Position numbers and translations under genes: made by a program | Assembly (NCBI RefSeq): GCF_001894745.1 | Contig: NZ_BBYF01000017.1 | Span: 62,001-126,000, forward strand | Origin: Paenibacillus sp. NAIST15-1 | GTDB lineage: Bacteria > Bacillota > Bacilli > Paenibacillales > Paenibacillaceae | Reading direction: 5' to 3' | Length of the DNA: 64,000 nt | Shown here: positions 1-64,000 of the stretch, one piece after another | How positions within the stretch are numbered: position 1 is the stretch's first letter | Layout: each line of letters starts with the position of its first letter | The notes under the pieces: generated by a model | Told to the model about the DNA's origin: nothing | Seen by the model: the letters and a program-made list of their open reading frames with translations, nothing else | Database searches by the model: none

Positions 1-518
1 CAGCTAAGAGTGCTGTCCATGAACTTGCGGGGACGATCTCCATGGTTGAAAAACGTTGGAAGGAACGTGGTTCGGAAGCACTGTCTATGTTTATGGATCC
101 GTATGAGGTACAGCAGATGGAAGATCATACCTTGCTGTACAGTTTGCCAGAAGCAGCGGAAAGACTTCACTTTCTGTTAGAGGAGCAGCGTCCAGTCCGT
201 TCTTTTGCCGAAGAATTCCAAACACCAGTGGTTCCGGTCAGTACAGATGTAACAGAAGAGCTGGAGGAAGTTCTTGAAGTGTTCCGTCGATTGCAATTAG
301 ACGTGATTGTTGTTGATCAATCGTCCAGCGAGACGCTACGCAATGGCCTACACTGCGTGAAAGTGCTGATTCCAGGCATGCTTCCAATGACTTTTGGCCA
401 CCATCTACGTCGATTGGAGGGGATTGACAGAGTGTTGGAAGTACCGATGAAACTTGGATATGTGGATCGCAAGCTTACACGTGAGGAACTGAACCCTTAT
501 CCGCACCCATTTCCGTAA
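1..518 (+). CDS. YcaO cyclodehydratase, C-terminal part (TOMM biosynthesis), cut by window edge
   Basis: The frame is open from the first bases of the window, so the start lies upstream and about 171 C-terminal residues are visible. The last third shows the conserved YcaO end: a VLIPGMLPMTFG-like stretch, a basic HHLRRLEG segment and a proline-rich end, NPYPHPFP. A PxPxP-type C-terminus is the known hallmark of YcaO proteins that make azolines in thiazole/oxazole-modified peptides, where it takes part in catalysis. YcaO enzymes use ATP to activate a peptide amide and cyclise Cys, Ser or Thr side chains. The gene is followed by a good terminator, so it is probably the last gene of its operon. 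In Firmicutes this domain is often fused to an E1-like partner; that cannot be judged here. Confidence 0.85.
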   Translation, partial: AKSAVHELAGTISMVEKRWKERGSEALSMFMDPYEVQQMEDHTLLYSLPEAAERLHFLLEEQRPVRSFAEEFQTPVVPVSTDVTEELEEVLEVFRRLQLDVIVVDQSSSETLRNGLHCVKVLIPGMLPMTFGHHLRRLEGIDRVLEVPMKLGYVDRKLTREELNPYPHPFP

Positions 519-648
519 GGGATGTTGAACGAACGGCATTCGGATTGACTCCAATGATTATTCATGATTCATGCATGAGGACGCAAAAACGAGGTGGTAT
601 TGAAATAAACATACCGGTAAAATAAGTGAATGAGAAGTTGATTCCATG

Positions 649-688
649 AAACAGCGATTGGGATATGTTGAGCTCAATCGCTGTTTTG
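649..688 (+). terminator. Rho-independent terminator after the YcaO gene
   Basis: Twelve-base perfect arms (aaacagcgattg and caatcgctgttt) enclose a 14-base loop and run into a short T stretch. It separates the YcaO gene from the HD hydrolase gene. Confidence 0.75.
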
Positions 689-794
689 ATCTATTTCTAA
701 ATGCTATCTGATAAGAAGCCGACCATTTCTTTTTCAAAATAGAAATAAATGATTAATAGGGATGACATTCCATAGTGAGAGAGGTATATCTATC

Positions 795-1418
795 ATGCAT
801 CTATTATTTGAAAAGCTTGTGCAAGAAATTGAGTTCACGGGAAATATGAAGCAGGATATTCAACAGTTTCTAACCGCAAATCATAGCCCGGGCACTGCAG
901 AGCATTGTATGGATGTAGGGACAGAAGCTAGAAGAATCGCGCAATTATATTATGCTGATCCGGAGAGAGCGGAATTGGCGGGATGGCTGCATGATATAAG
1001 CGCCGTATTTCCTAACGAGGAACGCATTGAGGCGGCGAGGCAGCTAGGAATTGATATACTGCCCGAAGAAGAGCAATTCCCGATGATCATCCATCAGAAG
1101 CTATCCAAGGTGATGGCCCGGGACATATTTGGCGTTCAGGATGCCGAAGTGCTGGATGCGGTGGGCTGCCATACTACGCTGCGAGCCGATGCCTCGCAGC
1201 TTGATCTTGTCCTATTTGTTGCCGACAAGATTGCATGGGATCAGCAAGGCATTCCTCCTTATATCGAGGAATTACATCATAATCTCGCAATATCGCTGGA
1301 ACATGCGGCGTTTGCTTATATTCAATATTTATGGGATCGCAAGGACACACTGAAGGTCATCCACCCTTGGCTTGCAGATGCTTATGAACAATTACATGTA
1401 CAATTGAATGCGGAATGA
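795..1418 (+). CDS. HD domain phosphohydrolase, YqeK-like
   Basis: This is a 207-residue soluble protein of the HD superfamily. An N-terminal histidine (residue 34, in NHSPGTAEHC) is followed by GWLHDIS, the metal-binding His-Asp pair, then a distal GCHTT and a FVADKIA segment. This order matches the YqeK family, which hydrolyses symmetrical dinucleoside tetraphosphates. The start at 795 is preferred because GAGAGG lies upstream at good spacing; the upstream in-frame ATG at 762 has no ribosome site and would place that GAGAGG inside the coding sequence. The gene stands alone between two terminators. The superfamily is certain; Ap4A as substrate is inferred from overall resemblance. Confidence 0.75.
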   Translation: MHLLFEKLVQEIEFTGNMKQDIQQFLTANHSPGTAEHCMDVGTEARRIAQLYYADPERAELAGWLHDISAVFPNEERIEAARQLGIDILPEEEQFPMIIHQKLSKVMARDIFGVQDAEVLDAVGCHTTLRADASQLDLVLFVADKIAWDQQGIPPYIEELHHNLAISLEHAAFAYIQYLWDRKDTLKVIHPWLADAYEQLHVQLNAE

Positions 1419-1429
1419 AGTTGCAATGT

Positions 1430-1470
1430 GGAGTGGTCTGACGCAGTAGGCGTCAGACCACTCCATTTTT
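1430..1470 (+). terminator. Rho-independent terminator after the HD gene
   Basis: Fifteen-base perfect arms (1430-1444 and 1450-1464) enclose a 5-base loop and are followed by five T. This is one of the strongest hairpins in the window. Confidence 0.9.
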
Positions 1471-1678
1471 CGTTAGCTGCTACCGGAAATTTGAAAGAGA
1501 AATGGGGCTCCCACTTAGTTCGAATCTAGTATAAATTGGATTATATCTTGTGGTATTGGTAGAATAAAGAATGGTTGAAGGAAGTTTTTCGATTTTACTA
1601 TTGACTATCGGAATATTGAAATAGCCACCAAAGCATATTGGGAACGGCTGGAGTTGAGGGAAAGGTGGATGGAGTAAC

Positions 1679-2995
1679 TTGAATGTATGGGATGTATTAG
1701 GGATTGAGCCAACGGAAGATGATTCTGTCATCTCAAGCGCTTATGCGAAGAAGCTGACGCTAGAGCATCCGGAAAATGACGCACAGTGGAAAGAAATGCT
1801 GCATGAAGCGTATGAAGTAGCGTTGAAGCTGGCGCGCAAAAGGTCAGCAGCAACAGAAGCTTCTAACATGAGGCTGAACGATCATGGTGAACGGTTGGAA
1901 GATCCATTTGTACATAAGACGATTGCAAGAGAAGAGGTTGCTGTGAGCACAGCTTATCCTTATGCTGCAAATCCGATTCAGGTATTTCTAGTCCGAGTAT
2001 CTGAGCTGTATAGCAATTTCGCAAATCGAATCCAGCCTTCATCTTGGAAAGCCTTGTTCCAGGAGAACGCGGAATGGGATATTAAGAATCCGCAGTTACG
2101 TGATGAAATGGTGATGTTTCTTGAGGAGAAGCATTATTTTCCGATGGCGGTATGGGCCGTGCTGGAGAAGACTTTCCGTTTTCTAGAGCATGAGGAAGAA
2201 TTAAGGGAACGCCATGCCGGGGAAATCATTGATTACATATTCGAACAGGTTAACGGTACAATGGAGCTGACCTATGATTGTTTCATTGATGCGGACATCG
2301 ATTTTGATATTGACCGTTATCTCTACCTGCGTGAGATGGCGCAGTATATGCTTATGCAAGGAGAACTGGAAGAGGTAGGCACATATTTGAGTGAGGCCCA
2401 TGAATGGTTCCAAGACGATACTGACCTAGAGCTCATACGCGGCAAATACTTCGAAGCAATCGGCGAAATGGAGCAAGCAATGGATTGCTTCAATCAAGTG
2501 ATTGCGATGAAACCCGATGAGTTTGAGGGACGATGGCACCGTGCACAGCTCCTATACAAGCTTGAACAATATGAAGCTGCCTTGGCGGACTGCAACCGCT
2601 TGCTGCAGATTGAGGAGAATCAGCAAGATGCGTTGATGCTGTCCATTCATTGTTATACGCAATTAGGGCACCTGAAGGAAGCGCGTATGAAGCTCCAGCA
2701 ATCCAATGACATTGACAATATTCATGACATTTTACGGTATGTTCACGGTATTAAGTTATTTAACAAATATAGATATGCCCAAGAAGTGGAAGAAAAGGGA
2801 CAGAGACAAGCACGCAAACAAATTTCATCATTTCTCCTCTACTTCTATCTCCGCTTGACTTGGCTATACCTACTCATCTATGTCGGGCTTCAACTATTTA
2901 TAAGCGTGCCTCTTGTCGTTACGGTAGTGTGGCTTGCAGTAATGGTGTGGAACGGTTGGAAGACGTTCAAGACTTACCGAATGATGACTACCTAG
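1679..2995 (+). CDS. J-domain-like, TPR-containing membrane protein
   Basis: The 438-residue protein opens with a J-like helical module (residues 1-55: WDVLGIEP, AYAKKL, EHPENDAQW, LHEAYEVAL). In the loop that carries HPD in true J domains it has HPE, as in DjlB/DjlC-type degenerate J proteins. Residues about 220-350 form TPR-like helical repeats, for example a segment around EAIGEMEQAMDCFNQ. Two hydrophobic segments near residues 385-430 predict a C-terminal membrane anchor. The start is TTG at 1679, preceded by GGAG; an overlapping ATG is out of frame. The next gene, 15 bp downstream, encodes a DUF1266 protein. This pairing resembles the Escherichia coli ybe region, where J-like and DUF1266 proteins occur beside HscC. 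A role with Hsp70 is inferred. Confidence 0.65.
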   Translation: MNVWDVLGIEPTEDDSVISSAYAKKLTLEHPENDAQWKEMLHEAYEVALKLARKRSAATEASNMRLNDHGERLEDPFVHKTIAREEVAVSTAYPYAANPIQVFLVRVSELYSNFANRIQPSSWKALFQENAEWDIKNPQLRDEMVMFLEEKHYFPMAVWAVLEKTFRFLEHEEELRERHAGEIIDYIFEQVNGTMELTYDCFIDADIDFDIDRYLYLREMAQYMLMQGELEEVGTYLSEAHEWFQDDTDLELIRGKYFEAIGEMEQAMDCFNQVIAMKPDEFEGRWHRAQLLYKLEQYEAALADCNRLLQIEENQQDALMLSIHCYTQLGHLKEARMKLQQSNDIDNIHDILRYVHGIKLFNKYRYAQEVEEKGQRQARKQISSFLLYFYLRLTWLYLLIYVGLQLFISVPLVVTVVWLAVMVWNGWKTFKTYRMMTT

Positions 2996-3010
2996 AAGGA
3001 GGGCTCCAAT

Positions 3011-3673
3011 ATGCCAAGCGAATACAATAAGCAACAAAGAAAGCAACTGGAGCTGTACTTCCGTTGTCTTTCTTCTGTATGTACGGACAGTGTGATGGGG
3101 TATCATTATATTCCGTTTGGTTTTCCATTTACGGATCGAATTCTGCGCAGAAGCTCGATGAAGAAGGCGTTTTCCGCTTGGAGCGTTACAGATAAGGAAT
3201 CATTGCTCAGTCGAGTTCAGTGGCTGCTCGAAGATGGACTGCGAAAGGAGTACAAGAAGCTGCATATGAGTCTTGCTGCACGCAATGCAGTCTCTCGCAA
3301 GCGTTTTGTGGAATCCTCTGTTGATCATCCTGACCATGCCAAGGTCATAATTGTCAATGCATTTTTGCACCAGCTTCCTTCCGGGGAAATTGCGGCGTTT
3401 GGCGGGGCTTGGGCTATCTATATGTGCAATATGGGAATTACCTACGGCTACTTAACCAAGGAAGAAGCTTGGGGGTTGAAGCTTAAAGCGGCTCACCATT
3501 TGCAAAACTGTTTTAAGAGCTGGGAAGACTATCTTGCCGCTTTTGCTGCAGGCAATAGCTACTTTGCCTCGGATAGTGAAATGAAGATGCAGACTCACAT
3601 TACGAGTAGAGCCTCGCTGCTGCTTGGATCGAGCACATTGGCCATGGATAAGGCGAAGTGGGGGTTAGCTTGA
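3011..3673 (+). CDS. DUF1266 domain protein
   Basis: The 220-residue protein has the layout of the DUF1266 family: WSVTDKESLLSRVQWLLEDG near residues 55-75, AWAIYMCNMGITYGYLTKEEAW near residues 136-158, and a FKSWEDYLAAFAAGNSYF segment. No catalytic motif or membrane segment is visible. It starts at an ATG behind AAGGAGGG and follows the J-like gene by 15 bp, so the two are almost certainly co-transcribed. Family members such as YbeU and YbeR have no established biochemical role. Confidence 0.7.
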   Translation: MPSEYNKQQRKQLELYFRCLSSVCTDSVMGYHYIPFGFPFTDRILRRSSMKKAFSAWSVTDKESLLSRVQWLLEDGLRKEYKKLHMSLAARNAVSRKRFVESSVDHPDHAKVIIVNAFLHQLPSGEIAAFGGAWAIYMCNMGITYGYLTKEEAWGLKLKAAHHLQNCFKSWEDYLAAFAAGNSYFASDSEMKMQTHITSRASLLLGSSTLAMDKAKWGLA

Positions 3674-3708
3674 CGATTTACTAGCAAGGTGGAATAGAAG
3701 GTGATCAG

Positions 3709-4758
3709 ATGGCAGCTGAGGTTCATGTAGCCAGCATCCATGATTATTTTGAGCGTTATTCTGAAATGATTCATGGTGAGATGGAAAGCAGCACTTGGGA
3801 GCAGCGAGTGTTCCTTCCTCCTCACATAGGAACGGGCAGTGTGATCCGGATGCGCGTCCGTGAAGGTATGGAAATCATGGTGACCGACGTCACTTATGCG
3901 GAAGATATGAGGCTCCACATTCAGGAGGCATGCCGTCTGTTTGAACTGAGTTATTGTTTGAGCGGAGAAGTGTATTGCGAATGGGGTGGAAAAGCAAGCC
4001 ATACGGAACCGCAGTCTGGCAATGTGCTGCTGTTGGAGGATGTGCAGGTATATGAGGAGAAAAAGGCAGGAATGCACCATCATATGGTCGAGGTGAGATT
4101 TTCACCGGATGAACTGTATGCCTATGCCGCTGATGCGGCCGAGAAGCAGAACATGGAGAGATTGCTTCATCGTCACCTTGGCAGTATTGACTCCTATTCG
4201 GTCACACCTGACATTCATCGATGTGTAACGGATATGCTTCGGTGCAATTATCGGGGAAAGATGAAGCGACTATACATGGAGAGCAAAGCTATCGAATTCC
4301 TCGCCTTATTCGGAGAGACTGACGAAATTCATGATCGAACAGTGAGACGAATCGTTCGACGCGATGATATCGTGAAGCTTCATGAGGCAAGGGAAATGGT
4401 AATGAACAACTATGAACAGCCCTTGTCGATACGAGAACTCTCCAAGCATGTCGGGATCAACGAATTCAAGCTGAAAGCAGGATTTCGAGAATTGTTCGGC
4501 TCAACAGTATTCGAACTGGTGCGCAAGCAGCGGATCGAGAAAGCGATATGGCATATGGAAATGGGGCATCTGAATGTAGGGGAAGCAGCCGTCGCGGTCG
4601 GGTATAGTAATGTTAGCAACTTTACGGCAGCCTTTCGCAAGCATTACGGCTGCAATCCAAGCTCGTTCCTCAAGCAGTTGGAACAGCAGGATCAAGTTCG
4701 AAGGTCGTCTTCGAATGGCGGCGACTCTTCCATTTCGCAAGGGGATCCTTTGGCCTAA
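3709..4758 (+). CDS. AraC family transcriptional regulator
   Basis: The 349-residue protein has an N-terminal effector part of about 220 residues and a C-terminal pair of AraC helix-turn-helix motifs (about residues 230-325). The latter include LSIRELSKHVGINEFKLKAGF and the signature GHLNVGEAAVAVGYSNVSNF ending in FRKHYGCNPSSF. The N-terminal region (FELSYCLSGEVYCEWGG) looks like a cupin-style ligand-binding sheet. It lies directly before an MFS exporter gene in the same orientation, with a 129-bp gap, so it probably regulates that exporter. The effector is unknown. Confidence 0.85.
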   Translation: MAAEVHVASIHDYFERYSEMIHGEMESSTWEQRVFLPPHIGTGSVIRMRVREGMEIMVTDVTYAEDMRLHIQEACRLFELSYCLSGEVYCEWGGKASHTEPQSGNVLLLEDVQVYEEKKAGMHHHMVEVRFSPDELYAYAADAAEKQNMERLLHRHLGSIDSYSVTPDIHRCVTDMLRCNYRGKMKRLYMESKAIEFLALFGETDEIHDRTVRRIVRRDDIVKLHEAREMVMNNYEQPLSIRELSKHVGINEFKLKAGFRELFGSTVFELVRKQRIEKAIWHMEMGHLNVGEAAVAVGYSNVSNFTAAFRKHYGCNPSSFLKQLEQQDQVRRSSSNGGDSSISQGDPLA

Positions 4759-4887
4759 TGTAGGTAGAAGGGTTCTTCAATTATTTCCGCTATAGGGGCA
4801 AAGACTCCCTCTTCAGGTAGAGCATGTGAACATGATTGGCTCATAATTAGAGTATTCATGTGATTCTAACTACTGGAGGGAATCGTA

Positions 4888-6375
4888 ATGTCTCCTATTT
4901 TGACAACTACATCACAACACACGGATGGTAATCAGCGAATAGAGGGGAATCCGAAACGATGGATTGCACTCGTTATCGTACTGCTGCCGACGCTGCTTAT
5001 CTCACTGAACACTTATATGATTCAGGTTGCTCTGCCGTCGATGCAGCACAGCTTGAACGCAAGCTTCGCTGAAGCGCAGCTAATCGTTACAGGTTTCTCT
5101 CTTGGCTTGGCGGTGGCCTTGATCATCAGCGGGAAGTTGGGTGACATATACGGAAGAAAACGGCTGCTTCTTATTGGAGTGAGCGGGTTCACAATCATGG
5201 CCATGCTTGGAGGCTTGACCTCGGATCCTTCCCTGCTTATTGCCATTCGGATCGTTCAAGGCTTGGCTGCTGCGCTCATTCAGCCCCAGGTTCTTTCTAC
5301 GATGCAGGTCAGCTTTCCGCCACGAGAAAAGGCAATCGCGTTCAGCATATATGGTGCAATCATTGGATTTGGATTTGCTTTTGGACTCATTTTTGGGGGC
5401 CTTATCGTGAACTGGAACCTGTTCGATCTTGGCTGGCGGATGGTGTTCTTTGTTAACGTTCCATTCGGTATGCTGGTTCTGATGCTGCTGCCAATCATTC
5501 CAGAATCGAGCGGGGAGAAACAGCCTATTGATTGGAGTGGTGCACTTCTGCTCATAAGTGGCTTATTTTTGCTTGTATATCCTTTATCGGAAGGGCAGAG
5601 GCAGGGGTGGCCGTTGTGGGTTTGGTTTTGCTTGCTGATCGGTATTGGTGTACTCATTACTTTTGTGGTATTCGAGTGTCGCACGAAGAGAAGAAACGCC
5701 TTTCCATTGGTGAATCTTGATGTATTTCGGCATGCTTCCTTTCGCGTAGGTATGTTGGCTGTGCTTGTCGTGTACCTGGGCATGTTCGCTTTCTTTTTCC
5801 TATTAAGCTACTATGTCCAATACGGCCTGCATAAGGATGTTCAAACTACAAGCATGGTGTTTCTGCCATTGGGGGTCGGGTTCTTTCTGTCCTCTCTTTT
5901 ATCCTCCCGTTTCGTAGAAAAATGGGGGATAGGTACACTGAAGCTCGGCTCGATCGGCATGGCTATATGCATATTGCTGCTGATTGGTTCTATCTTGTAT
6001 GACGCGAGGGCAATGCTTGATTACCGTAATCTTCTCCTATTATGGATGTACGGATTCAGTCTTGGCATGGTCACGACACCACTTGCGAATATCGTTCTGA
6101 GCACAGTTCCGAAGAAGGATGCAGGATCGGGATCAGGACTATTCACGACCTGCATGTACTTGGCGAATTCGCTAGGGGTGGCATTGATCGGTATTGTGTT
6201 TTCCGGCGTACTTGGACATGCACTCGTAGAAGCAGAGCTGTCTGATTATGTACGCGCATTTTCTGTATCAGTTGGTGCTTGCGGAGGGCTGGCATTGGCG
6301 ACTTTCGTCTGTCTCTGCTTTTTACCGGATCATAGCCGGAATAACCGATTGGCAAAAGCGAAGCATACATTGTGA
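4888..6375 (+). CDS. MFS drug/metabolite exporter, DHA2 (14-TM) family
   Basis: The 495-residue protein has about 14 hydrophobic segments. It carries the MFS motif A loop GKLGDIYGRKR (near residues 81-91) and a motif C-like GFGFAFGLIFGG stretch in TM5, the pattern of proton-coupled DHA2 antiporters such as EmrB and QacA. The start ATG has a GGAGGG ribosome site. It lies downstream of an AraC regulator, which suggests ligand-induced efflux. The substrate cannot be read from the sequence. Confidence 0.85.
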   Translation: MSPILTTTSQHTDGNQRIEGNPKRWIALVIVLLPTLLISLNTYMIQVALPSMQHSLNASFAEAQLIVTGFSLGLAVALIISGKLGDIYGRKRLLLIGVSGFTIMAMLGGLTSDPSLLIAIRIVQGLAAALIQPQVLSTMQVSFPPREKAIAFSIYGAIIGFGFAFGLIFGGLIVNWNLFDLGWRMVFFVNVPFGMLVLMLLPIIPESSGEKQPIDWSGALLLISGLFLLVYPLSEGQRQGWPLWVWFCLLIGIGVLITFVVFECRTKRRNAFPLVNLDVFRHASFRVGMLAVLVVYLGMFAFFFLLSYYVQYGLHKDVQTTSMVFLPLGVGFFLSSLLSSRFVEKWGIGTLKLGSIGMAICILLLIGSILYDARAMLDYRNLLLLWMYGFSLGMVTTPLANIVLSTVPKKDAGSGSGLFTTCMYLANSLGVALIGIVFSGVLGHALVEAELSDYVRAFSVSVGACGGLALATFVCLCFLPDHSRNNRLAKAKHTL

Positions 6376-6426
6376 AAATGGAGAGAAGTAAGAGAGAAAA
6401 CCATTAGAATTGGAGGAGAGCAGGGC

Positions 6427-6924
6427 ATGAGTATGGTCACGCTGCATCAGGTCGAGTACGAGCAAAAATCTACGCTTCGCAATTTGCTGGAGCTGTATAA
6501 ATATGATTTCAGTGAATACGATCCTGAGGACGTCAACGAGAACGGTCTATATGAATATATGTATCTGGATCATTACTGGACAGAGGAAGGGAGATATCCT
6601 TTCTTCATTCGAGTGAATGGGAAGCTTGCGGGATTAGCGCTCGTAAGGAAGTTGGGAACGGATGACGACAAGAGAACGGTTTATTCGATGGCGGAATTTT
6701 TCGTAATGAAAAAGTATCGGCAATCGGGAGTAGGAAAGTATGCGGCAACAGCTTTGTTCGATCAGTTTCAGGGGAATTGGAAAGTTGGCCAGATTGACGA
6801 GAACGTACCTTCGCAGCATTTTTGGAGAAAGGTAATTGCAGCCTACACAAACGATAACTATGAAGAGATTCGGGAAAACGGCTGGGACGGCCCGATCCAA
6901 TGCTTCTCCACTGAGCTTCAGTAG
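6427..6924 (+). CDS. GNAT family N-acetyltransferase
   Basis: The 165-residue protein has the GNAT core: an N-terminal helix-rich part, strand FFIRVNGKLAGLALV, the AEFFVMKKYRQSGVGKYAATALF acetyl-CoA loop (Q/RxxGxG/A form, around residues 90-110), and a C-terminal WKVGQIDENVPSQHFWRK segment. It follows the MFS exporter by 51 bp behind a GGAGGAG site and may share its transcript. The substrate is unknown. Confidence 0.8.
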   Translation: MSMVTLHQVEYEQKSTLRNLLELYKYDFSEYDPEDVNENGLYEYMYLDHYWTEEGRYPFFIRVNGKLAGLALVRKLGTDDDKRTVYSMAEFFVMKKYRQSGVGKYAATALFDQFQGNWKVGQIDENVPSQHFWRKVIAAYTNDNYEEIRENGWDGPIQCFSTELQ

Positions 6925-7071
6925 AAGAGAGTTTCAATAATCGTTGTCCGAAAAAAATATTTTTAAATAACGACATCAATTTTACGCCCCGCTTGTGGCT
7001 TCTGGATCGCTGCATACACCAGTAGCTTTTTTAGTGGGGAAGTGTGAAGTGAACAGATGAGCATGCAAATG

Positions 7072-7130
7072 AAAAAGCCCGCTTGACGAACGGCTGATAT
7101 GCACGAGCCATTTGTCTGAGCGGGCTATTT
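7072..7130. terminator. Long bidirectional terminator between convergent genes
   Basis: The hairpin arms run from about 7076 to 7095 and 7106 to 7126: AGCCCGCT pairs with AGCGGGCT, then GACGAACGGCT pairs with AGCCATTTGTC, with one mismatch and a G-T pair. On the minus strand it ends in a T run, so it is the natural terminator of the Lrp gene. It can also stop the acetyltransferase transcript. Confidence 0.85.
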
Positions 7131-7167
7131 GTTAGTTATGTTTTATTTAAAGCACCTAAGCACCTGT

Positions 7168-7623
7168 TTAAATTAACAATCCGCCTCTTTCTTTATGCCG
7201 CGCAATGAGTACCTCACTAGTTACGCAAGTGATACCATCAATCGCTTGAAGCATTCTCAAGCACTGCTCAGCATGCTCCGGATCATCCAGCAGTGCATGG
7301 ACATGCAGATGCGGCTTGCCGCTCATTTGATACACGTTCGTAATCTCCTCAGCTAATCTTAGCTGTTCTACGACATGCTGCAGCTTCACCCAATCCACTT
7401 CAATATCGAAATACATCGACAAGGTTTTGCCCGCCTTGAGCGGATTCACGACAATGGTGAACCGATCAATAATCCCATCCTCCATCAATTGATGGATTCG
7501 TTCGCGAACAGCCGCTCGGGTCAAGTTGACCATTCGTCCAAGCTCCGCATTGCTTAAGCGTCCATTCTCGGATAACAGCTGCAAAATCCGTGTATCGATT
7601 TCGTCTAAATTACGGAACTGCAT
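7168..7623 (-). CDS. Lrp/AsnC family transcriptional regulator
   Basis: The 151-residue protein starts with a winged helix-turn-helix (DEIDTRILQLLSENGRLSNAELGRMVNLTRAAVRERIHQLMEDGII, residues about 6-52). The RAM ligand-binding and oligomerisation domain follows (YFDIEVDW, MSGKPHLHVHALLDD, VTSEVLIARH). The start at 7623 is chosen because AAAGGG lies eight bases upstream; an in-frame upstream start at 7665 would add 14 residues without a ribosome site. It is divergent from the TauE-DUF1634 pair, with a short shared intergenic region, so regulation of that pair is likely. Confidence 0.9.
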   Translation of the reverse strand: MQFRNLDEIDTRILQLLSENGRLSNAELGRMVNLTRAAVRERIHQLMEDGIIDRFTIVVNPLKAGKTLSMYFDIEVDWVKLQHVVEQLRLAEEITNVYQMSGKPHLHVHALLDDPEHAEQCLRMLQAIDGITCVTSEVLIARHKERGGLLI

Positions 7624-7768
7624 TTGATCAACCCTTTCGACTTGTACTTGTCCTATTAAGCCCATTATAGCACATACAATGTAAAGTTAATGATGTAATC
7701 TATTGATCGAATGTATAAAAAAGTGTATACATATGTATGAGGAAGAACATGGCGCGGAAGGGGAGAGG

Positions 7769-8611
7769 ATGTTGTCTTTACTAGCGATTGAAATACTGTT
7801 GATCTCCGTGTTGGCTGGAATCGTCGGGGCAGTGCTTGGTCTGGGTGGAGGGATTATAGTTACGCCAGCATTGACCTTATTGTTCGGTGTTGATATTAAG
7901 ACGGCGATTGGCGCAAGTATTATTTCGGTCATTGCAACCTCAAGCGGGGCAGCGATCGCTTATATCCGAGATCGGATTACGAATGTGCGAGTAGGCATGT
8001 TCTTGGAGGTTGCAACAACGGTGGGAGCGATAACCGGTGCATTTCTAGGCGGAATCATGGCGCCTACGGTACTGTATATTATCTTCGGTCTGCTGCTGCT
8101 ATACTCGGCGGGGACTATGCTTAAGAAGCGGAATGATGAACTGCCGAAGGATGTACATATGCATCCGGTTGCGGAGAAGCTGCGCTTGCAAGGCGAGTAT
8201 TATGATAAGGCTTTGGATCAAACGGTTGCGTATAAGGTGGACAATGTATACAGCGGATTCGGCGTCATGTACGGGGCAGGGGTCATATCGGGTCTGCTTG
8301 GAATTGGCAGCGGCAGCTTCAAAGTGATGGCGATGGATGTCTTCATGAAGCTCCCGCTTAAGGTATCGAGTGCGACGAGCAACTTCATGATGGGCGTTAC
8401 GGGCGCGGCAAGCGCGGGGGTCTATCTGTTCCGTGGTGACATTGATCCGGCAATCTCGGCACCGGTGGCGCTGGGTGTTCTTATGGGGGCAACGGCTGGC
8501 GCGAGAATCATGCAGAAGATGAAGAGCAAGACGATTCGCAAATGGTTTATTCCGGTATTAGCTTATGTGGCCATTCAGATGATTGTACAGGGATTGGGGG
8601 GACTTCTATGA
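7769..8611 (+). CDS. TauE/SafE family anion exporter
   Basis: The membrane protein of about 280 residues has eight predicted hydrophobic segments. It carries the two TauE/SafE half-repeats, GAVLGLGGGIIVTPAL near the N-terminus and GLLGIGSGSFKVMAMD in the second half, separated by a hydrophilic loop of about 50 residues. Family members are implicated in sulfite or organosulfonate export. The ATG at 7769 lies directly behind GGGGAGAGG; an upstream ATG at 7733 and a TTG at 7703 lack such a site. Its stop overlaps the start of the DUF1634 gene (ATGA), so the two are translationally coupled. Confidence 0.85.
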   Translation: MLSLLAIEILLISVLAGIVGAVLGLGGGIIVTPALTLLFGVDIKTAIGASIISVIATSSGAAIAYIRDRITNVRVGMFLEVATTVGAITGAFLGGIMAPTVLYIIFGLLLLYSAGTMLKKRNDELPKDVHMHPVAEKLRLQGEYYDKALDQTVAYKVDNVYSGFGVMYGAGVISGLLGIGSGSFKVMAMDVFMKLPLKVSSATSNFMMGVTGAASAGVYLFRGDIDPAISAPVALGVLMGATAGARIMQKMKSKTIRKWFIPVLAYVAIQMIVQGLGGLL

Positions 8612-9018
8612 GTGAGCTTGGGCGAGAAGGCAGCGTACAGCAGTCCGAGATCGAACAAATGCGCAATGACAAATCGGAAGCGGTAGAGATTGTTGTCAGC
8701 AAGTGGCTTCGGGTAGGGGTACTGGCTAGTGCAGCGGTGATCCTTGCTGGCTTGCTGCTGTTCCTCATTTCTGGAGACAGTGGATATCCTGAGCAGACCT
8801 TTCCAACCAGTCTGGCAGGAATTTATGCGGGTCTATTATCAATGAAGTCATATGCGATTATCCTGACAGGACTGCTTATGCTCATTGCTACACCAGTACT
8901 GCGGGTCTTTATCTCTATTTTTGTTTTTCTGCATGAACAAGATTATTTGTATGTAGGAATAACAATAATAGTGTTCTTGATCTTAGTCGCCAGCTTTTTC
9001 ATTGGAAGTGCAGGGTGA
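8608..9018 (+). CDS. DUF1634 membrane protein
   Basis: The 136-residue protein has a hydrophilic N-terminus of about 30 residues and three hydrophobic segments: LASAAVILAGLLLFLI, SYAIILTGLLMLIATPVLRVFISIFVFL and YVGITIIVFLILVASFFIG. The ISRIFVF-like segment before TM3 is typical of DUF1634 proteins, which usually accompany TauE/SafE exporters. Its start overlaps the preceding stop by ATGA. It is probably a partner of that transporter. Confidence 0.8.
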   Translation: MSELGREGSVQQSEIEQMRNDKSEAVEIVVSKWLRVGVLASAAVILAGLLLFLISGDSGYPEQTFPTSLAGIYAGLLSMKSYAIILTGLLMLIATPVLRVFISIFVFLHEQDYLYVGITIIVFLILVASFFIGSAG

Positions 9019-9130
9019 TCTATTGTGTTAGGAGTGCCTGAACAGAGAAAAGTGTCAATAATATTCGCCAGGAAATACCTGTTCATCCACTTGGATTCAT
9101 GTATACTAAAATAGAATATGTATCCAAATG

Positions 9131-9168
9131 AAGAGAGCATTGAGTGGAAACTTGATGTTCTCTTTTCG
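9131..9168 (+). terminator. Hairpin with T-rich tail between the DUF1634 gene and thyX
   Basis: AAGAGAGCAT pairs with ATGTTCTCTT around an inner AGT/ACT pairing, and TTTTC follows. It could end the TauE-DUF1634 transcript. Because it lies only about 30 bases before the thyX start, it could also act as an attenuator-like leader hairpin. Confidence 0.55.
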
Positions 9169-9196
9169 TCTCATTTACTAGATAGGAGTGGTAGCC

Positions 9197-9913
9197 ATGT
9201 CTATGCTGCAAGTATTAGATAAGGGGTATGTCCGGTTAGTCAACACGATGGGTTCGGATTTGACGGTTGTCAACTCCGCACGGGTATCCTATGCCAAGGA
9301 ATCGATGGAGCTAAGTGAACGGGATATTCGATTGATTCAATTTCTGGCTAGAGAAGGACATACCTCGCCATTTCGACATGTCATGCTGCAGTTCGAAGTG
9401 TACGCGCCGCTTATGGTTGCTAGACAGTGGTGGAAGTATGTCATAGGTTCTTCCCATATGGAAGGCACAGGCGACAGCTTGGAGGCTTGGAATGAATCGA
9501 GTCGTAGATATATCACTGAAGATCCTACCTTCTACATACCGTCTCAGGGGGAATGGAGAAGCAAGCCTGAGAATTCGAAGCAGGGCAGTGGAGACATTGT
9601 ATCCTGGGAAATCGGGCAGAAGCACACGGACGAGCTGATGAACTACATCGAGCTTGGCGTTGCCAAGTATGAAGCGGCACTAGAAGATGGCATATGCGCG
9701 GAGCAAGCTAGATTATTTCTGCCTTCCTATGGCATGTATGTGCGCTGGTATTGGACAGCCTCCCTGCAATCGGTAGCTCACTTCTTGAATCAACGCCTGG
9801 AGCATGATGCTCAGAAGGAAATTCAATCTTACGCGAAGGCGATATTGGAGCTTAGCAGACCTATTTTCCCACATTCCTTGCAAGAGCTCTTGAAGCAGGA
9901 TATTGGGGAGTAA
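9197..9913 (+). CDS. thyX: FAD-dependent thymidylate synthase
   Basis: The 238-residue enzyme makes dTMP from dUMP using methylenetetrahydrofolate and reduced FAD. Visible family features are the N-terminal NSARVSYAKES, the FRHVMLQFEVYAPLMVARQWWKY block and the NESSRRYI block. The usual ThyX RHRxxSxxxxSxR signature appears in the variant RQWWKY...SSH...NESSRRY form found in a subset of the family. The start at 9197 is preferred: AGGAG lies eight bases upstream, while the in-frame GTG at 9188 overlaps that site. It is monocistronic. Confidence 0.9.
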   Translation: MSMLQVLDKGYVRLVNTMGSDLTVVNSARVSYAKESMELSERDIRLIQFLAREGHTSPFRHVMLQFEVYAPLMVARQWWKYVIGSSHMEGTGDSLEAWNESSRRYITEDPTFYIPSQGEWRSKPENSKQGSGDIVSWEIGQKHTDELMNYIELGVAKYEAALEDGICAEQARLFLPSYGMYVRWYWTASLQSVAHFLNQRLEHDAQKEIQSYAKAILELSRPIFPHSLQELLKQDIGE

Positions 9914-10032
9914 ATGCAGGTAACAAGTGCATGTATATGGTCTTGAGGAGAGTATGCAATGGACGCAGCCATATTGGTATTCGGCTACTCCAATATGGTG
10001 CGTCCATTCTCATTTTCTATGAAATGCTTTAC

Positions 10033-10638
10033 TTATAGACCTTTAGATTTATTGCCCGCTGGTAGTAAGCGTCGTTCCACGCTCTCGTACATATCAAGCA
10101 AGCGAGATAGCCAAGCAAATCTAGTGGATGACCAGAACACGAGCACTGCTGAGAAGATCCCGATCATTGCGCCCACTGCAATATCTACAGGATAATGTAC
10201 GCCAACCCATACACGAGATAACGCTACACAACCCGCCAGCACAAGCCACAACCAGCCCCAGCCTGTTTTTTTGCGCATCAGCCAGAACGACGCACAGATG
10301 GAGAAAAACAATATCGTATGATCACTGGGAAATGAATTGTTGATGCTGTGATCGATTAATTTACTAACATGCGGGAGTTCCGCAAATGGTTGATGATGCG
10401 AATGGAACATTCCAACCGCTTTGCCAAGGAGCTCTGCGAGAATGAATGCAAATCCGCCTTGCAACACCATCATGCGATTGGCTGTTGTACGAGTGAACCA
10501 AAATAACAGCATGCTAGCTGCTAACAGATAGATCGTATATTCCGCAATGAATACGACAGATGGATTTAGAAAGGAGAGCTGCTTGCCTAAGTCGTTAATT
10601 CCACGAAACATTTCAATATTTAATTGGGGTAATGACAC
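10033..10638 (-). CDS. bcrC: Undecaprenyl pyrophosphate phosphatase, BcrC/PAP2 type
   Basis: The 201-residue membrane protein belongs to the PAP2 superfamily. It shows the three phosphatase motifs: a HHQPF region in the early loop, SINNSFPSDHT (near residues 113-123) and SRVWVGVHYPVDIAVG (near residues 155-170). The overall order matches BcrC, which recycles the C55 lipid carrier at the outer membrane face and gives bacitracin resistance in Bacillus. A GGAGGAAG ribosome site precedes the ATG. It is divergent from the conserved hypothetical gene at 10863. Confidence 0.8.
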   Translation of the reverse strand: MSLPQLNIEMFRGINDLGKQLSFLNPSVVFIAEYTIYLLAASMLLFWFTRTTANRMMVLQGGFAFILAELLGKAVGMFHSHHQPFAELPHVSKLIDHSINNSFPSDHTILFFSICASFWLMRKKTGWGWLWLVLAGCVALSRVWVGVHYPVDIAVGAMIGIFSAVLVFWSSTRFAWLSRLLDMYESVERRLLPAGNKSKGL

Positions 10639-10862
10639 GTATGTTCTTCCTCCTTGTGACCTATATCAATTAGATCTAGTATTTATTCCATATGCTTAGT
10701 ATAGGGAGAGGGCTTTAATTGCTCCTTAATAAATTCTTAATATTACATAAAAATCTGATCAGAATCAGCTGGTTATTTATGGGTTATCGCGTATTTGCTA
10801 ATATGAACCGAATGGGGAACACGATTGTTATGATTCCTATGTTGAAATAGGAGGCTGTCAAA

Positions 10863-11459
10863 ATGGACTTCAATCTTTTGTGTCACTATTATGAAGCCGC
10901 AAGAGGGCCATTTCACAATTTGTCTGCACTGTCTATTGAAGAAGCGAACAGCATCTTGTCCGAGTTAAGAGAGAATGGAAGAGGCTTTGCAAGCAAACGA
11001 TCTGAAGATTACATGCAAATTCGGCGTCAATTAGAGAATCAGGCAAGAATGATGTTTGTAGAGCAAGGCGGCAATCCTCGGACGCTATATCCTCACTATA
11101 TGACATTAGGGCAATGCCACTGGCTGCTGGAGTGGTATGAAGAGGGAAGAGAATTACAAATCTATATTGATGATTTCGACGCAAGTACCATTAGTTTTAC
11201 TTATGGAGACTTATTTCCTACGATGCGAGTTGAGGACAGGAAGCCATATCGCAAAAAGGTATATACCCGAGATGCTATTCAACAGGTAGTTGAACAGTTT
11301 GGCTGGCCACAGCAATGGAACGCGCACGGTCATTATGGCCCTGAGCGATATATTGAAGTTCAAATATGGGATGATCGGGTCATAGAACGATACAGAAACA
11401 AATGGATAAATACTGAACATGCAGACAACCACGATTTTGAGGGGAGAACAATGGCATGA
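10863..11459 (+). CDS. Conserved hypothetical protein, 198 aa
   Basis: This is a soluble protein with no signal peptide or membrane segment. Conserved-looking features are an N-terminal YYEAARGPFHNLSALSIEEA helix, LENQARMMFVEQGG, SFTYGDLFPTM, and RYGWPQ-like EQFGWPQQWN followed by GPERYIEVQIWDD. It looks like a widespread uncharacterised Bacillales family (from memory), with no assigned reaction. The start ATG follows AGGAGG. It is alone on this strand and ends before a 256-bp stretch with no recognisable gene. Confidence 0.65.
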   Translation: MDFNLLCHYYEAARGPFHNLSALSIEEANSILSELRENGRGFASKRSEDYMQIRRQLENQARMMFVEQGGNPRTLYPHYMTLGQCHWLLEWYEEGRELQIYIDDFDASTISFTYGDLFPTMRVEDRKPYRKKVYTRDAIQQVVEQFGWPQQWNAHGHYGPERYIEVQIWDDRVIERYRNKWINTEHADNHDFEGRTMA

Positions 11460-11715
11460 GTGTAGCATCGCTTATTACTTTGCAGCCAAAGTGATCGAGG
11501 GGAAGCTATGTATTCAGGCTGGCCGAGCTAATTTATGACATGGCTTGGAATGATAAAGGAAAATTGTGAATATTGAAGATGGCCTATGAGGAAGATGTGA
11601 CATCTTCATTCAAATGCTGGAGACGAGAATGAGGGAAATATCAGAGCCATAAGGTGTCTCTTAGGAGGATTATTGTGACAAGGCATATTAATCCCCCAAT
11701 AAGACGATAACAAAT

Positions 11716-12612
11716 CTACGTATCTTTCGTTACGTAATAAGTTTGCAAGAACATAGAGATTTCGTCGTTAATAGTAACTAAATCCGAATCTGAAGGGAAA
11801 TGCCCCATATCGTATGATTTGATTGCGATCAGATTCGGGATGATTGCGCGTGCTGCTTGATTGAGCTGCTGATCAGGGAAAAATATGTCCTTTCGGCCTG
11901 TAATGAGAAGAGTCGGCGTATGGAAATGCTGGAGTTCCTCTTTTTCTGTAAGTTTAGGCATATTTTGCTCAAGTTTCACATATCGAAAAATGTCTCCAAT
12001 AATTTTCTTGTCTATTGCCTTCATCGTATTGTCAGACATGGCATTGGTTAGCTTATCAAGGTATCTATCTGAGGAAGTTGCATGGAACAGAAGCAGTGGC
12101 AAAAGGATGTCCTTGATCATTTTGAGCTTCGATCCTAAGCGTATCCCTGCTGGTGACACAAGCACGGCGCAGTCTATTTTATGCGGCATATAGGCGGCTA
12201 GTCTTAATATGATTCCTGCTCCAAAAGAGGGGCCTATAAATCCGCATTTCTCGATGTCAAGGCCGTTCATGAGTTCTTCAAGCCATAGAGGGAAACTATT
12301 ATCCTTAGCTGACACTCGAGTTTCTGCACTAAACCCAGGATGACCAATCGTATCGGGCGCATAAATTCGATACTGGCTCGTTAATGGAGAAAACCAAGAC
12401 AATGTCATTGGGTTGATGCAATTTCCCCCTTGTAATAGGAACAACGGCTTTCCATCAGTGGGTCCCACAGCTAATAGATGAGTTGAGCCAAAGCTTGTAT
12501 TCAGATACATACGCTCCACAGGAAACCGCAAAGCTTGTATATAGCTTTCATAATGATTCGCAATCAAACTTTTACCCTTTTCGCTTTTATAAATCGTTAC
12601 TATGCTGCTCAT
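11716..12612 (-). CDS. Alpha/beta hydrolase
   Basis: The 298-residue protein has the alpha/beta hydrolase layout: an oxyanion strand PLFLLQGGN near residue 75, DTIGHPGFS near residue 109, the nucleophile elbow GPSFGAG (Ser near residue 148), a late acidic segment GRKDIFFPDQ, and a catalytic His in DMGHFPSDSD near residue 275. The lid region between Ser and Asp is long and polar. The start ATG follows GGAGGAG. Its substrate is unknown. Confidence 0.8.
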   Translation of the reverse strand: MSSIVTIYKSEKGKSLIANHYESYIQALRFPVERMYLNTSFGSTHLLAVGPTDGKPLFLLQGGNCINPMTLSWFSPLTSQYRIYAPDTIGHPGFSAETRVSAKDNSFPLWLEELMNGLDIEKCGFIGPSFGAGIILRLAAYMPHKIDCAVLVSPAGIRLGSKLKMIKDILLPLLLFHATSSDRYLDKLTNAMSDNTMKAIDKKIIGDIFRYVKLEQNMPKLTEKEELQHFHTPTLLITGRKDIFFPDQQLNQAARAIIPNLIAIKSYDMGHFPSDSDLVTINDEISMFLQTYYVTKDT

Positions 12613-12785
12613 CGAACGCCTCCTCCGTACTTAGCACCATCCTATAGTTACGTTACATATCGAAATTGGATGCAGATGGGGCGAAAAGTTTAATTCTCAA
12701 ATTGAAGATGTGACGAGGCTGATCTTTGTCAGGTTGAAGACGTAGGTGGTTGCTCGCCATTTGAAAAAAGAAGGAGTGTTGGTTG

Positions 12786-13208
12786 ATGGGACGTGTCTCT
12801 AGAAGTGGGTTTGTCTTTCGGACAGTGTGGCTTGTAATACTTCTCATTCTGCTTCAAGGCTGTACATCCAAGTCTGGCCCTGAGTATTTGGAAATAAAGG
12901 GATTGAATCAGGATGAACAAGAGATTGTACAGCTCATCAACAAACGAATGCAATATTTGCATGAGGGCAATGCGGAGGAATATATGAAGCTATTCGCACC
13001 GAATAGTCCGATAACAGGCATGCCGACCTACCAATTGAAGGCGGTGAAGCTGCACACTCCCATCCATATTCAGGAGCAGAAAAAGGGATATCAAGTTCTT
13101 CTCCTAGCTGATGATATGCTGACCAACGATGATTTTTTCACATCACAGTACGTATTTATCAAAGGGAAAGATCCCGACTCGAAATGGTTAATTTACGATA
13201 TTGACTAA
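12786..13208 (+). CDS. Small lipoprotein with an NTF2-like look
   Basis: The 140-residue protein has a lipoprotein signal (VWLVILLILLQGC, Cys at residue 26), so it should be anchored outside the cytoplasmic membrane. The mature part contains NKRMQYLHEGNAEEYMKLFAPNSP, the helix-turn pattern seen at the start of NTF2/SnoaL-like folds, and ends in KWLIYDID. ATG at 12786 is preferred over the adjacent TTG because AAGGAG lies nine bases before it. No function can be assigned. Confidence 0.6.
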   Translation: MGRVSRSGFVFRTVWLVILLILLQGCTSKSGPEYLEIKGLNQDEQEIVQLINKRMQYLHEGNAEEYMKLFAPNSPITGMPTYQLKAVKLHTPIHIQEQKKGYQVLLLADDMLTNDDFFTSQYVFIKGKDPDSKWLIYDID

Positions 13209-13231
13209 ATGAATCCGAAAGGATATCTGAT

Positions 13232-13426
13232 ATGAAGAGATTGATGCAGGGCATAATTCTAATCGGTTTGTGTTCGCTACTTTTTAGTATACAGGTAAGA
13301 GAGGTAAGTGCTACTAGCTGGGTCTACTTAGAACCAGACAAGGTGATGGAACGGGCGTCTGTTATTGTGCAAGGGACGTACAATTTTAAGAGACAACAAG
13401 CAGGCAGCAGACAGGAAAGCATATAA
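13232..13426 (+). pseudogene. Truncated 5' end of a secreted-protein gene
   Basis: The gene start is intact, with a GAAAGGA ribosome site and ATG. It encodes a signal peptide (LMQGIILIGLCSLLFSI) and the beginning of a mature domain (SWVYLEPDKVMERASVIVQGTYNF). After about 53 residues it runs into unrelated DNA in which a TnpB-like fragment begins in another frame. It lies 24 bp after the lipoprotein gene and was probably once co-transcribed with it. The parent family is not named with confidence. Confidence 0.6.
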
Positions 13427-13541
13427 ATATCGACTCTATCCTAACAGAGACCAGCGGAACTTTTTCGAAAAAACCTTTGGATGTGTGCGTTTTGTGTATA
13501 ACAAAATGCTTGCTGACAAAATCAGTTCTTTTAAAAAATCT
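13413..13541 (+). pseudogene. TnpB (IS200/IS605 OrfB) N-terminal fragment
   Basis: A run of about 43 codons encodes AYKYRLYPNRDQ followed by FFEKTFGCVRFVYNKMLADK. This is the typical N-terminus of TnpB/OrfB RNA-guided nucleases carried by IS200/IS605 elements. The rest of the roughly 370-residue protein, with the RuvC residues and zinc finger, is absent. It lies between the truncated secreted-protein gene and a PhzF fragment, so an ancient IS605-type insertion followed by deletion is likely. Confidence 0.75.
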
Positions 13542-13832
13542 ATGTTCGTTTGCGATATTTTACCCCAGGGCATGAGATGAATCTATGCGGCCATGCAACT
13601 ACAGCGTCGTTGTATTGTTTACATTCGAAAGGCTATTTTGGAGAAAAGAAAAGCATTAACATCGAAACGAAGGCAGGTATCTTACCGATTGAATTCACGA
13701 TCCTTGATGGACGACTGTACATCAAAATGAAGCAGAACCGTTCACAGTTTATTCCTTTTCAAGGAGATATCGCGCGATTAGCGGAGTCAATCGGATTGCA
13801 GGTAGACGATATCGATCTGACCACACCAATAA
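13520..13832 (+). pseudogene. PhzF-family isomerase, internal fragment
   Basis: About 100 codons match the middle of PhzF-like proteins: RYFTPGHEMNLCGHATTASLYCL is the family signature, followed by IETKAGILPIEF and a domain-linking LAESIGLQVDDIDL region. Both the N-terminal part, with the catalytic Glu, and the whole second half are missing. The left border abuts the TnpB fragment. The right border runs into a ~77-bp repeat that recurs at 17801. Confidence 0.75.
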
Positions 13833-13909
13833 AGTGTATATTAATGGAATGTGATAAGCGCCCTTACAAGACACCTGACCCGACTGAAATCACGTTTTTT
13901 AGTTGGGTT
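13833..13909 (+). repeat. ~77-bp dispersed repeat, copy 1
   Basis: The unit starts AGTGTATATTAATGGAAT, contains AAGACACC and ends in a hairpin (ACCCGACT pairing with AGTTGGGT around a T-rich stretch). A diverged copy lies at 17801-17878 in the same orientation. Sequence shared outside any coding frame suggests a small mobile or structural element. Confidence 0.55.
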
Positions 13910-13921
13910 ATTTCATTCTAG

Positions 13922-14286
13922 GGGAGACTCCATAATAAGGTTCTCAGTAAATCGAATCTTTAATAATGATTGGAAGAAAAAGAAGCATAGAAGTGAAAAA
14001 CTTCTGTGTTTCTTTTTTTATATATTCATTGGAAATACTTTTCATTTCCGGGCACAGATGCTCCTTCCATCCTATTATAGAAGCTATATTTTTGAAGGTA
14101 AGGAATTTGTAAGGAATGGATAAGAAAAAAGAAATTTTTATTTTGTAGGATAAAAATGTAAAAACGAGCGAAAGGGGATTAGATAAGATCCATGTTGCCC
14201 TTTTGTTAGGGAGATGATAGCTGTGTAATTAGTACGGAACAACAAGCAATCACCCATACAATATGAATAAAGGAGTGGAATGCCCT
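13922..14286 (+). other. Intergenic stretch before the first serine hydrolase
   Basis: Apart from the strong terminator at 13979-14019 this 365-bp AT-rich stretch shows no gene. Short open frames in it lack ribosome sites and family resemblance. It presumably holds the promoter of the serine hydrolase gene. Confidence 0.4.
13979..14019 (+). terminator. Rho-independent terminator
   Basis: AGAAGCATAGAAGT pairs with ACTTCTGTGTTTCT around a short A-rich loop and is followed by seven T. It closes the gene-remnant region. Confidence 0.85.
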
Positions 14287-15456
14287 ATGAAAATACGTAG
14301 TCAAATTACATTTGCAAGTTTGGCACTTTTAATAGCTGGAAGTTCCCTGTTATACACAACGCCAACCCCATTTGTAAAAGCAGAGCCCACTCAAAATGTA
14401 TCAAGTTCGTCACAAACAAGTATTCAACGAGATCGTTCTTCCGTCAAGCAAGCAATGCGGGATACATTGCAGCTTGGATACCCGGGGATACTCGCTAAAA
14501 CTTCTGAGGGTGGAAAAACGTGGAGTTATGCTGTTGGGATAGCGGATCTGAGAACCAATAAACCAATGAAAACAGATTTTCGCTTTCGCATTGGCAGCGT
14601 GACGAAGACGTTCACCGCAACAGTTTTACTTCAATTTGCTGGAGAGAACCGCCTGAATCTAGACGATTCCATTGAAAAATGGTTGCCTGGTGTCATTCAA
14701 GGAAACGGATATGATGGTAACCAGATTACGATTCGGCAAATATTGAACCATACAAGTGGAATCGCTGAATACTCAAGGTCAAAAGAATTTGATCTTATGG
14801 ATACAAAAAAATCGTATGCAGCTGAAGAATTAGTAAGTATGGGGATTTCTCTACCCCCTGACTTTGCCCCAGGAAAGGGGTGGTCTTATTCGAACACAGG
14901 ATACGTATTACTGGGTATCCTTATTGAAAAAGTAACCGGAAACAGCTATGCGGAAGAAATTGAAAATCGGATTATTGAACCGCTTGAATTGTCGGATACA
15001 TTCCTACCTGGCAATTCGACCGTTATTCCAGGCACCAAGCATCCCCGCGGATATATCCAACTAGACGGAGCAAGTGAGCCAAAGGACGTTACTTATTATA
15101 ACCCAAGTATGGGTCAATCGGCTGGAGAGATGATTTCTACTGCTGACGACTTAAACAAATTCTTTTCTTACTTGCTCGGTGGCAAATTACTAAAAGATCA
15201 GCAACTAAAACAAATGCTTACTACCGTTCCTACAGGAATAGAAGGAATCGATGGATTTGGTCTTGGAATCTATGAAACTAAGCTTCCAAATGGTGTCTTG
15301 ATATGGGGACATACGGGTGGGATTCCAGGATTTGATACCTTTGCTGGGGGTACACATGGAGGTAGACATACGTTAGCCATCAGTTTGAACAGTATGGGTA
15401 AAGTTAAAAGTTCGGAACTTTTTAAAAATATTTTACTTGCTGAATTTAGCAAGTAG
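14287..15456 (+). CDS. Secreted serine hydrolase, class C beta-lactamase fold
   Basis: The 389-residue protein has a signal peptide and then a DD-peptidase/beta-lactamase fold. The nucleophile motif is SVTK (Ser104, Lys107), the second is YSN (Tyr201) and the third is HTG in WGHTGGIPG. Such proteins act outside the cell as D-Ala-D-Ala carboxypeptidases, D-aminopeptidases or esterases. ATG at 14287, downstream of AAGGAG, is preferred to the ATG at 14263, which precedes that site. Another serine hydrolase gene follows 52 bp downstream, probably in the same transcript. Confidence 0.85.
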   Translation: MKIRSQITFASLALLIAGSSLLYTTPTPFVKAEPTQNVSSSSQTSIQRDRSSVKQAMRDTLQLGYPGILAKTSEGGKTWSYAVGIADLRTNKPMKTDFRFRIGSVTKTFTATVLLQFAGENRLNLDDSIEKWLPGVIQGNGYDGNQITIRQILNHTSGIAEYSRSKEFDLMDTKKSYAAEELVSMGISLPPDFAPGKGWSYSNTGYVLLGILIEKVTGNSYAEEIENRIIEPLELSDTFLPGNSTVIPGTKHPRGYIQLDGASEPKDVTYYNPSMGQSAGEMISTADDLNKFFSYLLGGKLLKDQQLKQMLTTVPTGIEGIDGFGLGIYETKLPNGVLIWGHTGGIPGFDTFAGGTHGGRHTLAISLNSMGKVKSSELFKNILLAEFSK

Positions 15457-15508
15457 GTAAAAAGGAAAAAGGTTAAACTATGTCATTATCCAAGGAGGCA
15501 ATTCTCTC

Positions 15509-17584
15509 ATGAAAAATAAACTATCCGGGGTATTAGCCGCTACATTGGCGATAACGATGACCCTACCAACAGGCGCGATCGCAGCTTCTAGCAGTAAGAC
15601 TACAATTGTAGCAGGCCAAGAGGTTGCTAGCAAAGAACTGAAGAAGATTGCATCTGAGAAAGCTGCTCTACTCACGAAGTCCTATGAGACGACTAGCGTG
15701 CAGTATGCGCTAATTGATAATGGAAAAATTATTTTGTCGGGTCAGACAGGTAAGAACGATATGGAAGGGAATCAGCCGCTGACCAAGGATACTCTATACG
15801 GGATTGGTTCAACCAGTAAAGTATATACAGCTGCGGCTGTAATGAAATTGGTCGACGAAGGAAAAGTCGATTTGGATACTCCTGTTGTTCGCTATGTTCC
15901 TGATTTCAAGATGAAAGATGCGCGGTATAAACGTATTACGCCGCGTATGCTGTTGAACCACTCCTCGGGTATGCCTGGTATGACGTTCAATAATGTAGTT
16001 TTATTTAATGATAATGATACTTTTGCCCATGATAGCTTGTTGCGGGAACTATCCAGCCAAAGCTTGAAGGCCGACCCTGGCGCATTCTCGGTATACTGTA
16101 ACGACGGTTTTACGCTGGCCGAGATTTTGGTAGAAAGAGTCAGCGGTATGAGTTTTACTGAATTTCTACATCAAAAGTTTACAGAGCCATTAAAACTGAA
16201 TCATACGAAAACGCCGCAGGACAAATGGGAAGACGAAAAGCGGGCTGGACTTTATATTCCGACGTACCAAGGACAGCTTCCTATTGAATCATTGAATGCG
16301 ATTGGTTCGGGAGGGATCTCTTCCACGGCAGAAGATGTGGTGCGATTCTCACAATTATTTATGGGACAGGGAAAAGGAATCCTTTCTAATAAGGCAGTCA
16401 AGGAGATGGAGCAAGAGGAATATAAAAAAGGAATGTGGCCGGAGAACGGAGATAGTGTGTTCAACTATGGTCTTGGATGGGATAGTGTAGAACTATACCC
16501 ATTTAATAGATATGGGATAAAGGCCTTGGCTAAGGGCGGAGACACGGTGCTGCAACATGCTGCACTGGTCGTGCTTCCAGAGCAGAAGATGGCAGCTGCT
16601 GTGTTGTCGTCAGGCGGTAGCAGCGTTACAAATCAAATGGTGGCAACTAAATTACTGCTAACCGCGCTTAAAGAGAAGGGTGCAATTAAAGATATAAAGC
16701 CGGATAAATCCTTCGGCAAGCCAGTCAAGGTCAAGATGCCTCAAGACGTGGCAAAGAAAGCGGGCTTTTACGGGAATACCTACAGTCAGTTCAAAATAGA
16801 AATTACGAAAAAGGGAGAATTGTCCTTACCTCTTAAGCCAGGAGAAAAATATGTATATACGGCGGATGGAAGCTTTATTAATGAGAAGGGTACTTCCAAG
16901 CTCAACTTCGTCACCGAGAAGAATGGAAAAACGTATTTGAGGGAGAGCAAATATGAACTATCGCCAGGCTTGGAGCAAACTGCAATGAATAACTATTTAG
17001 CCGAGAAACTAGAAGACAATGTGCTACCGAAGAAAACCGCTGCTGCATGGGCGAAGCGGGAGGATGGCAAGTTCTATCTCGTGAACGAGAAATTTAGTTC
17101 TATGATCTATCTCGGAATACTAATACCTCTTACCACACAAATTACTCTCAATGAGGGCTATTGGGACAGCAAACAAATTACAGATCCGAATACGGCAAAG
17201 CATCAACTCCAGATTCCCGTGATGGGTGGGCGTGATACGGCGGAAGCTCGTTTCTATACAGAAGATGGAAATGAATATATGGAGATGGCCGGCTTCTTAT
17301 ATGTAAGTGAATCCAAGGTAAAACCGCTTGATGCAGGTCAATCATCCAAAGTTAAGCTGCAAGCAAATGGGCATGCGAAATGGTTTACGATCCCGCAAGC
17401 GGCAGCAGGGAAAACAATGACCGTGGCGTTGCCATCGAAGAGTTCGTTCGCGGTGTATGATGAGAAGGGAGTAAGTATCAACTTTACTGTTGCGAGCGGA
17501 AATAACAAAGTAAAACTGCCGAAGAACGGAACGGTTGTATTTGCTGGCGCGCCAAACTCGGAATTTACAGTTACGCTGAACTAG
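15509..17584 (+). CDS. Large secreted serine hydrolase with C-terminal beta-rich extension
   Basis: The 691-residue protein has a signal peptide ending near residue 26 (GAIAASS). The serine hydrolase domain has STSK (Ser101, Lys104), a YCN second motif (Tyr196) in place of YSN, and a KGGD third motif near residue 345. About 310 residues follow without a known domain call; they are rich in beta-strand patterns and end in a domain of short strands (VKLPKNGTVVFAGAPNSEF). The start follows CAAGGAGG. It is longer than ordinary family members because of the extension. Peptidoglycan or D-amino-acid peptide substrates are plausible but unproven. Confidence 0.8.
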   Translation: MKNKLSGVLAATLAITMTLPTGAIAASSSKTTIVAGQEVASKELKKIASEKAALLTKSYETTSVQYALIDNGKIILSGQTGKNDMEGNQPLTKDTLYGIGSTSKVYTAAAVMKLVDEGKVDLDTPVVRYVPDFKMKDARYKRITPRMLLNHSSGMPGMTFNNVVLFNDNDTFAHDSLLRELSSQSLKADPGAFSVYCNDGFTLAEILVERVSGMSFTEFLHQKFTEPLKLNHTKTPQDKWEDEKRAGLYIPTYQGQLPIESLNAIGSGGISSTAEDVVRFSQLFMGQGKGILSNKAVKEMEQEEYKKGMWPENGDSVFNYGLGWDSVELYPFNRYGIKALAKGGDTVLQHAALVVLPEQKMAAAVLSSGGSSVTNQMVATKLLLTALKEKGAIKDIKPDKSFGKPVKVKMPQDVAKKAGFYGNTYSQFKIEITKKGELSLPLKPGEKYVYTADGSFINEKGTSKLNFVTEKNGKTYLRESKYELSPGLEQTAMNNYLAEKLEDNVLPKKTAAAWAKREDGKFYLVNEKFSSMIYLGILIPLTTQITLNEGYWDSKQITDPNTAKHQLQIPVMGGRDTAEARFYTEDGNEYMEMAGFLYVSESKVKPLDAGQSSKVKLQANGHAKWFTIPQAAAGKTMTVALPSKSSFAVYDEKGVSINFTVASGNNKVKLPKNGTVVFAGAPNSEFTVTLN

Positions 17585-17644
17585 CTACAGTTCAAAATGA
17601 TCTTCAACAAGACCAGCACGACATAGGTAAAATACCTAAGCAGC

Positions 17645-17682
17645 AAGCTGTCGTCGGTACTCTACTGGCGGCAGCTTCTTTA
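17645..17682 (+). terminator. Rho-independent terminator after the serine hydrolases
   Basis: Eleven-base arms (17645-17655 with 17667-17677, allowing G-T pairs) are followed by CTTT and a T-rich tail. Confidence 0.75.
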
Positions 17683-17800
17683 ACTTTCTTTGTGGTCGAT
17701 TATGATTATATAAATGAATATATTCTTGTCTTCATTGAAGGAACAGCTCGTCCAAGAAAATGAAGTTGAACGTAACCCTTCTATCTGAATTGACAATTGG

Positions 17801-17878
17801 AGTGTATAATAATGGAATATGATTCAGTGTAGTAAGACACCAAATGGCCCGACTGAAAACTCGTTTTTGGTTGGGCCT
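17801..17878 (+). repeat. ~77-bp dispersed repeat, copy 2
   Basis: It begins AGTGTATAATAATGGAAT, contains AAGACACC and ends in a hairpin (GCCCGAC pairing with GTTGGGC around a T-rich stretch). It aligns along its whole length with 13833-13909. The distal hairpin shows compensating differences between copies: ACCC/GGGT in one, GCCC/GGGC in the other. Confidence 0.55.
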
Positions 17879-17904
17879 TGTCATGATAAGGAGAGAACCT
17901 CAAG

Positions 17905-18366
17905 ATGAATATAAGATTAGCCGGCGTACAAGACATTGATCAGCTTATTCGAATGCGATGGGATTTCTCGAATGAGTATAACGAAGAGCAGGTTGAAGAG
18001 GAACTATACGAAGATTTTTACAAGGAGTGCCGTTCCTTTTTACTAGAAGCAATGAAAGGGGGAAACTGGTTTATTTGGGTCGCTGAATTAGATGGCAGTG
18101 TCATCTCCCACATCTACTTGGAATTGATTCACAAAGTCCCTCGACCTGGTCGGAAGACAAATCCATTTGTATATATGACGAATGTATATACCGTACCAAA
18201 GCATCGCGGCAACCAGATTGGAAGCAGGTTGATGAAGGAGATAGAGGCTTGGTCGAAGCAGCAGGAGCATGAATTCATCATCGTATGGCCTAGTGAATGG
18301 AGTATTCCCTTCTATGAAAGGAACGGGTACAGCCTATGCAATGACCCGATGGAGCTGCATTTATAG
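17905..18366 (+). CDS. GNAT family N-acetyltransferase
   Basis: The 153-residue protein has the acetyl-CoA loop PKHRGNQIGSRLMKEIEAW (near residues 93-111), preceded by the MTNVYTV strand and followed by IIVWPSEWSIPFYERNGY, the usual GNAT strand 5 and helix 4. The start ATG follows AAGGAGAG. It is one of several acetyltransferase genes in this accessory stretch. Substrate unknown. Confidence 0.85.
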   Translation: MNIRLAGVQDIDQLIRMRWDFSNEYNEEQVEEELYEDFYKECRSFLLEAMKGGNWFIWVAELDGSVISHIYLELIHKVPRPGRKTNPFVYMTNVYTVPKHRGNQIGSRLMKEIEAWSKQQEHEFIIVWPSEWSIPFYERNGYSLCNDPMELHL

Positions 18367-18398
18367 TGTAGTTCTCAATCACAGAGGGAGGGCTATTC

Positions 18399-18530
18399 AT
18401 GAATTTGGCAAATCGAATTACCGTAATCAGAATTGGTTTCGTACCCTTGTTTATTCTCATGTATCAACAGTATCCTGCATGGATGGCAGAGCAGGCTGGA
18501 AATACACAAGAAACAACTGGCATCGTCTGA
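18399..18530 (+). pseudogene. Truncated pgsA-like start (phosphatidyltransferase fragment)
   Basis: An ATG behind GAGGGAG opens a 43-codon frame that reads MNLANRITVIRIGFVPLFIL and then YPAWMAEQ before stopping. This matches the N-terminal membrane helix of CDP-diacylglycerol-glycerol-3-phosphate phosphatidyltransferases (about 180-195 residues). The CDP-alcohol phosphotransferase motif that should follow is missing. The intact translation start with lost body suggests an internal deletion. It is probably not functional, unless translated as a small membrane peptide. Confidence 0.55.
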
Positions 18531-18558
18531 ACTTGCAAATGGAATGGGGTGAGATGAT

Positions 18559-19122
18559 TTGACGACTACACTCTACTTTGTAAGGCATTGTGAATCACCA
18601 TATGTTGAAGGGGAAGAGCGCTCAAGGGGCATATCTGCTGCAGGAGAACAAGATGCAATGAAACTTGCCGAATTAATGCAGCATATCTCGATTGATGTAT
18701 TTGTATCAAGCCCGTATGCTCGGGCGATTCAAACGATTCAGCCGCTTGCTGATTTTGTGAATCGTCCTATACACATATACGAGGATTTGAGAGAACGGCA
18801 AATAGGTGCATTTGAAGGGTTGAGCTTCCAAGAGGCAAAACGTAAGTTGTACGCAGACTTCCATTTTTCTTTTCCTGATGGAGAATCAAGCCGTGACGCT
18901 CAGCGAAGAGCAGTTGCTGTACTTCAAGAATTGATAAGCAAGTATGAAGGACAGCATATTGTATTTGGGACACACGGGGACATTATGACGTTGATGTTGA
19001 ATTACTTTGATCCGGCTTATGGATTCGAGTTCTGGACCTCCACGACAATGCCAGATATCTATAAGCTTGAGCTTCAGGATATGCGAGTTCTACGAGTTGA
19101 TAAGCTCTGGCATTATAAATAG
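18559..19122 (+). CDS. Histidine phosphatase family protein
   Basis: The 187-residue protein has the phosphoglycerate-mutase-like signature LYFVRHCESP (catalytic His10, with Cys in the usual Gly position), FVSSPYARAIQTI, a catalytic Glu in LRERQIGAFEG, and a second His in VFGTHGDIMTLM. The start is TTG at 18559 with GGGGTGAG just upstream. Proteins of this kind dephosphorylate small phosphorylated metabolites; the substrate is not identifiable. Confidence 0.85.
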   Translation: MTTTLYFVRHCESPYVEGEERSRGISAAGEQDAMKLAELMQHISIDVFVSSPYARAIQTIQPLADFVNRPIHIYEDLRERQIGAFEGLSFQEAKRKLYADFHFSFPDGESSRDAQRRAVAVLQELISKYEGQHIVFGTHGDIMTLMLNYFDPAYGFEFWTSTTMPDIYKLELQDMRVLRVDKLWHYK

Positions 19123-19242
19123 TCGAATTGATATTACCCCTACCAAGAAATGAGGGAGACCTTGAAAATTCGCATCATTGGTCGATCGTGATTTGCATTC
19201 GATTATGGAAGAACGACTAAATAATCGGGAGGGCATTCAACA

Positions 19243-19692
19243 ATGATAACGTTTAAAAATATTGATCAGGACAATTGGGAAGAGAGCATCAACCTTCGTC
19301 CGTCGGAGGAACAAAGCAAGTTTATAGCTTCTAATCTGTACTCCATAGCAGAAGTGCAATTTTTGCCGGGGTTCGTGGCGCAGGCCATTTACGAGGATGA
19401 ACAAATGATAGGCTTTACGATGTATGGACTAGATGAAGATGACGGCAACTATTGGATCTACCGGTTCATGATCGATGAGAAGTATCAGAGCAGGGGTTAT
19501 GGCAAGCAGGCTCTGCAGTTGTTAATGGATGAGCTTCGATCTAAGGAAGATCGAACAGAGGTGGTCTATATTAGTTACAATCCTGAAAATGAAAGAGCAC
19601 AGCGTTTGTATGCGAGTGTTGGTTTTGTTGAGCAAGGGGTAGCGGATTGGGGAGAGATGATGGCGAAGTACCAATTTGAATCGAATGCATGA
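19243..19692 (+). CDS. GNAT N-acetyltransferase, BltD/spermidine acetyltransferase-like
   Basis: The 149-residue protein resembles the Bacillus BltD polyamine acetyltransferase in layout: an N-terminal LRPSEEQSKFIASNLYSIAEV segment, VGF-like MIGFTMYGLDEDDGNYWIYRFMID, the acetyl-CoA loop YQSRGYGKQAL, and the ISYNPENERAQRLYASVGF end. The start ATG follows CGGGAGGG. Polyamine acetylation is plausible from this layout but not proven. Confidence 0.8.
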   Translation: MITFKNIDQDNWEESINLRPSEEQSKFIASNLYSIAEVQFLPGFVAQAIYEDEQMIGFTMYGLDEDDGNYWIYRFMIDEKYQSRGYGKQALQLLMDELRSKEDRTEVVYISYNPENERAQRLYASVGFVEQGVADWGEMMAKYQFESNA

Positions 19693-19819
19693 CTTCATGG
19701 TATGAACAGCATAGAGTTGCATGCAAATACTATCTTGATGAAAAACAAGGTATATGTAGATTAAAGAGAGCTAGGATTTCAATCGGTATTGCATCAATTG
19801 GTTGAGGAGGCGAACCGAA

Positions 19820-20620
19820 TTGTTCATGAATGCTGGGATGAAAATGGAGAAGCCAAGATGGGATCGATCTGCAGCATATATCCTTTCCAAGCTGTCAGGT
19901 GCAGGCTTCTCTTTGTTTGTTTTCTTTGCTATGTTTGTATTACCGAAGATGGATTTGTACGCGTATTCAGAACAGTTTGCCAACTCTGCCTACTGGAAGA
20001 TTTTCTTTGGGTATGGAATTGCATGTTCAGTGATCATTGATCTTATCACGATCAAACTGGGAAGGCTGAAGGTGCTGTCACGTATTCTGCTGCACGCGAT
20101 AGCGGGAAATCTCTTTTTTCTAGGACTGGAAGTGAGTATGAGCTCATTTCTTATCGGAATGTTCGGCTCGTTCCTCGCCCTTTTCTTTTTCTGGGGAACA
20201 TATGCTTATCCAATTATATGCGGCCGGAAGCTTGCTCCCTATCTCTTCTCCGTCATTATCCCCTCCATCCTCCTACTGATTGCGATTATTGATTTCACAA
20301 CGAAAAGCAACTGGGTTGAGGAGCGCACCGCGAATACGTATACGGCTGATTTTGATTATTTCCATGGAAAGCATGAAATCCCGATACAAGTCAGCCAAGG
20401 TGATGTGATAACACTATCCATTTACGTGCGTAACAAGAATGGCGGAGGGCACGGTTTTCATATAAAGGATGAGCGAGGGAACCACGTCGGAATGGAGCCT
20501 GATGGGGACAGCTCGGTGAAGCTTTACGCTCAGAAATCGGAGATCTATGATGTGACGGTAACAGGAGATAAGCTTCAAGGCGGCTTTACGCTTGCTTGGC
20601 GTATAGAAAGACGTACTTAA
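19820..20620 (+). CDS. Membrane protein with C-terminal beta domain, unknown
   Basis: The protein of about 266 residues has five hydrophobic segments in its first 165 residues, then a soluble C-terminal domain of about 100 residues. That domain is beta-rich (VSQGDVITLSIYVRNKNGGGHGF, VKLYAQKSEIYDVTVTGDKL, GGFTLAWRI). The start is uncertain: TTG at 19820 has AGGAGG nine bases upstream, while ATG at 19826 is six bases further. The C-terminal part looks like a small sandwich domain facing outside. No family is recognised. Confidence 0.6.
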   Translation: MFMNAGMKMEKPRWDRSAAYILSKLSGAGFSLFVFFAMFVLPKMDLYAYSEQFANSAYWKIFFGYGIACSVIIDLITIKLGRLKVLSRILLHAIAGNLFFLGLEVSMSSFLIGMFGSFLALFFFWGTYAYPIICGRKLAPYLFSVIIPSILLLIAIIDFTTKSNWVEERTANTYTADFDYFHGKHEIPIQVSQGDVITLSIYVRNKNGGGHGFHIKDERGNHVGMEPDGDSSVKLYAQKSEIYDVTVTGDKLQGGFTLAWRIERRT

Positions 20621-20704
20621 TCCTCTTTGATCTACTTTATCATTTTTCACTGTTGTTCATAATTAAATGGTATATCATCAACAAGGCGATGAGGGAGAGT
20701 TATT

Positions 20705-21586
20705 ATGAAAGAACTCGTATTCATTAAGGATTATAAAGACATAGAGAAATACCGTGTCAGCTTCAATGCATTGGCGCAGGAATCCTTCGGTATTCAGTTT
20801 GAAGATTGGTATCAGCGAGGATGCTGGAATGATCGATATATTTGTTATTCTTATGCTGATGGTGATAGAGTCATTGCTAATGTGTCAGCGAATGTAATGG
20901 ATATCATTGTTAAAGGTGAGATTCATGAAGCCATTATGATCGGCACGGTCATGACGGATGAAGCGTATCGGAATCAAGGCTTGTCTAGAAAGCTAATGGA
21001 AATCGTAATCGAAGAGTATCAGCAAAAATGCAGCTTTATGTACTTATATGCGAATCGAACGGTTCTCGATTTCTATCCGAAGTTTGGTTTTCATAAAGTA
21101 CAAGAACCGGAATTCTACTCCGTGATAAATACGCTAGAGGCACACAGCGATCGTCCTCATATGCGGAAGCTGAACGTAATGGACGTTCAGGATTGGGAGC
21201 TTGTCATGCGATACTATTCTTCGCGGAACGTAAGATACTCGACGTGTGACGCTATTCATGCAGAGGGCATCTTCGCTTGGTATTGCTTGCACGTGTTTGA
21301 GAACGATCTGTATTTCATCGAGGAATTAGATGCGGTCGTTATCTTTATGCAAGATGGAAATTCAATACAACTATACGATGTCCTGTCTCCGAACCAAGTT
21401 GATCTCTCGCAAGTTGTCAATAAGATTTCAACTGAGCAGACGGAACGGGTGTACTATCAATTTCATCCTGAGCAAGGTGGGATTAAGGTCGAGTACCCAG
21501 AACCATCAGATGATAATTTGTTTATGTTGCCAAATCGTCTTCAATCCCTTGATCACATAAAGCTCCCTAAAATCGCGCAGGCATAA
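20705..21586 (+). CDS. GNAT family N-acetyltransferase, two-domain
   Basis: The 293-residue protein has an N-terminal GNAT domain (ANVSANVMDIIVKGE, IGTVMTDEAYRNQGLSRKLMEIVIEEY, LYANRTVLDFYPKFGF) and a C-terminal second domain of about 140 residues, as in Eis-like and YkwB-like acetyltransferases. The start ATG follows GAGGGAG. The substrate is unknown. A terminator follows at 21664. Confidence 0.8.
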   Translation: MKELVFIKDYKDIEKYRVSFNALAQESFGIQFEDWYQRGCWNDRYICYSYADGDRVIANVSANVMDIIVKGEIHEAIMIGTVMTDEAYRNQGLSRKLMEIVIEEYQQKCSFMYLYANRTVLDFYPKFGFHKVQEPEFYSVINTLEAHSDRPHMRKLNVMDVQDWELVMRYYSSRNVRYSTCDAIHAEGIFAWYCLHVFENDLYFIEELDAVVIFMQDGNSIQLYDVLSPNQVDLSQVVNKISTEQTERVYYQFHPEQGGIKVEYPEPSDDNLFMLPNRLQSLDHIKLPKIAQA

Positions 21587-21945
21587 TGAAGCGTGAAATG
21601 AGTGAAATGCAGCAAAGTTATTACTTCCAAATGGAAATAAACCATTATGTTTACTTCTTTCAAAAAGTGACTTGCGATCCATGCGCCACGTGCCTATTGA
21701 TCGCGAGTCACTTTATTTATTTCGTCTACTTGATGATTTTCAACCTTCATAATTGCCCGAGAGTTAGGCTGTATAACATTGGGAGATACCCCTATTCCGA
21801 AATACGTAAGATGTGGGAAAAAGCATGATATACACGATCTTCTGTCTGGTATATATATGGTTTCATGGAAGCTTGTCGGTTTCGCAGGATCAGGTTCCAT
21901 ACGTAGATAGTGAAATCGAATAAATCCAGAAGGGGGATGATGGAT
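21587..21945 (+). other. Intergenic stretch before the carbohydrate operon
   Basis: The 359-bp gap holds the terminator at 21664-21718 and otherwise no supported gene. It should include the promoter of the operon that starts at 21946. I do not see a clear consensus promoter. Confidence 0.4.
21664..21718 (+). terminator. Rho-independent terminator
   Basis: Sixteen-base arms (AAAGTGACTTGCGATC and GATCGCGAGTCACTTT, one mismatch) flank a 19-base loop and are followed by a T-rich tail. Confidence 0.85.
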
Positions 21946-22962
21946 ATGAAATCTGTGCTTGAACTGGAGAAGAGACTAGCTGAGCCTTCAGATGAATGTA
22001 TTCAAGATCTGGCGAAAGTCGACGGAGATATTGTTATTCTTGGTGTAGGAGGGAAAATGGGGCCAAGTCTCGCTAAGCTGGCGGTTAATGCGGTTCGCAA
22101 GGGCGGGCTGAACAAGCGGGTGATCGGAGTATCTCGGTTCACTGGAGGCGATGTACAGCGCGAACTAGAGGAAGCGGGAGTTGAGACGATTGCATGCGAT
22201 CTCCTTCATGATGGAGAATTGTTAAAGCTTCCACATGCATCGAACGTGATCTATATGGCGGGCAATAAATTCGGCACTACGGGAAGGGAGCATTTTACAT
22301 GGGCAATGAATGTGTATCTGCCTGGAAGAGTGGCCGAGAAGTACAAGGACTCTCGCATTGTTGTGTTTTCCTCTGGTAATATCTATCCATTCATGCCGAT
22401 CGGCAGCGGAGGGGCTGATGAGTCTGTATCACCAGAACCAATCGGTGAGTATGCGCAGTCCACATTAGGTCGAGAGCGAATCTTCGAATACCATGCCCAT
22501 AAAAACAATACCCCAATGCTGTTCTACAGATTGAACTATGCGATTGATCTCCGTTACGGTGTCTTGTTAGAAATAGCTAAATCTGTGATGGAAGGGAGTC
22601 CGATTAATCTGAGTATGGGGCATGCAAATGTAATCTGGCAAGGGGATGCGAACGCAATGGCTCTTCGCTCCTTGACGGAATGCACGAGTCCGCCGACCAT
22701 CATGAACATCACAGGGCCAGAGACGATGTCGGTGAGATGGGCAGCGGAGCAGTTCGCTATGCGCTTCAATAGAAGCGTGCATTTTCAGGGGGAAGAGTCT
22801 GAACTGGCATTGTTGAATAATGCATCGAAGTCACATCAGCGCTTCGGGTATCCATCTGTATCATTGCTGCAGATGATCGACTGGGTGGTGGAATGGGTTC
22901 AATCTGGAGGGGCAACATGGAATAAACCTACTCATTTTCAGGAGAGAGGTGGGAAATTCTGA
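21946..22962 (+). CDS. NAD-dependent epimerase/dehydratase family protein
   Basis: The extended short-chain dehydrogenase of about 338 residues has a Rossmann fold. The dinucleotide loop is ILGVGGKMGPSLA (near residues 32-44), followed by NVIYMAGNKFG and FSSGNIYPF. The usual YxxxK is replaced by YAQSTLGRE around residue 168, so the catalytic Lys is not in the normal place. ATG at 21946 is chosen because AGGGGG lies nine bases upstream; nearer ATGs are too close. Its stop overlaps the next start. It is the first gene of a sugar uptake and catabolism operon, where it may oxidise or dehydrate a sugar. Confidence 0.8.
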   Translation: MKSVLELEKRLAEPSDECIQDLAKVDGDIVILGVGGKMGPSLAKLAVNAVRKGGLNKRVIGVSRFTGGDVQRELEEAGVETIACDLLHDGELLKLPHASNVIYMAGNKFGTTGREHFTWAMNVYLPGRVAEKYKDSRIVVFSSGNIYPFMPIGSGGADESVSPEPIGEYAQSTLGRERIFEYHAHKNNTPMLFYRLNYAIDLRYGVLLEIAKSVMEGSPINLSMGHANVIWQGDANAMALRSLTECTSPPTIMNITGPETMSVRWAAEQFAMRFNRSVHFQGEESELALLNNASKSHQRFGYPSVSLLQMIDWVVEWVQSGGATWNKPTHFQERGGKF

Positions 22963-24029
22963 TGCTGACACGCAATAAGCTTTCGAACACGCTGCATGAG
23001 GCTCTCCATCAGGGCTTAGTTATTCCCGCGCATCCACTTGCACTCAATGAGGAGCATCAGCTGGACGAACGCCATCAGCGCGCGTTGACGAGGTATTACA
23101 TTGCATCCGGAGCAGGTGGAATCGCAGTAGGAGTTCACTCCACACAATTTGAGATTCGCGACCCTAAGCATGATTTATTTGAGACGGTATTGCGCATGGC
23201 CGTTGAAGAGGTGGAACGAGCTAACATAGAACGTCCGTTTATGAAGATTGCCGGTGTGTGCGGCAGTACGGAACAAACGATGAGGGAAGCGGAACTGGCA
23301 CAACAGGTGGGGTATGATGCCGCATTGCTAAGCATGGGAGGGCTCTCCAGCATGAGTGAAGAGGAACTGCTTGAGCGTACTGAGAGGGTTTCTGCTATTA
23401 TGCCGATAATCGGATTCTATCTGCAGCCGTCTGTTGGAGGGCGTGTCCTCAGCTTTGATTTTTGGCGCAAATTCGCGGACATCCCGAATGTAGTAGCAAT
23501 CAAAATGGCTCCCTTCAATCGCTATCAGACCATCGATGTTGTACGAGCGGTATGCTATTCTGACAGAAGAGATGAGATTGCATTGTACACAGGGAATGAC
23601 GATAACATTGTTAATGATCTGCTTACAACGTACCGCTTCGATGTGAGAGGGCAGTCAATTGAGAAGCGTATTGTGGGCGGTCTTCTCGGCCATTGGGCTG
23701 TATGGACGAAGAAGGCAGTCGAATTACTGGAGGAGATCAAGAAGGAGAGAGAACGCGGCGAAATCTCTGGGGAATGGTTAACTAGGAACATACAGATTAC
23801 AGACTGCAATGCTGCATTTTTCGATACTGCTCATCAATTTCATGGATGTATTCCAGGGATTCATGAAGTGCTGCGCCGCCAAGGGCTGCTCAAGGGCATT
23901 TGGTGCCTGAATCCGAATGAGACGCTTTCTGCTGGGCAAGCGGACGAAATCGATCGAGTATATAGACAATATTCGCATCTTCATGATGACGAATTCGTTG
24001 CAGCCCATCTACAGGAATGGCTGGAATAA
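22962..24029 (+). CDS. Dihydrodipicolinate synthase (DapA) family aldolase/dehydratase
   Basis: The 355-residue TIM-barrel protein has the family Tyr in IIGFYLQPSVGG (near residue 152) and the Schiff-base Lys in VVAIKMAPFNRY (near residue 181). N-terminal features are VIPAHPLALN and GAGGIAVGVHSTQFE. In such operons DapA-like enzymes cleave or dehydrate keto-sugar acids rather than making lysine. It overlaps the epimerase stop by one base, so the two are coupled, and it precedes the importer genes. The actual sugar acid is not identifiable. Confidence 0.85.
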   Translation: MLTRNKLSNTLHEALHQGLVIPAHPLALNEEHQLDERHQRALTRYYIASGAGGIAVGVHSTQFEIRDPKHDLFETVLRMAVEEVERANIERPFMKIAGVCGSTEQTMREAELAQQVGYDAALLSMGGLSSMSEEELLERTERVSAIMPIIGFYLQPSVGGRVLSFDFWRKFADIPNVVAIKMAPFNRYQTIDVVRAVCYSDRRDEIALYTGNDDNIVNDLLTTYRFDVRGQSIEKRIVGGLLGHWAVWTKKAVELLEEIKKERERGEISGEWLTRNIQITDCNAAFFDTAHQFHGCIPGIHEVLRRQGLLKGIWCLNPNETLSAGQADEIDRVYRQYSHLHDDEFVAAHLQEWLE

Positions 24030-24147
24030 ACATTAACTGTATTTCATCAAATTCAACCACTTTATCATTTTCCACTCGGGGGGAATCCTTGGTGCATAAG
24101 GGTTTTACGTGAACTTTTATCCCGAGGAGGGTCTATTAGAACAATTT

Positions 24148-24162
24148 ATGAAAACGCTTTAT
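24148..24162 (+). promoter_or_regulatory. CcpA cre-like site
   Basis: ATGAAAACGCTTTAT matches the catabolite-responsive element consensus WTGNAANCGNWNNCW at all but one fixed position. It lies about 100 bp upstream of the binding-protein gene and just before a possible -10 TATACT at 24185. This suggests glucose repression of the importer part of the operon. Confidence 0.55.
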
Positions 24163-24259
24163 TTATTAAATGGTGACTGCTTCTTATACTGAGAGAGAGA
24201 ATTAAGTTGGAAGCTGCCAGTAGGGAATGCGCAACAATACAAAGGGGGAAATGATCGCA

Positions 24260-25891
24260 ATGTCAAAAAGAGTCATAAGTGTTGTCATTATGATGACAAT
24301 GGTCTTCACGCTTCTTGCGGCATGCGGAGGCGGAGGGAGTGCAAGCAGTCAAGAAAGCAGCACAAATTCCAACAATAACAGCAGTAACAGTGGTAATGCA
24401 GGTTCCGGTTCTACAGTCACGGGGGATAGTGAGCAATATGGGGATACGGGCGGGCTGAAGCTTCCGATCGTTGATAAGCCTGTAACGTTAACATGGATGC
24501 ATCCTGGTAATGTCTCCATTACGAATGAAATGCTCGTCGTCAAGGAAATTGAGAAGCGAACAGGCATTAAGGTGGTGTTTCAGACATACTCCAGCCAGAC
24601 TTACGAGGATAAGTTGAGAACGACCGTTGCCTCCGGGAAGCTTCCAGATATTTTCAATGGATTAAAGGGTGCCGAACTGAAGGATATAGGCAAGCAGGGC
24701 GGTGTTGTGGCCATTAATGAGCATGTCGATATGCTGCCCAACTTCAAGAAGCTGTACATGGAAGAAAACCCGTGGGTAATCAAGTCATTCGGCGATCAGA
24801 GCGGGAACTTATACTCATGGCCGATATACAAGTTGAATCGGGACGTCAATCACGGTTTCATGTATAGAAAGGATATATTCGATAAAAACGGCATCAAGCC
24901 ATGGACGAATACAGATGAATTCTACACTGCTATGAAAAAATTGAAGGAGCTGTATCCGAACAGCTATCCTTACGCTTCTAAGACGAAAGAACACATTTAT
25001 GGAGACTGGTCTTATGGTTGGGGAATAGGCGGTGAGAACTATCCAATTTATTATGATGAAGCAGATAGAAATTGGAAGTTCGCCTCCGTGCAGGATGCGC
25101 ACAAAGATATGCTTGACTTCATGAAAAAGATGTTCAACGAAGGGCTGCTTGATCCTGAGTTTTTAACGAATACGCAGGATTCTTGGACAACGAAAATGAC
25201 AACAGACAAGGCATTTGTAACCTTCGACTGGATTGGCAGATTGGATCTGTTCTACAACCAGGTGAAGAGTGCGATGCCAGATTACAACTTGCGATATGCA
25301 CTGCCAATTGGTCCGACGGGGCACGTAAGATCGCTGCCTGAGGTTAGCGACTTCGGTATCGCAGTAGCGGATAACGACAATAAGGAAGTTGCGCTGAAGT
25401 TGCTGGATTACTTAACAAGTCCATCTGGCGGGGATTTAATGACACTTGGTGTAGAAGGTGTGAACTTCAAGTGGGGTGAGGATGGATATCCTGTGTATCC
25501 AGATTTGGCTAACCTGCCGCTAGTGGATATTAGTGTTCTCGAGGATCGCTATGGGATGTGGCAGGAAAGCGCCTATTTGCGACCGAATCCGAAGAGTGTC
25601 TATTTCAAGTTCTCGGAAAAAGAACAGGAAGCGCAAGATCTAATCATGAAGGATAATCGAAGAGAGCCGCTAGATCCAACCCTTAACTTCACAGATGATG
25701 AAATTGCGACCCTATCAGAGCTGCAGACGTCGATCCAGAAGGCAGCGGAAGAGTTCAATTCGAAGTATGTGATGGATAAAAACTATGGTGAGAAGCAATG
25801 GGAGGACTGGAAAAACACTGCGAAAAAAGCAGGGATTGATCAAATGCTTGCCATATTTAATGAAGCACAAAAGCGTTTTGACTCCAAGTAA
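24260..25891 (+). CDS. Extracellular sugar-binding lipoprotein (ABC importer, LplA type)
   Basis: The 543-residue protein has a lipoprotein signal (MVFTLLAAC, Cys22) and a Ser/Asn-rich linker to about residue 60. A type-1 solute-binding fold follows, with an early WMHPGNVSITNEMLVVKEIEKRTG segment and a late LLDYLTSPSGGDLMTLGVEG segment typical of large LplA-like binding proteins. ATG at 24260 is preferred because AAAGGGGGA lies upstream at usable spacing. Two LplB/LplC-type permease genes follow. No ATPase gene is present, as is common when a shared MsmX-type ATPase serves several importers. Confidence 0.9.
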   Translation: MSKRVISVVIMMTMVFTLLAACGGGGSASSQESSTNSNNNSSNSGNAGSGSTVTGDSEQYGDTGGLKLPIVDKPVTLTWMHPGNVSITNEMLVVKEIEKRTGIKVVFQTYSSQTYEDKLRTTVASGKLPDIFNGLKGAELKDIGKQGGVVAINEHVDMLPNFKKLYMEENPWVIKSFGDQSGNLYSWPIYKLNRDVNHGFMYRKDIFDKNGIKPWTNTDEFYTAMKKLKELYPNSYPYASKTKEHIYGDWSYGWGIGGENYPIYYDEADRNWKFASVQDAHKDMLDFMKKMFNEGLLDPEFLTNTQDSWTTKMTTDKAFVTFDWIGRLDLFYNQVKSAMPDYNLRYALPIGPTGHVRSLPEVSDFGIAVADNDNKEVALKLLDYLTSPSGGDLMTLGVEGVNFKWGEDGYPVYPDLANLPLVDISVLEDRYGMWQESAYLRPNPKSVYFKFSEKEQEAQDLIMKDNRREPLDPTLNFTDDEIATLSELQTSIQKAAEEFNSKYVMDKNYGEKQWEDWKNTAKKAGIDQMLAIFNEAQKRFDSK

Positions 25892-25964
25892 GCTGCGGAT
25901 CATTTGAAATCGGAGGGGCACCTGGATCCTGATTCAGGTGTCCATTCCTCAAGGGGGAACAATT

Positions 25965-26930
25965 GTGCAGCAATCAGAGCTTGAGACTGAGCACCAACGA
26001 ACAATGACGCCAAGTCGTATGCGTTGGGTGAACTTCTGGAAGCATATCAAGCGCGATAAGCAGCTTCTTGTGCTTTTTATTCCTTGTATTCTCTTCTACG
26101 CAATATTTCGATACGGGCCCATGTATGGGTTAATCATCGCATTTAAGGATTACAGTGTGTACAAAGGCGTATTCGATAGCAAATGGGTAGGACTGAAGCA
26201 TTTTATTAAATTTTTCAGCAATCAGGACTTTCTTATTCTCTTTACAAATACATTCCTGCTAGGCTTCTACACGTTATTATTCGGGTTTGCGTTTCCGATC
26301 CTATTTGCCGTTTTCTTAAATGAAGTTCGAATAAAATGGTTTAAGAAATCGATTCAAACCTTTAGTTATTTACCCTCCTTTCTATCAGTAGTCATTATTT
26401 GCAGTATGATCATTGACTTTCTCTCTCCAACGAATGGGATCGTCAATCAAGTTCTTTCCTATTTCGGATTTGAAAAAAAGCATTTTTTGATTGATGCTGC
26501 ATGGTTTCGGCCGATCTACGTCATATCCGATATTTGGGCCACGATGGGTTATCAGGCGATTATCTATTTGGCGGCTGTAGCCGGTATTAATCCTTCGCTG
26601 TATGAGGCAGCTAAGGTAGATGGTGCGAAGCGGCTGCAAATGATGCGGCATATTACGATACCAGGAATCATGCCGACGATCGTCGTCATGTTCATCTTAA
26701 ATATGGGGAATATGTTCAGAATCGGTTATGAAAAGGTGCTGCTGCTGTACAACCCAATGACATATAGTGTCGCCGATGTGTTCTCCACCTATGTGTACCG
26801 AAAGGGCTTCCTCGAATCAAGCTACAGCTATGCAGCGGCTGTTGGGATGTTCGAATCGGCCGTAGCTTTGGTTATGCTGCTGGGAGCGAACTATGTAAGC
26901 AAGCGATTTGGAGGTAACAGTCTATGGTAG
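25965..26930 (+). CDS. Sugar ABC transporter permease, LplB/UgpA type
   Basis: The inner-membrane permease of about 321 residues has six hydrophobic segments. The first is LLVLFIPCILFYAIF, followed by the YGPMYGLIIAFKDY stretch typical of LplB. The EAA loop reads YEAAKVDGAKRLQMMRHITIPGI, contacting the ATPase. GTG at 25965 is chosen because AAGGGGGA lies seven bases upstream. Its end overlaps the next permease start. Confidence 0.9.
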   Translation: MQQSELETEHQRTMTPSRMRWVNFWKHIKRDKQLLVLFIPCILFYAIFRYGPMYGLIIAFKDYSVYKGVFDSKWVGLKHFIKFFSNQDFLILFTNTFLLGFYTLLFGFAFPILFAVFLNEVRIKWFKKSIQTFSYLPSFLSVVIICSMIIDFLSPTNGIVNQVLSYFGFEKKHFLIDAAWFRPIYVISDIWATMGYQAIIYLAAVAGINPSLYEAAKVDGAKRLQMMRHITIPGIMPTIVVMFILNMGNMFRIGYEKVLLLYNPMTYSVADVFSTYVYRKGFLESSYSYAAAVGMFESAVALVMLLGANYVSKRFGGNSLW

Positions 26931-27787
26931 GGGAACGTAAGCTGTCGATCTTCAATGTTGTCAATACGATCCTATTGCTTCTCGTTGCAGTGTGTACCCT
27001 TTATCCGGTATGGTATATTGCTGTCATTTCATTTAGTGATACGGTTTCCGTTCTGCAAGGAGAAGTAACCCTGTTTCCGAAGGGCTTCAATATAGATGCT
27101 TACGTTGAGGTGCTGAAGGATGACAAGATTCCAAGGGCGTATCTGAATACAATCTATTATACGGCGCTTGGCACATTCATCAACTTATTGTTTACGGCCA
27201 TTTCCGCTTACCCATTAGCGCAGCGCAATTTTGTCGGCAGAAAGTTCTGGATGCTTGCGATCGTGCTGACGATGTTCCTGAATGCAGGAATTATCCCAAC
27301 TTTCATGGTGGTCAAAGGACTGGGCTTAATTGATACAGTATGGGCACTCGTGCTGCCTAATGCAATCTGGACATTTGAGCTCATCATACTCAAGAGCTTC
27401 TATGAGAGCATGTCGTCCCAAATTCGGGAAGCGGCCAAAATCGATGGAGCTTCCGAGTATCGCATCTTGTTCAGCATCGTAATCCCGTTGTCGAAGCCCG
27501 CCTTGGCGTCGATTGGACTCTTTTATTTCATGGGGCATTGGAACAGCTTCTTCCTCCCGTTAATTTATTTAAATGACAAGGATATGTTCCCGCTTCAGAT
27601 TGTCCTGCGAGACATGCTCATCTTCAATGCAGAGTCGGATGCTTCGCTCGTAGATCGTGCAGCTTTGGCTCCACAGGCGATGAAGAACGCGACAATTGTA
27701 TTGTCTATGATCCCCGTCTTGCTTATTTATCCTTTTGCACAGAAATACTTTGCAAAGGGGGTTATGCTAGGAGCGGAGAAGGGATAG
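26924..27787 (+). CDS. Sugar ABC transporter permease, LplC/MalG type
   Basis: The 287-residue permease has six hydrophobic segments and the EAA loop IREAAKIDGASEYRILFSIVIPLSKPAL. It ends YFAKGVMLGAEKG, the usual terminus of this group. It overlaps the preceding gene by seven bases and forms the second half of the transmembrane channel. Confidence 0.9.
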   Translation: MVGERKLSIFNVVNTILLLLVAVCTLYPVWYIAVISFSDTVSVLQGEVTLFPKGFNIDAYVEVLKDDKIPRAYLNTIYYTALGTFINLLFTAISAYPLAQRNFVGRKFWMLAIVLTMFLNAGIIPTFMVVKGLGLIDTVWALVLPNAIWTFELIILKSFYESMSSQIREAAKIDGASEYRILFSIVIPLSKPALASIGLFYFMGHWNSFFLPLIYLNDKDMFPLQIVLRDMLIFNAESDASLVDRAALAPQAMKNATIVLSMIPVLLIYPFAQKYFAKGVMLGAEKG

Positions 27788-27856
27788 TTGATCACGGTGT
27801 AGAATGTAGTTGGAATCGCTTCATGCGTATGAGAACATGACAAGGGGAAGAGCGAG

Positions 27857-30106
27857 ATGAAAAGATTATTGATGAACGTCGGCCTGCTTCAAATTTTCAT
27901 GGCTTTGTTAATCGTGATCATGGTCATGTTTGTCTCCAACTATATTGTACACAAGAACTCCATCTCAGAAGTCTATGACGAAGTAGCTCAAAATAATGCG
28001 TTAGTCGTGAAAACGATGATTCAATCGATCGATAACAGCTTCAGGTCCCTAGACAGCATGAATCATTCCATTCACTCCTTACCCTATAACAACATTGTAA
28101 ATAGTGATGGAAGCCTGGATATGGCGAAGGTGTACGATTTACAGAAAAATGTTACCGCACTCGTCTCCAAAGCTGATTTTATCGAAGATATTATTGTATT
28201 TCATGACAATTCGAATCTTGCAATAACCTTGCACGGTACGACTGATTTAGGAGAGCTATTTGAGCAAAAATATGTACATTCCATCTACAATGCAGCGTAT
28301 TGGAAGCGCTTTATGTCCATGCCCCATGAATCGAAAGTCTTTCCGTCCGATACATACAAGGTCATGAACAGCGGTACGACATGGCAAAAAAAGAAACTGC
28401 TGATTATGGTGGGAGGCAATAAATTTCGTCTATCCGATAAACATATCATGTTTTTGATCAGTGCCGAAAAGTGGATGAAATTCGTTGACCAAACTGCTGT
28501 TATACCAGGAGCATCATTTATTGTGCTTGATTCGAATCGCAATGTGATACTCAGCACGAATGATGATTTTGACTTGGTAGAGGTATGGAATCAGCTGACG
28601 TCTAATTTTCAATCGGAAGGGACGATCACGGGCAAGGATTTCGAGTACAATTTCTACAAATCGACGTACAACGGATTTATGTACATCAATAAAATTCCTT
28701 ATAAGTTTAAGAACATCAACTCCGTAAGCAGTGCGAATCATACGATCATGATCACTGCTATAATTGGAGCTATCACTTTATCTTACTTGCTCAGCATGTA
28801 CTTATACCGACCCATCCGTAACATCATTCAGCAGCTGGGCATGGAAACGAGTAAAGGAAATGATATTCGCAATATTCATAAGGCTATTCGTGTGCTCCAA
28901 TTAGACAACGGTAAGCTCAGAGAGCAGCTTGAAGTCGAACGTGTAGAAAATCGAAGAACTGCCTTCCTTCGAGCGATTGATGAGTATGCAGATCCAAGTG
29001 AATCGGAGCAGCTTATCCGCAAATACTTCCCAGAAAGCACTGTGAAGAAACAATTTGTGATGGTTCTGATCCAGCTGCTGCCTAAGGAGGAAGCGGAGTC
29101 ACATGAGCGTATCCATGTCGATGAGTTGGAATCACGTATTGCTGCTGGATTGAAGCGAGAGTCGATAGAGGCACTTCTATTTCATGCCGATAAGCTGCAA
29201 TTTGTCGCGTGGATTGGATTGGATCAGCCTTTAACTAGGCGTACACTATTCAAACAGCTTCGTGCTTACATAGCTGCTGCAGGAAATAATGAGCTGAGCC
29301 GCTATGAAGTAGGGGCTTGTGTAAGCAGTATGTACAGCACTGATGAGGTACATTGGAAACGCGCTTTTCAAGATGTAAGCCATGGGATGTCACATCGGTC
29401 GGTAAGCAACGATGAACCTGTGATGGATGCCGAACAGATAAGATACACCTATAACTTGTACTACCCGCTGGACAAAATAGAGAAACTCTCCAACCACGTG
29501 CTATGCGGAAGGCTGGAAGATGCCGTCCAAATCATAGAAGATACATTCGAAGCGAATAACAAGCGCAATATTCATATGCATCAGATGGTGCATGTGGCGC
29601 AAGCGATGTTCTATGATTTGTTCCGCATGATCGGCAATCCGTCGTTGGAACAGGCGGAGTGGAGCAAGCTTGAAGGGGATTTTCTTCGAAGCATTACACG
29701 GGCGAATCGATATACCGAGATGAAGCAGGCGCTTATTAAGGTTGCTGCATTTTTGGTAAAGCAGTGCAAGAGTGAGCCAACAAATAAGTTGAATCCTGCG
29801 TTCATTGCACAATATATCGAGCTTCATTATATGGAGAATTTGTATTTGGATTATATTGCAGAAGTCTTCCATACTTCACCGAAATACTTCTCTAGTTATT
29901 TCAAAAAAGCGTTCGATATTAACTATGTGGATTACTTGAACAAGGTGCGACTAGCCCATGCCAGAGAACTGCTGAAGCACACCTCCTACTCCGTGTCTGA
30001 GATCGGAGAAAAAACAGGGTATTTGAATGCGTCTACATTTGCTACTACATTTAAGAAATATTACGGAATATCGCCTAGTGAGTATCGAAAACGGCAGACA
30101 GGTTAA
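27857..30106 (+). CDS. Membrane-bound AraC-type sensor-regulator (YesS-like)
   Basis: The 749-residue protein combines a transmembrane sensor with a DNA-binding domain in one chain. An N-terminal membrane segment (residues 9-32) and a second one near residues 292-312 flank an extracellular domain of about 260 residues. A HAMP-like linker and a long cytoplasmic region follow. The AraC helix-turn-helix pair lies at about residues 645-745 (YLDYIAEVFHTSPKYFSSYFKKAF and SVSEIGEKTGYLNASTFATTFKKYYGISPSEYR). Its position inside a sugar importer operon points to local, substrate-dependent control of that operon. Confidence 0.9.
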   Translation: MKRLLMNVGLLQIFMALLIVIMVMFVSNYIVHKNSISEVYDEVAQNNALVVKTMIQSIDNSFRSLDSMNHSIHSLPYNNIVNSDGSLDMAKVYDLQKNVTALVSKADFIEDIIVFHDNSNLAITLHGTTDLGELFEQKYVHSIYNAAYWKRFMSMPHESKVFPSDTYKVMNSGTTWQKKKLLIMVGGNKFRLSDKHIMFLISAEKWMKFVDQTAVIPGASFIVLDSNRNVILSTNDDFDLVEVWNQLTSNFQSEGTITGKDFEYNFYKSTYNGFMYINKIPYKFKNINSVSSANHTIMITAIIGAITLSYLLSMYLYRPIRNIIQQLGMETSKGNDIRNIHKAIRVLQLDNGKLREQLEVERVENRRTAFLRAIDEYADPSESEQLIRKYFPESTVKKQFVMVLIQLLPKEEAESHERIHVDELESRIAAGLKRESIEALLFHADKLQFVAWIGLDQPLTRRTLFKQLRAYIAAAGNNELSRYEVGACVSSMYSTDEVHWKRAFQDVSHGMSHRSVSNDEPVMDAEQIRYTYNLYYPLDKIEKLSNHVLCGRLEDAVQIIEDTFEANNKRNIHMHQMVHVAQAMFYDLFRMIGNPSLEQAEWSKLEGDFLRSITRANRYTEMKQALIKVAAFLVKQCKSEPTNKLNPAFIAQYIELHYMENLYLDYIAEVFHTSPKYFSSYFKKAFDINYVDYLNKVRLAHARELLKHTSYSVSEIGEKTGYLNASTFATTFKKYYGISPSEYRKRQTG

Positions 30107-30123
30107 CGATTGGGGGGATTAAA

Positions 30124-31131
30124 GTGAAGGCTGTGGCGACACAATCCGGTACAATTGTGATTGCAGAAGTGGAACCGAAGGAACTGGAGTATGGACATGT
30201 CAGAATTCGAACGGAATATTCAGCAATCAGTCCAGGGACAGAGCTGAGCATGGTAAACAGTTCATCGGAATCGCTGCTCCTCTTGGGATATAGTGCAGTA
30301 GGCATCGTTGAGCAGGTAGGGGATGGAGTGAGTCATGCTTTAGTTGGGCAACGGGTGGCTTGCTATGGAGCGCCGTACGTATGCCATGCGGAATGGCTGA
30401 CTGTTCCCACGAATTTGATCGCACTTGTGCCTGATAAGGTTGATCCGAAGGAAGCGGCGTTCGGGGGCTTAGGTGCAATTGCGGTGCATGCGCTGCGTGT
30501 AGCTGATTTACGATTTGGGGAATCTGCCGTCATTGTTGGTCTAGGGACTTTAGGCAATTTGATCGCACAAATCGCTCATGCTGCGGCCTATCGAACGGTT
30601 GCGCTGGATACGGATGCCCGCAGGGCAGAGATGGTCAGACAGCACGGATTAGACTATGTGTATGCGGATCAAAGGCTAATGGAACTGGAATTGTCTGAAG
30701 CGGTTGGAGAGGCGGGAGCAGATGCCGTATTGCTCTGTGTGAGCGGATCGGGAGAGGCAGTGACGAACAGTGCGCTGACATGGATTCGAGATCGGGGGAA
30801 GGTGGTCATTGTTGGCGATCTGTCGATGGACTATTCCAGAGAGCTCATGTTCCAGAAAGAGGCTCAAGTTCTCATTTCAAGGGCAGGAGGACCCGGTCGG
30901 TATGACAAGCAATATGAGCAGGAGAATCGAGATTACCCGATCGGTCATGTTCGTTGGACGGAGGGGAGAAATCTCGAAGCCTACATACGTCTGCTCGCTG
31001 ATGGACGCATTTCGATGAAGAAATTGATCACCCATGTGTATCCGGTAGCAAGAGCCGAGGAGGCTTACGATAATTACAGGGAACGTAGAGACGTGGTTGC
31101 GACCTTGCTTCAATACGGGCATGAGACGTAA
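30124..31131 (+). CDS. Medium-chain alcohol/sugar dehydrogenase, BchC-like
   Basis: The 335-residue protein belongs to the MDR (zinc alcohol dehydrogenase) superfamily. It has AISPGTELSMV and LLGYSAVGIVEQVGDGV in the GroES-like part, and a Rossmann loop VIVGLGTLGNLIAQ near residues 136-150. The usual catalytic Cys and the four-Cys structural zinc lobe are not seen. This matches the shorter MDR group that includes BchC and sugar dehydrogenases of uptake operons. The start is GTG behind GGGGGGAT. It is the last gene of the carbohydrate operon and probably oxidises a sugar or polyol intermediate. Confidence 0.8.
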   Translation: MKAVATQSGTIVIAEVEPKELEYGHVRIRTEYSAISPGTELSMVNSSSESLLLLGYSAVGIVEQVGDGVSHALVGQRVACYGAPYVCHAEWLTVPTNLIALVPDKVDPKEAAFGGLGAIAVHALRVADLRFGESAVIVGLGTLGNLIAQIAHAAAYRTVALDTDARRAEMVRQHGLDYVYADQRLMELELSEAVGEAGADAVLLCVSGSGEAVTNSALTWIRDRGKVVIVGDLSMDYSRELMFQKEAQVLISRAGGPGRYDKQYEQENRDYPIGHVRWTEGRNLEAYIRLLADGRISMKKLITHVYPVARAEEAYDNYRERRDVVATLLQYGHET

Positions 31132-31172
31132 TACTCGCGTCTATATATACTTGTATTCTTGTAGTACATATG

Positions 31173-31214
31173 AGCCGTACGACGAATCCATGATTTGTGA
31201 TGTACGGCTTTTTC
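31173..31214 (+). terminator. Terminator of the carbohydrate operon
   Basis: AGCCGTAC pairs with GTACGGCT around a 21-base loop and is followed by TTTTTC. Confidence 0.75.
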
Positions 31215-31383
31215 TGTTGAGAGAAAGGCAATTCTATAATAGACTAGTATGGAAAAATGAACCATTGATTCTCTCTGTGGTTACTGGGCTGATGTATCAA
31301 TACATCCAGATTGCCTACTAATCTCGACTGTATGATGCTAGTGATTTGAATTGCGAGTAGTCGTTAATGGGGGAGATGGTCTT

Positions 31384-32013
31384 ATGGATATGAATGAAGT
31401 GAAAGAGATTGCAAGAAAGACAATGAGCAAGCGAAAATCTCATCTCAATCGAGAACGCGGATTCATTTACTATCATGGTCAACGTGTGGCGAATCTAGCC
31501 ATGCATTTACGGAAGAGTCTCTTTCCGAACGAATCGACAATGGATGACATCATCTATGCGGGCGCCTTGTTCCATGACGTAACGAAAGGGATTGAGCCAC
31601 ATCATATTACAGGAGCTGAGCTTGTACATACCTTACTGGGTGAAGCATGCTCAGAGGAAGAATTGGCAGGCATTTCGGAAATTATTAGGTATCATAATTC
31701 GCGTAAGCAAGCCGATTCTCCTGATTTTCCTTATTATATGAAGCTGGTTCAGGATGCAGATATATTGGATCACTTCGGTTCTATGGAGGTATGGCTGAAA
31801 TTCGTATACAGCGGGAATAACGAAGAAAATGTTTTCGACGCCATTCAATTGTGGGATAGTGAGAACTATGCCGAGTATGTAGCTAGCTCGCGAGAAGCGC
31901 TGAACTATGAATTGTCCAAAGATATTTTCGATCAGAAGATGATCTTCGCCGAGCAATTCCAAGCGCGATTTCGTGCAGAATGCAATGGTGAGATCTTGTT
32001 GCATCATCGATGA
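31384..32013 (+). CDS. HD domain hydrolase
   Basis: The 209-residue protein carries an HD-superfamily metal site: HGQRVANLAMHL (first His), AGALFHDVTKG (His-Asp pair), a His in IIRYHNSRK, and VQDADILDHFGS (distal Asp). This order is typical of small phosphohydrolases of the HDIG/YfbR-like type. ATG at 31384 follows GGGGGAG; an upstream in-frame start at 31351 has no such site. The substrate is unknown. Confidence 0.8.
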   Translation: MDMNEVKEIARKTMSKRKSHLNRERGFIYYHGQRVANLAMHLRKSLFPNESTMDDIIYAGALFHDVTKGIEPHHITGAELVHTLLGEACSEEELAGISEIIRYHNSRKQADSPDFPYYMKLVQDADILDHFGSMEVWLKFVYSGNNEENVFDAIQLWDSENYAEYVASSREALNYELSKDIFDQKMIFAEQFQARFRAECNGEILLHHR

Positions 32014-32132
32014 CGTAATGCCCGCACTGCTTGCTATCCCGAAGCAATGCGGGCACGGGTGTTGAGGTTGCATCTAAGCCTACTCTCTTTGGGGATAGGC
32101 TATTTATGTTTGGGGTCAGGTATAGTTGCTAA

Positions 32133-32840
32133 TTATAGTTTGCCTCCCCGTAATGCGTCGGTGCGTCGATTTACCCGCTTGCGAAGCAGATTCAACATGG
32201 CTTTCTTAAACCGACTCTTCGTATTGTTGTATGCCGCGAAGAATTCATCTGGGTTATCGTAGTAGCCTAAATCCTCCGTAATCGAGAAATTCTGAATATA
32301 GGTGCTGTCGCCACGCCAGCATAAGTTGATGTTCTTCACGTCTTTCACTGATATGCCATATCCGATATGACCACCGTTGTAGCTGCACAGCCTATCTTTT
32401 ACTTGCTGAAGGTACGTATCATCGATAATGACGCCCTCAAGCGCCAGCCATTTGCCTTGGTAATGAACTTCTGTCCAGGCATGAACGATATTGCGGGGGG
32501 CGAATGTATAGATGATGCCAGTCAATGCTCCCTTTTGCATTTTCTTATCGATATAGAAGCCGTGAATGCGGCAAGGGATTCCGACTCCACGCAGCAAGGC
32601 CATCAGCAGGATGCTCTTCGTATTGCACTGGCCATATCCATCTGCTAATACCTCCGAAGCGGGAATATCGTCTCCACGGTTGTAACCGAACTTGATCTGG
32701 TTGCGCACATAATCGTATATATCACGAATCTTATCGTACTCTTTAGCCTCTTTCCAGGATCGCTCTATGATAAGCTTCTGAATCGATGGATGGTTATAAT
32801 CAACTAATGCCGTTGCTTCTAAATAGGATTTCATGGTCAT
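32133..32840 (-). CDS. Transglutaminase-like protein
   Basis: The 235-residue soluble protein has a transglutaminase-like cysteine protease fold. The catalytic Cys lies in DGYGQCNTKSILLMALLRG (near residue 72), the His in NIVHAWTEVHYQGKW (near residue 119), and the Asp follows in LEGVIIDDTYL. No signal peptide is seen, so it should act in the cytoplasm. It lies downstream of an AraC regulator on the same strand, with a short gap. Function unknown. Confidence 0.8.
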   Translation of the reverse strand: MTMKSYLEATALVDYNHPSIQKLIIERSWKEAKEYDKIRDIYDYVRNQIKFGYNRGDDIPASEVLADGYGQCNTKSILLMALLRGVGIPCRIHGFYIDKKMQKGALTGIIYTFAPRNIVHAWTEVHYQGKWLALEGVIIDDTYLQQVKDRLCSYNGGHIGYGISVKDVKNINLCWRGDSTYIQNFSITEDLGYYDNPDEFFAAYNNTKSRFKKAMLNLLRKRVNRRTDALRGGKL

Positions 32841-32877
32841 TCCTCCTTCTCCTTCAACTATAAAGGAGAGGAGGAAT

Positions 32878-33660
32878 TCATACTTTCAAATATCTGCTAT
32901 GTTGAACAATTGTACGAGCAGTCATGCCAAGTTTGTCTCGAACGGTCTTAGAGAAGTGGGAAGGGCTATTAAAGCCCGCTTCCATTGCTGCGTCTGTTAT
33001 GGATTTTCCGCTAAAGACAGCATGGAATGCGTGTTCTAATTTATGATGAACGATATAGCTGGCGAGTGATATGCCGATCTTGTCTTTGAATAGATGAGAT
33101 AGTCTGCTCTCGGACAGAAATACCTTCTTGCTGAGTGTTTTTACAGTCAATTGAGGGAGAGAAATGCTCTCTAGTGCTTGCATGATGTGATGAACTCGTG
33201 CGTCAAGAATAGGCGGCAGATTGTCATCCATCATTTTCAATATGTGCTTGCACTTGTTCCAAATCTGGTGGTATTCCATTGCTTGCTGTAGCGAAAATAA
33301 ATGCTGGATTGCAAGCTGCTGCAGTTCCTCGATTTGATTGCTTGTTAGGATATAAATCGGTGAGTGCTGTAAGTAGGTTCTCTTCAGATGCTCACCGAAT
33401 GCAGATTCAGGGTTGATGAGCATATACCACTGCCACTGTCCATGGCCTTGCAGTTCATGAACGATGTTAGAATGCAAGATTAAGCCGGAAGCTTGATAGG
33501 CGAATCCGTCTACCGTTATCGCTACATCTTCTTCAAGGCCGATCGTAATCTGAATATAGTTATGGCTGTGATTGTCCGCATCTACTTTGTTCGTGAGAAA
33601 AGATACATGATCAGAGCCAAAATAGACGATTAGATCGTAGGGGCTCATGATTGCAGACAT
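32878..33660 (-). CDS. AraC family transcriptional regulator
   Basis: The 260-residue protein has an N-terminal cupin-like effector part (HSHNYIQITIGLEEDVAITVDG) and C-terminal AraC motifs (LTVKTLSKKVFLSESRLSHLFKDKIG and SITDAAMEAGFNSPSHFSKTVRDKLGMT). The start at 33660 follows AAAGGAGGAG; a longer in-frame extension upstream lacks a ribosome site. It probably controls the transglutaminase gene or a neighbouring unit. Confidence 0.85.
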   Translation of the reverse strand: MSAIMSPYDLIVYFGSDHVSFLTNKVDADNHSHNYIQITIGLEEDVAITVDGFAYQASGLILHSNIVHELQGHGQWQWYMLINPESAFGEHLKRTYLQHSPIYILTSNQIEELQQLAIQHLFSLQQAMEYHQIWNKCKHILKMMDDNLPPILDARVHHIMQALESISLPQLTVKTLSKKVFLSESRLSHLFKDKIGISLASYIVHHKLEHAFHAVFSGKSITDAAMEAGFNSPSHFSKTVRDKLGMTARTIVQHSRYLKV

Positions 33661-33898
33661 CTTGCTTACTCCTCCTTTGCGCGACTTCATCGGTTGACCA
33701 ATGGAGCATTGGTTCGAATTATACCTACCGGAACGGTTGAAGTAAAGGGAAGGACTCGCAGAAAGAATGGTATTTTTGTAGCGTTTCTTGCTTTGACAGG
33801 TTCTATTGGGGTGGATAATAATAGATATCAAGAGGTATTGTGGAAGCAATTGTGGAGCATGTTCTTAAGATTTATGACAACGAACGGAGTGGAAGTCT

Positions 33899-34408
33899 AT
33901 GGACAGTCGTGTTCAAATTAAAGAGATAGAGCAGTTGGATGGAGAAGTGCTTCAAGGGCTATCAACGTTGTTATTGGACGTCGTGAATGATGGTGCATCA
34001 ATAGGATTCCTCCCTCCACTGGATCGCAAGATGGCTGACGATTATTGGGCAGCGGTATTGCAGCCGGAGGTGCGCCTGTGGGTTGCGCTCGTTGATAATC
34101 AGATGTGCGGTACAATCCAGCTTCATCTCGCTCAAAAGCCGAATGCTCTTCATCGTGCGGAAGTGGCGAAGTTGATGGTGCACCCTTCCCAGCGCAGAAT
34201 GGGGATTGCCAAGGGGTTATTGCGTGTTGTAGAAGATTGCGCGCACGATGAAGAACGAAGCTTGCTGGTGCTAGATACGAGAGAAGGAGATCCTTCTAAC
34301 TTGTTGTACCAATCTTACGGGTATATGGAAGCTGGACGGATTCCGGAATTCGCCAAGTCTGCAGATGGAGATTATCACGCAACCGTTATTTATTATAAGA
34401 AGTTCTAA
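33899..34408 (+). CDS. GNAT family N-acetyltransferase
   Basis: The 169-residue protein has the GNAT core: VALVDNQMCGTIQLHL, AEVAKLMVHPSQRRMGIAKGLLRVVEDCA (acetyl-CoA loop near residues 90-110) and LLVLDTREGDPSNLLYQSYGYMEAG. The start ATG follows GGAGTGG. It is followed by a RidA gene in the same direction with a 38-bp gap. Confidence 0.85.
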   Translation: MDSRVQIKEIEQLDGEVLQGLSTLLLDVVNDGASIGFLPPLDRKMADDYWAAVLQPEVRLWVALVDNQMCGTIQLHLAQKPNALHRAEVAKLMVHPSQRRMGIAKGLLRVVEDCAHDEERSLLVLDTREGDPSNLLYQSYGYMEAGRIPEFAKSADGDYHATVIYYKKF

Positions 34409-34446
34409 CATTAACGTGGGACATGATATAGAGGGAGTGGGATACA

Positions 34447-34845
34447 ATGACCGAACGAGTTCGGGTAACAACAGGATCACCTTGGGAGCCATTGGTAGGC
34501 TATTGCCGAGCGATACGAGTGGGCGATCAGGTCGAGGTTGCGGGTACAACAGCGATGCAGGATGGCCAAGTGGTCGGTGTAAATGATGCCCATGCGCAAA
34601 CTACATATATTTTGCAAGTTATTTCTGACGCTCTGAACCAAGTTGGAGCAAGTTTGTCCGATGTTGTTCGAACAAGAATGTTCGTCACAGACATAACCAA
34701 GTGGGAAGAGATTGGCAGAGCTCGCGGTGAATTTTTCCGCGACATTTGCCCGGTAGCTACGATGGTAGAAGTAAAGGCCCTTATTGATCCTGCCCTGCTC
34801 GTTGAAATCGAAGTACAGGCGATTGTGACGGATACGGTTGTATAG
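34447..34845 (+). CDS. RidA family protein
   Basis: The 132-residue protein belongs to the YjgF/YER057c/UK114 (Rid) family of enamine/imine deaminases: GDQVEVAGTTAMQDGQVVG, a TTYILQVISDALNQVGASLSDVVRTRMFVTD block, and the end LLVEIEVQAIV. The Arg that normally precedes the LVEIE segment is not in its usual place (LIDPALLVEIE), so the deaminase activity of RidA itself is uncertain. The start ATG follows GAGGGAG. Confidence 0.85.
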   Translation: MTERVRVTTGSPWEPLVGYCRAIRVGDQVEVAGTTAMQDGQVVGVNDAHAQTTYILQVISDALNQVGASLSDVVRTRMFVTDITKWEEIGRARGEFFRDICPVATMVEVKALIDPALLVEIEVQAIVTDTVV

Positions 34846-34949
34846 ATGAGTGTACTTGATAGGTATCTGCTACTATTGGAGTGACTGTGTGCACCTAATG
34901 GTGTCTATGCACATGAAACTAGGAGACTTTAGAGGAGATAGCACGACAT

Positions 34950-35463
34950 ATGGATATTGAGATTATGCCGTATCATTCATCGTGGAAAAGTGAGTTTCTA
35001 GAGATTGGGCGACGGATAAGGGAAGCGCTAGGGGATGCTGCTGCTCGGATCTATCATATTGGTTCTACTTCTGTGGAAGGATTGGCAGCCAAGCCGATTA
35101 TTGATATACAGGTATCTGTTCGTTCGTGGGATGACTTTGAGCATTTGATACGTCAATTCAATTCGATCGGCTATGTTCATCGCGCAGATAATCCAGACAA
35201 GACGAAGCGTTATTTTCGCGAAGCTCCTGGAGGGAAGCGCACGCATATCGGAGCAGTTCCCGCTCCTGTTCAGAGATTACTTGCGCTGCCATATTGATGA
35301 ATGTGAGTTGTATGCTGCGGTCAAATATGAGCTGATGAAGAAGTACCAGAAGGACAGGCATGGATATGTTGATGCCAAAGAACCTATCATCTGGGACATT
35401 ATGCGCAGAGCGAGCAGTTGGAGTCAGGAAGTTGGCTGGAGGGCTGGAGAGACAGATGTGTAA
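34950..35463 (+). pseudogene. GrpB family nucleotidyltransferase-like gene with a frameshift
   Basis: The first part reads as a GrpB protein (PYHSSWKSEF, RIYHIGSTSVEGLAAKPIIDI, YFREAPGGKRTHI) in one frame to about 35250. The rest of the family (SEQFPLLFRDYL, ELMKKYQKDRHGYVDAKEPIIWDIMRRAS, EVGW) continues in the next frame to 35463. Compared with the family layout, about six to eight residues between RTHI and SEQF are also missing. A small out-of-frame deletion near 35247 therefore explains the break. Without correction the product ends early at 35297. Confidence 0.8.
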
Positions 35464-35639
35464 AATCGTCCTTCAATTAGCCTGATATAGGCAATCATGG
35501 TTCCATGGAAGTCAGCGAGCATAATTGATCCTTTTTTGGATTCGGAACATATAGCTTCGACCGTATCAAAAATTCATCATCGCATTACCGCAACTCGAAT
35601 TAGGATAAGGAAAAAATAGAGAGAGTATGGGGTGTACGT

Positions 35640-37544
35640 GTGAATCTACCATGGGTCATATTTTTTATTGTTTGGATGACAATTTTCTTTCTGACAGAAT
35701 ATTCTCTGTTATTGGGTGTATTATTTGGCAGTGTATCAAGCATCTATGTTATATACCGTTATTTTAGCGATAAGAAAGAACGCGAGGCGGAAAGGCAGAG
35801 AATGATTGCTGATGCGACAAGCTATGAAGAAGACTACGAAGATAACGAGGAAGAGGAATATGAGGACGATGGGGAAGAAGAAAGTGCGGATGGTGATGAA
35901 GAGGACGAATTGCTCGAAGATGCAGCCATAATTGTAGCGGAAGTCGGATACGCGTCAACGGCTCTCCTTCAATCAAAATTAAATATAGGAGCACAGAGAG
36001 CTCGGCTCATTCAGGAGCAGCTAGAGGTGGTGCAAATTGTTGGCCCGCCATCAGCAAGTGATAGACGGCAAGCGCTCCTAACCCCAGATGGAGTAACTGC
36101 ACTTATCAAAGAGGTGTATTCCAATGAGGAGGACTTGACTGAAGAAGAACAGGCTGAAGCGGACCGAAATATAGAAGCCCTTTTGCAGGAGCTTCATGAG
36201 TTAACGGGTCTTGATGCGATGCATCAGAACATTCAGCGCCTCGTTCGACTAATCCAGAGGCTTAATAATCGCTATGATTTGGGACAAGACATTTATTATC
36301 CGAGAATTCATATGATATTCGCTACGGAACCGGGTACTTGGGAGATGAGGGCTGCTGATCTCATTTCTTCTCTCTTTCACGAACTGTTCTACTTGTCTGA
36401 ACGAACGGTAACTGAGGTGAATTATAAACAATTAATTGATCCGTACCGCCGAAGACGCTCACAGTCTACGCTCGATATTGTTGAACAGGCACGCGGAGGC
36501 GTACTTGTAATACAAGATGCCTACAAGCTGCTTGAAGACGATCGAACCGGACAGGGGCGGGAAGCGCTAGATATGTTATTTTGTTGTTTGGAAAATGAGA
36601 CTGAAGAAGATGATGAAATTCTCGTCATTTTAACGGGAGCGCCAGCGAAAATGCACCGCTTCTTGGAGGAACATATTGAAATAGGACTTTATTTCACAAG
36701 TGTGTATGCGCTCAACATTGAGGTTCCATCCGCTAGTCGGACGACTTCTCCATCAGTAGAGAAGCGGAAGGAGTCAACATCGCTGAGCGATACTGAGCAG
36801 TCAGGCAATCACACAGCAGAAATGCATTCCAATATGAAGAGTAGCGAGATATCGAATGCTGATGAATCCCAGCAAACTGATAAATTTCAACAGCCAGATG
36901 AATCGCTGCAGGGACGAACATTATCAGCAAATCCAAACTACTCTAAGGCACAATCAGATCAAACGGGGGAAGCAAGATTCGATTTACAAGGTAGTTTGAA
37001 TGAATTCCTATCCAGTGGAGTACTTGGCGAATATGCAGAATCGCTATGCCAACTTGTCCATCGGTTGTCACAATATCAAGAAGGGAAGGCAAAAGGATTG
37101 TACGTCGATATGCCTCCCATGTGTCTTGCAGTTATGGGCGGTATCGAGCCTGCTAGGGTACAGGTAATTGAACTCTTGTCTCAGGTGTATAAGAAGTGCG
37201 GCATTCTATCATGGGGGCAAATCGTACCTGTATCAATAGACAATATGGAGGATCAGGATCCAAGTTCCATAAGCAGTAACGTAATATCGAATCTCCAACA
37301 TGCGAAGAATGGTATGCTTGTGCTGCGGCTTCCTGCACAAGATAGAAATCGTACACATGCAGACAAGGTGCGTGCATTAACGGAGTCTCTGGTGAAAGCT
37401 ACGGATCGCTATTCCTCCGAAACCGTAATCATCATCGAAGGGGATGCCAACGATGTTGCCGTCTTTTTGAAAAACAGCTCAGTACTACGGATGCGTTTCT
37501 CAGAAATCATTCAATTACCAAGTTTGTCGGAAATCGGCTCTTAA
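35640..37544 (+). CDS. Membrane-anchored protein with FtsK-gamma-like and two pseudo-AAA domains
   Basis: The 634-residue protein has two adjacent hydrophobic segments (residues 4-42) and a very acidic linker (60-95). A winged-helix segment like the FtsK gamma domain follows (GYASTALLQSKLNIGAQRAR, 103-122, then IVGPP). Residues 180-363 align in order with the CbbX/SpoVK AAA domain, but the P-loop GNPGTGKT position reads ATEPGTWE (228-235) and the Walker B position reads GVLVIQDAY (287-295). A Ser/Thr/Gln-rich linker (364-455) leads to a second copy (455-628): LAVMGGIEPARV in the P-loop place, GMLVLRLP for Walker B, and a retained RMRF near 617. Both copies should be unable to hydrolyse ATP. 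The start is GTG at 35640 with a weak GGGG site. It heads a cluster with a zinc-ribbon protein and a YdcF protein. Confidence 0.7.
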   Translation: MNLPWVIFFIVWMTIFFLTEYSLLLGVLFGSVSSIYVIYRYFSDKKEREAERQRMIADATSYEEDYEDNEEEEYEDDGEEESADGDEEDELLEDAAIIVAEVGYASTALLQSKLNIGAQRARLIQEQLEVVQIVGPPSASDRRQALLTPDGVTALIKEVYSNEEDLTEEEQAEADRNIEALLQELHELTGLDAMHQNIQRLVRLIQRLNNRYDLGQDIYYPRIHMIFATEPGTWEMRAADLISSLFHELFYLSERTVTEVNYKQLIDPYRRRRSQSTLDIVEQARGGVLVIQDAYKLLEDDRTGQGREALDMLFCCLENETEEDDEILVILTGAPAKMHRFLEEHIEIGLYFTSVYALNIEVPSASRTTSPSVEKRKESTSLSDTEQSGNHTAEMHSNMKSSEISNADESQQTDKFQQPDESLQGRTLSANPNYSKAQSDQTGEARFDLQGSLNEFLSSGVLGEYAESLCQLVHRLSQYQEGKAKGLYVDMPPMCLAVMGGIEPARVQVIELLSQVYKKCGILSWGQIVPVSIDNMEDQDPSSISSNVISNLQHAKNGMLVLRLPAQDRNRTHADKVRALTESLVKATDRYSSETVIIIEGDANDVAVFLKNSSVLRMRFSEIIQLPSLSEIGS

Positions 37545-37631
37545 CCATGTGATGCAACATATTGGAGTAGCGTAAGATGAGGACTGGGTGTCATTCTATC
37601 TTCTGCAAATAGAACAGGGGGAATGTAGCAC

Positions 37632-37928
37632 ATGGGGATTGTTGTCGTTATCATTATTGCAGGTATTGGTTTATATATTTGGTACCATCTGATTCAATCT
37701 GCCATTGAACAGTCGAAGATGGCCCAACATATCAAAGAAATTCGAGATTTGTTGGTTGAACTGCATAAGGATAAGAATATACAGACCCAGACGCAAGTAC
37801 AAGAAACCCCTGATTCTGTTCAGCCAAGACAAGATACTGAATGTTGTCCGGCCTGCGGCATACGGGTAAGTATGGATGATACCGTATGTCCTGAATGTGG
37901 GTTGACCCTGGCGAATACGGAGAATTAG
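37632..37928 (+). CDS. Small membrane protein with zinc ribbon
   Basis: The 98-residue protein has one N-terminal membrane segment (VVIIIAGIGLYIWYHLI), a short charged helix, a Gln/Thr-rich linker and a C-terminal zinc ribbon with two CPxCG-type pairs (CPACG and CPECG, residues about 74-90). The start ATG follows AGGGGGA. It lies 87 bp after the pseudo-AAA gene and five bp before the YdcF gene, so all three are likely co-transcribed. Partner binding rather than catalysis is the natural guess. Confidence 0.7.
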   Translation: MGIVVVIIIAGIGLYIWYHLIQSAIEQSKMAQHIKEIRDLLVELHKDKNIQTQTQVQETPDSVQPRQDTECCPACGIRVSMDDTVCPECGLTLANTEN

Positions 37929-37938
37929 GAGCGTGAAG

Positions 37939-38673
37939 ATGAAAAGCTGGAGTCGTAAGTCAATGCTCGTCGATCTTGGTTTGATTGGGCTATGTGTTGT
38001 ATTGTTTATCGTTTATGGAAGAACTTTCGAAGTCGGCTTCGCGTGTTCGCTTAGCTTCCTGTATATTCTGTTGCGTAAAATTGACTTTCAGAAGTATAAA
38101 TGGTTGCGGAATCTATTCTTGATTTGTACGTCCATAGGTTTAATGCTGTTCGTTGTAGTGGAATCGCTCATTATATCTGAGATGGGGACAGATGATCGTA
38201 ATCAGGCACAAGTCGATTATGTAATTGTTCTAGGTTCAGGATTAAGAGGCACGAAGCTCTCAGCAACGCTGCAAGATAGACTTGATGCAAGCTTGCCTTA
38301 TATTCGAGCCAACCCTCAAGTTCCCGTAATTGTATCGGGAGGTCAGGGGCCAGGTGAAGATATACCTGAAGCAAGTGCAATGGAAGATTATTTAATACAG
38401 AATGGGATACCTAAGGAACGCATACTTGCTGAACGGAAGTCAACCTCAACGAAGGAGAATCTACTCTATTCACAGACTCTGCTTCGAGAACAAGGTGCAT
38501 TAGGCAACAAGTTAATGATTGTCACAAGTGATTTCCACATGTATCGCTCGAAGATGCTCGCCAGGAAGATTGGGTTTGAGCCGTACGGAATATCAAGCAG
38601 TTCCCCTAATCATCTGAAACCGACGAATATGATTCGTGAATTTTTAGCGATGGTGAAGGCGGTTTTGTTTTGA
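37939..38673 (+). CDS. YdcF/DUF218 family protein
   Basis: The 244-residue protein has two to three N-terminal membrane segments (residues about 10-75) and then the DUF218 domain. Visible parts are YVIVLGSGLRGTKLSATLQDRLDASLPY, VSGGQGPGEDIPEASAMEDYLIQNGIP, STSTKENLLYS and VTSDFHMYRSKMLARKIG. Family members such as SanA and YdcF bind nucleotide-like ligands and affect envelope integrity. ATG at 37939 is chosen for its spacing to AGGAG; GTG at 37933 is too close to that site. Confidence 0.8.
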   Translation: MKSWSRKSMLVDLGLIGLCVVLFIVYGRTFEVGFACSLSFLYILLRKIDFQKYKWLRNLFLICTSIGLMLFVVVESLIISEMGTDDRNQAQVDYVIVLGSGLRGTKLSATLQDRLDASLPYIRANPQVPVIVSGGQGPGEDIPEASAMEDYLIQNGIPKERILAERKSTSTKENLLYSQTLLREQGALGNKLMIVTSDFHMYRSKMLARKIGFEPYGISSSSPNHLKPTNMIREFLAMVKAVLF

Positions 38674-38737
38674 ATAAATTAGCGGTAAGGGAGATTCCTC
38701 ATGCACAAGTGCTCGGGGATCTCCCTATTTGTGTATG

Positions 38738-39364
38738 CTAGGGAACGATGTTAAGATACGATAGCCATTTTCGTATAAGATTGTATACCAAATCTGCAAC
38801 TACAATCCCTGCCGCCACATCCATAAATACATGCTGCTTCACAAACAATGTCGATACTATGATTGCCCATGAGAGGATGAGGACAATGGCTCGTAAATAG
38901 GGGAAGCGATGCTGTGAATCTGGGTCGGATACAGCCTTAATCATAAGATAGGATGTGAAGACATGAATGCTTGGGAAGCAGTTGAATGGTGCATCTGTTT
39001 GATACACAAGCTGTACAAGAGCTGTCAGCAATCCAGGCTCTCCTATTTCAGGACGTGGTACAGTCGTTTGATATACTGCATAGACCATATAACAGATGAC
39101 CAGTCCGGCACAGAGGGAGAGCAGCGTTCGATAGTACACATTTCTTTGCTTCCTGAAGACCAGCACAAGTACGGTGAAAATATAGGGATACCAAATCACG
39201 TAGGGAATGATAAATGCAGGGATAAAGGGGATTTCCTGATCCAAATCAGTCGATAGGTCATGAACGATCGTATTCCCATGGTTTAATAACCCGTAACAGA
39301 TGTTAAGCACCGGGATTGCTAATAGCCACAGCAGGGGAATATATGCCGAGAGCTTTCGATTCAT
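38738..39364 (-). CDS. PAP2 superfamily membrane phosphatase
   Basis: The 208-residue protein has about six hydrophobic segments and the second and third PAP2 motifs: NCFPSIHVFTSYLM (near residues 126-139) and KQHVFMDVAAGIVVADL (near residues 172-188). The first motif is weak. It resembles the subgroup related to inositol-phosphoceramide synthases and phospholipid phosphatases, distinct from the BcrC protein at 10033. It converges on the YdcF gene and diverges from the MFS exporter gene. Confidence 0.8.
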   Translation of the reverse strand: MNRKLSAYIPLLWLLAIPVLNICYGLLNHGNTIVHDLSTDLDQEIPFIPAFIIPYVIWYPYIFTVLVLVFRKQRNVYYRTLLSLCAGLVICYMVYAVYQTTVPRPEIGEPGLLTALVQLVYQTDAPFNCFPSIHVFTSYLMIKAVSDPDSQHRFPYLRAIVLILSWAIIVSTLFVKQHVFMDVAAGIVVADLVYNLIRKWLSYLNIVP

Positions 39365-39676
39365 CTTCGCTCATCCTTTCTTTTACGAACTTGAACTCAT
39401 CGTAAAGCATAAAACTATAGACGAACCGTATGAAAAGCTGAAGAATGTATGAAGAACGGATGAGAACAATACAGCTTTTCTTTTTGTGATGAATAAGGGT
39501 TGTAAATACGGGGATATCGTAGTAAACTTTGATTATTGTTTCAGGTGTAACAATATTGGTAGTCTCATTTTAGATGTCTATATCATTTTCATACCCATAT
39601 CGTTACATATGTAACAATAAATCGAGTACTAGATTACGTAATGAGCAATCCAGAGATCTGATGAGGAGGAAAGCGA
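39365..39676 (+). other. Divergent intergenic region between the PAP2 and MFS genes
   Basis: The 312-bp region should carry promoters for both genes. Apart from the 14-bp palindrome at 39602-39615 no specific element is clear. Confidence 0.4.
39602..39615. promoter_or_regulatory. Perfect 14-bp palindrome, possible operator
   Basis: GTTACATATGTAAC is a perfect inverted repeat about 60 bp before the MFS start. A GTGTAACAATATTG sequence with a related GTAAC core lies about 55 bp further upstream. A dimeric repressor site controlling the exporter is plausible; no regulator gene is adjacent. Confidence 0.45.
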
Positions 39677-40876
39677 ATGCAATCAAATTCTAAGCTAATT
39701 TTATACGTAGTATGTCTAAGCACGTTCTTCGCATCATTGATGCAAAACATCTATTCCCCGATTATTCCGCTGTTACGTGATACCTTTCATGTGTCGCTAT
39801 CGATGGTGAACGCATCGGTCTCGATTTTCATTTTTATCGTTGCGATCATGCAAATTGGGTGTGGGGCACTCATTGATGTGAAGGGTGCAAGGTATATATT
39901 AATGCCTAGCATTGCTATATCGATTGCTGCTAGTATCGGCTGCGCAGTGTCGGAGGATTTTACTTTGTTTCTCGTATTTCGCGCATTGCAAGCTGTAGGG
40001 ACAGCATCGATTCCGTTAATTGCAGCTACCACCATTGGGAAGCTATACCAAGGAGCGGAGCGGGGCAGTGCAATGGGGACTTATCAGATGCTAATGTCAA
40101 TTGCTCCCGCTGTTTCCCCCGTGCTTGGTGGATGGATAGGAGGGAAATATAATTATCCCGGCATCTTCTGGTTCCTCACTGGCGTGTCGCTATTATTGCT
40201 GCTTGGGAATGGATTATACTTTCCGAAGGATCAGAGGAATCGGTCAGCTTCCATAAATATTCGCAGGATGATCGTTCAATATGGTATTGTGTTACGAAGC
40301 CAAGTCGGGAGAGGAATTCTTATGATTAGCTTCTTGTATTTCTTCCTGTACTTCGCACTCATCGTATATTTGCCTGCGCTTCTGACAGATCAATATCACA
40401 TGAGCTTGACGATTGTCGGCTTGCTCTACCTTCCTATGGCGGTCAGTATGATACTGGGAACTGTGGTATACAAATCAATTCAAGCTAAAATCGATCAACG
40501 TCGTTTACTGCTCTACAGTAATCTAATGGCAGCATGCAGCATTCTTATATTTGCTCTGACTGAATCGTACTCTTTAGTAGGGCTGTCAATTGGTTTGTTC
40601 TTGTACGGCACAGCAGGTGGGTTGATTGCGCCTCTCTATTCAACCATGATTAGCAGCGAGTTCGAAGAACAGAGAGCAAGTGCATTAGGCTTGTACAATC
40701 TGATCCGCTATGTTGGGATGTCGGCCGGGCCGCTTATTTGTGGTCTGATTATCGTGAACTTTGGTTCAAGCATGACATTTGCTGCCTTCGGCGTACTGTT
40801 TGTCGTGCTCTCGATATGGATGGTTAAACGGGTATCTACCCAACATGTTACCCAACCAGTTGCCAAAGAAATATAA
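39677..40876 (+). CDS. MFS multidrug exporter, DHA1 (12-TM) family
   Basis: The 399-residue protein has 12 hydrophobic segments. The TM2-3 loop is GALIDVKGARYILMP, and a motif C-like APAVSPVLGGWIGGKY lies in TM5, as in proton-driven drug antiporters of the Bmr/Blt/Bcr type. The start ATG follows GAGGAGG. The substrate is unknown. Confidence 0.85.
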   Translation: MQSNSKLILYVVCLSTFFASLMQNIYSPIIPLLRDTFHVSLSMVNASVSIFIFIVAIMQIGCGALIDVKGARYILMPSIAISIAASIGCAVSEDFTLFLVFRALQAVGTASIPLIAATTIGKLYQGAERGSAMGTYQMLMSIAPAVSPVLGGWIGGKYNYPGIFWFLTGVSLLLLLGNGLYFPKDQRNRSASINIRRMIVQYGIVLRSQVGRGILMISFLYFFLYFALIVYLPALLTDQYHMSLTIVGLLYLPMAVSMILGTVVYKSIQAKIDQRRLLLYSNLMAACSILIFALTESYSLVGLSIGLFLYGTAGGLIAPLYSTMISSEFEEQRASALGLYNLIRYVGMSAGPLICGLIIVNFGSSMTFAAFGVLFVVLSIWMVKRVSTQHVTQPVAKEI

Positions 40877-40920
40877 CAAATGCTTCCGTCTCTGTTGATT
40901 TGTATGTATAATTATGGGAT

Positions 40921-41151
40921 GTGAAGCTGATTGTTACATTCTGTTCGCTTTATATGGACATCATGACCTGGCTTTGTTACGAGACCGGGTTATTTGTCTA
41001 TTCTGAAACAGTACCTTTCGAGAATGGGCATGAAGCCACTATTCGCTGGGGGATATGGCATATTGCTGATCATAGCAGACATCATTTTGCAAATATTGTG
41101 TTCATGAAGAAGCTCTACGAGCGGGAAGTTTTACATCGTGACCATACATGA
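40921..41151 (+). pseudogene. DinB-like C-terminal fragment
   Basis: A 76-codon frame ends with IRWGIWHIADHSRHHFANIVFMKKLYE, which looks like the last metal-binding helix of DinB/YfiT-type four-helix proteins. The earlier helices are not recognisable and the frame opens at a GTG without a ribosome site. It is more likely a remnant than a full gene. Confidence 0.35.
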
Positions 41152-41183
41152 GAGAACCCCGAACAAAAGAGAGGGAGGGGAGA

Positions 41184-41837
41184 ATGTTGCTGAAGCCAGG
41201 GCTAATTTATTTGGGGGCGACACTTGTTGGTATCGTTCTGATATCCATGCATCACTTAGGACGTTCCTTCGGAGATGAGATCTTTCTCTTTCTTGGTCTA
41301 TCGCCGTGGGTACAAATGGATGGTGGGAGTTGGCATCCGCCTGTTATTTTTGGTATCCTTTTATTAATTGTTGGAATTCGGGGTGCAGCTCGCTCTTATA
41401 ATCATCCAAAGCTAGCAAAACGGCTGATTATCGGGTGTATTTTGTTTGCGATGGCATCCCCTACGGTTAGCAAAGGTGTGATGTTCACCGTGAAATATTT
41501 CGCATCGGGGATATCTTCGTTAGACTACGCAAAGAAGGGCAGCAGCTGCTCGACTGTGCAATATTCTGAAGATGTGAAGCAGCTGACCACTATTTGCACA
41601 TTTACCGTATATAATTACGGTGAAGAAACAAATGTCCGCATTCGTCCCATGCGATTGATGAATGACGAAACTATTGAGTTTGATTTTCAAAGTGTAGAGC
41701 TGATCCCTCACCAGAAAAATAGTGTGACCGCGGAATACCGTGTCTATGCGAGAGATTCTACGGCTTTTTACAGCGGGAGATCGAACGAGATTGGAGCGGA
41801 ATTGGAGTTGTTTGGTGAAACTAAAAGCGATAAATAA
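41184..41837 (+). CDS. Hypothetical membrane protein
   Basis: The 217-residue protein has three hydrophobic segments in the first 115 residues and then an extracellular beta-rich domain with two Cys residues (SSCSTVQY and TTICTFTVYNYG) that could form a disulfide. ATG at 41184 is chosen because GAGGGAGGGG lies just upstream. The signal peptidase gene follows by 15 bp, so the two are co-transcribed, but no functional link is known. Confidence 0.65.
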   Translation: MLLKPGLIYLGATLVGIVLISMHHLGRSFGDEIFLFLGLSPWVQMDGGSWHPPVIFGILLLIVGIRGAARSYNHPKLAKRLIIGCILFAMASPTVSKGVMFTVKYFASGISSLDYAKKGSSCSTVQYSEDVKQLTTICTFTVYNYGEETNVRIRPMRLMNDETIEFDFQSVELIPHQKNSVTAEYRVYARDSTAFYSGRSNEIGAELELFGETKSDK

Positions 41838-41852
41838 GAAAGGAACCGAACT

Positions 41853-42350
41853 ATGTGGAAAACGTTGAAGCAGTGGATTCCAAGTGTAATTGTCGCAGTC
41901 GGTCTGTCATTATTCATTAAAGCATATGTCGCTGAAGCGATGAGTGTCCCGACTGGCTCGATGATCCCGACGATAGAGAAGAAGGATCACTTGATCGTTG
42001 AGAAAATGATGTGGTTAACCGATCTAAAGCATGGGGATATTGTTGTATTTTATCCGCCAGTTGCGGAAGACCGGTATGTGAAACGGCTTATCGGCTTGCC
42101 GGGAGATCGTATCGAAGTTAAGAATGGACAGTTGTATCGGAATGATGCTCCCGTCGAGGAGCCATATATTCAGGAAAAGATGAACTATTCCTATGGCCCG
42201 ATCACGGTGCCGCAGGATCATTATTTTTTCCTTGGAGATAACCGAAACAACAGCTCTGATTCCCATCTTTGGGATAAGCCGTTCGTGAGCACAGACGCAA
42301 TAATCGGCAAGGTGCTGGCTGTTGTACCGACACATATTTTTAGCCAATAG
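41853..42350 (+). CDS. Signal peptidase I
   Basis: The 165-residue enzyme has one N-terminal membrane anchor (residues 9-25) and the type I signal peptidase motifs: nucleophile Ser36 in PTGSMIPTI, general-base Lys77 in DRYVKRLIGLPGD, and the GDNRNNSSDSH box. It removes signal peptides from secreted precursors on the outer face of the membrane. The length is typical of Bacillus SipS/SipT proteins. A terminator follows. Confidence 0.92.
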   Translation: MWKTLKQWIPSVIVAVGLSLFIKAYVAEAMSVPTGSMIPTIEKKDHLIVEKMMWLTDLKHGDIVVFYPPVAEDRYVKRLIGLPGDRIEVKNGQLYRNDAPVEEPYIQEKMNYSYGPITVPQDHYFFLGDNRNNSSDSHLWDKPFVSTDAIIGKVLAVVPTHIFSQ

Positions 42351-42388
42351 GCGTCGCCATTTATCCATTCATACAAGTAGAAGCTATA

Positions 42389-42436
42389 AGACCTCACCTG
42401 TGATTACCTGCTATTAATCAAGGGTGGGGTCTTTTT
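42389..42436 (+). terminator. Rho-independent terminator after signal peptidase
   Basis: GACCTCACC pairs with GGTGGGGTC (one G-T pair), with an inner GATTA/TAATC stem, and TTTTT follows. Confidence 0.85.
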
Positions 42437-42550
42437 ATGCAAGGTATGACCCTCGATATGTATTTGGAACCTCTGTTGCAGAACATCAATATTTCCCATA
42501 GCTATTCAAGCATAGATGGAAGGATTGGGATTGGCATTGGTAGCGGGGAA

Positions 42551-42596
42551 AAGAAAACCCTCTGTATGCTGAGCCTATTAGCTCGCAACAGAGGGT
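42551..42596 (-). terminator. Terminator of the sugar-phosphate operon
   Basis: On the minus strand ACCCTCTGT pairs with ACAGAGGGT, with an inner GAGC/GCTC stem, followed by TTTTCTTTTC. It lies 45 bp after the transporter stop. Confidence 0.85.
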
Positions 42597-42640
42597 GTGT
42601 TCATGGTAAGTTAAATAAGTAATTCCAAGTCTCGATTCAC

Positions 42641-43984
42641 TTATGCTTGATTTGCAGTATTGCGAATATGCTTCTTGCGGCCGATCTGAATAAGCGTCAA
42701 GAAGAATGCTGCCAATACACCGCTTCCAAGCAGCATCAGGAAGCAGCCGTTCCAGCCGGAGGATTCAACGATAAATCCAACGAGTGCGCTTGCAGTCAAG
42801 TTACCGAACAAGTAAGCGAACAAACCAGTCAAACCAACCGTTGTACCTACAGCGAACTTCGGTACGAAGTCGATTGCGCTAAGGCCAATCAAGAACTGTG
42901 GTACATAGATGAGACAGCCGATAATGGATACGGCGATCGTAATTACCAGCACGTCCGAAGACTGCCAATATACGAGCGTAGCCAACAAGACTCCGACCAT
43001 GCTGATGATACAGAGCGGCATCCGGTTGCCTTTGAACAACTTGTCGCTAAGGATACCGACTACGAGCGAGCTTACAATTGCTGCCCATTCGAATACAGCA
43101 AATGCAACATGAGATTGCGATTGTGTGAAGCCTTTTTCTTCCGTCAAGTATAATGGTACCCAGTTCAAGACACCGAAGCGAATAAAGTAGACGAATACGT
43201 TCGACAAGCACAGGAACCAGATAAATTTGTTTTTAAGTACGTATTTAAACAAGATTTCTTTCAAGGACAGCTTGTCGCCGTCTGGATTGCGTTCTACATC
43301 ATCATAATCGTTGCGATATTCGTCGATTGGCGGAAGGCCGATCGATTGTGGCGTATCCTTACCGGAGAACCATACGAATACGGCGATAACCATGGCCATA
43401 ATCGAGGGAACGACGAAAATTGCGGATTGCCAGTAAGCATTGCCGAGAACCCCTAATGCAACACCGACGATTGGTGCAATAAGACCTCCGCCGATATTAT
43501 GGGATGTATTCCAGATTCCCATATAAGTACCGCGCTCTTTCTTCGAGAACCAGTTCGCCAGGGTGATACTGCAAGGAGGAGCACCCATGCCTTGGAACAT
43601 CCCGTTCACGATAAGAAGCATGAAAATGAGACCGAACGTGGAAGAAGAGCCCATGATAAGGTTAATAATGGCAGACAAGAACAAACCAACAGCGATAAAG
43701 CGCTGTGTATGGGCTTTATCTGCCAAGTTCCCCATGAAGAACTTGCTTATCCCGTAAGTGACGGCGAGTGCCGAGCTCAACAAACCAATTTGTGAAGTGG
43801 TAAACCCGAGCTCACTCTTTAAATAAGGTGTGGATAACGTAAAGTTGCTACGTACTAAGTAGTAGCCTGCATAACCGATAGAAATACCGATCAATGTACG
43901 AATCCGGAAGATTCGGTACAATTTCGCGATCATGTGCTCCGGCAATCGAGGTATGGCGGGAGCTTTTTTCAACCAAGCAAACAT
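42641..43984 (-). CDS. Organophosphate:phosphate antiporter, UhpT/PgtP type
   Basis: The 447-residue MFS protein belongs to the OPA family: GYAGYYLVRSNFTLSTPYL in TM1 with the Arg used for phosphate binding, SKFFMGNLADKAHTQRF, a MFQGMGAPPCSITLANWFSKKERGTYMGIWNTSHNIGG block, and a long central loop. These carriers import sugar phosphates, glycerol phosphate or phosphoglycerates in exchange for phosphate. It is the last gene of a five-gene operon with a binding lipoprotein and a two-component system, as in Hpt and Pgt systems. The exact substrate cannot be fixed. Confidence 0.88.
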   Translation of the reverse strand: MFAWLKKAPAIPRLPEHMIAKLYRIFRIRTLIGISIGYAGYYLVRSNFTLSTPYLKSELGFTTSQIGLLSSALAVTYGISKFFMGNLADKAHTQRFIAVGLFLSAIINLIMGSSSTFGLIFMLLIVNGMFQGMGAPPCSITLANWFSKKERGTYMGIWNTSHNIGGGLIAPIVGVALGVLGNAYWQSAIFVVPSIMAMVIAVFVWFSGKDTPQSIGLPPIDEYRNDYDDVERNPDGDKLSLKEILFKYVLKNKFIWFLCLSNVFVYFIRFGVLNWVPLYLTEEKGFTQSQSHVAFAVFEWAAIVSSLVVGILSDKLFKGNRMPLCIISMVGVLLATLVYWQSSDVLVITIAVSIIGCLIYVPQFLIGLSAIDFVPKFAVGTTVGLTGLFAYLFGNLTASALVGFIVESSGWNGCFLMLLGSGVLAAFFLTLIQIGRKKHIRNTANQA

Positions 43985-43987
43985 TTT

Positions 43988-45031
43988 TCATTCTCCTTGA
44001 CCTTTTGTGTCTGCACGCAAGTTGTTCCATTGATTCAAAATCTGTTCATGTCTGCGTAGTGAGCTGTGTACGGGAAGTACAGCTGAATTCGAAATATCCT
44101 GTTCGTTCTGATGAACGGTAGGAGTACCGAACGATACTTGTTCAAGAACAGCTGCTGCCTCTTGGGACAAGCTGTAATTAATGAAACAGTCCGCAGCGGT
44201 CTCATTAGGTGCATTCCGAATTTTAGAGATCCCGTTCACAGATAAGCTCGTATCCTTCGGAACACTGCTAACAAGATCGAATCCTGCATCGCGCAGCTTG
44301 CGCTGATCTCCGAGGAAATTGATACCGATTACATACTCGCCTGAACTAACGTATTGAGCTGGCATGTAACCGTTCACTGTGAGAAGCCCAACATTGCGGG
44401 TAAGACCCTTGAGAAAGGCCGTTGTTCTCTGCTCGCCCCATGCCTCGTATAAGGAGGAAAGGAATGTATATGCCGTTCCGGAGTAATTCGGATCGGGCAT
44501 AACGATCTTCCCTTGGTAAGCAGGAAGAAGAAGATCTTCCCACTTCTTAGGCATCGTTAAGCCTAATGGCGCAAATTCCTTATTCCAACGGTCACGATTG
44601 ACAGCAATAGACAATTGTTCAATCTCATATCCTGCCCAATACCCATCTTCATCCTTGAAGGAGCTAGGAATCGCAGCGAGATTCGAGCTGCGGATAGGGG
44701 AGGAGAGCTTCTCCTGCTTCATTGTCAAATGCGCGTCAATCGTTCCGCCGATGACGAGATCCGCTTGCGGTTTGGCAGATTCCTGTGTAACACGCCGCAA
44801 TATTTCTTCTGTGGACAAACGAATGTACTCATACGTACAGCCTGTTCGTTGACAGAATGAGGATAGCAATGCGCTACCGACTTCCTCACGAGCAGCGACG
44901 TATGCAACGATATGGCGCCCATTTAATTGGGGCACACCTTGCTCATCTACGGCGATCGTATTTTGATCTTTGGTACAGCCTGCCTGCGTGAATAGGCAGA
45001 TAAATAATAGAAGGTAAAGGAATCGTGTCAT
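43988..45031 (-). CDS. Solute-binding lipoprotein, HptA/PgtC-like sensor component
   Basis: The 347-residue protein has a lipoprotein signal (LYLLLFICLFTQAGC, Cys19) and a type-2 binding fold like ferric-iron and phosphate-ester binding proteins: HIVAYVAAREEVGSALLSSFCQRTG, ADLVIGGTIDAHL, PKKWEDLLLPAYQGKIVMPDPNYSGTAYTFL. No permease or ATPase accompanies it. The neighbours are a sensor kinase and a sugar-phosphate carrier, so it probably presents the ligand to the kinase, as HptA and PgtC do. Its start overlaps the stop of the upstream gene by four bases. Confidence 0.8.
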   Translation of the reverse strand: MTRFLYLLLFICLFTQAGCTKDQNTIAVDEQGVPQLNGRHIVAYVAAREEVGSALLSSFCQRTGCTYEYIRLSTEEILRRVTQESAKPQADLVIGGTIDAHLTMKQEKLSSPIRSSNLAAIPSSFKDEDGYWAGYEIEQLSIAVNRDRWNKEFAPLGLTMPKKWEDLLLPAYQGKIVMPDPNYSGTAYTFLSSLYEAWGEQRTTAFLKGLTRNVGLLTVNGYMPAQYVSSGEYVIGINFLGDQRKLRDAGFDLVSSVPKDTSLSVNGISKIRNAPNETAADCFINYSLSQEAAAVLEQVSFGTPTVHQNEQDISNSAVLPVHSSLRRHEQILNQWNNLRADTKGQGE

Positions 45032-45852
45032 TTTGATTGTGCCCCTATGTTCTTCCCATGAAGTAGTGACCCCAATTTTGTCCGCAAATAGATTGAATTG
45101 CCGTTGTCATCCCCCATGTATTCCATGACGACGTAATCGGCGTATACGACCATATGCAGCAGATTGTTGCGGTCATTCAGCATCTCATTATCCTGTTTGA
45201 AAGCGGTAATATAAGCGAGCGGCTTTTGCTTGCGCAGCAGCAGCAGCTGTTTCATCTCTACCGGATCCTTAATTTCAGATGCCTGACTTATCTGAGATAC
45301 CAAGTAACCCTTTTCATCATCTTGCAGACTTTCCTGTATACCATCTATACGATAGGTAAGCTCTTTGGAAGAGCGGATAAATTCCGCATAATGTTCTGGC
45401 GTATAGAACAGACTTAACAGCTGCGTCTGCATAGCAGACAGCATTGGAGTCTCATGTCCTGGGCCGTAAGACCATTTGCCAAGGGTTAAGGTATTTTCGA
45501 GCGAGAAGGTCTGCTCACTTCCGTTCAAATAGCGAATTCGTCCGGAGAACATGGCATTTCCTTCATCTCTCGCAGTCATTATCTGCTTCGGTTCATACTG
45601 CTGCTTAATGCGATCCACATAGGATACAAATGCATGCAAACTTACCTCGTCATTGACCTGGAGAGTTCCCCATTTCCCATGAAAGATAGTTGCCTGCACG
45701 GGAAGGGAATCGCTTACTTTTTGCAGTACTTCATGCTTATCATAGATAAGGCCGACTTCTTGATAGACTTGTTCATTCAAGTAATAGCCGGCGATCATCA
45801 GCACCAGAATGACACCTCCAAATAGGAAGGCATTCCTTAACATCTTGTTCAT
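45028..45852 (-). CDS. Membrane-anchored accessory protein of the sugar-phosphate system
   Basis: The 274-residue protein has one N-terminal membrane segment (residues 9-27) and an extracellular domain with alternating strands (VQATIFHGKWGTLQVNDEVSLHAFVSYV, MFSGRIRYLNGSEQTFSLENTLTLG). It may belong to the DUF3919 group known from Bacillus, but I am not certain. Its place between the kinase and the binding lipoprotein suggests a part in ligand sensing, analogous to PgtB. Confidence 0.6.
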   Translation of the reverse strand: MNKMLRNAFLFGGVILVLMIAGYYLNEQVYQEVGLIYDKHEVLQKVSDSLPVQATIFHGKWGTLQVNDEVSLHAFVSYVDRIKQQYEPKQIMTARDEGNAMFSGRIRYLNGSEQTFSLENTLTLGKWSYGPGHETPMLSAMQTQLLSLFYTPEHYAEFIRSSKELTYRIDGIQESLQDDEKGYLVSQISQASEIKDPVEMKQLLLLRKQKPLAYITAFKQDNEMLNDRNNLLHMVVYADYVVMEYMGDDNGNSIYLRTKLGSLLHGKNIGAQSK

Positions 45853-45925
45853 CCTTCATTATTCTCCTTGGACAGAATAAACGACTATCATTTCATAATC
45901 GCCTCGTAATTGTTTCGTAAATGTA

Positions 45926-47368
45926 TTATTTCGTGAAAATCGGCAGCGGATGTGAATCAAGTGCTGCTGGTGAACGAAAATCCAGCGTAACGATAGTTCC
46001 GATTCCCTCCTCGGAATGGATAGACATCGAGCCGCCTTGTCTTGTCATTAACTGTTTACAGATGAGCAGACCGAACCCGTTGCCTTCGCTGGAGCAACGA
46101 AGGGAGTCATCTGCTGATGCGATCCTGAATCTCTCAATTAGTGAGTGACTAAGTCCGATACCATCATCTTGGAATGTAATGGATACTGTCTGCTCACTGG
46201 TGCGCTGTTGAATGATGAGTTCAGACGCATCGCTATATTTGATTGCATTATCAAGCAGATTCAACAAGATTTGCTTTGTCTTATCCGGGTCGGCTACGAC
46301 CATTGTGGAGATTAGCTGATTCGTAAGCTTAATCTGATATTTATCTAATCGTAGCTGAACAATATAGACAGCCTCATTGGCAATGGTTGCGATATCACAT
46401 ATGGTAGGTGACACCGAGAATGGGCTGTCGCTATATTTCGACTGAGACAGCAGTTCCTCTACTAGGGTAAGCATTCGTTCGCTTTCGACGGAAATATGGC
46501 GCAGGCTCGTCTCAACATCCTTACTGTCCTTCAACCGCGGAATTAAATTTGAATACCCCATAATTGCAGTCAGCGGAGTCTTCAACTCATGGGTGACCCG
46601 ATCAAGGAAATCACGCTGCTTGTCCTTCTCCTGACTTAATTGCTGAACATGAAGCTCGATTGCATCGGCCATAGCATGGAAGGAATGGGCGAGTTGGCTA
46701 ATCTCTTCGTAGGCGCTTAATTCGATGCGTGTACTATAATTGCCGCTTGCCAGCTTCTTCGCCATATCTCGCAGCTGCTCGATAGGCTTGCTTAATGATT
46801 TCGCGAAGCGATTCGCAATAAGCACAGCAACGGCAAGAATGAGAAGGAATGTAATCGCAAAGGTCGCATTCATTCGATTCAGTAATTGAGCCTCTTCTTC
46901 CAAGGGTTGAAGAAAACGAATCAAGCCGATGACTTGATTATCCACATAGATAGGACTCGAGAACAGGAGCAGCGGCGAAGGAGAAGCTTTTTGAATCATA
47001 TAGGACTTGGTGCCATGCAAAGCTTGCTCCGTATCTTGATTTACATAAGACAGCGATCCGCGTTCCGTATCCGAAAGGACATGCTGCTGTGCATTCATGA
47101 TCTGTACCCGGACACCCATCCGTTTGGACAAATAAGAGGCAATGAGCGTTGCACCTTTTTGAAGCGTTTCTTTTGGTTCGCCCTGCTGCTCGCGTTCCAC
47201 ATAATTGATCGTATAGATCTGGGCCTCGATGCTGAGCTTCTGCAAGGAATGAACGGCTGATTGATAAATATTATTCTGCAGTGAAATGTCGAGCACAATA
47301 TAAAGAAACAACATAACGGGTATGAAAAGGGCGAGTAGTGCCAAATAGATTCGTTTCTGTAAAGTCAT
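45926..47368 (-). CDS. Sensor histidine kinase of the sugar-phosphate operon
   Basis: The 480-residue kinase has membrane segments at about residues 7-29 and 168-187 around an extracellular sensor of about 135 residues. HAMP (about 188-240), the HisKA phospho-acceptor His260 in RVTHELKTPLTAIMGYS, and HATPase boxes follow: N-box LLNLLDNAIKYSD, G1 FQDDGIGLS, G2 EGNGFGLLI. The start ATG follows AGGTGG. It pairs with the OmpR-type regulator encoded 36 bp upstream. Confidence 0.9.
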   Translation of the reverse strand: MTLQKRIYLALLALFIPVMLFLYIVLDISLQNNIYQSAVHSLQKLSIEAQIYTINYVEREQQGEPKETLQKGATLIASYLSKRMGVRVQIMNAQQHVLSDTERGSLSYVNQDTEQALHGTKSYMIQKASPSPLLLFSSPIYVDNQVIGLIRFLQPLEEEAQLLNRMNATFAITFLLILAVAVLIANRFAKSLSKPIEQLRDMAKKLASGNYSTRIELSAYEEISQLAHSFHAMADAIELHVQQLSQEKDKQRDFLDRVTHELKTPLTAIMGYSNLIPRLKDSKDVETSLRHISVESERMLTLVEELLSQSKYSDSPFSVSPTICDIATIANEAVYIVQLRLDKYQIKLTNQLISTMVVADPDKTKQILLNLLDNAIKYSDASELIIQQRTSEQTVSITFQDDGIGLSHSLIERFRIASADDSLRCSSEGNGFGLLICKQLMTRQGGSMSIHSEEGIGTIVTLDFRSPAALDSHPLPIFTK

Positions 47369-47404
47369 CGGTTGTCCACCTTGTAATCATCATAGCCAAC
47401 TGTG

Positions 47405-48085
47405 TCAGCAATCAATTTTATAGCCAACTCCATAAATGGTTTTGATACGATCACCTTCATTGCCGAGCTTTTTGCGAAGGCGCTGAATCATAATATCAAC
47501 GGCTCTCGTATTTTCTGGATAGTCGAGCTTCCACACTTTCATGAGAAGATCGTCACGTGTAAATATGCGCTGCTTGTTCGAAATGAGCAGCAGAAGCAAA
47601 TCATATTCACGATAAGTTAATATTAGTTCCTTGTCATTTACGTGGATGGATCGCTTCTCTGAATCTACCCGGAACGGGCCACATTGAATAAGGCAGCCAT
47701 TGCTGTCATTTACTTGAACTGGCTTATTCAATCTGCGTTCGATAACTTTAATTCGAAGCAGCAGCTCCGTGCTATGGAAGGGCTTGACAAGGTAATCATC
47801 TGCTCCTAATTGTAGTCCGAGCAGCTTGTCATTAATTTGTCCTTTGGCAGTAAGCATGATAATCGGAATATCCGCGTTGCTAGCGCGGAACTCGCGAAGC
47901 AGCTGATAGCCGTCTGTATCAGGCAGCATCACATCGAGAATAATGAGGTCGATATGCTCTTTCTGCCACTGCTCATTAGCTTCGCGGCCGTTAGCAGCGG
48001 TATGTACTTGATATCCTTCGATCTCCAAATTAAGTCGAATGAGATTCAAGATACTCTCTTCGTCATCGACAACTAGAATATTCAT
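47405..48085 (-). CDS. OmpR/PhoB family response regulator
   Basis: The 226-residue regulator has a receiver domain (DDEES acid pocket, phospho-acceptor Asp51 in LIILDVMLPD, Lys in LVKPFH) and a C-terminal winged helix ending in IQRLRKKLGNEGDRIKTIYGVGYKID. It is the first gene of the minus-strand operon and should activate uptake of the phosphorylated ligand. The HptR regulators of staphylococci use an AraC-type output instead, so this is a different wiring. Confidence 0.9.
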   Translation of the reverse strand: MNILVVDDEESILNLIRLNLEIEGYQVHTAANGREANEQWQKEHIDLIILDVMLPDTDGYQLLREFRASNADIPIIMLTAKGQINDKLLGLQLGADDYLVKPFHSTELLLRIKVIERRLNKPVQVNDSNGCLIQCGPFRVDSEKRSIHVNDKELILTYREYDLLLLLISNKQRIFTRDDLLMKVWKLDYPENTRAVDIMIQRLRKKLGNEGDRIKTIYGVGYKIDC

Positions 48086-48384
48086 CGTGTTCTCCTCGTT
48101 GATAGAAATAATAGTGCTTATTTATAAAAACAGCCTTGGAAAAGGCCACTGCAGAGATCCTGAATGAACCACACCCATAACTGTACACGATAAGCGATGC
48201 AAGCATGCGTGGTAATGTTTGCTAAATATACAAAATTAATTGGTTCATTAGTCCTATAAAAAGCATCTTATCGCCTAGAAGATATTTAAAATTTATCAGT
48301 AATATAGTATGATTGTCGCATAAATACGGTTGCTTTGAAATGATGGCAAGTGCCTATCAACAAAGGGAAAGAAGGTGTCTGAAA

Positions 48385-50835
48385 ATGGGGCATGTCCATC
48401 ATATTCATGGGACATATGATTTGTTTCTCGTTATCGTTTCTTATTTAATTGCTGTAACTGCATCCTACTCTGCATTGGATCTTGCCGGGAGAATCAGTAT
48501 GAGCAAAGGAAACAGAAGGTTAATCTGGCTAATATGCGGGGCAACATCAATGGGATTAGGCATCTGGTCCATGCATTTTGTGGGGATGTTATCCATGTCG
48601 CTGCCGGTGAAAGTTACATACGACATCGACTATGTAGTTATCTCCGTAATCCTTGCGATATTCGTCTCAAGTATCTCTCTCTTTACCGTAGCGAGGAAGA
48701 AGATCGGTATTGGCGAGCTTATCCTATCAGGCATATTGATGGCGCTTGGAATATCTGGCATGCATTATGTTGGCATGGATGCGATGATGATTGGGATTAC
48801 CTATGATACAGCAATTGTGATTTTGTCGATTGCAATCGCGGTGACTGCTTCTGCGATCGCTCTGTGGCTTCTGTTCTATTTCCGCAAGGATCAGGCAGGA
48901 AGCGGAACATGGTACAAGCTGGGAAGTGCGTTGATCATGGGCGCTGGCATTGCAGGCATGCATTATACAGGTATGATTGCAGCTCATTTCTACATTAATC
49001 CGAACATTTATCGGAGATCTGCCTTATTGATCGATCCGGCAGTGCTCGCTTACATTATTGCCTGTGCGACATTCTTGTTACTGGGCATGACCTTATTCGG
49101 CGTATTTATCACCAGACGTCTGTCCCAGAAAGATTATGTGATTCAAGAACATGCTGGTTGGTACCGGACATTGTATGAGAACAATGTGGATGGAATCATA
49201 TCCGTAGATACGAACGGACAAATCATTAGCATAAATCCTGCGGTCATTCGGATGATTGGCGGGCAAGCGGAAGAATACATAAACCGAAATATATCCAATA
49301 TTCAAGCGATCGTTGCCGATGATTTAACTGAAAGAGCCCGCAAGTTGTACGATATTGCGATTGAAAACAAAACACATAGCTATGATACGGCAGTTATTGC
49401 GAAGGATGGGCGTCGGTTAGAGCTGAAGGTAATTATCGTACCGGTGGAGATTGAAGGTGAACTGGCAGGCAATCATGTTATCGCTCGGGACATAACGGAA
49501 GAGAAGAAAGCGAAGGAACAGATTAAGCATCTGGCCTATCATGATGATCTGACCGGACTGCCGAATCGTCGCATGTTCAACGAGATTCTGACACAGCTCA
49601 TCAAGGATTGTGAACGGGAGGATGGATACTTCGGCGTAATGGCCCTGGATATTGATAGGTTCAAGTTAATTAATGACTCGCTTGGACATACATACGGCGA
49701 TATATTCCTGAAGGCTGTAAGCGATCGAATTATCTCCAGCGTAGAAGGGTATGAAGCAACGATTTCACGGCTCGGAGGCGATGAATTCATTGTACTCTGC
49801 CGTACGAATCCGGCTGGAACTGATTGTGAGAAATTGGCCACGCGTATCGTCGAGGAGATGCGGCAGCCATTCCGGCTGAAGGATAATGATTTCTACATTT
49901 CAACAAGTGTCGGCACGGCTATCTATCCGAAGGACAGCACAGATCCGGTTGAATTGATTAAGAAGGCCGATGCAGCTATGTACGAGGTGAAGAAACACGG
50001 CAAGAACGGTCATCAATTCTACACTTCAGATCTCGATGTTGGCCTGTTAGGCAAGATCGAGCTAGAAGGCGACTTGCGCAAGGCAGTACAGAAGGGAGAG
50101 CTAGTCCTGCATTATCAGCCTCAAATCAGTACGGAAGAGAACAAAATGATCGGCGTCGAAGCGCTCGTGAGATGGAACCATCCGACGCGAGGCCTGTTAA
50201 TGCCAGGCACCTTCATTCCATTAGCTGAAGAGACAGGAATGATTAGTGAAATCGGCAATTGGGTCATTCGGGAGGCATGCCGTCAGATGAAGGAATGGCA
50301 TGATGCGGGAGGTCCGCTTATTCCTGTATCTGTCAACCTGTCAACACAGCAGTTCCATCATTCGAATCTCACTGAGCAAGTGAAGCTGGTACTGCACGAA
50401 ACAGGTCTACCCTCGCAATATTTGGAACTCGAAATCACGGAGAGCATGATGATGGATGCGGGGATATCCACGACCATTCTGCATGAACTCAATAAGCTTG
50501 GCATTCGTATTAGCTTGGATGACTTCGGTACAGGATATAGTTCTCTCAGCTACTTGAAGACGTTCCCGATACATAAGTTGAAGATTGATAGATCCTTCAT
50601 TACGGATATATCCAGCAACGAGAATGATAAAGCGATCGTTGCAACCATTATTTCCATGGCGCAGCATTTGAAGCTGAATGTGATTGCAGAAGGAATTGAG
50701 ACGAAGGAGCAGTTGGATATTCTGACTGAGAAGGAATGTCGTGAAATTCAAGGCTATTACTTCAGTAAGCCGCTGCCTGCAGCAGATGTAGAGAGTTCCT
50801 TTTTTGTACCGCTGCGAACTGAAGATACGGTATGA
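48385..50835 (+). CDS. MHYT-PAS-GGDEF-EAL cyclic-di-GMP enzyme
   Basis: The protein of about 816 residues begins with seven hydrophobic segments carrying three MHYT-type motifs (MHFVGM, MHYVGM, MHYTGM), a sensor domain thought to bind copper and respond to a gas or redox signal. A PAS domain (about 255-370), a GGDEF domain with intact RLGGDEF (about residue 463) and an EAL domain (GVEALVRWNHP about 590, DDFGTGYSSL) follow. Both enzymatic signatures look intact, so it may make or degrade cyclic-di-GMP. ATG at 48385 follows GAAGGTG; an upstream in-frame extension has no ribosome site. Confidence 0.9.
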   Translation: MGHVHHIHGTYDLFLVIVSYLIAVTASYSALDLAGRISMSKGNRRLIWLICGATSMGLGIWSMHFVGMLSMSLPVKVTYDIDYVVISVILAIFVSSISLFTVARKKIGIGELILSGILMALGISGMHYVGMDAMMIGITYDTAIVILSIAIAVTASAIALWLLFYFRKDQAGSGTWYKLGSALIMGAGIAGMHYTGMIAAHFYINPNIYRRSALLIDPAVLAYIIACATFLLLGMTLFGVFITRRLSQKDYVIQEHAGWYRTLYENNVDGIISVDTNGQIISINPAVIRMIGGQAEEYINRNISNIQAIVADDLTERARKLYDIAIENKTHSYDTAVIAKDGRRLELKVIIVPVEIEGELAGNHVIARDITEEKKAKEQIKHLAYHDDLTGLPNRRMFNEILTQLIKDCEREDGYFGVMALDIDRFKLINDSLGHTYGDIFLKAVSDRIISSVEGYEATISRLGGDEFIVLCRTNPAGTDCEKLATRIVEEMRQPFRLKDNDFYISTSVGTAIYPKDSTDPVELIKKADAAMYEVKKHGKNGHQFYTSDLDVGLLGKIELEGDLRKAVQKGELVLHYQPQISTEENKMIGVEALVRWNHPTRGLLMPGTFIPLAEETGMISEIGNWVIREACRQMKEWHDAGGPLIPVSVNLSTQQFHHSNLTEQVKLVLHETGLPSQYLELEITESMMMDAGISTTILHELNKLGIRISLDDFGTGYSSLSYLKTFPIHKLKIDRSFITDISSNENDKAIVATIISMAQHLKLNVIAEGIETKEQLDILTEKECREIQGYYFSKPLPAADVESSFFVPLRTEDTV

Positions 50836-51254
50836 AGATAAATGTAGAATAATTTTCGGTTAAATAAATGATCATGAAGACATATGAAATTGGTGTCTTC
50901 ATAGTCACAATGAATTATAATGCTTTAACTTTAATAGCATTTTTTGATTATTTTTCAATGAAGAAGAATCGTGCCAAAATTCCGGTAATTGGGATAATGG
51001 TATTTCATTTTCAAATTATGGAAATGGGTGGAACTAATTCCTGTGACTTAAGTCGCGATAATGGTTCTTTCCTCATGAAATTATAATCCCGTATGTAGTG
51101 CTGGTTCGAAAGCGCGTCTATAGGTATGTGGAACCTTTGCAGAGCGTGAAGTTATGGGTAAGATGTGGTCGGGACAACTAATGAATGTATGCTCATATTG
51201 TCCTGTACATTTTCACCTATAAGTGACGTGATGACACGGAAGGAGACAGTACGA
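50836..51254 (+). other. Intergenic stretch before the LPMO gene
   Basis: The 419-bp stretch holds a small stem-loop at 50874-50902 (ATGAAGACA pairing with TGTCTTCAT, no T tail), which may end the cyclic-di-GMP gene. No gene with a credible ribosome site is seen, and I do not recognise a riboswitch. Confidence 0.4.
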
Positions 51255-52709
51255 ATGACGAAGAGAAGCGAATGGAGCACAAATGTTAAAACGCTTATCC
51301 TTTCATGCGGGATAGTTGTATTAGGTGCCGCAGCAGCAGGCGGTTATGCTGGTACAGCGTACGCACATGGTTATATGGAAGGACCGACAAGCCGGGCGCT
51401 GCTGTGCAAGCAAGGAGAAAATAAAAACTGTGGTTCTATTCAATATGAGCCGCAGAGTGTAGAAGCAAAAGGTAATTTCCCAGTAGGCGGTCCGAAGGAC
51501 GGAGAAATTACAGGCGGTGGGATCTTCCCCGAGCTGTTCGAGCAATCGGCAGATCGATGGACGAAGGTTACCCTGCATGGCGGCAAAAACACGATGTCTT
51601 GGCATCTAACTGCTCCGCACAGCACGAAGGAATGGAAATACTATATTACGAAAAAAGGCTGGAATCCGAACGAGCCGTTGAAGCGCTCGGACTTGGAACT
51701 GTTCGCATCGTTCCAAGATGGCGGTAAAAAGCCACAGACCAAAGTATCTCATGAGGTAACCATTCCAACAGACCGCAGTGGTTATCATATTATATTGGGT
51801 GTCTGGGAAATTGCGGACACAGGCAATGCATTCTATCAGGTCGTGGATGTGAACTTGGTGAACAATGGCGAGGTTCAGCCTCCAACGGTTCCATCTAATC
51901 TCGAATCGAAAATCCAAACGGCTGCAAGTATTGAGCTAGGCTGGGCAGCATCAAATGCTTCAAATGGCATTAAGCAGTATGAAATTTATCGAGATGGCAA
52001 ACTCGTTGGCACATCTGTGACTCCATCCTATGTAGATAAAGGGTTAACTGCATCCACCTCGTATGTGTATACGGTAGTCGCAGTTGACGGGGCTAATAAT
52101 CGTTCAGCGGCAAGCAGCCCGCTTACTGTGACAACGAAGGCGCCTGTTGTGGATACAGAAGCTCCATCCGTTCCGACGAACGTAAGAGCGCCTCATACGA
52201 TGACTACAGGTGTTCATCTCGTATGGGATGCATCCAAGGATAATGTTGGGGTGGCCCAATACGAAGTTTTCCGCAATGGTACGTTTGTCGGTACAGCAGT
52301 GGAGCCATCCTTCATGGATCAAGGGCTGAAGTCTGGAACGACGTATACTTACACTGTAGTGGCTGTAGATGAAGCGGGCAATCGATCTGCGGCGAGCAAT
52401 GCGGTTCAAGTGACTACGAAGTCGGATGAGCAGACATCGACGACATGGGACAGCACGAAAGTATATGTAAGCGGCGATCGCGTCACTTATCAAGGTCTGG
52501 ATTATGAAGCAAAATGGTGGACGCAAGGCGATAAGCCAGACTCTTCTGATGTATGGAAGCTGCTGAGCGATGTGGCACAAGAGTGGAATTCTTCAACCGC
52601 CTATGATGGACAAGCTAATGTGACATATGAAGGCGCCACGTACCAAGCGAAGTGGTGGACAAAAGGCGAGACGCCAGGAAAAACAGATGTGTGGAAGCTT
52701 GTAAAATAA
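51255..52709 (+). CDS. Lytic polysaccharide monooxygenase (AA10) with Fn3 and chitin-binding modules
   Basis: The 484-residue secreted copper enzyme has a signal peptide ending at AYA, so the mature chain starts with His38 (HGYMEGPTSRALLC). The second copper-brace His is in LTAPHSTKEW (near residue 122). The catalytic domain ends near residue 205. Two fibronectin type III modules (about 213-300 and 310-395) and two C-terminal CBM5/12 modules follow, each with a YQAKWWT-like aromatic motif. Such proteins oxidatively cut crystalline chitin or cellulose; the CBM5/12 pair favours chitin. ATG at 51255 follows AAGGAG. Confidence 0.92.
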   Translation: MTKRSEWSTNVKTLILSCGIVVLGAAAAGGYAGTAYAHGYMEGPTSRALLCKQGENKNCGSIQYEPQSVEAKGNFPVGGPKDGEITGGGIFPELFEQSADRWTKVTLHGGKNTMSWHLTAPHSTKEWKYYITKKGWNPNEPLKRSDLELFASFQDGGKKPQTKVSHEVTIPTDRSGYHIILGVWEIADTGNAFYQVVDVNLVNNGEVQPPTVPSNLESKIQTAASIELGWAASNASNGIKQYEIYRDGKLVGTSVTPSYVDKGLTASTSYVYTVVAVDGANNRSAASSPLTVTTKAPVVDTEAPSVPTNVRAPHTMTTGVHLVWDASKDNVGVAQYEVFRNGTFVGTAVEPSFMDQGLKSGTTYTYTVVAVDEAGNRSAASNAVQVTTKSDEQTSTTWDSTKVYVSGDRVTYQGLDYEAKWWTQGDKPDSSDVWKLLSDVAQEWNSSTAYDGQANVTYEGATYQAKWWTKGETPGKTDVWKLVK

Positions 52710-52732
52710 AAGCATAGTTGAATACAACCCGA

Positions 52733-52804
52733 AAAAGCCGTTCTCGAACGAAAGAAGCCGGAGAATTTACTCTCCATCCGCTCTCGTTATGGGACGGCTT
52801 TTTG
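52733..52804 (+). terminator. Terminator after the LPMO gene
   Basis: AAAAAGCCGTTCTC pairs with a downstream GGGACGGCTTTTT (one mismatch) around a branched inner hairpin (CCGGAGAA...CTCTCC), and ends in T. Confidence 0.75.
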
Positions 52805-52898
52805 CATGGATGTCGCTTCTGTTTACATTCCGTTTAAATTCATTGATTATGATGGACTCAACTTCACAAGTGGATAATATATAAGGAGCTGGGGATCA

Positions 52899-54674
52899 AT
52901 GGATAGAGAAATAGAAGGAACGAAGGGGTCATTCGGAAATTGGCGGCAATTTTTACGCGTCATAAATGAGACAAAGCCATCGAAATTGATGTTATTTATT
53001 GCGTTGCTGATGAGTATTGGTTCAACTGCAGTCTCACTGGTAATACCGATGTTTACGAAGGGGATGGTAGACAACTTCTCCATGTCGAAGCTGGATACGA
53101 TGCAGATTGTGGCGCTGGCCGCAGCTTTCATTATTCAGACGGTTGCTTCCGGTTTATCGATATACATGCTGAATCTTATCGGCCAACGGGTTGTAGCTGG
53201 ATTGCGGGATCGATTGTGGAGGAAGCTCCTGATATTGCCCGTATCGTATTATGATGAGAATAAGACTGGTGAGACGGTAAGCCGAATTACGAATGATACC
53301 GGGATTGTGAAAGGGTTCATTACCGAGCATTTATCAAGCTTCTTCACAGGAATCGTTTCCGTGATCGGTTCATTTATCGTATTGCTGTACTTGGACTGGC
53401 AGATGACGGTCATTATGCTAGTTGTCATTCCACTCGCAGCACTGGTTTTACTCCCGCTTGGGAAACAAATGTTCAAAATATCAAAAGGCTTGCAGGATGA
53501 GACAGCGTCCTTCACTGCTGTATTAAGCCAAGTCCTGTCCGAGATTCGTCTCGTGAAAGCATCGAATGCAGAGTCCAGAGAATATGAGAACGGACGCAAG
53601 GGCATCAATAACTTGCTTCGTTTCGGCATTAAAGAGGGTGTCGTTCAGGCGTTGATCGCTCCGATCATGTCCTTTGTATTAATGGTCTTGCTTGTTGTTA
53701 TCATCGGATATGGTGGAATGCGGGTATCCTCAGGCGTGTTGTCTGCGGGTGAGTTGGTTGCCTTCATTTTGTATCTGATTCAGATCGTGATGCCGATGAG
53801 TCAGTTATCGATGTTCTTCACGCAGCTGCAGAAGGCAATTGGAGCAACGGATCATATGATCTCCATCTTCGATGCAGCAGAGGAAGATCATGTACATGGC
53901 AAGCAGGTGGAACAAGCCGATCAATCGATACAAGTGGAGAATGTCCACTTTGCTTATGCTCACGGTGAGCCTATACTAGAGGATGTAAGCTTCACGATTC
54001 CTGCTGGAAAAGTGACGGCAATCGTAGGTCCAAGCGGCGGTGGGAAGACCACACTGTTCTCGCTGTTCGAACGCTTCTATTTGCCAACCTCAGGGGCAAT
54101 TAAGCTTGGAGAGGTGGATATTAACGAGTTCTCTCTCCAGTCTTGGCGGACTCAGATCGGTTATGTGTCACAGGAAAGTCCGCTTATCGATGGAACGATT
54201 CGTGAGAACATCTGCTATGGTATGAATCGTGAAGTGACGAACGAAGAACTGGAACATGCCGCGCAAATGGCATACGCAGACGGCTTCATCCAGGAGCTTG
54301 CTGAAGGGTATGAGACTCCTGTAGGAGAGCGGGGGCTTAAGCTGTCTGGCGGTCAGCGGCAGCGGATTGCCATTGCACGGGCACTGCTGCGCAACCCGCG
54401 TATCTTGATGCTCGATGAGGCAACATCCGCGCTGGACAGCAAATCAGAAATTGTTGTACAGAAGGCATTGAACAATCTGATGCAGGGCCGTACCACGCTC
54501 GTGATTGCACATCGATTGTCTACCGTAGTAGATGCAGATCAAATTTTGTTTGTCGAGAAGGGCCAGCTAACAGGCTGCGGCACCCATGCGACATTGTTCG
54601 AGACGCACGAAATGTACCGTGAATTCGCTGCACAGCAGCTCCGCATTCTGGATGAATCGGAGGAGGCTTGCTAG
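52899..54674 (+). CDS. ABC exporter half-transporter, MsbA/BmrA type
   Basis: The 591-residue protein fuses a six-helix transmembrane domain (residues about 25-315) to one ATPase domain. Walker A is GPSGGGKTT (about 376-384), the Q-loop is [13 protein letters not shown], the signature LSGGQRQR (about 482) and Walker [12 protein letters not shown] (about 505). It should act as a homodimer exporting lipids or drugs. The start ATG follows AAGGAG. A two-component system follows by 27 bp in the same direction and may sense the same stress. Confidence 0.9.
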
Positions 54675-54701
54675 TAGGAAGAAAGGGGCGGTAATGAGTA
54701 G

Positions 54702-55376
54702 ATGGCAACCATACTCGTCGTTGACGATGATCCACATATTCGCAAGCTAGTCACCGTGTTTTTGCAGAAGGAGGGCTTCAAGACCATTGAAGCCCCTGAT
54801 GGAGTTGAAGCTCTTACCCAGATGGAGAGCAATAAGGCTGACTTGGTTGTGCTCGATATTATGATGCCGAACATGGATGGGTGGGAATTGTGCCGTGAAT
54901 TAAGGGCGCTGTATGATATCCCGCTCCTTATGCTAACCGCTAAGGGCGAGACATCACAGAAGGTCAAAGGGTTCAACCTTGGAACAGACGATTATCTAGT
55001 GAAGCCTTTCGATCCGATGGAGCTTGTCGTTCGCGTCAGGGCGCTGCTCAAGCGGTACCAGATCGCTACATCAAAAATCGCTCAGTTCGGACGTATCGTC
55101 ATGAACCAGCATACATTCGAAGTAACCACTAGCGATGCGACGTTTTCATTGCCTTTGAAGGAATTCGAACTATTATTCAAGCTGGGCGGATATCCAGGTA
55201 AAACCTTTTCCAGGGAACAATTGATAGAGGATATATGGGGGTATGACTACGAGGGTAATGAGCGGACAGTTGACGTGCATATTAATCGCTTGCGGGAGAG
55301 GTTCCCTGAGACTGAACATGGGTTCAAGATCAAGACGATTCGCGGGCTTGGCTATCGGCTAGAGGTACTCGAATGA
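54702..55376 (+). CDS. OmpR family response regulator
   Basis: The 224-residue regulator has a receiver domain (DDDPH acid pocket, phospho-acceptor Asp52 in VVLDIMMPNMDG, Lys in LVKPFDPME) and a winged helix (PLKEFELLFKL, ERTVDVHINRLRERF, IKTIRGLGYRLE). It overlaps the following kinase gene by four bases (ATGA). The overlap fixes the pairing. Confidence 0.92.
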   Translation: MATILVVDDDPHIRKLVTVFLQKEGFKTIEAPDGVEALTQMESNKADLVVLDIMMPNMDGWELCRELRALYDIPLLMLTAKGETSQKVKGFNLGTDDYLVKPFDPMELVVRVRALLKRYQIATSKIAQFGRIVMNQHTFEVTTSDATFSLPLKEFELLFKLGGYPGKTFSREQLIEDIWGYDYEGNERTVDVHINRLRERFPETEHGFKIKTIRGLGYRLEVLE

Positions 55377-56509
55377 CGCTTCGTGAACGGTATGCAGCCT
55401 TTAAGGCGACGAAGATAGGTCGTGTTCTGAAATTCATAACAGGAATGGCAACCATATTATTACTTATCCTGGCATCATGGTCATTATCGTATTTGATTAA
55501 TCCTTACGTCATGAACTGGGTCGGTTGGAAGCAAGACAGCTATTGGGCTTTTCTTGTTCTATGCGTGATGGGACTGCTATTTTTCGTCGCGGTACTTGCA
55601 ATCATATTCCCGTTTGTCCGCGTTAAGCACGTTAAGTTCTACCAATCCATTCTGGATGCGCTGAAGAAAATTTCCCAAGGGGAGTTTAATATCAGTATCC
55701 CGATGTATGAGGATTTCCGCGATGAATACGGATCTCTCGTTGACGGGATTCAACAAATGGCAGACAGCTTAGGGGAAATGGAGCAGATGCGGCAGGAGTT
55801 CATATCGAATGTCTCGCACGAAATTCAGTCACCATTGACCTCGATTCGCGGATTCGCACGTGCCTTACAGAGTGAGGAACTGAGCGAAGAAGAGCGTCTA
55901 AATTATCTTCAAATCATTGAAATGGAGACGATGAGACTATCCAAGCTTAGCGAGAATTTGCTCAAATTAACGTCACTGGAATCGGAGCACCATCCGATGG
56001 AAATGAAGCGCTATCGATTGGATCAGCAGCTTCGTAATATCGCGTTGATCAGCGAACCCCAATGGCTGGAGAAGCGTATCGAATTAGATTTGAATGTAGA
56101 TAAAATGGAGATTTCAGCGGATGAAGAGATGCTGAGTCAAGTATGGATGAACCTTGTGCATAATGCGATTAAGTTCACGCCTGAAGGTGGGGCTATTCAT
56201 ATCGAGGCGCGCATGTCTAATGGAACGGTTGAAGTGTGCATTAGCGATAGTGGGATTGGGATTGATGAGGAGCATATTCCGCATTTATTTGAGCGGTTCT
56301 TCAAGGCAGATGTGTCTCGCAATCGTACCATTGCTGGTAATGGGTTGGGGCTGTCTATTGTGCAGAAGATCGTCCAGCTTCACTCTGGAGATATCCAAGT
56401 GTCAAGTAGGAAGGGAGAAGGGTCAACCTTCTGTGTGAAGCTTCCCTTAGACCCAAATGCGGCTGAATCATCTATTTTAGAAGCAGGAAGCGCCGGTTTA
56501 CGTAAGTAG
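55373..56509 (+). CDS. Sensor histidine kinase
   Basis: The 378-residue kinase has two membrane segments (about 22-42 and 59-80) separated by only about 16 residues, so it probably senses within the membrane or through a partner. HAMP, HisKA with phospho-acceptor His149 in NVSHEIQSPLTSIRGFA, and HATPase boxes (NLVHNAIKFTPEGG, ISDSGIGID, GNGLGLSI) follow. The short loop and adjacent exporter resemble intramembrane-sensing kinases tied to ABC transporters. Confidence 0.9.
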   Translation: MTLRERYAAFKATKIGRVLKFITGMATILLLILASWSLSYLINPYVMNWVGWKQDSYWAFLVLCVMGLLFFVAVLAIIFPFVRVKHVKFYQSILDALKKISQGEFNISIPMYEDFRDEYGSLVDGIQQMADSLGEMEQMRQEFISNVSHEIQSPLTSIRGFARALQSEELSEEERLNYLQIIEMETMRLSKLSENLLKLTSLESEHHPMEMKRYRLDQQLRNIALISEPQWLEKRIELDLNVDKMEISADEEMLSQVWMNLVHNAIKFTPEGGAIHIEARMSNGTVEVCISDSGIGIDEEHIPHLFERFFKADVSRNRTIAGNGLGLSIVQKIVQLHSGDIQVSSRKGEGSTFCVKLPLDPNAAESSILEAGSAGLRK

Positions 56510-56528
56510 CGTGAGCGGCGCTTTTTTA
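56488..56528 (+). terminator. Terminator after the histidine kinase
   Basis: AAGCGCCG pairs with CGGCGCTT around a 20-base loop that spans the kinase stop codon, followed by TTTT. Confidence 0.8.
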
Positions 56529-56534
56529 ATAGGT

Positions 56535-57050
56535 TCAGTTTTTCTTTCTTGGAATGGATAAGGTGCTCCATTTCTCGGACTTCAATTCCTTGGCAGCGTA
56601 CACAATTTGACCGACATGATAGGCGTAATGAGACATCTGGCGCTCGATGGCCTCCATGACAGTGTGCGGCTGCTGTCGGATCGTCACCGTCTTGGTAAGA
56701 TCGTCTACGGTCAGCGATTGAAGGGTGTCCAGAAACACCTTCCATCCCTGGTTCCACACATCAAGGAGCATCTCACGACTCGTTATGTTGTCCTCGAATT
56801 CTTCATCTCGATTGCGATCGTCCTTCTCGCCGTCTGTAGTGAGAAAGTCGATCCAGCGTGAGATCATATTGCCGCTCATATGCTTTACGATGACCGCGAT
56901 GCTGTTCGAGTCCACATTGTAAGACCAGTTCCACTCTTCGTCCTCTAATTGTTCAAACGTTCGTTCACCCATCTTCTTCAATTCTACGAATTTCTCATTC
57001 ACGACATGCAAATAATGATGGGCGATCTGGCTTTCCGTTTGCAACCCCAT
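56535..57050 (-). CDS. DinB/DUF1572 family protein
   Basis: The 171-residue helical protein has the four-helix DinB fold: a metal-binding His in IVKHMSGNMISRWIDFL (near residue 55) and the distal pair in MSHYAYHVGQIVYAAKEL (near residues 140-156). DinB-like proteins are metal-dependent thiol transferases or have unknown roles. The start at 57050 is chosen because GAGGAGG lies nine bases upstream; the ATG at 57059 abuts that site. Confidence 0.8.
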   Translation of the reverse strand: MGLQTESQIAHHYLHVVNEKFVELKKMGERTFEQLEDEEWNWSYNVDSNSIAVIVKHMSGNMISRWIDFLTTDGEKDDRNRDEEFEDNITSREMLLDVWNQGWKVFLDTLQSLTVDDLTKTVTIRQQPHTVMEAIERQMSHYAYHVGQIVYAAKELKSEKWSTLSIPRKKN

Positions 57051-57490
57051 AGGAATCATCCTCCTCGAATGAACATCGTTACTATTCGCCTACGGATCAA
57101 CACGAAATAATGAGTAGTATAGCAGCTTCCTCATGATGGTAATGATACTTCGTATTATGCAATGAATATGCACTGTGGGCAATGGCACTGTGCAAATTTT
57201 TGTATGGACAAAAAAGGGGATCTTGAATTGATTGAACATTACTACCAGGAAGAATACCTAGATCCGATCAACTATAACCTTGAATTTGGGGGCGAGACAC
57301 GCAAATATCGCACCGTAAGAAAGAGAATAAACGAATGCATCGAATGCTTTTAATAAGAATTTTATATTTGTTTTCGTTCCAATAAATTGCAGTTTAGATA
57401 AATATGGTGAAATATTGATCATAAGTATAAGTGGTTTAATTTTTTTTGGGGAGGAGGATTTCATCCAAAATCTAAAAAGGAGGTGTAACA
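57051..57490 (+). other. Intergenic region before the sugar dehydrogenase gene
   Basis: The 440-bp divergent region shows no supported gene. A 63-codon frame at 57162 lacks a ribosome site and any family match. A direct repeat GCACTGTG (57170 and 57186) is present. The AT-rich end should hold the sugar dehydrogenase promoter. Confidence 0.35.
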
Positions 57491-59752
57491 ATGAATGCAC
57501 GAAACAAAATGATGGCTTTGAGTCTCTGCTTTTGTATGCTGCTCGCTTTATTACCTACATTAGGTTTTGCCGAGGCAGGGTTTGATGTCGCAGCTATAGC
57601 AGGAGCTATACCGAATCCGTGGAAGCAACAAAATATCGGTTCTCCTGCATTAACGGGCAGCGCTTCTTATGATCCAGGGGGTGATCAATTTACCGTAAGC
57701 GGTGCTGGCACAGACATCTGGGGCAAATCAGATCAGTTCAATTACCTCTATCAACCCTGGACAGGAGATGGCGCTATCATTGCCCTTGTCTCTTCTCAGA
57801 CCAATACACACGATTTTGCGAAGGCAGGAATTATGATAAGGGAAACGTTGAATGCCAACTCCAAGCATGTCGATTTGCTATTGACGCCTTCCAACGGGTT
57901 CACGTTCCAGTACCGGACTGAGACGGGCGGAGCATCTCAGAGTGTTAAAATTGCTTCGACGAGTCCGGCCTGGGTAAAGCTTGAACGCAAAGGCAATGTG
58001 ATCAAAGGATATGTATCCAACAACGGGTTGAACTGGGGCGATCTGGGCAACTTGACTATTAATATGAATGCTTCGTTGTATGTAGGATTGGCTGTCACCA
58101 GCCATAATGTATCCAGCCTAAGCACGGCCACCTTTGACAAGGTAAAAATCAATGCCACCGGTGATGTATTCCCGCCTACAGAACCAACAAATCTACAAGC
58201 AAACCAAGTAACGGATACAACTGTGAACATATCTTGGACTGCATCGCTGGATGATGTTGGCGTGAAGGGCTATGACTTATACAAAGATAATGTCCTGACG
58301 CAAGCGAATGTCAAGGATACTAGCTACACCTTTACCGGATTAACGCCGGATACCACCTATCAATTTACAGTCAAAGCCAAAGATGCGGCAGGAAATATAT
58401 CCAATGCCAGCAGCCCTCTCACCGTAAAAACGACAAACCAAACCGACACGCAGGCCCCAACTGCTCCGACAGGACTTGTAAGCCCGAGCAAAACATCTTC
58501 GTCAGTCAATCTGAGCTGGACGGCATCTACAGATAACGTAAGCGTCTATGCGTACGACATTTATAAAAATGGCACACTCGCCGGAAACACGGCTGCGACA
58601 TCTTTTAATGTAACAGGACTTACGGCAAATACCTCGTATACCTTCACCGTAAAAGCAAGGGACTTAGCAGGGAATAGTTCAGCAGCTAGCGATTCGTTGT
58701 CTGTCAAAACCAGCCCTGCCTCTTCCGATCCTTATACGCCAGAGGTTGTTGCTAACAACTTGGAAACACCATGGGCTGTTGATTTTGCACCGGATGGGCG
58801 GATATTCTTCACCGAACGTAATAGCGGCAGGGTTCGTGTCATTGTGAACGGGAAGTTGAAATCCACGCCAGTCATTACGCTGGGCTCGCCTTTCTACTAC
58901 ATGCCTAAGAGCGAAGGCGGCTTATTGGGCCTGGTTCTCGATCCTAATTTCACCACCAATCACTACATGTATATCTACCATTCCTACAAAACATCAGACA
59001 ACAAAGTTGCCAATCAGGTCGTTCGGCTTAAAGAGAATAACAACATCGCTACAGTAGATAAAGTCCTTATTACGAATCTTCCGGGTGCGGTCTATCACAA
59101 TGGCGGCCGACTGAAAATAGGTCCCGACAAGAAGCTGTATTTCGCAGATGGCAATTATGGCAACAAAGACGATACACTTACTTACCTTGGAGGGAAAATA
59201 TTCCGTCTGAATTTAGACGGCACCATTCCGAGTGATAATCCGTTTGCCTCTTCTCGAATTTATAGCCGTGGACACCGGAATCCTCAAGGATTAGCATGGC
59301 AGCCTGGAACGAATCGTCTCTTTGCATCGGAGCACGGTGAATTCTCTAAAGATGAGATTAACTACATTCAACTCGGTAACAATTACGGTTGGCCTAAATA
59401 TGAGGGGGGGAATCAGAATCAACCAGGTATTACGCCTCCGCTCATTTATGCGAATGGCACAACCTGGGCGCCTTCAGGTATCACTTTTGTAACTCAAGGG
59501 CCGTGGGCAGGAAATCTGCTTGTTACCAATTTAAAAGGCAAACAGATCATTCGCATGATCATTGGAGAGCAGAACGGTCAACCGACGATCAAGAGCAGTG
59601 ATCTTACTTACTTGTTCGTGAATAAATACGGACGCATTCGCGACATTGTCGAAGCGCCAGACGGATCACTCTATTTCGTCACCAGTAACAATGGCGATAA
59701 AAACGGTGACGGCACCCCGGATAAGCTTATTCGATTGGCACCTAATTTCTAG
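57491..59752 (+). CDS. Secreted PQQ-type sugar dehydrogenase with Fn3 modules
   Basis: The 753-residue protein has a signal peptide (ending LGFAEA) and a beta-sandwich of about 180 residues (DUF1349/laminin-G-like, with FAKAGIMIRETLNANSKHVD). Two fibronectin type III modules (about 228-320 and 325-410) and a C-terminal six-bladed propeller follow. The propeller carries the soluble aldose dehydrogenase signatures ETPWAVDFAPDGRIFFTER, YHNGGRLKIGPD (catalytic His near 536) and GHRNPQGLAW. These enzymes oxidise sugars with PQQ as cofactor. The start follows AAAGGAGG. Whether the host makes PQQ cannot be seen here. Confidence 0.9.
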   Translation: MNARNKMMALSLCFCMLLALLPTLGFAEAGFDVAAIAGAIPNPWKQQNIGSPALTGSASYDPGGDQFTVSGAGTDIWGKSDQFNYLYQPWTGDGAIIALVSSQTNTHDFAKAGIMIRETLNANSKHVDLLLTPSNGFTFQYRTETGGASQSVKIASTSPAWVKLERKGNVIKGYVSNNGLNWGDLGNLTINMNASLYVGLAVTSHNVSSLSTATFDKVKINATGDVFPPTEPTNLQANQVTDTTVNISWTASLDDVGVKGYDLYKDNVLTQANVKDTSYTFTGLTPDTTYQFTVKAKDAAGNISNASSPLTVKTTNQTDTQAPTAPTGLVSPSKTSSSVNLSWTASTDNVSVYAYDIYKNGTLAGNTAATSFNVTGLTANTSYTFTVKARDLAGNSSAASDSLSVKTSPASSDPYTPEVVANNLETPWAVDFAPDGRIFFTERNSGRVRVIVNGKLKSTPVITLGSPFYYMPKSEGGLLGLVLDPNFTTNHYMYIYHSYKTSDNKVANQVVRLKENNNIATVDKVLITNLPGAVYHNGGRLKIGPDKKLYFADGNYGNKDDTLTYLGGKIFRLNLDGTIPSDNPFASSRIYSRGHRNPQGLAWQPGTNRLFASEHGEFSKDEINYIQLGNNYGWPKYEGGNQNQPGITPPLIYANGTTWAPSGITFVTQGPWAGNLLVTNLKGKQIIRMIIGEQNGQPTIKSSDLTYLFVNKYGRIRDIVEAPDGSLYFVTSNNGDKNGDGTPDKLIRLAPNF

Positions 59753-59889
59753 CGAATATGAATGTATACGACTTGGTCTGTTTAAGCTTCTAGATTAAGA
59801 ATAGACCTCCTATAAAGTAGGGGGTCTATTCTGACTGGCGATATTAAGGATTTCTTCAATGAACCAAGAGAAGTAACATCTGCTGAGAT

Positions 59890-60061
59890 TTAATTTGACG
59901 CATGAAATTTTTAATTGAAACCTATTATGAAATTCGTAAGCAAGTTGGTGAGAACTTCCCAATTGGGTTAAAACTAAATTACTGGTTCGTTGCACAAAAC
60001 CAACATCTCTAGCGAGATCTCGTAAGGTATTTGGAGATAAAATACTTTGAAAATGGTTAAA
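59890..60061 (-). pseudogene. IS4-family transposase N-terminal relic
   Basis: On the minus strand a frame without start codon reads QSILSPNTLRDLARDVGFVQ, then RTSNLVLTQLG. This resembles the first 40 residues of IS231/IS4-type transposases (LAxxxGFVxR). After that the resemblance fades. No terminal repeats are seen. Confidence 0.4.
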
Positions 60062-60073
60062 TTAATAACTGAC

Positions 60074-60136
60074 TGAACTTAATTCAATAAAACTTGACTG
60101 AATTAAGTTCAGTCGTATATGATTGAATCAGATTCA
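60074..60136. promoter_or_regulatory. Three 13-bp operators spaced exactly 25 bp apart
   Basis: TGAACTTAATTCA (60074-60086), TGAATTAAGTTCA (60099-60111) and TGAATCAGATTCA (60124-60136) share the inverted ends TGAA and TTCA and start at exact 25-bp steps. The first two are also reverse complements of each other, giving a perfect 15-bp inverted repeat. The middle box lies between the -35 and -10, and the third near the start of transcription. Autoregulation by the TetR protein encoded 29 bp downstream is the natural reading. Confidence 0.75.
60094..60123 (+). promoter_or_regulatory. Promoter of the TetR-cargo unit
   Basis: TTGACT (60094-60099) and TATGAT (60118-60123) are separated by 18 bp and resemble a sigma-A promoter. 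Operator 2 occupies the spacer, so binding should block RNA polymerase. Confidence 0.6.
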
Positions 60137-60164
60137 GTTAAAAAAATAATGCGGTAGGGGATAA

Positions 60165-60755
60165 ATGATGAAAAGAATATCAAAAGAAGCTGATGTAAGG
60201 CGTCAAGAGTTAATGGATATTGGTTTTGATCTTTATATGAAAAACGGTATGGGAGGATTTAGCATAAAGGATGTTGTTAATCATGCAGGTGTAGCAACAG
60301 GCTTATTTTATTATTACTTTAAATCTAAAGAAGAATTTGTCGATGAGATTTTAAATGATTTCATTGTGAAAAATATAGAAATAATTCAGCAAATACTTAC
60401 TTCGAATGAATTGCTAGTTATGCAAAAAATGAAATATTCCCTAGATATATTTTGGAAATTTGTTGAAAAACTAGCGCCATACAAAGATGCGAGTTCATTT
60501 CAAACGGAACAACATTACCTACTTGAGCAAAAAATATTTATGCAATTACGTCCGCTCATTAAACAGGTCATTGAGGATGGAGTAAAAACAGGAGTTTTTC
60601 ACACTGACAACTCATTTCTAACTTCTGGATTTATTTTATATGGTCTTAGTAGTATTGCCCATTCAGAGATAGATTTAACTCTGAATACAAAAAAAGAGAT
60701 GGTCAATCTAATATTAACCACACTAAAATACGATCAAAAAGAAGAAAAAATCTAA
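60165..60755 (+). CDS. TetR family repressor
   Basis: The 196-residue protein has an N-terminal TetR helix-turn-helix (ELMDIGFDLYMKNGMGGFSIKDVVNHAGVATGLFYYYFKSKEEFVDEI, residues 15-60) and an all-helical ligand domain. Codon use is much more AT-rich than in the flanking genes, as for the next gene, which points to acquisition from a low-GC relative. Three operator boxes precede it. It lies 78 bp before the unknown gene at 60834 with no terminator between them, so the two probably form one unit. Confidence 0.85.
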   Translation: MMKRISKEADVRRQELMDIGFDLYMKNGMGGFSIKDVVNHAGVATGLFYYYFKSKEEFVDEILNDFIVKNIEIIQQILTSNELLVMQKMKYSLDIFWKFVEKLAPYKDASSFQTEQHYLLEQKIFMQLRPLIKQVIEDGVKTGVFHTDNSFLTSGFILYGLSSIAHSEIDLTLNTKKEMVNLILTTLKYDQKEEKI

Positions 60756-60833
60756 AATTACATCATGGTAAATGAATAAGATTGAAAAACAATCATTGGA
60801 AAAACAATTGAAGAAGAATACAGGGGGATTAAT

Positions 60834-61562
60834 ATGAAAATTTATATTGACGGAAATAATATTTCGCAGGAACAACTTACAAAATGGAAAAAAGAACGTA
60901 TTAAGAAAGTTTTCCATACATTAGGACATAAAGAATCTGAAATACAAGATATAGACGACATAATAAAAAAACTAACAGAACTAAAGTTGAAATATTCATA
61001 CAATGAAATGTACGATAAGTTGAAATCTAAACTTAGATTGAGCGAAATAGGTATGCGTATCAGTACAGTTTTATCTGGCGGTAAGCGAAAATTTTCAAAA
61101 ACAAGTATCTATTTAGATGGGATTACGGCAGAAGAAGCTATAAATGGAATTGATAGTTTAATGCTTGAACAATCACGTGAAAATAATCAAGTGAATTTAT
61201 CGGCTTGTCCTGATCACTATGTACTAAGACCCTGTGGGAAAAATGAATTAGAGGTTATCGAAACTACTGGTAATTCTCCATTCCCAGTTCAATTTTTCAT
61301 TGTTTATGGTGATGAAACGGGATTGAAAACACCTAGAGATAACTCTTATCAATACCAATCAACAGGTGTTGCACGCATGAAAAACGGTACTATTATTGGG
61401 GGAGTTCGACATCAATTTAAAGATACTAATACTGGGATAGAAGTAAGTCTAGTGGTTGAATTCCCAGCACTTTGTCCTAATAGCCTTATTAAATCGCATC
61501 AAATGCATTTAGCCTGTGAGTTTTCTTATTGGTTACAATGGATAACAGGTCAAAAAAAATAA
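60834..61562 (+). CDS. Unknown protein controlled by the TetR repressor
   Basis: The 242-residue protein has no signal peptide or membrane segment. The first 70 residues are charged and helical (SQEQLTKWKKERIKKVFHTLGHKESEI). The rest looks like a compact alpha/beta domain (CPDHYVLRPCGKNELEVIETTGNSPFPVQFFIVYGDET, ATGVARMKNG-like and VEFPALCPNSLIKSHQMHLACEFSYWLQW). The C-terminal part has several Cys and His residues (CPDHY, LRPCG, ALCPN, SHQMHLACEF). It is AT-rich like its TetR neighbour. The start ATG follows AGGGGGA. I do not recognise the family. Confidence 0.6.
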   Translation: MKIYIDGNNISQEQLTKWKKERIKKVFHTLGHKESEIQDIDDIIKKLTELKLKYSYNEMYDKLKSKLRLSEIGMRISTVLSGGKRKFSKTSIYLDGITAEEAINGIDSLMLEQSRENNQVNLSACPDHYVLRPCGKNELEVIETTGNSPFPVQFFIVYGDETGLKTPRDNSYQYQSTGVARMKNGTIIGGVRHQFKDTNTGIEVSLVVEFPALCPNSLIKSHQMHLACEFSYWLQWITGQKK

Positions 61563-61938
61563 TTTTTCTCGAAAAATACCCAAATTATGGAAAGTATATT
61601 GTTATGGTTTCTAATCTCAAAGAATGATCATATCATCTTTTTGGTAGGAAAAAGTTAATGAAAAAAGCCGAGAAACCGAACATGGTTGCGATCATGTAAA
61701 TCACGAATCCAAGTATAACACCAAGAAGCGAAATGACTCCAGCTGTGCGACCTTGCGAAATAGTACGAGAAATTAAGAGTTTTTATTTTTCAGTCCATTA
61801 CTTAATTTTATTTCCATAGAAGAGACAAAAGCAGAACTTAGGCGTATAGTTATGTAGAAAGGAATCGTTGTAGCTATTCCTTGTGGAACAATGTTGCGAA
61901 CGAGCAAGTACGAGAATGATGTGGTGGTGGATAGGTAG
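61563..61938 (+). other. Intergenic stretch with a LysE relic
   Basis: The 376-bp stretch contains a decayed LysE-family fragment on the minus strand (61633-61779) and otherwise no supported gene. Confidence 0.45.
61633..61779 (-). pseudogene. LysE/RhtB family exporter fragment
   Basis: The minus strand encodes LISRTISQGRTAGVISLLG, then VILGFVIYMIATMFGFSA, which matches the first two membrane helices of LysE-type amino acid exporters. A stop then follows (FFLPKR). The start and the remaining four helices are absent. Its right edge meets an AT-rich sequence. Confidence 0.55.
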
Positions 61939-62163
61939 ATGGATCGACGAATAAAGCGACGCCTGTGCGCCTTACTGATTTGTTGTATTGCGTGCTGTAT
62001 AGCCGTCATCGTATTTCTGATCCAATTGAAGGGGAATAAGGATTCTAACTATATGGGAACGACTTTGTTCGCAGCAATGCTGTCACTCTTTTTTATAGTT
62101 GGCAACACGGCAGTGCTAATCAGTCTGCTTGCGCAGCGTCGGGCTAAGAGGAAAATACAATAG
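61939..62163 (+). CDS. Small two-helix membrane protein
   Basis: The 74-residue protein has basic ends (MDRRIKRR and RRAKRKIQ) and two hydrophobic segments (LCALLICCIACCIAVIVFLI and TTLFAAMLSLFFIVGNTAVLISLL). A GGATAGG sequence precedes the ATG and a strong terminator follows, which support a real gene. No family is recognised. Confidence 0.5.
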   Translation: MDRRIKRRLCALLICCIACCIAVIVFLIQLKGNKDSNYMGTTLFAAMLSLFFIVGNTAVLISLLAQRRAKRKIQ

Positions 62164-62173
62164 TACGTAGGCA

Positions 62174-62207
62174 GCAGCTTGGAGATTTTTCACCAAGCTG
62201 CTTTTTT
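62174..62207 (+). terminator. Rho-independent terminator
   Basis: GCAGCTTGG pairs perfectly with CCAAGCTGC around a 10-base loop and is followed by six T. Confidence 0.9.
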
Positions 62208-62344
62208 GCATGTTGCTCGAGTTGCAGCCATTCATTTATGGACATTCGACCGGCTAATCAGAGAATGTTATGATATTCACAACACGATAGAAGCGAAGCA
62301 ACAACCTAGCAGCAGCAACGGCAATGAAAAGAAGGTGTGTTAAC

Positions 62345-63544
62345 GTGTACTTTGATCGTGAAACGATTCGAAATAGATTGCATGCCCAATTGAAATCGAA
62401 CGGGCACATTATTGGCGTAGCAGCCGGTGCAGGGATTTCGGCTAAATATGCGGTAAAGGGCGGCGCCGATTTCATTTTGGCATTGAATTCGGGGCGCTTC
62501 AGACAGATGGGCTTAAGCTCTCTAGGGGGACTGCTCCCATTTGGGAACTGCAATGAGCTCGTCATGGAATTTGGCTCGAAGGAAATTGTACCGCTCGTCA
62601 GAGAGGTACCGGTGATGTTCGGGTTATGCGCAACAGATCCGACAATTCAGTTGGAGGCGTACATTCAAGAAATTCAGAATAAAGGATTCTCGGGAATCAA
62701 CAATTACCCTACCGTTGGACTGATTGGTGGACAATTCGGCGAGGCGCTAGAAGAAGCGGGTATCAGCTTCGAGTCGGAAGTGGAAGCGATCCGTATCGCA
62801 AGCGGGATGGGCATGTTCACGATTGCGTTCGTGTTCAACCGGGAACAGGCGCACCTGATGGCAGCAGCCGGTGCAGATGTAATCTGTGCTCACTTAGGAT
62901 TTACGAAGGGCGGCGTATTAGGTGCGGCGAAGGTGCTCTCTTTAAAGGCAGCCGCAGACTTGGCGGCGCAGATTTTCCAAGTGAGCGATAAAATCAATCC
63001 GAATGTGATCAAGATGATCTATGGCGGTCCAGTCAATACGCCGGCTGATGTGAAATATATGTATGACAATACGAGCGCAGTCGGGTACTTGGGCGGCTCA
63101 TCATTTGAGCGAATTCCTTCAGAGGCGGCGATTACGAAGACTGCGATTGATTTTAAGGAAGTTGGGGTAACGGAGCAAGACAAGCTGCTTCATAAAATGC
63201 TCGAAGGGGTGACGAAGCATTACGATTATGTGCAGTTCGTGAAGGAATACGTTGAGGCGAACTACATGCATGATATTTCGTTTGCAGAGCTGGCCCAAGT
63301 TGCACATCTGTCTAGAACCCATCTGAGTTATTTATTCAAGCAAGAGGTGGGATGTACATTTCCAGAATACTTGACTAGATTCAGAATCAATAAGTCGATC
63401 GAGTTGATGAAGCAGCGTCATTTAGATTTGTTGGAGCTATCTGGCTTGGTTGGCTATAACGATTATGCGCACTTCAGCAAAATGTTCAAAAAGACAACGG
63501 GATTGTCTCCAAGAGAATATCAACGGCAATACAAAAACACATGA
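62345..63544 (+). CDS. PEP-hydrolase-like TIM barrel fused to an AraC DNA-binding domain
   Basis: The protein of 399 residues has two parts. Residues about 1-275 match the TIM-barrel phosphoenolpyruvate-hydrolase-like family: IGVAAGAGISAKYAVKGGADFILALNSGRFR, FGNCNELVMEFGSKEIVPLV, PVMFGLCATDP, GADVICAHLGFTKGG. Residues about 295-395 are a full AraC helix-turn-helix pair (ISFAELAQVAHLSRTHLSYLFKQEVG and LDLLELSGLVGYNDYAHFSKMFKKTTGLSPREYQRQY). The likely start is GTG at 62345, seven bases after GAAGGTG; an ATG at 62324 precedes that site. A Tm-1-like gene follows, and the barrel may sense its substrate to regulate it. Confidence 0.8.
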   Translation: MYFDRETIRNRLHAQLKSNGHIIGVAAGAGISAKYAVKGGADFILALNSGRFRQMGLSSLGGLLPFGNCNELVMEFGSKEIVPLVREVPVMFGLCATDPTIQLEAYIQEIQNKGFSGINNYPTVGLIGGQFGEALEEAGISFESEVEAIRIASGMGMFTIAFVFNREQAHLMAAAGADVICAHLGFTKGGVLGAAKVLSLKAAADLAAQIFQVSDKINPNVIKMIYGGPVNTPADVKYMYDNTSAVGYLGGSSFERIPSEAAITKTAIDFKEVGVTEQDKLLHKMLEGVTKHYDYVQFVKEYVEANYMHDISFAELAQVAHLSRTHLSYLFKQEVGCTFPEYLTRFRINKSIELMKQRHLDLLELSGLVGYNDYAHFSKMFKKTTGLSPREYQRQYKNT

Positions 63545-63666
63545 ACATCGTACAAATATACATGAATCAGAATCAGAATCGCCCTATACTTGAATTGTAA
63601 GCCGGCTTAGGTAGTTCATATAGATCAGTACTTCATATACTTCCACTTCATAAGGAGGTTGTTATA

Positions 63667-64000
63667 TTGAAAACAGTGGCGATAGTCGGTACGTTCGATT
63701 CCAAAGGAGAAGAGTTTTTGTATGTGAAGGAAATTCTAGAAGGGCTTGGATTGAATACGCTTACGATTCATAGTGGAGTATTTGATCCGATGTTCGTTCC
63801 CGATGTATCGAACGAGGAAGTGGCTAGAGAGGTGCGGGCGGATATTCATGAAATCGCCTCCAAGAAGGATCGCGCCTTAGCAACCGAAGTGTTGGCCCAA
63901 GGAATGGAGAAGCTGATTCCAAGGTTGTATTCGGAAGGGAAGTTCGATGGCATCCTCTCCTTCGGCGGCTCTGGCGGTACTTCTATTGTAACGCCAGGAA
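63667..64000 (+). CDS. Tm-1-like (UPF0261) ATP-binding protein, 5' part cut by window edge
   Basis: A TTG at 63667, eight bases after AAGGAGG, opens a frame that runs to the window end (111 codons). It reads KTVAIVGTFDSKGEEFLYVKEILEG, IHSGVFDPMFVPDVSNEEVA and ILSFGGSGGTSIVTPG, the N-terminal ATP-binding half of Tm-1-like proteins. In tomato Tm-1 this half is fused to a TIM barrel related to the preceding gene. In bacteria the two are often neighbouring genes, here with an added AraC domain. Confidence 0.85.
   Translation, partial: MKTVAIVGTFDSKGEEFLYVKEILEGLGLNTLTIHSGVFDPMFVPDVSNEEVAREVRADIHEIASKKDRALATEVLAQGMEKLIPRLYSEGKFDGILSFGGSGGTSIVTPG

Follow-up and report, generated by a model that had tools for sequence, protein, structure and literature searches.

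A putative membrane-anchored pseudo-AAA+ protein with an FtsK gamma domain in Paenibacillus sp. NAIST15-1

The gene, its domains and their motifs

The window, a stretch of 64,000 nucleotides from Paenibacillus sp. NAIST15-1, contains an open frame of 634 codons with a GTG start (35640..37544), which lies on the forward strand, as do all parts of it located below. The 634 aa product is predicted to be a membrane protein and is almost certainly a pseudo-AAA+. Residues 1-44 (35640..35771) are hydrophobic, with 17-residue hydropathy windows above 1.6 beginning at residues 1-11, 13-16 and 21-23, and may form two short membrane spans arranged as a hairpin. They are followed by an acidic linker at residues 45-86 (35772..35897; D/E at 21 and K/R at 5 of 42 positions) and an FtsK gamma winged-helix domain at residues 87-147 (35898..36080), matched by PF09397 with E 1.9e-12 and 47.1 bits, above the gathering cut-off of 30.6. 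Hydropathy, D/E count and Pfam match thus agree with a preliminary description of this DNA, which had read an N-terminal anchor, an acidic linker and an FtsK-gamma-like segment from the sequence. Residues 148-176 (36081..36167) form an acidic spacer in the place of a second gamma domain; the intact relatives have a tandem pair of gamma domains against one in the window protein, which the description had overlooked.

The remainder consists of two SpoVK/CbbX-type cores. Core 1 covers residues 177-366 (36168..36737), lacks a lid, and contains the degenerate Walker A and Walker B motifs TEPGTWEM (36324..36347) and VLVIQDAY (36501..36524). A low-complexity linker at residues 367-446 (36738..36977) sits where tandem relatives carry their first lid. 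Core 2 covers residues 447-634 (36978..37541) and terminates before the lid; it contains a degenerate Walker A motif, GGIEPARV (37137..37160), with arginine in place of lysine as in all four copies, a degenerate Walker B motif, MLVLRLPA (37314..37337), and SSVLRMRF (37476..37499), which is identical in the four copies and includes the arginine-finger position R619.

Both cores were assigned to the SpoVK/CbbX/EccA clade by profile homology of the AAA+ core. Core 1 was matched by the SpoVK model TIGR02881 (E 1.9e-29, residues 182-364) and by the CbbX (1.1e-23) and EccA (1.8e-19) models, with scores far below the curated cut-offs of the latter two (83.9 against 459.25 and 69.8 against 466.65 bits) and below the SpoVK equivalog cut-off (102.5 against 422.95 bits). 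In a sequence search of the PDB it also matched solved chains of CbbX (E 2.7e-16) and EccA1. The Pfam AAA model reported core 1 only, at 21.6 bits against a cut-off of 21.2. Core 2 alone was matched by TIGR02881 in all four copies (E 1.1e-5 in the window protein, 1.7e-14 at best), and its profile retrieved EccA1 and CbbX chains from the PDB (E 2.6e-9 and 1.3e-7); designed repeat proteins were also retrieved, and no stretch passed on its own. Comparison of the core 2 and SpoVK profiles with hhalign gave 97.7% and E 1.8e-12. A single-chain AlphaFold model of core 2 had mean pLDDT 88.4 and pTM 0.85, although it was built from the window sequence together with 44 SpoVK-like viral-contig sequences and is not independent of that alignment.

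The motifs were aligned to GNPGTGKT of SpoVK-like proteins, and Walker B likewise. The core 1 P-loop reads GLPGMGQM in the relatives; that of core 2 reads GGVESGRS, GGAESGRS or GGTESGRA in them, with the glycines of the loop retained. Walker B of core 1 reads VVVIPDLY in the relatives and VVVIADLY in the broken copy of genome G009, and that of core 2 LLVVRIHE, or LLVVHIHE in G018. In all five core 1 and all four core 2 copies the P-loop lysine (replaced by E or Q in core 1 and by R in core 2) and the Walker B aspartate and glutamate are substituted, and no copy of either core has intact Walker A and Walker B motifs; the change of the Walker B glutamate of core 1 to aspartate is mild and keeps an acidic residue. 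The GY signature of sensor 1, which with the other hallmarks of the clade was defined after an excerpt of PMC10659427, is absent, the four copies having GA or GP there in core 1 and GD, GP or GS in core 2. The position of the first arginine finger was seen in core 2, at R619, and not in core 1.

Profile matches and motif alignment therefore bear out the preliminary reading of two tandem CbbX/SpoVK-like domains without working Walker motifs, including its P-loop and Walker B assignments, and support a catalytically dead, membrane-bound pseudo-AAA; the protein presumably neither hydrolyses ATP nor moves DNA. The description had also held that close homologs with intact motifs would point to recent decay. 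Relatives of similar layout with intact motifs do exist, but they belong to other genera and are far diverged, and recent decay in the window genome alone was rejected, since the motif residues are substituted in every copy found within the family.

The gamma domain was compared with that of FtsK itself. Besides the pseudo-AAA gene, the window genome has a single PF09397 match at E 0.001, an FtsK-type ORF of 934 aa; each of 19 genomes of the genus has one strong gamma match in an FtsK-like ORF of 866-938 aa, and further matches at E 0.001 occur only in the five carriers of the pseudo-AAA gene. The recognition helix of the genome's own FtsK reads LQRRMRIGYNRASRL, that of the window gamma domain LQSKLNIGAQRARLI and that of the relatives' gamma 1 LEAELDIDEEDAEYI. 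Which recognition-helix residues touch DNA is here our own assumption. The residues common to FtsK gammas are partly kept in the window protein, whose helix retains IG..RA, and are lost in the relatives' gamma 1, where acidic residues replace them. Basic residues number 5 of 70 in the window segment and 2-3 in the relatives' gamma 1; in eight FtsK-like matches, 64-87 residues long, there are 7-13.

Distribution, locus and selection

A profile search of the 19 genus genomes identified the family in the window genome (G000), G007, G008 and G018, and in broken form in G009, which places relatives in 4 of the 18 other sampled species. The window copy and three relatives are full-length frames at 31-33% identity, while the G009 copy is interrupted and most of its core 2 was not recovered. 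A draw of 392 genomes from the order, whose rows do not include G007, G009 and G018, gave two matches at E 1e-40 (G000 and G008), in one of 49 genera and in none of the other 48. Genome contigs scanned with the single sequence yielded no relative; scanned with the alignment, they yielded at least eight loci, which matched around the gamma region only. No relative was found in viral contigs with the family alignment, for which the patterns used were acidic. A known defence gene and a known phage gene were rejected or disfavoured as identities: PADLOC gave no match for two proteins, PHROGs matches were confined to the gamma region, and nine phage records matched over at most 39% of the query. 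Of 200 plasmid records matched, of which three were inspected, none covered 80% of the query, the best reaching about 71%.

In the loci of the four relatives (18, 18, 11.7 and 18 kb) the pseudo-AAA gene was the only ORF with a match among the window ORFs at E 1e-5, and a conserved neighbour was rejected or disfavoured. In G018 the gene comes after fabF, rnc, smc and ftsY, as assigned from Pfam, and matching ORFs are present in G007 and G009. A bpsA-like gene lies downstream, in G018 after one more long ORF. Between ftsY and the pseudo-AAA gene, TRF detected an array of a 49-nt repeat in G007 and G009; the arrays, of 49-nt repeats and in L073 also of a 139-nt one, were located at 7516-8007 of L070 and at 6580-7077 and 7138-7963 of L073. 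In G016 these flanks are present but the gene is absent, and G010, whose contig stops soon after ftsY, was left out. The window's own neighbours are present in G002, where the gene is missing: positions 3901-5332 there align with window 33802-35236, and positions 5332-5390 with window 37487-37545. Taken by itself the latter match is weak (E 1.8; E 0.006 at the protein level), but its position and a frame ending RMRFHEAIQLSSACKIGS at the stop make it likely that a C-terminal stub of the last codons remains. The gene was probably once present and then lost beside the window's lineage, as an accessory gene.

Two further observations were made in the window. A GrpB-like gene at 34950-35463 is apparently split across two frames, with one ORF of 115 aa, a Pfam GrpB match, and another of 96 aa, and an ORF at 62324-63544 resembles, by eye, a TIM barrel at its start and an AraC-type protein at its end.

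Selection was evaluated among the G007, G008 and G018 copies. Whole-gene dN/dS was 0.31 for G007-G018 and 0.28 for G018-G008, which are in effect one contrast, since G007 and G008 have almost the same copy; the G007-G008 pair, with few changes, gave 0.55. By segment, the G018 pairs gave 0.10 for gamma 1, the lowest value, 0.29-0.30 for gamma 2, 0.22-0.23 for core 1, 0.21-0.25 for core 2 and 0.60-0.61 for the linker. The single informative divergence thus shows apparent purifying selection on the gene, with dN/dS about 0.3. Four neighbouring genes ranged from 0.03 to 0.25, the bpsA-like neighbour being at 0.23-0.25. Across the G018 pairs and others, dN was 0.105 for the gene against 0.005-0.022 for three of these neighbours and 0.071-0.084 for the fourth. 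Between G007 and G008 (L070, L072) the gene has dS 0.041, far below the 0.214 and 0.303 of two flanking genes, which suggests that it was recently exchanged between the two.

Missing lids and probable ancestry

In AAA+ proteins the lid contributes to nucleotide binding. The absence of a C-terminal lid with sensor 2 from both cores was overlooked in the preliminary description: the sequence either stops or turns low-complexity ahead of the lid region. In nine reference SpoVKs another 87-111 residues follow the point where core 1 ends. After the start of its second P-loop the pseudo-AAA family has 133-135 residues; two tandem relatives have 215 and 224 there.

Inspection covered five regions from the taxonomic family that hold frames of 585-1275 aa: two (G224 and G282) contained tandem ATPases, two contained three such domains each and one contained a single domain. 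Both tandems (720 aa, L162 1338-3497; 817 aa, L163 1509-3959) are SpoVK-like with intact Walker motifs, and share with the window protein the two cores, an N-terminus that is hydrophobic by eye and, in G282, an acidic stretch. Spacing from P-loop to P-loop is 271, 276, 276 and 288 in the pseudo-AAA family, similar to the 275 (G224), 286 (G282), 270 and 280 of active tandems, a group that also includes plasmid proteins of Virgibacillus and Pontibacillus. The active tandems differ in their intact motifs (one Pontibacillus P-loop is GPPGTAKT), in longer C-termini that fit a lid, and in having no gamma domain by eye. Layout and spacing suggest that the protein is probably an old pseudo-AAA+ descended from a tandem SpoVK-like ATPase, in which the first lid would have turned into the linker and the second would have been cut off. 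Against this view, neither core scores best with the active membrane tandems: in an HMM ranking of 98 domains a SpoVK came top for core 1 (136.0 bits; membrane tandems up to 107.6), and for core 2 a multi-AAA protein, by its second domain (61.5; membrane tandems up to 46.6). In the phylogeny the branches leading to the cores are very long, and neither it nor the ranking proves such a descent.

SpoVK itself falls in the same clade as both cores by profile; it differs in having one ATPase domain only, active and lid-bearing, and an N-terminal domain of its own, where the window protein is tandem and lidless, with a hydrophobic N-terminus and no working Walker motifs. CbbX and EccA are likewise active ATPases, related to the window protein through core homology to their solved chains. 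The likeness to FtsK is confined to the gamma domain, which here precedes the AAA cores and has partly lost its recognition-helix pattern, and there is no FtsK motor. In CoCoNuT-associated tandem ATPases of the SpoVK family one domain is inactivated while the C-terminal domain keeps its Walker motifs, according to an excerpt of PMC11090510; the window protein resembles them as a tandem with an inactivated domain and differs in having working motifs in neither. Among the matches listed in the open-licence literature, taken at the level of titles and abstract openings, no SpoVK/CbbX relative had an FtsK gamma domain or two dead domains. A tandem with one dead domain is already in print, and the features that appear new here are the death of both domains, the loss of both lids, the retention of the R619 position in core 2 and the apparent loss of much of the FtsK recognition-helix pattern from the gamma domain.

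Candidate partners and roles

A SpoVK-like gene co-occurs with the pseudo-AAA gene, a point that the preliminary description had raised as a question: at E 1e-10, a cut-off used in place of the curated SpoVK one, each of the five carriers has, besides the pseudo-AAA gene, no AAA member of the clade but a SpoVK-like ORF. SpoVK is a chaperone of MurG in sporulation, and Walker B and arginine-finger mutants of it are dominant over the wild type, lowering sporulation 100-1000 fold (excerpt of PMC10659427); on that account dead subunits can poison the SpoVK ring. Neither the neighbourhood nor a promoter scan tied the gene to sporulation. In the scan, with a sigma-E-like consensus, 222, 295, 294 and 296 of 300 shuffles were as good; the SpoVK controls were also weak, so that the scan carries little weight.

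Separately, the host spoVK of G000 was found split (C2:457468-458076 and 606636-607049; L152, L153, L157, L158) by about 148.6 kb of prophage-like DNA, with a recombinase-like ORF (557 aa, by eye) at its right end and a second, full spoVK-like gene just inside its left end. Eight of 74 viral contig loci (L096, L098, L100, L102, L103, L106, L142, L148) match a SpoVK-like query only to residue 137, and the frames in L096 and L098 end just past FGKEAIDTLVK, from which prophage insertion into spoVK around this codon may be frequent. Use of spoVK as a prophage integration site was not found among the papers listed, by title and abstract opening, and the main text of PMC10747680 does not contain spoVK.

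Several roles were weighed. A membrane tether for the nucleoid or chromosome, with the gamma domain on FtsK-type DNA sites, would fit a gamma match above the Pfam cut-off, the hydrophobic N-terminus and the IG..RA still present in the window helix, but with the helices LQSKLNIGAQRARLI and LEAELDIDEEDAEYI set against LQRRMRIGYNRASRL of the genome's own FtsK, and basic residues scarcer than in FtsK-like matches, it is most improbable. The preliminary suggestion of DNA scaffolding through this domain is disfavoured for the same replacement of the recognition-helix pattern. Very unlikely, too, is a switch that binds nucleotide without hydrolysing it, in which P-loops with lysine changed to glutamine or arginine would still bind ATP and change shape; the relatives do retain much of the loop (GLPGMGQMT; GGVESGRSS, GGAESGRSS, GGTESGRAS) and the Walker B glutamate position of core 1 remains acidic, but the window loops are further degraded and the lid is missing.

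A relic without present function, in which a former tandem chaperone is being lost as it decays under weak constraint, is unlikely. The interrupted copy in G009, the apparent stub between aligning flanks in G002, the matching flanks without the gene in G016, the faster change than in neighbouring genes and the dN/dS of 0.55 in the closest pair would all fit such decay. They stand against full-length frames in the window and three relatives at 31-33% identity, values of 0.10-0.30 for gamma domains and cores in the G018 pairs, and the invariant SSVLRMRF; a dN/dS of 0.3 is also not extreme beside the bpsA-like neighbour. A scaffold for partners outside the AAA+ proteins, which would bind them through its winged helix and its dead cores, is somewhat unlikely; in the G018 pairs gamma 1 shows a lower dN/dS than any other segment, the neighbourhood suggests no partner, and no direct counter-evidence was found.

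Our tentative preference, held with rather less than even confidence, is a membrane-anchored pseudo-AAA+ of the SpoVK-CbbX-EccA clade that serves as a non-catalytic scaffold or brake by docking on an active hexamer of the clade, most simply SpoVK; the preliminary suggestion that it caps or regulates an active hexamer may thus hold. This confidence overlaps with that in a scaffold for non-AAA+ proteins, the scaffold part being common to both, and a protein-binding scaffold or regulator of some kind is probable. The protein would act by protein binding at the membrane: its lidless cores would dock against the hexamer, core 2 would present the conserved arginine finger and SSVLRMRF to it, and the docked pseudo-AAA+ would hold or slow the chaperone there. 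SpoVK as the partner is rather doubtful. Several observations count against the preferred reading as a whole: a SpoVK-like match is present in 19/19 genus genomes whereas the pseudo-AAA gene is patchy and lost, no shared neighbour or sigma-E-like promoter was found, the arginine-finger position is missing in core 1, the G007-G008 dN/dS is 0.55, and the active membrane tandems do not score best with either core. Quite doubtful is the more specific proposal of a natural dominant-negative, a dead tandem chaperone fused to an FtsK-derived winged helix, whose membrane-tethered lidless tandem would insert into or cap the SpoVK hexamer and so set where or whether SpoVK works.

The protein provides an example of an FtsK gamma domain outside FtsK, and of a tandem in which both domains are dead and both lids gone, yet purifying selection appears in the informative contrast. 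If SpoVK is indeed its target, the protein would represent in nature the kind of subunit poisoning previously made by laboratory mutation.
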